The position numbers were made by a program, and so were the translations under genes. From contig NZUD01000008.1 in NCBI GenBank assembly GCA_002697005.1, positions 1 through 11,985 on the forward strand: 11,985 nucleotides of DNA. Direction: 5' to 3'. The DNA is from Chloroflexota bacterium. GTDB lineage: Bacteria > Chloroflexota > Dehalococcoidia > UBA3495. Of the stretch, positions 1 through 11,985 are shown one piece after another; the first letter of the stretch is position 1, and each line of letters starts with the position of its first letter. The notes below the pieces were generated by a model. It made no database searches. It saw only the letters and a program-made list of their open reading frames with translations, and was not told the DNA's origin.

Positions 1-61
1 ATATCATCGTTCAACTTGTCGGTTCCTAAGTATATTCATAGAGTGTGCTCTTGCACGACGT

Positions 62-67
62 ATTATA
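62..67 (-). promoter_or_regulatory. Isolated TATAAT box, possible promoter for a gene left of the window
   Basis: The minus strand reads a perfect TATAAT at 67..62, just past the operon terminator and pointing out of the window. No convincing -35 hexamer lies 16-18 nt upstream. A small GTGC/GCAC hairpin (45-56) follows it. The box may drive an off-window gene, or be chance. Confidence 0.25.
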
Positions 68-109
68 CCGAACCCTATGAAGATGGTGTATTTTGGATGT
101 TCCTTACAC

Positions 110-142
110 AAAGTGCGGCGGGCAAAACGCCCGCCGCACTTT
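110..142 (-). terminator. Rho-independent-type terminator closing the peptide transporter operon
   Basis: A perfect 14-bp GC-rich inverted repeat (arms 110-123 and 129-142) surrounds a 5-nt loop. It lies about 45 bp beyond the stop of the DppC-type permease gene. Read on the minus strand the stem ends in TTT followed by a modest T/G-rich tail rather than a long T-run, so termination strength is inferred from the stem. The 110 bp to its left contain no supported gene. Confidence 0.8.
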
Positions 143-185
143 AGTTTCGTACCAGATGGCCCACAAACGGGAACAGAGAGGTCTC

Positions 186-1103
186 CTAACGACCGCGTAA
201 CCTCGGATCCATGACATCGCGCAACGCATCTCCGAGGAAATTCACGCCGAACACGACTGCCGCGATGGCAAGGCCCGGGAAAATCGGTAACCAAGCCTGG
301 GTGTCTATATACCTACGGGCGATCTCCAACATACTGCCCCAGGTTGCTACGTCAGGAGGTACGCCAACCCCGAGGAAACTCAAGGAGGCTTCTACCACGA
401 TAGCGAATCCGAGAGTTATCGTCATGAGCACTATGTAAGTAGCGGCCACGTTTGGCGCGATATGTCGGAGCATTATTCGAGGGGAACTCGCTCCGATCGA
501 TCTAGCAGCTAGTACATAGTCCATCTCTTTGATACTCAAGACCTGCGATCGTATAACGCGTGTGGCACCAGGGATCAATATTGCGACCAGGGCTATGACC
601 ACGTTATTCATGGATGCGCCTAACGCAGCCATCAACCCTAAGGCCAGAATTATCGGGGGGAACCCCATCAGAGCATCGACGAGGCGCTGGACCAGGATAT
701 CTGATTTCCCTCCAGCGTAACCGCTTACTATACCTACCGCGCATCCGATGCTGATACCTATGACGACACTCACGACTCCTACATACATCGAGATACGAGC
801 GCCATATATGAGTCGGCTCAGGATATCCCGTCCTAGTTGATCAGCCCCAAGCGGTGCATCAGCCGATGGTGATGAAAACTTTTGGGCTACGCCGATGGAT
901 TGAGGGTCGTGCGGAGCTATAAGCGGTGCAAACACAGCGATAACGATCGCTAAAAATACTATAGCCCCTCCTATCCCTCCCATGGGTTTCCGTTTGAGAA
1001 ACCCCCAATAGCCGCTAGATGCACGTTTGATTATCCTCACGGGGAGGATGTCAACAGGCGCATTTAATCCTAAGTCAATCTGTTCAGCTCGATCATCGAG
1101 CAT
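186..1103 (-). CDS. Peptide/oligopeptide ABC transporter permease, DppC/OppC type
   Basis: One of the two inner-membrane channel subunits of a peptide-class ABC importer. The 305-residue length is normal for the family. A cytoplasmic N-terminus of about 40 residues precedes TM1 (about residues 42-64). The short segment with PLGADQLGRDILSRLIYGAR, typical of DppC proteins, follows, then further hydrophobic segments. The ATPase-docking EAA-type loop is visible as VLAARSIGASSPRIMLRHI, and the C-terminus has the usual DALRDVMDPRLR ending. The start is supported by AGGAG 8 nt upstream of ATG. It lies 30 bp downstream of the DppB-type gene and is the last gene of the operon. The family assignment is secure; the substrate (peptides, or another ligand of this class such as nickel or sugars) cannot be told from sequence. 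Confidence 0.93.
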   Translation of the reverse strand: MLDDRAEQIDLGLNAPVDILPVRIIKRASSGYWGFLKRKPMGGIGGAIVFLAIVIAVFAPLIAPHDPQSIGVAQKFSSPSADAPLGADQLGRDILSRLIYGARISMYVGVVSVVIGISIGCAVGIVSGYAGGKSDILVQRLVDALMGFPPIILALGLMAALGASMNNVVIALVAILIPGATRVIRSQVLSIKEMDYVLAARSIGASSPRIMLRHIAPNVAATYIVLMTITLGFAIVVEASLSFLGVGVPPDVATWGSMLEIARRYIDTQAWLPIFPGLAIAAVVFGVNFLGDALRDVMDPRLRGR

Positions 1104-1133
1104 CGGTGAATCTCCTAATTCTATGCTTTTAGG

Positions 1134-2294
1134 CTAACTGTAGCGGATACGTGGATCCAGCAACCCATAGAGCAGGTCTACCACAAGGTTGATGGCAACT
1201 ATGGCCAACCCGAAGATCACGATCTCTGCTTGAATCATGATGTAGTCTCGCTGGAACATAGCATCAATCAATATCCTGCCCATGCCAGGTATCATGAATA
1301 TCGACTCGATTATCACTGCTCCGCCAAACAGCCTAGCGAACTGCCATCCAGATATCGTTAACACAGGAAGTATGGCATTCTTTAAGCCGTGCCTGACTAG
1401 GACCACCTGTTCGGACAATCCTTTAGACCGGGCCGTCCTCATATAGTCTTCACGAATGACTTCCATCATAGAAGAGCGGGTCACCCTCGCTATGAACGCC
1501 ATCTGATAGAAACCTAGAGTCAGAGCTGGGAAAATCATCTGCGATAGGTTCGTACCAGGGTCTTCCCATAGGTTCTTGTACCCCAAAGGCGGCATCCAGT
1601 CGAAGACGGCGATAAGAAAGAGAATAAGTAAGATCGCCACCAGGAAATTCGGGACCGCGATACCAACCATAGTGAACATTCTTGCGGAGTAATCTATCCA
1701 GCTTTCTGGCCTTATGGCTGATATAACACCCAACGGGATAGCTACGACCATAGAAATGATCATTGCTAGTATGGTCAGCTCGGCGGTGATCGGGATCCTT
1801 TCTTTCAATTCGACCATCACCGAGGAATTGAACCAGAAAGAGTCCCCGAAATTCCCGGTGACCACTCCGCTTATCTTTGCCGGAAAATCGGTTTTAAACC
1901 GGTCCCCTAACTGAACACCGCTCTTTATGAGTTGAGCATCGCCCACAGTAAGTTTTGTTAGAAACCGTTTGTCGCCTTCCGCAATTTCTTCGACGACGGA
2001 AATCCAACCTTGATCATGTCCACAACTGGTGCCGAATGAATAAACGCATCTCAATTTTCCGGCAAACCAAGGGCCAGCTATCCAGTCGAAATATTGCACG
2101 TCGAGTGGCCGGTCAGTACCCAATTCTTGCCGTAGTTCTACAAGGTCTTGTTGGGTGAACGACGCTTCGCCTTCAGCGAGTATCGCTAAAGCCGGGTCAC
2201 CTGGAATCAACCGCATTATCAGAAAGACAATGATCGTGATCAAGACGACCGTAGGGAAAAACAGTCCAATTCTTTTGAGAGTGTATTGCCTCAT
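1134..2294 (-). CDS. Peptide/oligopeptide ABC transporter permease, DppB/OppB type, with an enlarged first outer loop
   Basis: Partner permease of the DppC-type protein. TM1 (residues about 9-30) is followed by the family signature MRLIPGDPA. The C-terminal half has the EAA-type ATPase-docking loop (YMRTARSKGLSEQVVLVRHG, then LKNAILPVLT) and the ending DLLYGLLDPRIRYS. At 386 residues it is longer than the usual 305-340. The excess is an insert between about residues 74 and 147 in the first extracytoplasmic loop, before the conserved GNFGDSFWF segment. The insert carries two cysteines (C83, C91) that could form a disulfide. The ribosome-binding site is weak (GGTGG about 12 nt before ATG). It sits between the binding-lipoprotein gene and the DppC-type gene. 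The family is certain; the role of the insert is unknown. Confidence 0.92.
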   Translation of the reverse strand: MRQYTLKRIGLFFPTVVLITIIVFLIMRLIPGDPALAILAEGEASFTQQDLVELRQELGTDRPLDVQYFDWIAGPWFAGKLRCVYSFGTSCGHDQGWISVVEEIAEGDKRFLTKLTVGDAQLIKSGVQLGDRFKTDFPAKISGVVTGNFGDSFWFNSSVMVELKERIPITAELTILAMIISMVVAIPLGVISAIRPESWIDYSARMFTMVGIAVPNFLVAILLILFLIAVFDWMPPLGYKNLWEDPGTNLSQMIFPALTLGFYQMAFIARVTRSSMMEVIREDYMRTARSKGLSEQVVLVRHGLKNAILPVLTISGWQFARLFGGAVIIESIFMIPGMGRILIDAMFQRDYIMIQAEIVIFGLAIVAINLVVDLLYGLLDPRIRYS

Positions 2295-2391
2295 CGTTTA
2301 GAAGCCACCAGCAAAGGATTCGAGGATTGTATTTGATTTCTGATTGAACCTCAAGCCCTGAGGCTCGAAGGGAAGGCGATTCACTGGCAAG

Positions 2392-2430
2392 AACAGCGGC
2401 CTGCCCCAAACAATGGGACAGGCCGCTGTT
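2392..2430 (-). terminator. Intra-operon stem-loop after the binding-protein gene
   Basis: A 12-bp perfect inverted repeat (2392-2403 with 2419-2430), extended by a CCCA/TGGG pairing after one mismatch, lies between the binding-lipoprotein gene and the DppB-type permease gene. The minus-strand tail has no real T-run. In peptide-transporter operons such hairpins commonly act as partial terminators or mRNA stabilisers that give more binding protein than permease. That role is inferred here. Confidence 0.65.
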
Positions 2431-2469
2431 GGTTTACCCGTTTTACGATAACCAGCTATTGATCACTGG

Positions 2470-4293
2470 TTAGCGGTCTAGCCAGAGATCCTCATGCTTG
2501 AAATGAGTCTGTACTGTCTGAGGTGGGTTGAAGCCTTGGATATCCTTGCCGATTATCCACATAAGGCGGCCCCAACTTAGTCCGACCCAGTGGTTATCTT
2601 CATGGCTATGCAGGAACAGTTCTACCTCTTTGAGTATCTCCCGTCTCTTTGCGGGATCGGACTCTACCTTCTGTTTCTCGTACATCTCGTTGACGTAGTC
2701 GTTTTCCCAGTCGGTATAGTTCCGGGTGGCTCCCTTGAGATAAACGCCGCCGAAGATACCGTCGGCATCTAGGACTACCATGCCTTCACCCTGGCAGGCC
2801 ATCTCCCAATCGCCTTCCTGATCGGCAGCGCGAGACGTCCCGAAGAGGGCATAACCCGCTGCGCTTGGGTAGGTAGCGATATCGCCAGTGATCCCTAGGT
2901 GCTCTTTCAGGTTCTGTTTAGCGACGCTGCACTGGTCCGGATAGGTGCCGACAGCTCTGACGTCGTATTTGCTGGCGAACCCGTCAGGGTAGCCGGCCTC
3001 GGCCATCAGTTCTTTGGCTCTCTTCAGGTCTTCTTTACCGCCGTCAGTGTTCTTCGGGCGGATTCCGGGCCAAGTATCACATTCTTCAAAGGTATGTGCG
3101 ATACCCATGAGCGGGCAAGGGGTACCTGACGTGTCGTCGAACACTATGGAGTTATGTTGCTGCCGGTCTACCGCCAAGTTGATAGCCTGACGTACCCGTG
3201 GGTCATTGAAAGGCTCTTTCTTGATATTCAGCATCAGCCCCCAGTCAGCGGAAGGTGATACTGCCTGGGTCGTGTACTCACCATCAGAGTCATTCTCTAC
3301 CTGATAGGCCTGCGTCGGGCTCAGGTTGGTGAATCCACTATTGGTCATCTCGAGCTCACGGGCTTTGAACGCAGCCATCAGAGCACTCGTATCCGTGATG
3401 ATGAAGTGGTCTATAGAGTCGAAATAAGGTCGCCCTTCTTTGAAGTAATTCTCGTTCTTAGAAACTTTGTAGAAGTTCCCCCTCTGGTATTCATTAAGAA
3501 CGAACGGACCCGAGGTAGCGCCGTGTTTGATGATGTTCTCTGCTTGGTTCAGGTCTACGCCTGCAGATAGGAGGTGTTCCGGCAGTACTTTGACATAGTC
3601 AACTGCGAGGAACTTCAAGAACGCGCCGGATGGGAACTGAAGGTTCATTTCGAAGGTATGGTCGTCAATCGCTTTGATTCCGCCATCATCCATACCTAGC
3701 GTGTAGTTCCTGAATAGCCCAGACCTTGCAGTCTTGGTTTCAGGGTCCATGTACCGTCGCATGGAATAGACAACGTCTTCAGTATTCAGGTCTTCGCCGT
3801 CACCCCATTTGACACCTTGATGAAGTTTGAAAGTAACGGTCTCGCCGCCATTTGAAACTTCCCAACTCTCACAGAGGTCGCATACCACTTTACCAACATC
3901 GGCCGTATCCATCTGGACTATCTGGTTGTACAACTGGGAATACGACATGATGCTAGATAGGGAAGAGGAGCCCTTCGGGTCCCAGTCCTTCGTGTCGGCG
4001 TACGCGGACATGCGTATGTGGCCGCCAGCTTTGGGGCCGGTCTTCGGTACCGCAGTCGGCGCAGCTTTTGGCGGTACAGGAGTGGGTTTTGATTTCCCTT
4101 TAGCTGCAGCTGCTGGTGCTTTAGCCGCAGGTGCGGCTGTTGCTTTAGGCGCGGCAGAAGAAGATGATGAGCTGGTGCTGGTGGTCGTAGTTTCAGCATC
4201 TCCATCCCCACCGCAGGCCATCAGGATCAACAGCATGACTGCGACCATCGCCGGTAAGATATTCTTCACGTTAAGAAACCGTAGCCTCGACAT
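2470..4293 (-). CDS. Extracellular solute-binding lipoprotein of a peptide ABC transporter (SBP family 5)
   Basis: Captures the substrate outside the membrane and hands it to the two downstream permeases. The chosen start (ATG at 4293..4291) has AGGAGG 4 nt upstream; a longer frame to 4359 lacks such support. The 607-residue product begins with basic residues, a hydrophobic segment and the lipobox LMAC (followed by GGDGD), so it should be a lipid-anchored lipoprotein. A low-complexity tether of roughly 60 residues rich in Thr/Ser, then Ala/Pro/Lys, leads into the mature domain at about GGHIRMSAYADTKDWDP. Family-5 landmarks follow: FKLHQGVKWGDGEDLNTEDV, then DPRVRQAINLAVDR. Long tethers of this kind are familiar in Chloroflexota lipoproteins. 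It is the first gene of the operon. The ligand is unknown. Confidence 0.93.
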   Translation of the reverse strand: MSRLRFLNVKNILPAMVAVMLLILMACGGDGDAETTTTSTSSSSSSAAPKATAAPAAKAPAAAAKGKSKPTPVPPKAAPTAVPKTGPKAGGHIRMSAYADTKDWDPKGSSSLSSIMSYSQLYNQIVQMDTADVGKVVCDLCESWEVSNGGETVTFKLHQGVKWGDGEDLNTEDVVYSMRRYMDPETKTARSGLFRNYTLGMDDGGIKAIDDHTFEMNLQFPSGAFLKFLAVDYVKVLPEHLLSAGVDLNQAENIIKHGATSGPFVLNEYQRGNFYKVSKNENYFKEGRPYFDSIDHFIITDTSALMAAFKARELEMTNSGFTNLSPTQAYQVENDSDGEYTTQAVSPSADWGLMLNIKKEPFNDPRVRQAINLAVDRQQHNSIVFDDTSGTPCPLMGIAHTFEECDTWPGIRPKNTDGGKEDLKRAKELMAEAGYPDGFASKYDVRAVGTYPDQCSVAKQNLKEHLGITGDIATYPSAAGYALFGTSRAADQEGDWEMACQGEGMVVLDADGIFGGVYLKGATRNYTDWENDYVNEMYEKQKVESDPAKRREILKEVELFLHSHEDNHWVGLSWGRLMWIIGKDIQGFNPPQTVQTHFKHEDLWLDR

Positions 4294-4891
4294 TAGTCCT
4301 CCTGGCATATCCGCCTTTATTTTTATTCGTTCGAGTGTTCCCGAACCCAGATTTTCCAACTATCCTGATTAAGACATCTACTAGTTCGGAAGGCACGCCA
4401 ACAAAACCTCAAATATCTACTATTTAAGGCTCCGATATGCTAGCCCACAGTTCGGGGATAAGTCAAGTAAATGCCCTTCACTTGGATAAGGGGCTTGAGA
4501 ATCTCTAGATACAGTTGTCAACCATCAACCAGGTCGTTACTCTTTTCCAGCATTCGTGCCAAACCCTGAAGTAGATATGCTCAAACGAGTATCTATCCGG
4601 GCTACTTCGAGAGGGTTGCCCTAAATGGGATCGAGGAGCTTCTTGCACTGCCGCTATTAATGACAGAGCCAGTGACTATCTCCCCACTGCATCTACGAAT
4701 TCAGCATCATTCAAGCGACTAGTCCGACTGACTGATCTATCTCGGAACCATTCTCGTTGTCTGCATAGGTCAGATATGGTCCATTGAATCATTGACCAGA
4801 CCCTGGTCCTATGGTAACGTCCAACGAGATTATAGGCTGATAGGTCTTGCCACATCTTCTAGAAGTGAGCCTGCCCAAGGAGTAAATCAAA
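4294..4891. other. Long intergenic region between the transporter operon and the Fe-S protein gene
   Basis: Nearly 600 bp with no supportable coding frame on either strand. It must hold the promoters of the two divergent units, but no confident -35/-10 pair was found for either. Visible structure: a nested stem-loop at 4562-4617, a small inverted repeat GTTCG/CGAAC (4329-4346) in the leader of the binding-protein gene, and GACCAG/CTGGTC (4794-4808). The base composition is more AT-rich than in the flanking genes. It could hide a small RNA or a decayed gene; nothing seen decides this. Confidence 0.7.
4562..4617. other. Nested inverted repeat / stem-loop in intergenic DNA
   Basis: Two stacked inverted repeats enclose each other: AACCCT (4562-4567) with AGGGTT (4612-4617), then GAAGTAG (4568-4574) with CTACTTC (4602-4608), separated by a 3-nt bulge on one side. 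Inside lies a third, partly competing stem, TAGATA (4572-4577) with TATCTA (4590-4595), capped by CTC/GAG. No T-run follows on either strand, so it does not look like a simple terminator. It could be a regulatory leader element, a small RNA or a protein-binding palindrome. The function is unknown. Confidence 0.5.
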
Positions 4892-5281
4892 ATGGAAGTA
4901 ACGACCCTCGCCATCGAGAAGCTCAAGGAAGTCATGGAAGAACAAGGCGAAACTGATGGGTCCCTGCGGGTAGTTGCGATACCTGCCGAAGCAGGTGGCC
5001 TTCAATACATGCTGACTATGGAGAACGAATCTCAGTCTGACGACACCGTGATGTCCAAAGAGGGCGTTAAGTTCCTGATGGACTCCGACAGCGCTCCCTT
5101 CTTAGAGGAAGCGACCATAGATTACGTCGAGAACCTGGGTGGTCAGGTAGGATTCGTCATCAACAACCCCATGTTCGCTAGCGCCGGCGGATGCGGAGAA
5201 GGTTGTGGCTGCGGTAGCGGCGGTGGCGGATGTGGCGGTGGCGGCTGCGGCTGCGGCGGCGGTGGATGTGGCGGTCACTAA
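4892..5281 (+). CDS. A-type iron-sulfur carrier-like protein (IscA/HesB/ErpA family) with Gly/Cys-rich tail
   Basis: Family members carry or insert Fe-S clusters using three cysteines, one mid-protein and two near the C-terminus in a CxC motif. The 129-residue product shows the fold signatures: an N-terminal helix AIEKLKEVMEEQG, the GLQYML strand, SKEGVKFLMD, and IDYVENLGGQVGFVINNP. The mid-protein cysteine (usually in GCSGLQY) is Ala34. The C-terminus, normally a short CGCGSSF, is a repetitive tail holding seven cysteines (C101, C105, C107, C114, C119, C121, C126) and a final His. Start: AAGGAG 9 nt before ATG. It stands alone between a long intergenic region and a strong terminator. The fold assignment is good; classical scaffold function is doubtful, and metal binding by the tail is inferred. 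Confidence 0.8.
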   Translation: MEVTTLAIEKLKEVMEEQGETDGSLRVVAIPAEAGGLQYMLTMENESQSDDTVMSKEGVKFLMDSDSAPFLEEATIDYVENLGGQVGFVINNPMFASAGGCGEGCGCGSGGGGCGGGGCGCGGGGCGGH

Positions 5282-5298
5282 ACAAAAGGCAATCACTT

Positions 5299-5334
5299 AA
5301 AAAATGGGCCTCGATATATCGAGGCCCATTTTTT
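5299..5334 (+). terminator. Perfect palindromic terminator after the Fe-S protein gene
   Basis: A 36-bp perfect palindrome beginning with six A and ending with six T, with a GGGCCTCGAT-type GC-rich core. It begins 18 bp after the A-type carrier stop codon. The T-run after the stem makes it a textbook intrinsic terminator on the plus strand, and its symmetry would let it work on both strands. Confidence 0.92.
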
Positions 5335-5369
5335 GTTGCCCTCTACCCTAGCAATCAGCCCTATTCTTC

Positions 5370-5398
5370 TTGACGGTCTCTCATCACCCAAGCATAAT
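5370..5398 (+). promoter_or_regulatory. Sigma70-like promoter of the gamma-glutamyltransferase-family gene
   Basis: TTGACG (5370-5375) is followed after 17 nt by CATAAT (5393-5398); each hexamer matches the consensus at 5 of 6 positions. Transcription would start near 5405, giving a leader of about 55 nt. The leader holds a small TAGGA/TCCTA hairpin (5434-5449) that abuts the ribosome-binding site. The promoter lies just after the preceding terminator, which supports a new transcription unit. Confidence 0.65.
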
Positions 5399-5460
5399 TC
5401 CAGGCTGAAAACTCGGCAGCAAATCCCTCTGAATAGGATTTTATTCCTAAGGAGACAACC

Positions 5461-7179
5461 ATGGTGCAGTCACCTCACGGTATTAAATTCGAGTCCAACC
5501 GGCCGGTAGTTATGGGTCGGAATGGGATGGTGTGCGCCGGGCATCCGCTTGCCGCCCAGGCCGGGATGGCTACACTGCAGAAAGGTGGTAATGCCGTAGA
5601 CGCTGCCATAGCCACCGCCGCAGCTTTAAATGTTGTCGAGCCCAACATGTCAGGGGTGGGCGGCGACGGCTACATTATGATCTACGACAAGGCCCGGAAT
5701 AAGATCGACATCTGCAACGCCACCGGCGCCGCTCCTTACGCAACTGACCTGGCCTGGTATCAGGCGAATGGTATCCCTCAAAAAGGGATCATGTCGTTCT
5801 CGGTACCTGGCCTTGTGGACGGCTGGATGGCAGCGCACGAGAGATATGGCACGCAAAATTTATCCGATCTTTTCTCCTCAGCCATAGATCTAGCAGACAA
5901 CGGCTTCCCTGTGACGCACATTCTATCGAGGGTCATTGCCAGCGACCCCTTGATCTGCGAATTCCCCACATCTCAGGCCATTTTCGCCCCGGGAGGCAAG
6001 CCATTGCAGCCGGGGCAGATGCTCTATCAAAAAGACCTCGCTAGGACATTCCAGGCCATCGTTGACGGCGGCCGGGACGCTTTTTACGAAGGTGCGGTCG
6101 CCAAGGCAATGGTAGATTTCTGCCAAGAGCAAGGCGGGCTTTTGTCCCTGAAGGACCTGATCGACTGCCGCTCGCGATGGCAAGAGCCCATCTCCACCAG
6201 CTATAAAGGCCACACCGTCTACGAAGCCCCGCCCAATTCCAGTGGGCACGTACTCCTCCAAGAACTGAACATGGTAGAACAGTTCGATCTCAGGTCTATG
6301 GGTTGTAACACAGTTGACAGCATCCACATGATGGTCGAGGCCAAAAAGCTAGCGTTCATCGACCGCGAGGCCTATATGGCCGACCCGGACCACACCGACA
6401 TCCCGACCCAGGGCCTGATCTCCAAAGAATATGCCAGGGAAAGGGCCAAGCTGATAGATCCCGGCACGGTATCCAACCCGACCCACGGCGACCCCTGGGT
6501 GTTCCAGGAAAAGACCGGAACCGCTGGGCGGGTTACAGCCGGCTCCGTACAAGAAGAAGACACCACTTGTTTCGTGATCGTGGACCGTTGGGGAAACGCC
6601 GTCTGCCAACTGCAGAGCATCCAAAGTTCCCTCGGATCCAGCATCGTCGCTGGAGATACCGGTATCCTGCTCAACAACCGGATGACCTACTGGCATCTAG
6701 AAAACGACCACGTGGACTGCCTCCAGCCCGGCAAGAGGGTGCGGCATACCATGAACCCGGTGATGGTTTTCAAAGGCGAAGGCCCAGGTTCAGACGGGAA
6801 AACGGGCGGTTCCGGAGAGTTGATGCTGGTCTGCGGCACGCCCGGCGCTGACACCCAGGTCCAGACCAACATGCAGGTAATCACCCACATAATCGACTTC
6901 GGCATGACCGTGGCCGAGGCTGTGGAGGCTCCCCGATGGCGCAATTCCCACAGCCCAACCGAGTCCAACGTTCCTCACGTCTGTGATAATCTGTTGCACA
7001 TGGAGTCTCGGTTCGGAACAGACGTACGGCAAGCTTTAAGAAGCAAGGGCCATCAACTGAATATGATGCCGGACTGGGGCGCCCAGGGATCAGAGATGAT
7101 GATTCAGGTGGACCCAGAGACCGGCGCTCTTCACGGAGCGGCCGACCCAAGACGGGACGGCTACGCCATTGGCTGGTAA
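5461..7179 (+). CDS. Gamma-glutamyltransferase-family N-terminal nucleophile hydrolase
   Basis: A 572-residue member of the GGT family, whose precursors self-cleave before a threonine that becomes the catalytic nucleophile of the small subunit. Seen here: the N-terminal family block (GGNAVDAAIATAAALNVVEP, then GVGGDGYIM), the cleavage site at Asp367/Thr368 (DTTCFVIVDRWGNAV), GILLNNRM, and the C-terminal block VCGTPGADTQVQTN. Atypical points: the Arg of the classical RExAP motif that holds the glutamyl carboxylate is replaced (NATGAAP, Thr88), and the Ser-Ser pair after the pro-site is His429-Thr430. There is no signal peptide, so a cytoplasmic location is predicted, unlike periplasmic E. coli GGT. 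Start: AAGGAG 6 nt before ATG. It heads a co-directional gene block. It is probably an amidase or acylase of unknown substrate rather than a glutathione-degrading GGT. Confidence 0.9.
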   Translation: MVQSPHGIKFESNRPVVMGRNGMVCAGHPLAAQAGMATLQKGGNAVDAAIATAAALNVVEPNMSGVGGDGYIMIYDKARNKIDICNATGAAPYATDLAWYQANGIPQKGIMSFSVPGLVDGWMAAHERYGTQNLSDLFSSAIDLADNGFPVTHILSRVIASDPLICEFPTSQAIFAPGGKPLQPGQMLYQKDLARTFQAIVDGGRDAFYEGAVAKAMVDFCQEQGGLLSLKDLIDCRSRWQEPISTSYKGHTVYEAPPNSSGHVLLQELNMVEQFDLRSMGCNTVDSIHMMVEAKKLAFIDREAYMADPDHTDIPTQGLISKEYARERAKLIDPGTVSNPTHGDPWVFQEKTGTAGRVTAGSVQEEDTTCFVIVDRWGNAVCQLQSIQSSLGSSIVAGDTGILLNNRMTYWHLENDHVDCLQPGKRVRHTMNPVMVFKGEGPGSDGKTGGSGELMLVCGTPGADTQVQTNMQVITHIIDFGMTVAEAVEAPRWRNSHSPTESNVPHVCDNLLHMESRFGTDVRQALRSKGHQLNMMPDWGAQGSEMMIQVDPETGALHGAADPRRDGYAIGW

Positions 7180-7198
7180 GCCATAGGCTGGAATATTG

Positions 7199-7681
7199 AT
7201 GCGTATACCAGGTGAGAAAAGAAGCCCTTTCCCCGATGAATGCGGGAACCGGGCCGGGGAATTCGCGGAGGCTGTAAGGGACGGGGAGATGGACCTGGCT
7301 TGGTCCATGCTATCTAGAGAGACGCGCGGCATGCGTATGGGAGTCTGGGCCACCCGTAACCAGATCAACATGCAAGACGCATACCGAGCCGGATACGATC
7401 CGGAACATCCGATGCGTGCGACGATGCTAGAGGACTTTCGGAAGACGGTGCTCAGCCTCTGGCCATTGGAAGACCTGACAGACCTTGGAATCTCGCCAAC
7501 CAGTTATCTAGACGATATCCACGCCTTTGCCTTCCTGCCATTCGGAATGGAGGACGACACCACTGAGGTCGAGCACGGCCGCGCGATGAATGGCCTGATC
7601 CTCCCTATGCTCTGGGAAGATGACGATTGGCAAGTCGATCTTCCGGGATGGCGGTTCCTAGAAGTCCCGGAGAAGAGCTAA
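7199..7681 (+). CDS. Unrecognised 160-residue protein, possibly NTF2-like fold
   Basis: Not recognised. ATG at 7199 is chosen over the adjacent TTG at 7196; the ribosome-binding site is weak (GGCTGGA). It follows the GGT-family gene by 19 bp and precedes the HNH gene by 4 bp, so it is probably co-transcribed. There is no signal peptide or membrane segment. The product is acidic and Trp/Met-rich. The N-terminal run FAEAVRDGEMDLAWSMLS and the end DDDWQVDLPGW resemble the alpha-helix and last strand of SnoaL/NTF2-like proteins (the pattern 'x AGD xx AAW xx LS ... W+VDLP'). This is a weak resemblance, not an assignment. Confidence 0.7.
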   Translation: MRIPGEKRSPFPDECGNRAGEFAEAVRDGEMDLAWSMLSRETRGMRMGVWATRNQINMQDAYRAGYDPEHPMRATMLEDFRKTVLSLWPLEDLTDLGISPTSYLDDIHAFAFLPFGMEDDTTEVEHGRAMNGLILPMLWEDDDWQVDLPGWRFLEVPEKS

Positions 7682-7685
7682 CACC

Positions 7686-8015
7686 TTGGCCCGGCGGTCT
7701 TCATCTGAAACACCCTCGGCCAGCACCATGCAAGACCAGCCAGCTTGCGCGCTCTGCGAGAGAGCGTCATTACGTTTCACTTCACACCACCTGATTCCCC
7801 GGTCCAGGGGCGGCAAGTTCGGGCCTCAAGTTAAACTCTGTCCCACGTGCCACCGACAGCTTCACGCCATGTTTTCTGAATCCACTCTGGCCAAAGAATT
7901 GAACTCCTGCGAGGCGCTCAGGGCGAATCCGGAATTCTCCGATTACCTACGGTGGGCCCGCCGTCAAAAAGGCCCTACTAGCTTCCGGGTACGCCGAGCG
8001 AATAACCGCCGTTAA
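7686..8015 (+). CDS. Small HNH endonuclease-domain protein
   Basis: A 109-residue protein dominated by a Cys4-type HNH (beta-beta-alpha-metal) domain: C21-x2-C24, the His-His pair H34-H35 in HHLIPRSRGG, C52-x2-C55, and H56/H60 in CHRQLH. H34/H35 and the C-terminal histidines match the metal and catalytic positions of the fold. The tail (about 85-109) is basic. The start is uncertain: TTG at 7686 has GGAG about 13-14 nt upstream, overlapping the previous gene's end; ATG at 7728 (residue 15) has no ribosome-binding site but would keep the whole domain. Stand-alone HNH proteins like this are common and mostly uncharacterised. No mobile-element, intron or restriction context is visible. Confidence 0.82.
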   Translation: MARRSSSETPSASTMQDQPACALCERASLRFTSHHLIPRSRGGKFGPQVKLCPTCHRQLHAMFSESTLAKELNSCEALRANPEFSDYLRWARRQKGPTSFRVRRANNRR

Positions 8016-8026
8016 ACTCTCTCTCC

Positions 8027-8056
8027 TTGTGCTTCCCTGGGGGCGGGGAATATACT
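8027..8056 (+). promoter_or_regulatory. Possible promoter immediately in front of the LON-domain gene
   Basis: TTGTGC (8027-8032), 18 nt, then TATACT (8051-8056; 5 of 6 consensus matches). Initiation about 7-10 nt after the -10 box would fall at or next to the ATG at 8066, implying a leaderless message. That fits the lack of a clear Shine-Dalgarno there. The -35 match is weak. Confidence 0.35.
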
Positions 8057-8065
8057 TCTGGTACT

Positions 8066-8737
8066 ATGTCTCAGCCTCAAGAAGAGTTCTCGGACGGCCT
8101 CACATCACTGCCCCTCTTTCCGTTGAACCTGGTCCTGTTTCCAGGCATGGACTTGCCTCTTCACATCTTCGAGGAGCGCTACAAGGACATGATTGGAGAG
8201 TGCCTGAACCAGGATTCTCCCTTTGGCGTCGTGTTGATCAAAGAAGGATTAGAGATCGGCGACCCGGCCGAACCTGAACGGATCGGAACATCAACCAGGA
8301 TACTGCGCTCAGAAGTCCTAGACCAAGGGCGTCTCAACATCATGACCAAGGGTGAACGCCGGTTCGAGATCGAAGAGATAACCCAGCGGGTGCCTCATGT
8401 GGTAGGCCGGGTGCGCTACTTGGTGGAGATCGAAGGCCAGGGTTGCTCCGAACTGGTACCTCAGATCAACGACGAATACGTAGAATTGGTACGGAATCTA
8501 ACAGCCCTCACCGGCGGATATACATCAAGGGTGGAGATCCCCGAAGACCCTGTCGAGCTCTCCTACGCCATCGCCGCCAATCTGAACCTAGAGCCCCATC
8601 TACGGCAGAGCCTGCTTGTCACTGAGACCGCTGCGACTCGGCTGGCCGACTTGATTCCTATGTTAAGGCAGGGCAACGAAGCTATGCGGAAACGCATCGA
8701 GGAACAGAACCCTTTTCAGGGCCCGCGTCTCAACTAG
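8066..8737 (+). CDS. LON substrate-binding-domain protein (Lon N-terminal domain family, no protease)
   Basis: A 223-residue protein with the N-terminal domain of Lon proteases (PF02190 type) but no AAA+ or Ser-Lys protease part. Signatures: LPLFPLNLVLFPGMDLPLHI (residues 15-34) continuing EERYKDMI, FGVVLIKEG, IGTSTRIL and LNIMTKGERRFEI. A helical C-terminus includes the substrate-domain region around SYAIAANLNLEPHLRQSLL. Bacterial stand-alone LON-domain proteins of about 200 residues are widespread, and their function is not settled; peptide or protein binding is inferred. ATG at 8066 is chosen because the family block begins soon after it; a TTG at 8027 would only add a non-conserved extension. 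It ends convergently with the BtuF-like gene, sharing a CTAG. Confidence 0.87.
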   Translation: MSQPQEEFSDGLTSLPLFPLNLVLFPGMDLPLHIFEERYKDMIGECLNQDSPFGVVLIKEGLEIGDPAEPERIGTSTRILRSEVLDQGRLNIMTKGERRFEIEEITQRVPHVVGRVRYLVEIEGQGCSELVPQINDEYVELVRNLTALTGGYTSRVEIPEDPVELSYAIAANLNLEPHLRQSLLVTETAATRLADLIPMLRQGNEAMRKRIEEQNPFQGPRLN

Positions 8738-9669
8738 CCGGCCTTGGTCAGGTCTCCAAACAACCGGAGCGCCGCAGACTCAGGTATCAACCCTGAGAAT
8801 AACTCCGGGTGAATCATCTCTGCCATGATCTCCAGTCCGGTAACCAACCGAGGGCCAGAGCGGCTGGTGTAAGAACCCGCATCCACCACGTAGACCCGGT
8901 TATTCTTCACTGCTGGCAGCGATGCCCACCCATCTTTGGCAATCATCGTGGGCATGTCTTCTAGCGCCCGCTTCACATCGAAGCCGCACTGCATCATGAT
9001 GATAATCTCGGGCTGGCTGGCGACAACTTCATCCCAGTCCAGCTTCAGCGTCCCAGTGTCCTTGTCACCAAAGCTGTTGGTCCCGCCGGCCAATTCCGTC
9101 ATCTCAGGCACCCAATGGCCCCCGCACATCACCGGATCAGCCCATTCAACGTGCAACACGCTGGGGTGATTATCGGCATCCTTGGCTCGATCTGCCACGG
9201 CCTCGATGCGGGCAGTCAGTCCGGAGGTGATCTCCGTTGCCTTGGCTTCCGTGCCTGTGGCCCTGCCTAACCGGTTCAAGTCCTCAACCACGTCTCCGAT
9301 ATGGAGCGGGTCCAGCGACAGGACCTCAGGCTCTTTGGCCAACCCGACGCTTACCTCGGCAACCTGCCGAGACGAGATGGCTCAAACCTCGCAGATGGCT
9401 TGAGTGATCAGCAGGTCTGGTTCAGCCGCTTGCAGTAGGACTGTATCTATCTCGTAGATACCCAGACCTTGGGCCAGGCGTTCAGAAATCACCCTGCTGA
9501 TCTCACCGCTTGTTGGTTCTTGACCTTCGAATACACTGTGGACCACGTGAGGTTTGTCTTTAGCCTCGGGCGGATAGTCGCACTCATGGGTCACGCCGTA
9601 AAGTTGGTCACCCAAACCCAAGTCGTAGACCATCTCAGTAGCACTAGGCAGGAAAGAGCAAATTCGCAT
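8734..9669 (-). CDS. BtuF-like cobalamin-binding protein, predicted selenoprotein (in-frame TGA at codon 96)
   Basis: COG0614-type periplasmic-binding-fold protein. The start [20 protein letters not shown] and [11 protein letters not shown] are hallmarks of the BtuF-like cobalamin-binding subgroup. The frame is interrupted only once, by TGA at 9384..9382, and runs on in the same frame for 215 more sense codons: [18 protein letters not shown], then [30 protein letters not shown] and the end at TAG. Homologues, from memory, read PDLIxTQxLCxVCAVS here, so the TGA replaces the second cysteine of CxVC, giving C93-E-V-U96. A SECIS-like hairpin follows at once (9355-9371). Total 311 residues with Sec. 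Start: GAGGA 6 nt before ATG. No signal peptide is seen, so it may be cytoplasmic. No TonB, BtuC or BtuD gene is nearby. Alternatives: a nonsense mutation, or TGA read by a cysteine suppressor tRNA. Confidence 0.82.
9355..9371 (-). promoter_or_regulatory. Candidate bacterial SECIS element in the BtuF-like gene
   Basis: Read on the minus strand, a 7-bp perfect stem (CTCGGCA/TGCCGAG) begins 10 nt after the TGA; if the last A-U is left open the loop is AGGUU. Two G-U pairs and, beyond a mismatch, two further pairs extend the stem towards 9376 and 9350. The loop starts about 16-17 nt after the TGA and has G in its first two positions, matching the known bSECIS pattern (loop 16-37 nt from UGA, short loop with an early G). 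Confidence 0.7.
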
Positions 9670-9674
9670 ATATC

Positions 9675-9694
9675 GTCCTCGGCTAAGGGCTCTC
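9675..9694 (-). promoter_or_regulatory. Small hairpin in the osmC-btuF-like intergenic leader
   Basis: Inverted repeat CGGCT/AGCCG around a 10-nt interior in the 64-bp gap between the OsmC-family stop and the BtuF-like start, ending next to the GAGGA ribosome-binding site. It could tune translation or mRNA stability; there is no T-run and no resemblance to a cobalamin riboswitch. Confidence 0.3.
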
Positions 9695-9733
9695 AGCCGT
9701 TAGTTCCGTTATTAGGCTATGACCCATGGTACC

Positions 9734-10171
9734 TTACCGGTATTTTTCGGCGTGCCGAATCAACTCAACGGTAGTATCAGCGGTCGCCACGGCGACCGAA
9801 CCATAGAGTGGTCAACGCTTCTTCCAGGTTTCAACCAGATTGTGGGCGTCCTCGTCATCGACACCCCACATCTCGAACTTGATGCGGATGGCATCGTAAA
9901 GCGACAGATCGCCGTGGTCGGCGCCCGAGTCGCGGTACGATTCCACGCTCACGTCCATCCAGTCCAGAGCTATGTCGTCTTTGTCGGCCAAGCGTTCGAC
10001 CATGTTCACGGCGCATGCGGTGATTCCCGAGAAGAAGAACTCTCCAGCACCGACCTCGTCTCCGCCGCCATCATCGGCCACGAAATGATGGGTGCGGGCG
10101 TTGCATATGGCCCTCCCAAGAGTGCCAGTGCTATATCCCCGAACTTTATAAGCCAGTGTCAGGTTCGCCAT
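9734..10171 (-). CDS. OsmC-family protein, predicted selenoprotein (in-frame TGA at codon 120)
   Basis: OsmC/Ohr-family proteins reduce organic hydroperoxides with a pair of cysteines. ATG at 10171 has AGGAGG 5 nt upstream. Reading to the first TGA (9814..9812) gives 119 residues ending ETWKKR. Reading through adds PLYGSVAVATADTTVELIRH and a few more residues to TAA at 9734, which is plainly the family's last strand after the conserved CPxY motif. The TGA therefore stands for the second catalytic cysteine. The first is C53 in SGITACAVNMVE; the C53-U120 distance (67) is close to that of C59-C125 in E. coli OsmC. The full length of 145 residues is normal for the family. A SECIS-like hairpin follows the TGA (9781-9798). 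It is probably co-transcribed with the BtuF-like gene 64 bp downstream. Sec-containing OsmC-like proteins have, to my recollection, been reported from marine metagenomes. Confidence 0.87.
9781..9798 (-). promoter_or_regulatory. Candidate bacterial SECIS element in the OsmC-family gene
   Basis: Read on the minus strand, CGGTCGC pairs perfectly with GCGACCG around the loop CGUG, beginning 13 nt after the TGA. The loop starts about 21 nt after the TGA, is 4 nt long and has G at its second position followed by U. All of this fits the bSECIS rules. The same bases encode the FAM-conserved GSVAVAT segment, so the hairpin is embedded in coding sequence, as expected for bacteria. Confidence 0.72.
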
Positions 10172-10211
10172 TTCTCCCTCCTGATCGGCCTCAGCCCCAG
10201 TCGTTTCGCCT

Positions 10212-10240
10212 ATATTAGCGTCACGCCTTATACCACGCAA
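10212..10240 (-). promoter_or_regulatory. Probable promoter of the osmC-btuF-like unit
   Basis: On the minus strand TTGCGT (10240..10235) is followed after 17 nt by TAATAT (10217..10212), giving a leader of about 34 nt before the strong AGGAGG site. Matches to the sigma70 consensus are partial (3 of 6 and 4 of 6). A TATAAG further upstream has no -35 partner. Confidence 0.4.
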
Positions 10241-10258
10241 CATGCCCGGCGGTACGCT

Positions 10259-10288
10259 TTGACACCCTCCAACTCCGCCACCTATCAT
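10259..10288 (+). promoter_or_regulatory. Sigma70-like promoter of queF
   Basis: A perfect TTGACA (10259-10264), 18-nt spacer and TATCAT (10283-10288; 5 of 6). The start of transcription would lie near 10295, leaving a leader of about 43 nt that includes the GGAGG ribosome-binding site. The leader shows no preQ1 riboswitch consensus. Confidence 0.7.
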
Positions 10289-10337
10289 GGTGGTCAGGCC
10301 ATTTTAGAGACTCGGCTTGAATCCACACGGAGGCTCC

Positions 10338-10763
10338 ATGGCGACCATCAACGAACTCAAAGAACAGTACGAAGGCCTTGACCAAGAACTGCCAGCCAAA
10401 AGCGAAGAAGCCATCGACCCAGCATGCCTGCTCACCTTCCAATACGAATATCCAAACCAGCAGTCTCAGGTTGAGATTGACACCGATGAGTTCACCGCGG
10501 TCTGCCCGTGGACCGGCCTCCCTGATTACGGGGTCTTGACCATATCATACGTTCCGGGCGACTCTTGCATCGAACTGAAATCCTTGAAGTACTATCTACT
10601 TTCCTACCGGGACGTAGGCATCGTCCAAGAGCACGCCGCTAACCGGATACTGAACGATCTGGTCGCTGCCTGCCAGCCCCGATCCATGAAGATCACCCTC
10701 GATTACAAAGTCAGGGGCGGACTGCACACCGCCGTTACTGTCGAACACAACGTCGGCAAATAA
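10338..10763 (+). CDS. queF: NADPH-dependent 7-cyano-7-deazaguanine (preQ0) reductase, QueF type I
   Basis: Reduces the nitrile of preQ0 to the amine preQ1 in queuosine tRNA-modification synthesis, in the cytoplasm. The 141-residue length matches the unimodular type I enzymes. The catalytic cysteine that forms the thioimide is C56 in FTAVCPWTGLPDYG, with the proton-donor Asp as D63. The family's NADPH/substrate motif follows as E79-LKSLKYYLLSYRD, and the substrate-binding glutamate is E98 in GIVQEHAANRILNDL. ATG at 10338 is chosen: GGAGG lies 4 nt upstream and an upstream TTG (10317) adds nothing conserved. It is a single-gene unit divergent from osmC. No queC, queD, queE or tgt is in the window. 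A weak GTTC/GAAC hairpin with a T-rich stretch (about 10766-10797) may end its transcript. Confidence 0.93.
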   Translation: MATINELKEQYEGLDQELPAKSEEAIDPACLLTFQYEYPNQQSQVEIDTDEFTAVCPWTGLPDYGVLTISYVPGDSCIELKSLKYYLLSYRDVGIVQEHAANRILNDLVAACQPRSMKITLDYKVRGGLHTAVTVEHNVGK

Positions 10764-10831
10764 TCGGTTCGTCTTGGGAACATTCTTTTATTTTCCAGAT
10801 TAGAATCGCATTCACATTTGACAGCGGGCAC

Positions 10832-10849
10832 CGCCTATTGGAATGGGCG
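10832..10849. terminator. Weak stem-loop between queF and the MmgE/PrpD gene
   Basis: CGCCTATT pairs with AATGGGCG (one T-G wobble) between the convergent ends of queF and the MmgE/PrpD-family gene. No T-run adjoins it on either strand, so it may be a weak bidirectional transcript end or chance. Confidence 0.35.
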
Positions 10850-10857
10850 TTAGAAAC

Positions 10858-11985
10858 CTATCCGCGTTGGAGCAATCGGGTCAATTCTCGTACGTTCCCC
10901 AATGCATCCAGATGGCTCACTGTCTCGACGACTCTGGCTGATCCGTCCCCTCCCAAGACGTCTTCCACCAAGAAGTTGAACTTGCCAACCAGTTCTTCGC
11001 GGGAGGCAGGGTTCTGTGTGTCGCCGTGGTGGGCGGTCACATCTTCAGTGATAATGCGGCCGTCCTTGAGCGAGATTGACACCTTGGCCGCCGGGTAATC
11101 GTAGCGACGCAGGTCCATCTCTGGGTCAGTGACGATATCTACACGGTGTGACAGATCTAGGGTTTGTGGGTCTTGCAGCCGGTCCGGGTAGAAAGCTGTT
11201 ATATCCGTGCTGTCATGAACTACCGCGGTGGCCACAGCGTAAGGCAGTGAAAACTTGGCGGCCAGCATGTTCGCCGGCTCAGGATCAGTCATGATCGTAG
11301 CCAGGCCCGGTGCCTCCACTTTGATGGACTCAACGTCGTCCGCCACGAACCGCTCCTTGCCCAACAAAGACTGAACTCCGTCCAGCACAGGGTGGTTGTA
11401 AAGGCAGCAAGCATGGAGCTTGAAATAATTCTGTTGGATTCGGTAGGCTCCCAGCGTGCCCAGTTCCTGCACCACCACTTCTGGATCGAATGACTCCCCT
11501 AGCAAGGTGTTATAGATATCCGACGGCCCGTCCTCGAGACCTGTGAACCCACAGAGGCTCAACTGAGCTGCCATAATCCCTTGGAATCCAGAGCGTCCCG
11601 GATATAAATTTCGTATGGTCGCTCCCTCCAAGCACGGCTTCCAAGTATTGGCCGGGCTCATGGATGCGGCCATATTGATGGCATTTGTGGTATGGGCTTC
11701 ATCAAACCCCATCAACTTTGCAGTAACCACCGCCGAGCCGATGGTCCCCCACGTGCCGTGGGAATGGACGCTCTTCTTGACCTGTGTGCCGGTGCCGATG
11801 CGGGAAGTCACTTCATAACCTGCGATGACGCTCTCCAGAAATTCTTTGCCGCTCGAGCCTCTTTCCTCAGCCACGGCTAGCGCCGCCGGGATGACGTGGA
11901 TAGCGGCGTGACCACCTCCATGCCGGTTGCCTTCGTCCATCTCCAGGGCAACTCCGGCGGTAGCGTTAGACAACGCAGCGAAAAC
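10858..11985 (-). CDS. MmgE/PrpD-family protein, 5' end cut by the window edge
   Basis: The frame is open to the last base of the window and ends with TAG at 10860..10858, giving 375 visible residues. Family members are usually about 450 residues, so roughly 75-90 N-terminal residues lie outside. An internal ATG at 11973 is not a start: the frame continues upstream as VFAALSNATAGVALEMDEGN, typical of the family's helical region. Other landmarks: FLESVIAGYEVTSRIG, SHGTWGTIGSAVVTAKLMGF, the active-site-like region LYPGRSGFQGIMAAQL, and the second domain after about residue 260. The family includes 2-methylcitrate dehydratase (PrpD), cis-aconitate decarboxylase and isomerases or hydratases of unknown substrate. 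No methylcitrate-cycle partner (PrpC, PrpB) is present, so the substrate cannot be named. Confidence 0.88.
   Translation of the reverse strand, partial: VFAALSNATAGVALEMDEGNRHGGGHAAIHVIPAALAVAEERGSSGKEFLESVIAGYEVTSRIGTGTQVKKSVHSHGTWGTIGSAVVTAKLMGFDEAHTTNAINMAASMSPANTWKPCLEGATIRNLYPGRSGFQGIMAAQLSLCGFTGLEDGPSDIYNTLLGESFDPEVVVQELGTLGAYRIQQNYFKLHACCLYNHPVLDGVQSLLGKERFVADDVESIKVEAPGLATIMTDPEPANMLAAKFSLPYAVATAVVHDSTDITAFYPDRLQDPQTLDLSHRVDIVTDPEMDLRRYDYPAAKVSISLKDGRIITEDVTAHHGDTQNPASREELVGKFNFLVEDVLGGDGSARVVETVSHLDALGNVRELTRLLQRG

Follow-up and report, generated by a model that had tools for sequence, protein, structure and literature searches.

A predicted CxxU selenoprotein with a BtuF-like fold in SAR202-type Chloroflexota and its cysteine-containing relatives

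A stretch of 11,985 nucleotides from a marine SAR202-type bacterium (Chloroflexota), referred to below as the window, contains a BtuF-like reading frame that is interrupted by a single TGA. Does this codon terminate the protein, is it a defect of gene or sequence, or is it decoded as selenocysteine (Sec), and if so, what could a selenoprotein of this fold do? We compared the locus with its homologues, their genomes and their gene neighbourhoods. Positions of the relevant features are collected in Table 1.

Table 1 Features of the window
Feature	Position	Strand	Remarks
BtuF-fold (Peripla_BP_2) selenoprotein gene (predicted)	8734..9669	-	ATG at 9669, TAG at 8736-8734; 311 codons plus stop, from window translation; no signal peptide
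TGA codon for predicted selenocysteine U96 of C93-x-x-U96	9382..9384	-	Codon 96; from homologue comparison
SECIS-like hairpin	9355..9371	-	Stem CUCGGC/GCCGAG (7 bp with closing A-U), apical AGGUU; starts 10 nt after TGA
OsmC-like gene	9812..10288	-	142 nt upstream of the Sec gene; PF02566 25.0 bits, just under the cut-off of 27.5
LON-substrate-binding-domain gene	8027-8737	+	Convergent with the Sec gene
Gamma-glutamyltransferase	5461-7179	+	436.6 bits, cut-off 357.85
HesB/IscA-like protein	4892-5281	+	Long Gly/Cys-rich tail
QueF-II preQ1 synthase	10317-10763	+

Codon 96 in the gene and its homologues

Re-reading the window bore out the single frame described in the initial annotation, in which codon 96 is the sole in-frame TGA and the residues that follow it are AISSRQV. 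Read through, the frame matches Pfam PF01497 (Peripla_BP_2) along its span with 77.5 bits; taken alone, the post-TGA piece scores 63.6 bits and the pre-TGA piece has no match. The frame and the convergent LON-domain gene overlap by four bases at their stop codons (8734-8737), and a relative of the latter lies downstream of the Sec gene in 17 of 25 Sec loci, window counted.

Homologues were collected at several depths. Among 446 matched relatives, the best 80 loci, picked by similarity alone in named genomes, include 24 from SAR202/Dehalococcoidia Chloroflexota (54-93% identity), all of which have TGA at the aligned codon; the remaining 56 have Cys. In an order-level sample of 250 genomes, 90 had matches at E <= 1e-60, and a TGA copy was present in 47 of these 90; every one of the 53 matches listed with at least 52% identity and covering codon 96 holds TGA; the listed matches reach E ~1e-64 and leave weaker copies uncounted, so that 53 is a minimum. 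The 29 order-level copies beyond the 24 already read all have TGA at codon 96, although this is not an unbiased sample because 19 of them were fetched on a flagged TGA; the unbiased statements are the counts of 24/24 and 53/53. TGA thus occupies codon 96 in the window and 53 further copies from at least 47 related Chloroflexota genomes, never replaced by TAA or TAG.

Outside this group the codon specifies cysteine. The next match, at 50% identity (L209), has TGC. A class-level sample, judged too broad (matches at E <= 1e-30 in 34 of 245 genomes, one with TGA), provided 29 loci with 24 TGC and 5 TGT codons. Cys codons are present in all 86 other loci (83 distinct) and Cys in all 26 full-length proteins among the best 120 of 6877 database matches, amounting to Cys at the aligned position in 109 of 109 other distinct homologues. 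The 26 full-length proteins share 59-65% identity with the window protein, so identity alone does not part the Sec from the Cys groups. In every locus read, codon 96 is TGA, TGC or TGT rather than random, which upholds the initial proposal that the TGA stands for a cysteine and creates a CxxU motif.

Public records treat the gene differently. The other 94 of the best 120 database matches are post-TGA pieces of ~195-214 residues (87-92% identical); several of 214 residues, in SAR202/Chloroflexi/Dehalococcoidia records, are named “hypothetical protein”, and others, of 204 residues, “ABC transporter substrate-binding protein”. The expectation that standard annotation would report two broken fragments holds in part, in that public annotation gives the downstream piece alone. 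Such lone downstream pieces would suit a pseudogene, a sequencing error or an ordinary stop within a split gene. Against these readings stand the 54 separate TGA copies, which argue against an error at this codon, the single uninterrupted frame of the Cys relatives, and strong purifying selection on each of the two parts of the gene (dN/dS, 11 pairs); for L001, for instance, dN is 0.057 and dS 1.44 before the TGA, and 0.047 and 1.07 after it. Given the conserved TGA, this selection, the hairpin constraint described below and the Sec machinery of the relatives, we reject all three as highly improbable.

Downstream hairpin and selenocysteine machinery

The initial annotation had placed a SECIS-like hairpin shortly after the TGA. 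The structure is perfect and can be drawn equally well as 7 bp (CTCGGCA/TGCCGAG) with a GGT loop or as 6 bp with an AGGTT loop. Rules given for bacterial SECIS elements comprise a loop of 3-9 nt, a stem of 4-16 bp, a G in the first two loop positions, 16-37 nt between UGA and loop, and a minimum free energy (MFE) <= -7.5 (PMC13188914). Both drawings comply, with the loop at 16 nt (6 bp, AGGUU) or 17 nt (7 bp, GGU) and MFE values of -11.4 and -12.3. The folding energy of this single hairpin is no better than chance (z -0.99; equalled or bettered by 36 of 200 shuffles). What raises it above chance is the comparison across relatives, in the form of synonymous constraint and covariation.

Synonymous-codon identity, scanned in 24 of 25 sequences (without L023, the most distant), peaks at codons 95-104 with 0.77 against 0.49 overall, the top of 306 ten-codon windows. 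Codons 101, 102 and 104 are invariant in 25 sequences, whereas there is free variation at codons 99 and 103, in which the third base does not pair. For covariation, the 54 copies were reduced to 45 distinct 37-base sequences by removal of duplicates and of L206, which contains an N. The six-pair stem with an AGGTN loop forms in 97.8% of cells across these 45 sequences, and two-sided changes are found at three of the six stem base pairs in four cells (UA to GC once, GC to AU twice, and GC to AU once at the third pair). None of 500 shuffles reaches three two-sided pairs, and slid structures give 0 or 1. Invariance of the loop was not used as evidence because the collecting pattern fixed parts of it. 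Structural rules, synonymous constraint and covariation together support the proposed element.

Absence of sel genes would have spoken against decoding as Sec; counted in the genomes of 24 Sec-form relatives, the machinery is present. Profile searches detected selD above cut-off in all 24 (as two matches in G003), selA in 22 (missing in G004 and G005) and selB in 21 (missing in G002, G005 and G019, the last with a fragment). tRNA-Sec scored >60 bits in 19, missing in G004, G005, G009, G015 and G019, and ARAGORN called tRNA-Sec (UCA) in 19 of 19 loci submitted. We set the 60-bit bar for RF01852 ourselves because weaker matches, probably other long tRNAs, occur in every genome, controls included. 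G005 (2.1 Mb) has selD alone of the Sec machinery. Each best selD match itself has one TGA inside; its position was read in four genomes, where GGU lies at the hairpin apex as judged by eye. SelD is an unrelated protein, and what it has in common with the BtuF-like Sec gene is the 24 genomes and, at those four loci, the GGU apex. In 14 control genomes, SelA was above cut-off in one, SelB in two and SelD in two, and tRNA-Sec was found in five. The machinery alone does not mark the Sec form, because many Cys-form genomes carry it too (tRNA-Sec >60 bits in 11 and SelB above cut-off in 9 of 19 searched).

The in-frame TGA could in itself also reflect a genetic code in which TGA specifies an amino acid throughout the genome. 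However, none of 11 other window genes, picked by us, has an internal TGA, the OsmC-like gene ends in TGA, and the relatives possess a UCA tRNA-Sec with its machinery; we have set this reading aside as having practically no likelihood. From these comparisons of sequence, the BtuF-like gene almost certainly encodes a selenoprotein. With very high confidence we propose that UGA-96 would be read as Sec by SelB and tRNA-Sec, directed by the downstream hairpin, to give one cytoplasmic BtuF-fold protein of 311 residues.

Fold, conserved residues and gene neighbourhoods

The Sec protein has the two-lobed fold of BtuF and of heme- and siderophore-binding proteins. Loops that follow strands carry five soft-ligand residues, C30, C93, Cys/Sec 96, H185 and C228, which are conserved in 107 of 107 aligned proteins. 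In 104 of 140 loci, window included, in-frame stops close upstream of the ATG limit any extension to <12 residues, too few for a signal peptide; of the others, 34 could start further upstream and two show no stop. The start residue is common to 25 of 26 full-length database proteins. The Sec protein thereby differs from the periplasmic B12 receptor BtuF (E. coli 1n2z/1n4a, V. cholerae 5ysc). 5ysc and 4m7o also have no Cys at position 30 and nothing that matches C228; the CxxC loop is absent from 4m7o and lies outside the aligned parts of 5ysc. NCBIfam models match the Sec protein only far below cut-off, the BtuF model NF002894 with 38.2 of 234 bits.

A link to cobalamin comes from Cys relatives of 43-49% identity. 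In six loci (L027, L028, L029, L033, L040 and L042), the Cys relative is followed by genes that group with those for a second BtuF-like protein, for an ABC ATPase and for a FecCD permease; a gene of the TonB-receptor cluster lies upstream in L028, L029 and L040. The L028 set was checked with Pfam, and its permease matches BtuC best, below cut-off (233 of 334 bits). A separate BtuF-like protein directly follows the Cys relative in six loci and lies further on in L024 (assigned by Pfam in L028 only, where it too stays under the NF002894 cut-off with 99.2 bits). A scan of 58 distinct Cys loci (61 counting duplicates, from 83 collected, many with short flanks) detected cobalamin riboswitches in 9: on the same strand 132 nt upstream of the gene in L024 and 208 nt upstream in L135, in front of the TonB-receptor gene that lies upstream in L028, L029, L036 and L040, and on the other strand in L038, L043 and L079. 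In L036, genes for Diphthami_syn_2 (PF01902) and DUF6580 proteins (8619-9982 of that locus) lie between the riboswitch-led TonB receptor and the Cys homologue, and a PF01902 cluster also neighbours L025, L030 and L077.

According to one alternative, the protein is a plain cobalamin transporter component of the BtuF type, and Sec has neutrally replaced a structural cysteine. The missing room for a signal peptide, the separate BtuF-like protein already beside the Cys relative in six loci, and the want of counterparts to C30 and C228 in 5ysc and 4m7o all speak against it, and we consider it improbable. The initial suggestion of redox activity or of metal or corrinoid ligation, rather than plain B12 binding, would fit the conserved Cys/His set.

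Surroundings of the Sec genes are of a different kind. No cobalamin riboswitch is present in the window, where Rfam gave nothing at gathering score, and none was found at the seven Sec loci scanned (of 24). Of 30 Sec-form genomes, 28 have riboswitches, and each one listed is either on another contig or no less than 28 kb from the Sec gene. Neither btuC nor btuD occurs among the annotated window neighbours of the Sec gene, unlike next to Cys relatives such as L028. As the scanned surroundings of the Sec genes yielded no riboswitch, a corrinoid role is carried over from the Cys relatives; B12 control may have been abandoned by the Sec forms.

Upstream of the Sec gene, the order with an OsmC-like gene recurs in L001, L003-L007, L012 and L013, and co-transcription of the two genes is possible, as a guess. 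In eight Sec loci the upstream gene is a different one, by eye an ion-antiporter-like protein. Guilt by association from Sec loci alone offered no lead, as neighbours differ between sub-clades. Other neighbours include a gamma-glutamyltransferase, a relative of which occurs in the vicinity of the Sec gene at 13 Sec loci including the window. The HesB/IscA-like protein scores 45.2 of 85 bits with the IscA_HesB_Se model, below cut-off, and has no in-frame TGA. In relatives, look-alikes of queC, queE and queD (by eye) accompany QueF-II.

The conserved soft-ligand residues, the adjacent OsmC-like gene in the window and several relatives, the lack of a riboswitch near the Sec genes scanned, and the metal-ligand roles suggested for other Sec-containing transport proteins (PMC13188914) are in line with a general thiol redox or metal-binding selenoprotein that uses the BtuF fold as a mere scaffold. 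CxxU together with C30, C228 and H185 would then bind a soft metal or an Fe-S cluster, or aid the OsmC-like protein against peroxide. It speaks in the other direction that some Cys relatives are accompanied by cobalamin riboswitches or B12-type operons, and that adjacency to an OsmC-like gene is not constant within the Sec clade; we regard this scaffold reading as a possible, though not the favoured, one.

We favour binding of a corrinoid inside the cell, where the BtuF-fold protein would not act as the periplasmic receptor of an importer and the thiol/selenol pair would serve as cobalt ligand or reductant, for example by removing the upper ligand or by holding cob(II)alamin. Carried over by inference, this assignment taken by itself appears about evenly balanced. 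A more specific version, in which the BtuF fold has moved inside to become a cytoplasmic corrinoid-processing selenoenzyme that removes B12 ligands or reduces B12, with the selenolate contacting cobalt together with C93, C30, C228 and H185, is speculative and rather unlikely as it stands. If true, bacteria would presumably have in this protein a functional equivalent of the step that CblC/MMACHC performs in humans, and Cys forms in other phyla would stand under cobalamin-riboswitch control.

Evolutionary history and the catalogued family

A tree of 107 proteins places 26 Cys rows within a 25-row Sec clade, with Cys outgroups. The minimum is two Sec/Cys changes, a number that stays at 2-2 within the 5-95% range of its bootstrap trees; the bootstrap is not fully settled. 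A FastTree of 52 Sec and 109 Cys rows, with many long branches and no bootstrap, again gives two changes and positions L209 (TGC) just outside the Sec clade. Codon 96 cannot drive these trees because it was written as C in every row. On the simplest reading, SAR202-type Chloroflexota would have gained Sec once, in place of an ancestral Cys, with a reversion to Cys in a single derived lineage.

Several genomes have two or three separate TGA copies (L174, L190 and L201 in G469; L200 and L207 in G466), and multiple copies also occur in G021 (with L199), G461 (L203) and G470 (L208); the Sec form therefore seems to have been duplicated. Sec genomes additionally carry Cys paralogues of 35-43% identity, found in six of nine fetched regions, which keep CxxC. 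The conserved residue set is not fixed in this wider family, because H185 is replaced by Q in L211 and L218, the former of which also has no C228. Paralogues L210-L212 and L216-L218 show LCSSD or PSAFG in place of QCGFD and TGQW in place of GGHW, which hints at other ligands.

The initial annotation considered the protein a candidate new selenoprotein. The claim of novelty fails, because “Cobalamin-binding protein BtuF” with CxxU is a catalogued predicted selenoprotein. It appears in Table 1 of PMC13188914 (2026; cd01144, one Sec, MDE0719563.1) and with the same details in a table of PMC9312934 (2022; RUA21600.1). Both catalogues credit Peng et al. 2016 (PMC5029168), whose main text contains neither the word BtuF nor cobalamin. 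Domain family, CxxU motif and the second position of Sec are the same, and the identity of the two families is judged by motif and domain. SaoB and SaoX likewise have Sec in an ABC-type binding protein, but with the motifs CUxxT and UxP and in other NCBIfam families (PMC13188914). The catalogue rows for BtuF contain no SECIS, phylogeny or function, and no functional study of a BtuF-like CxxU selenoprotein was found in the literature searched. What is added here, by sequence comparison, is the evolution of the predicted SECIS, one apparent Sec-to-Cys reversal, the predicted lack of a signal peptide, a conserved Cys/Sec/His set that is absent from known BtuF, and putative riboswitches and B12-uptake-type operons at some Cys relatives.

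We hold the explanation as a whole, a selenoprotein with intracellular corrinoid handling and the Sec history given above, with high confidence. A selenoprotein family that has been one table row in two reviews, and is still cut at its TGA in public annotation, is thus firmed up by comparison. The family constitutes a natural Sec/Cys pair that includes a probable return from Sec to Cys, and it suggests a thiol/selenol protein of the cytoplasm that may have a corrinoid-related role.
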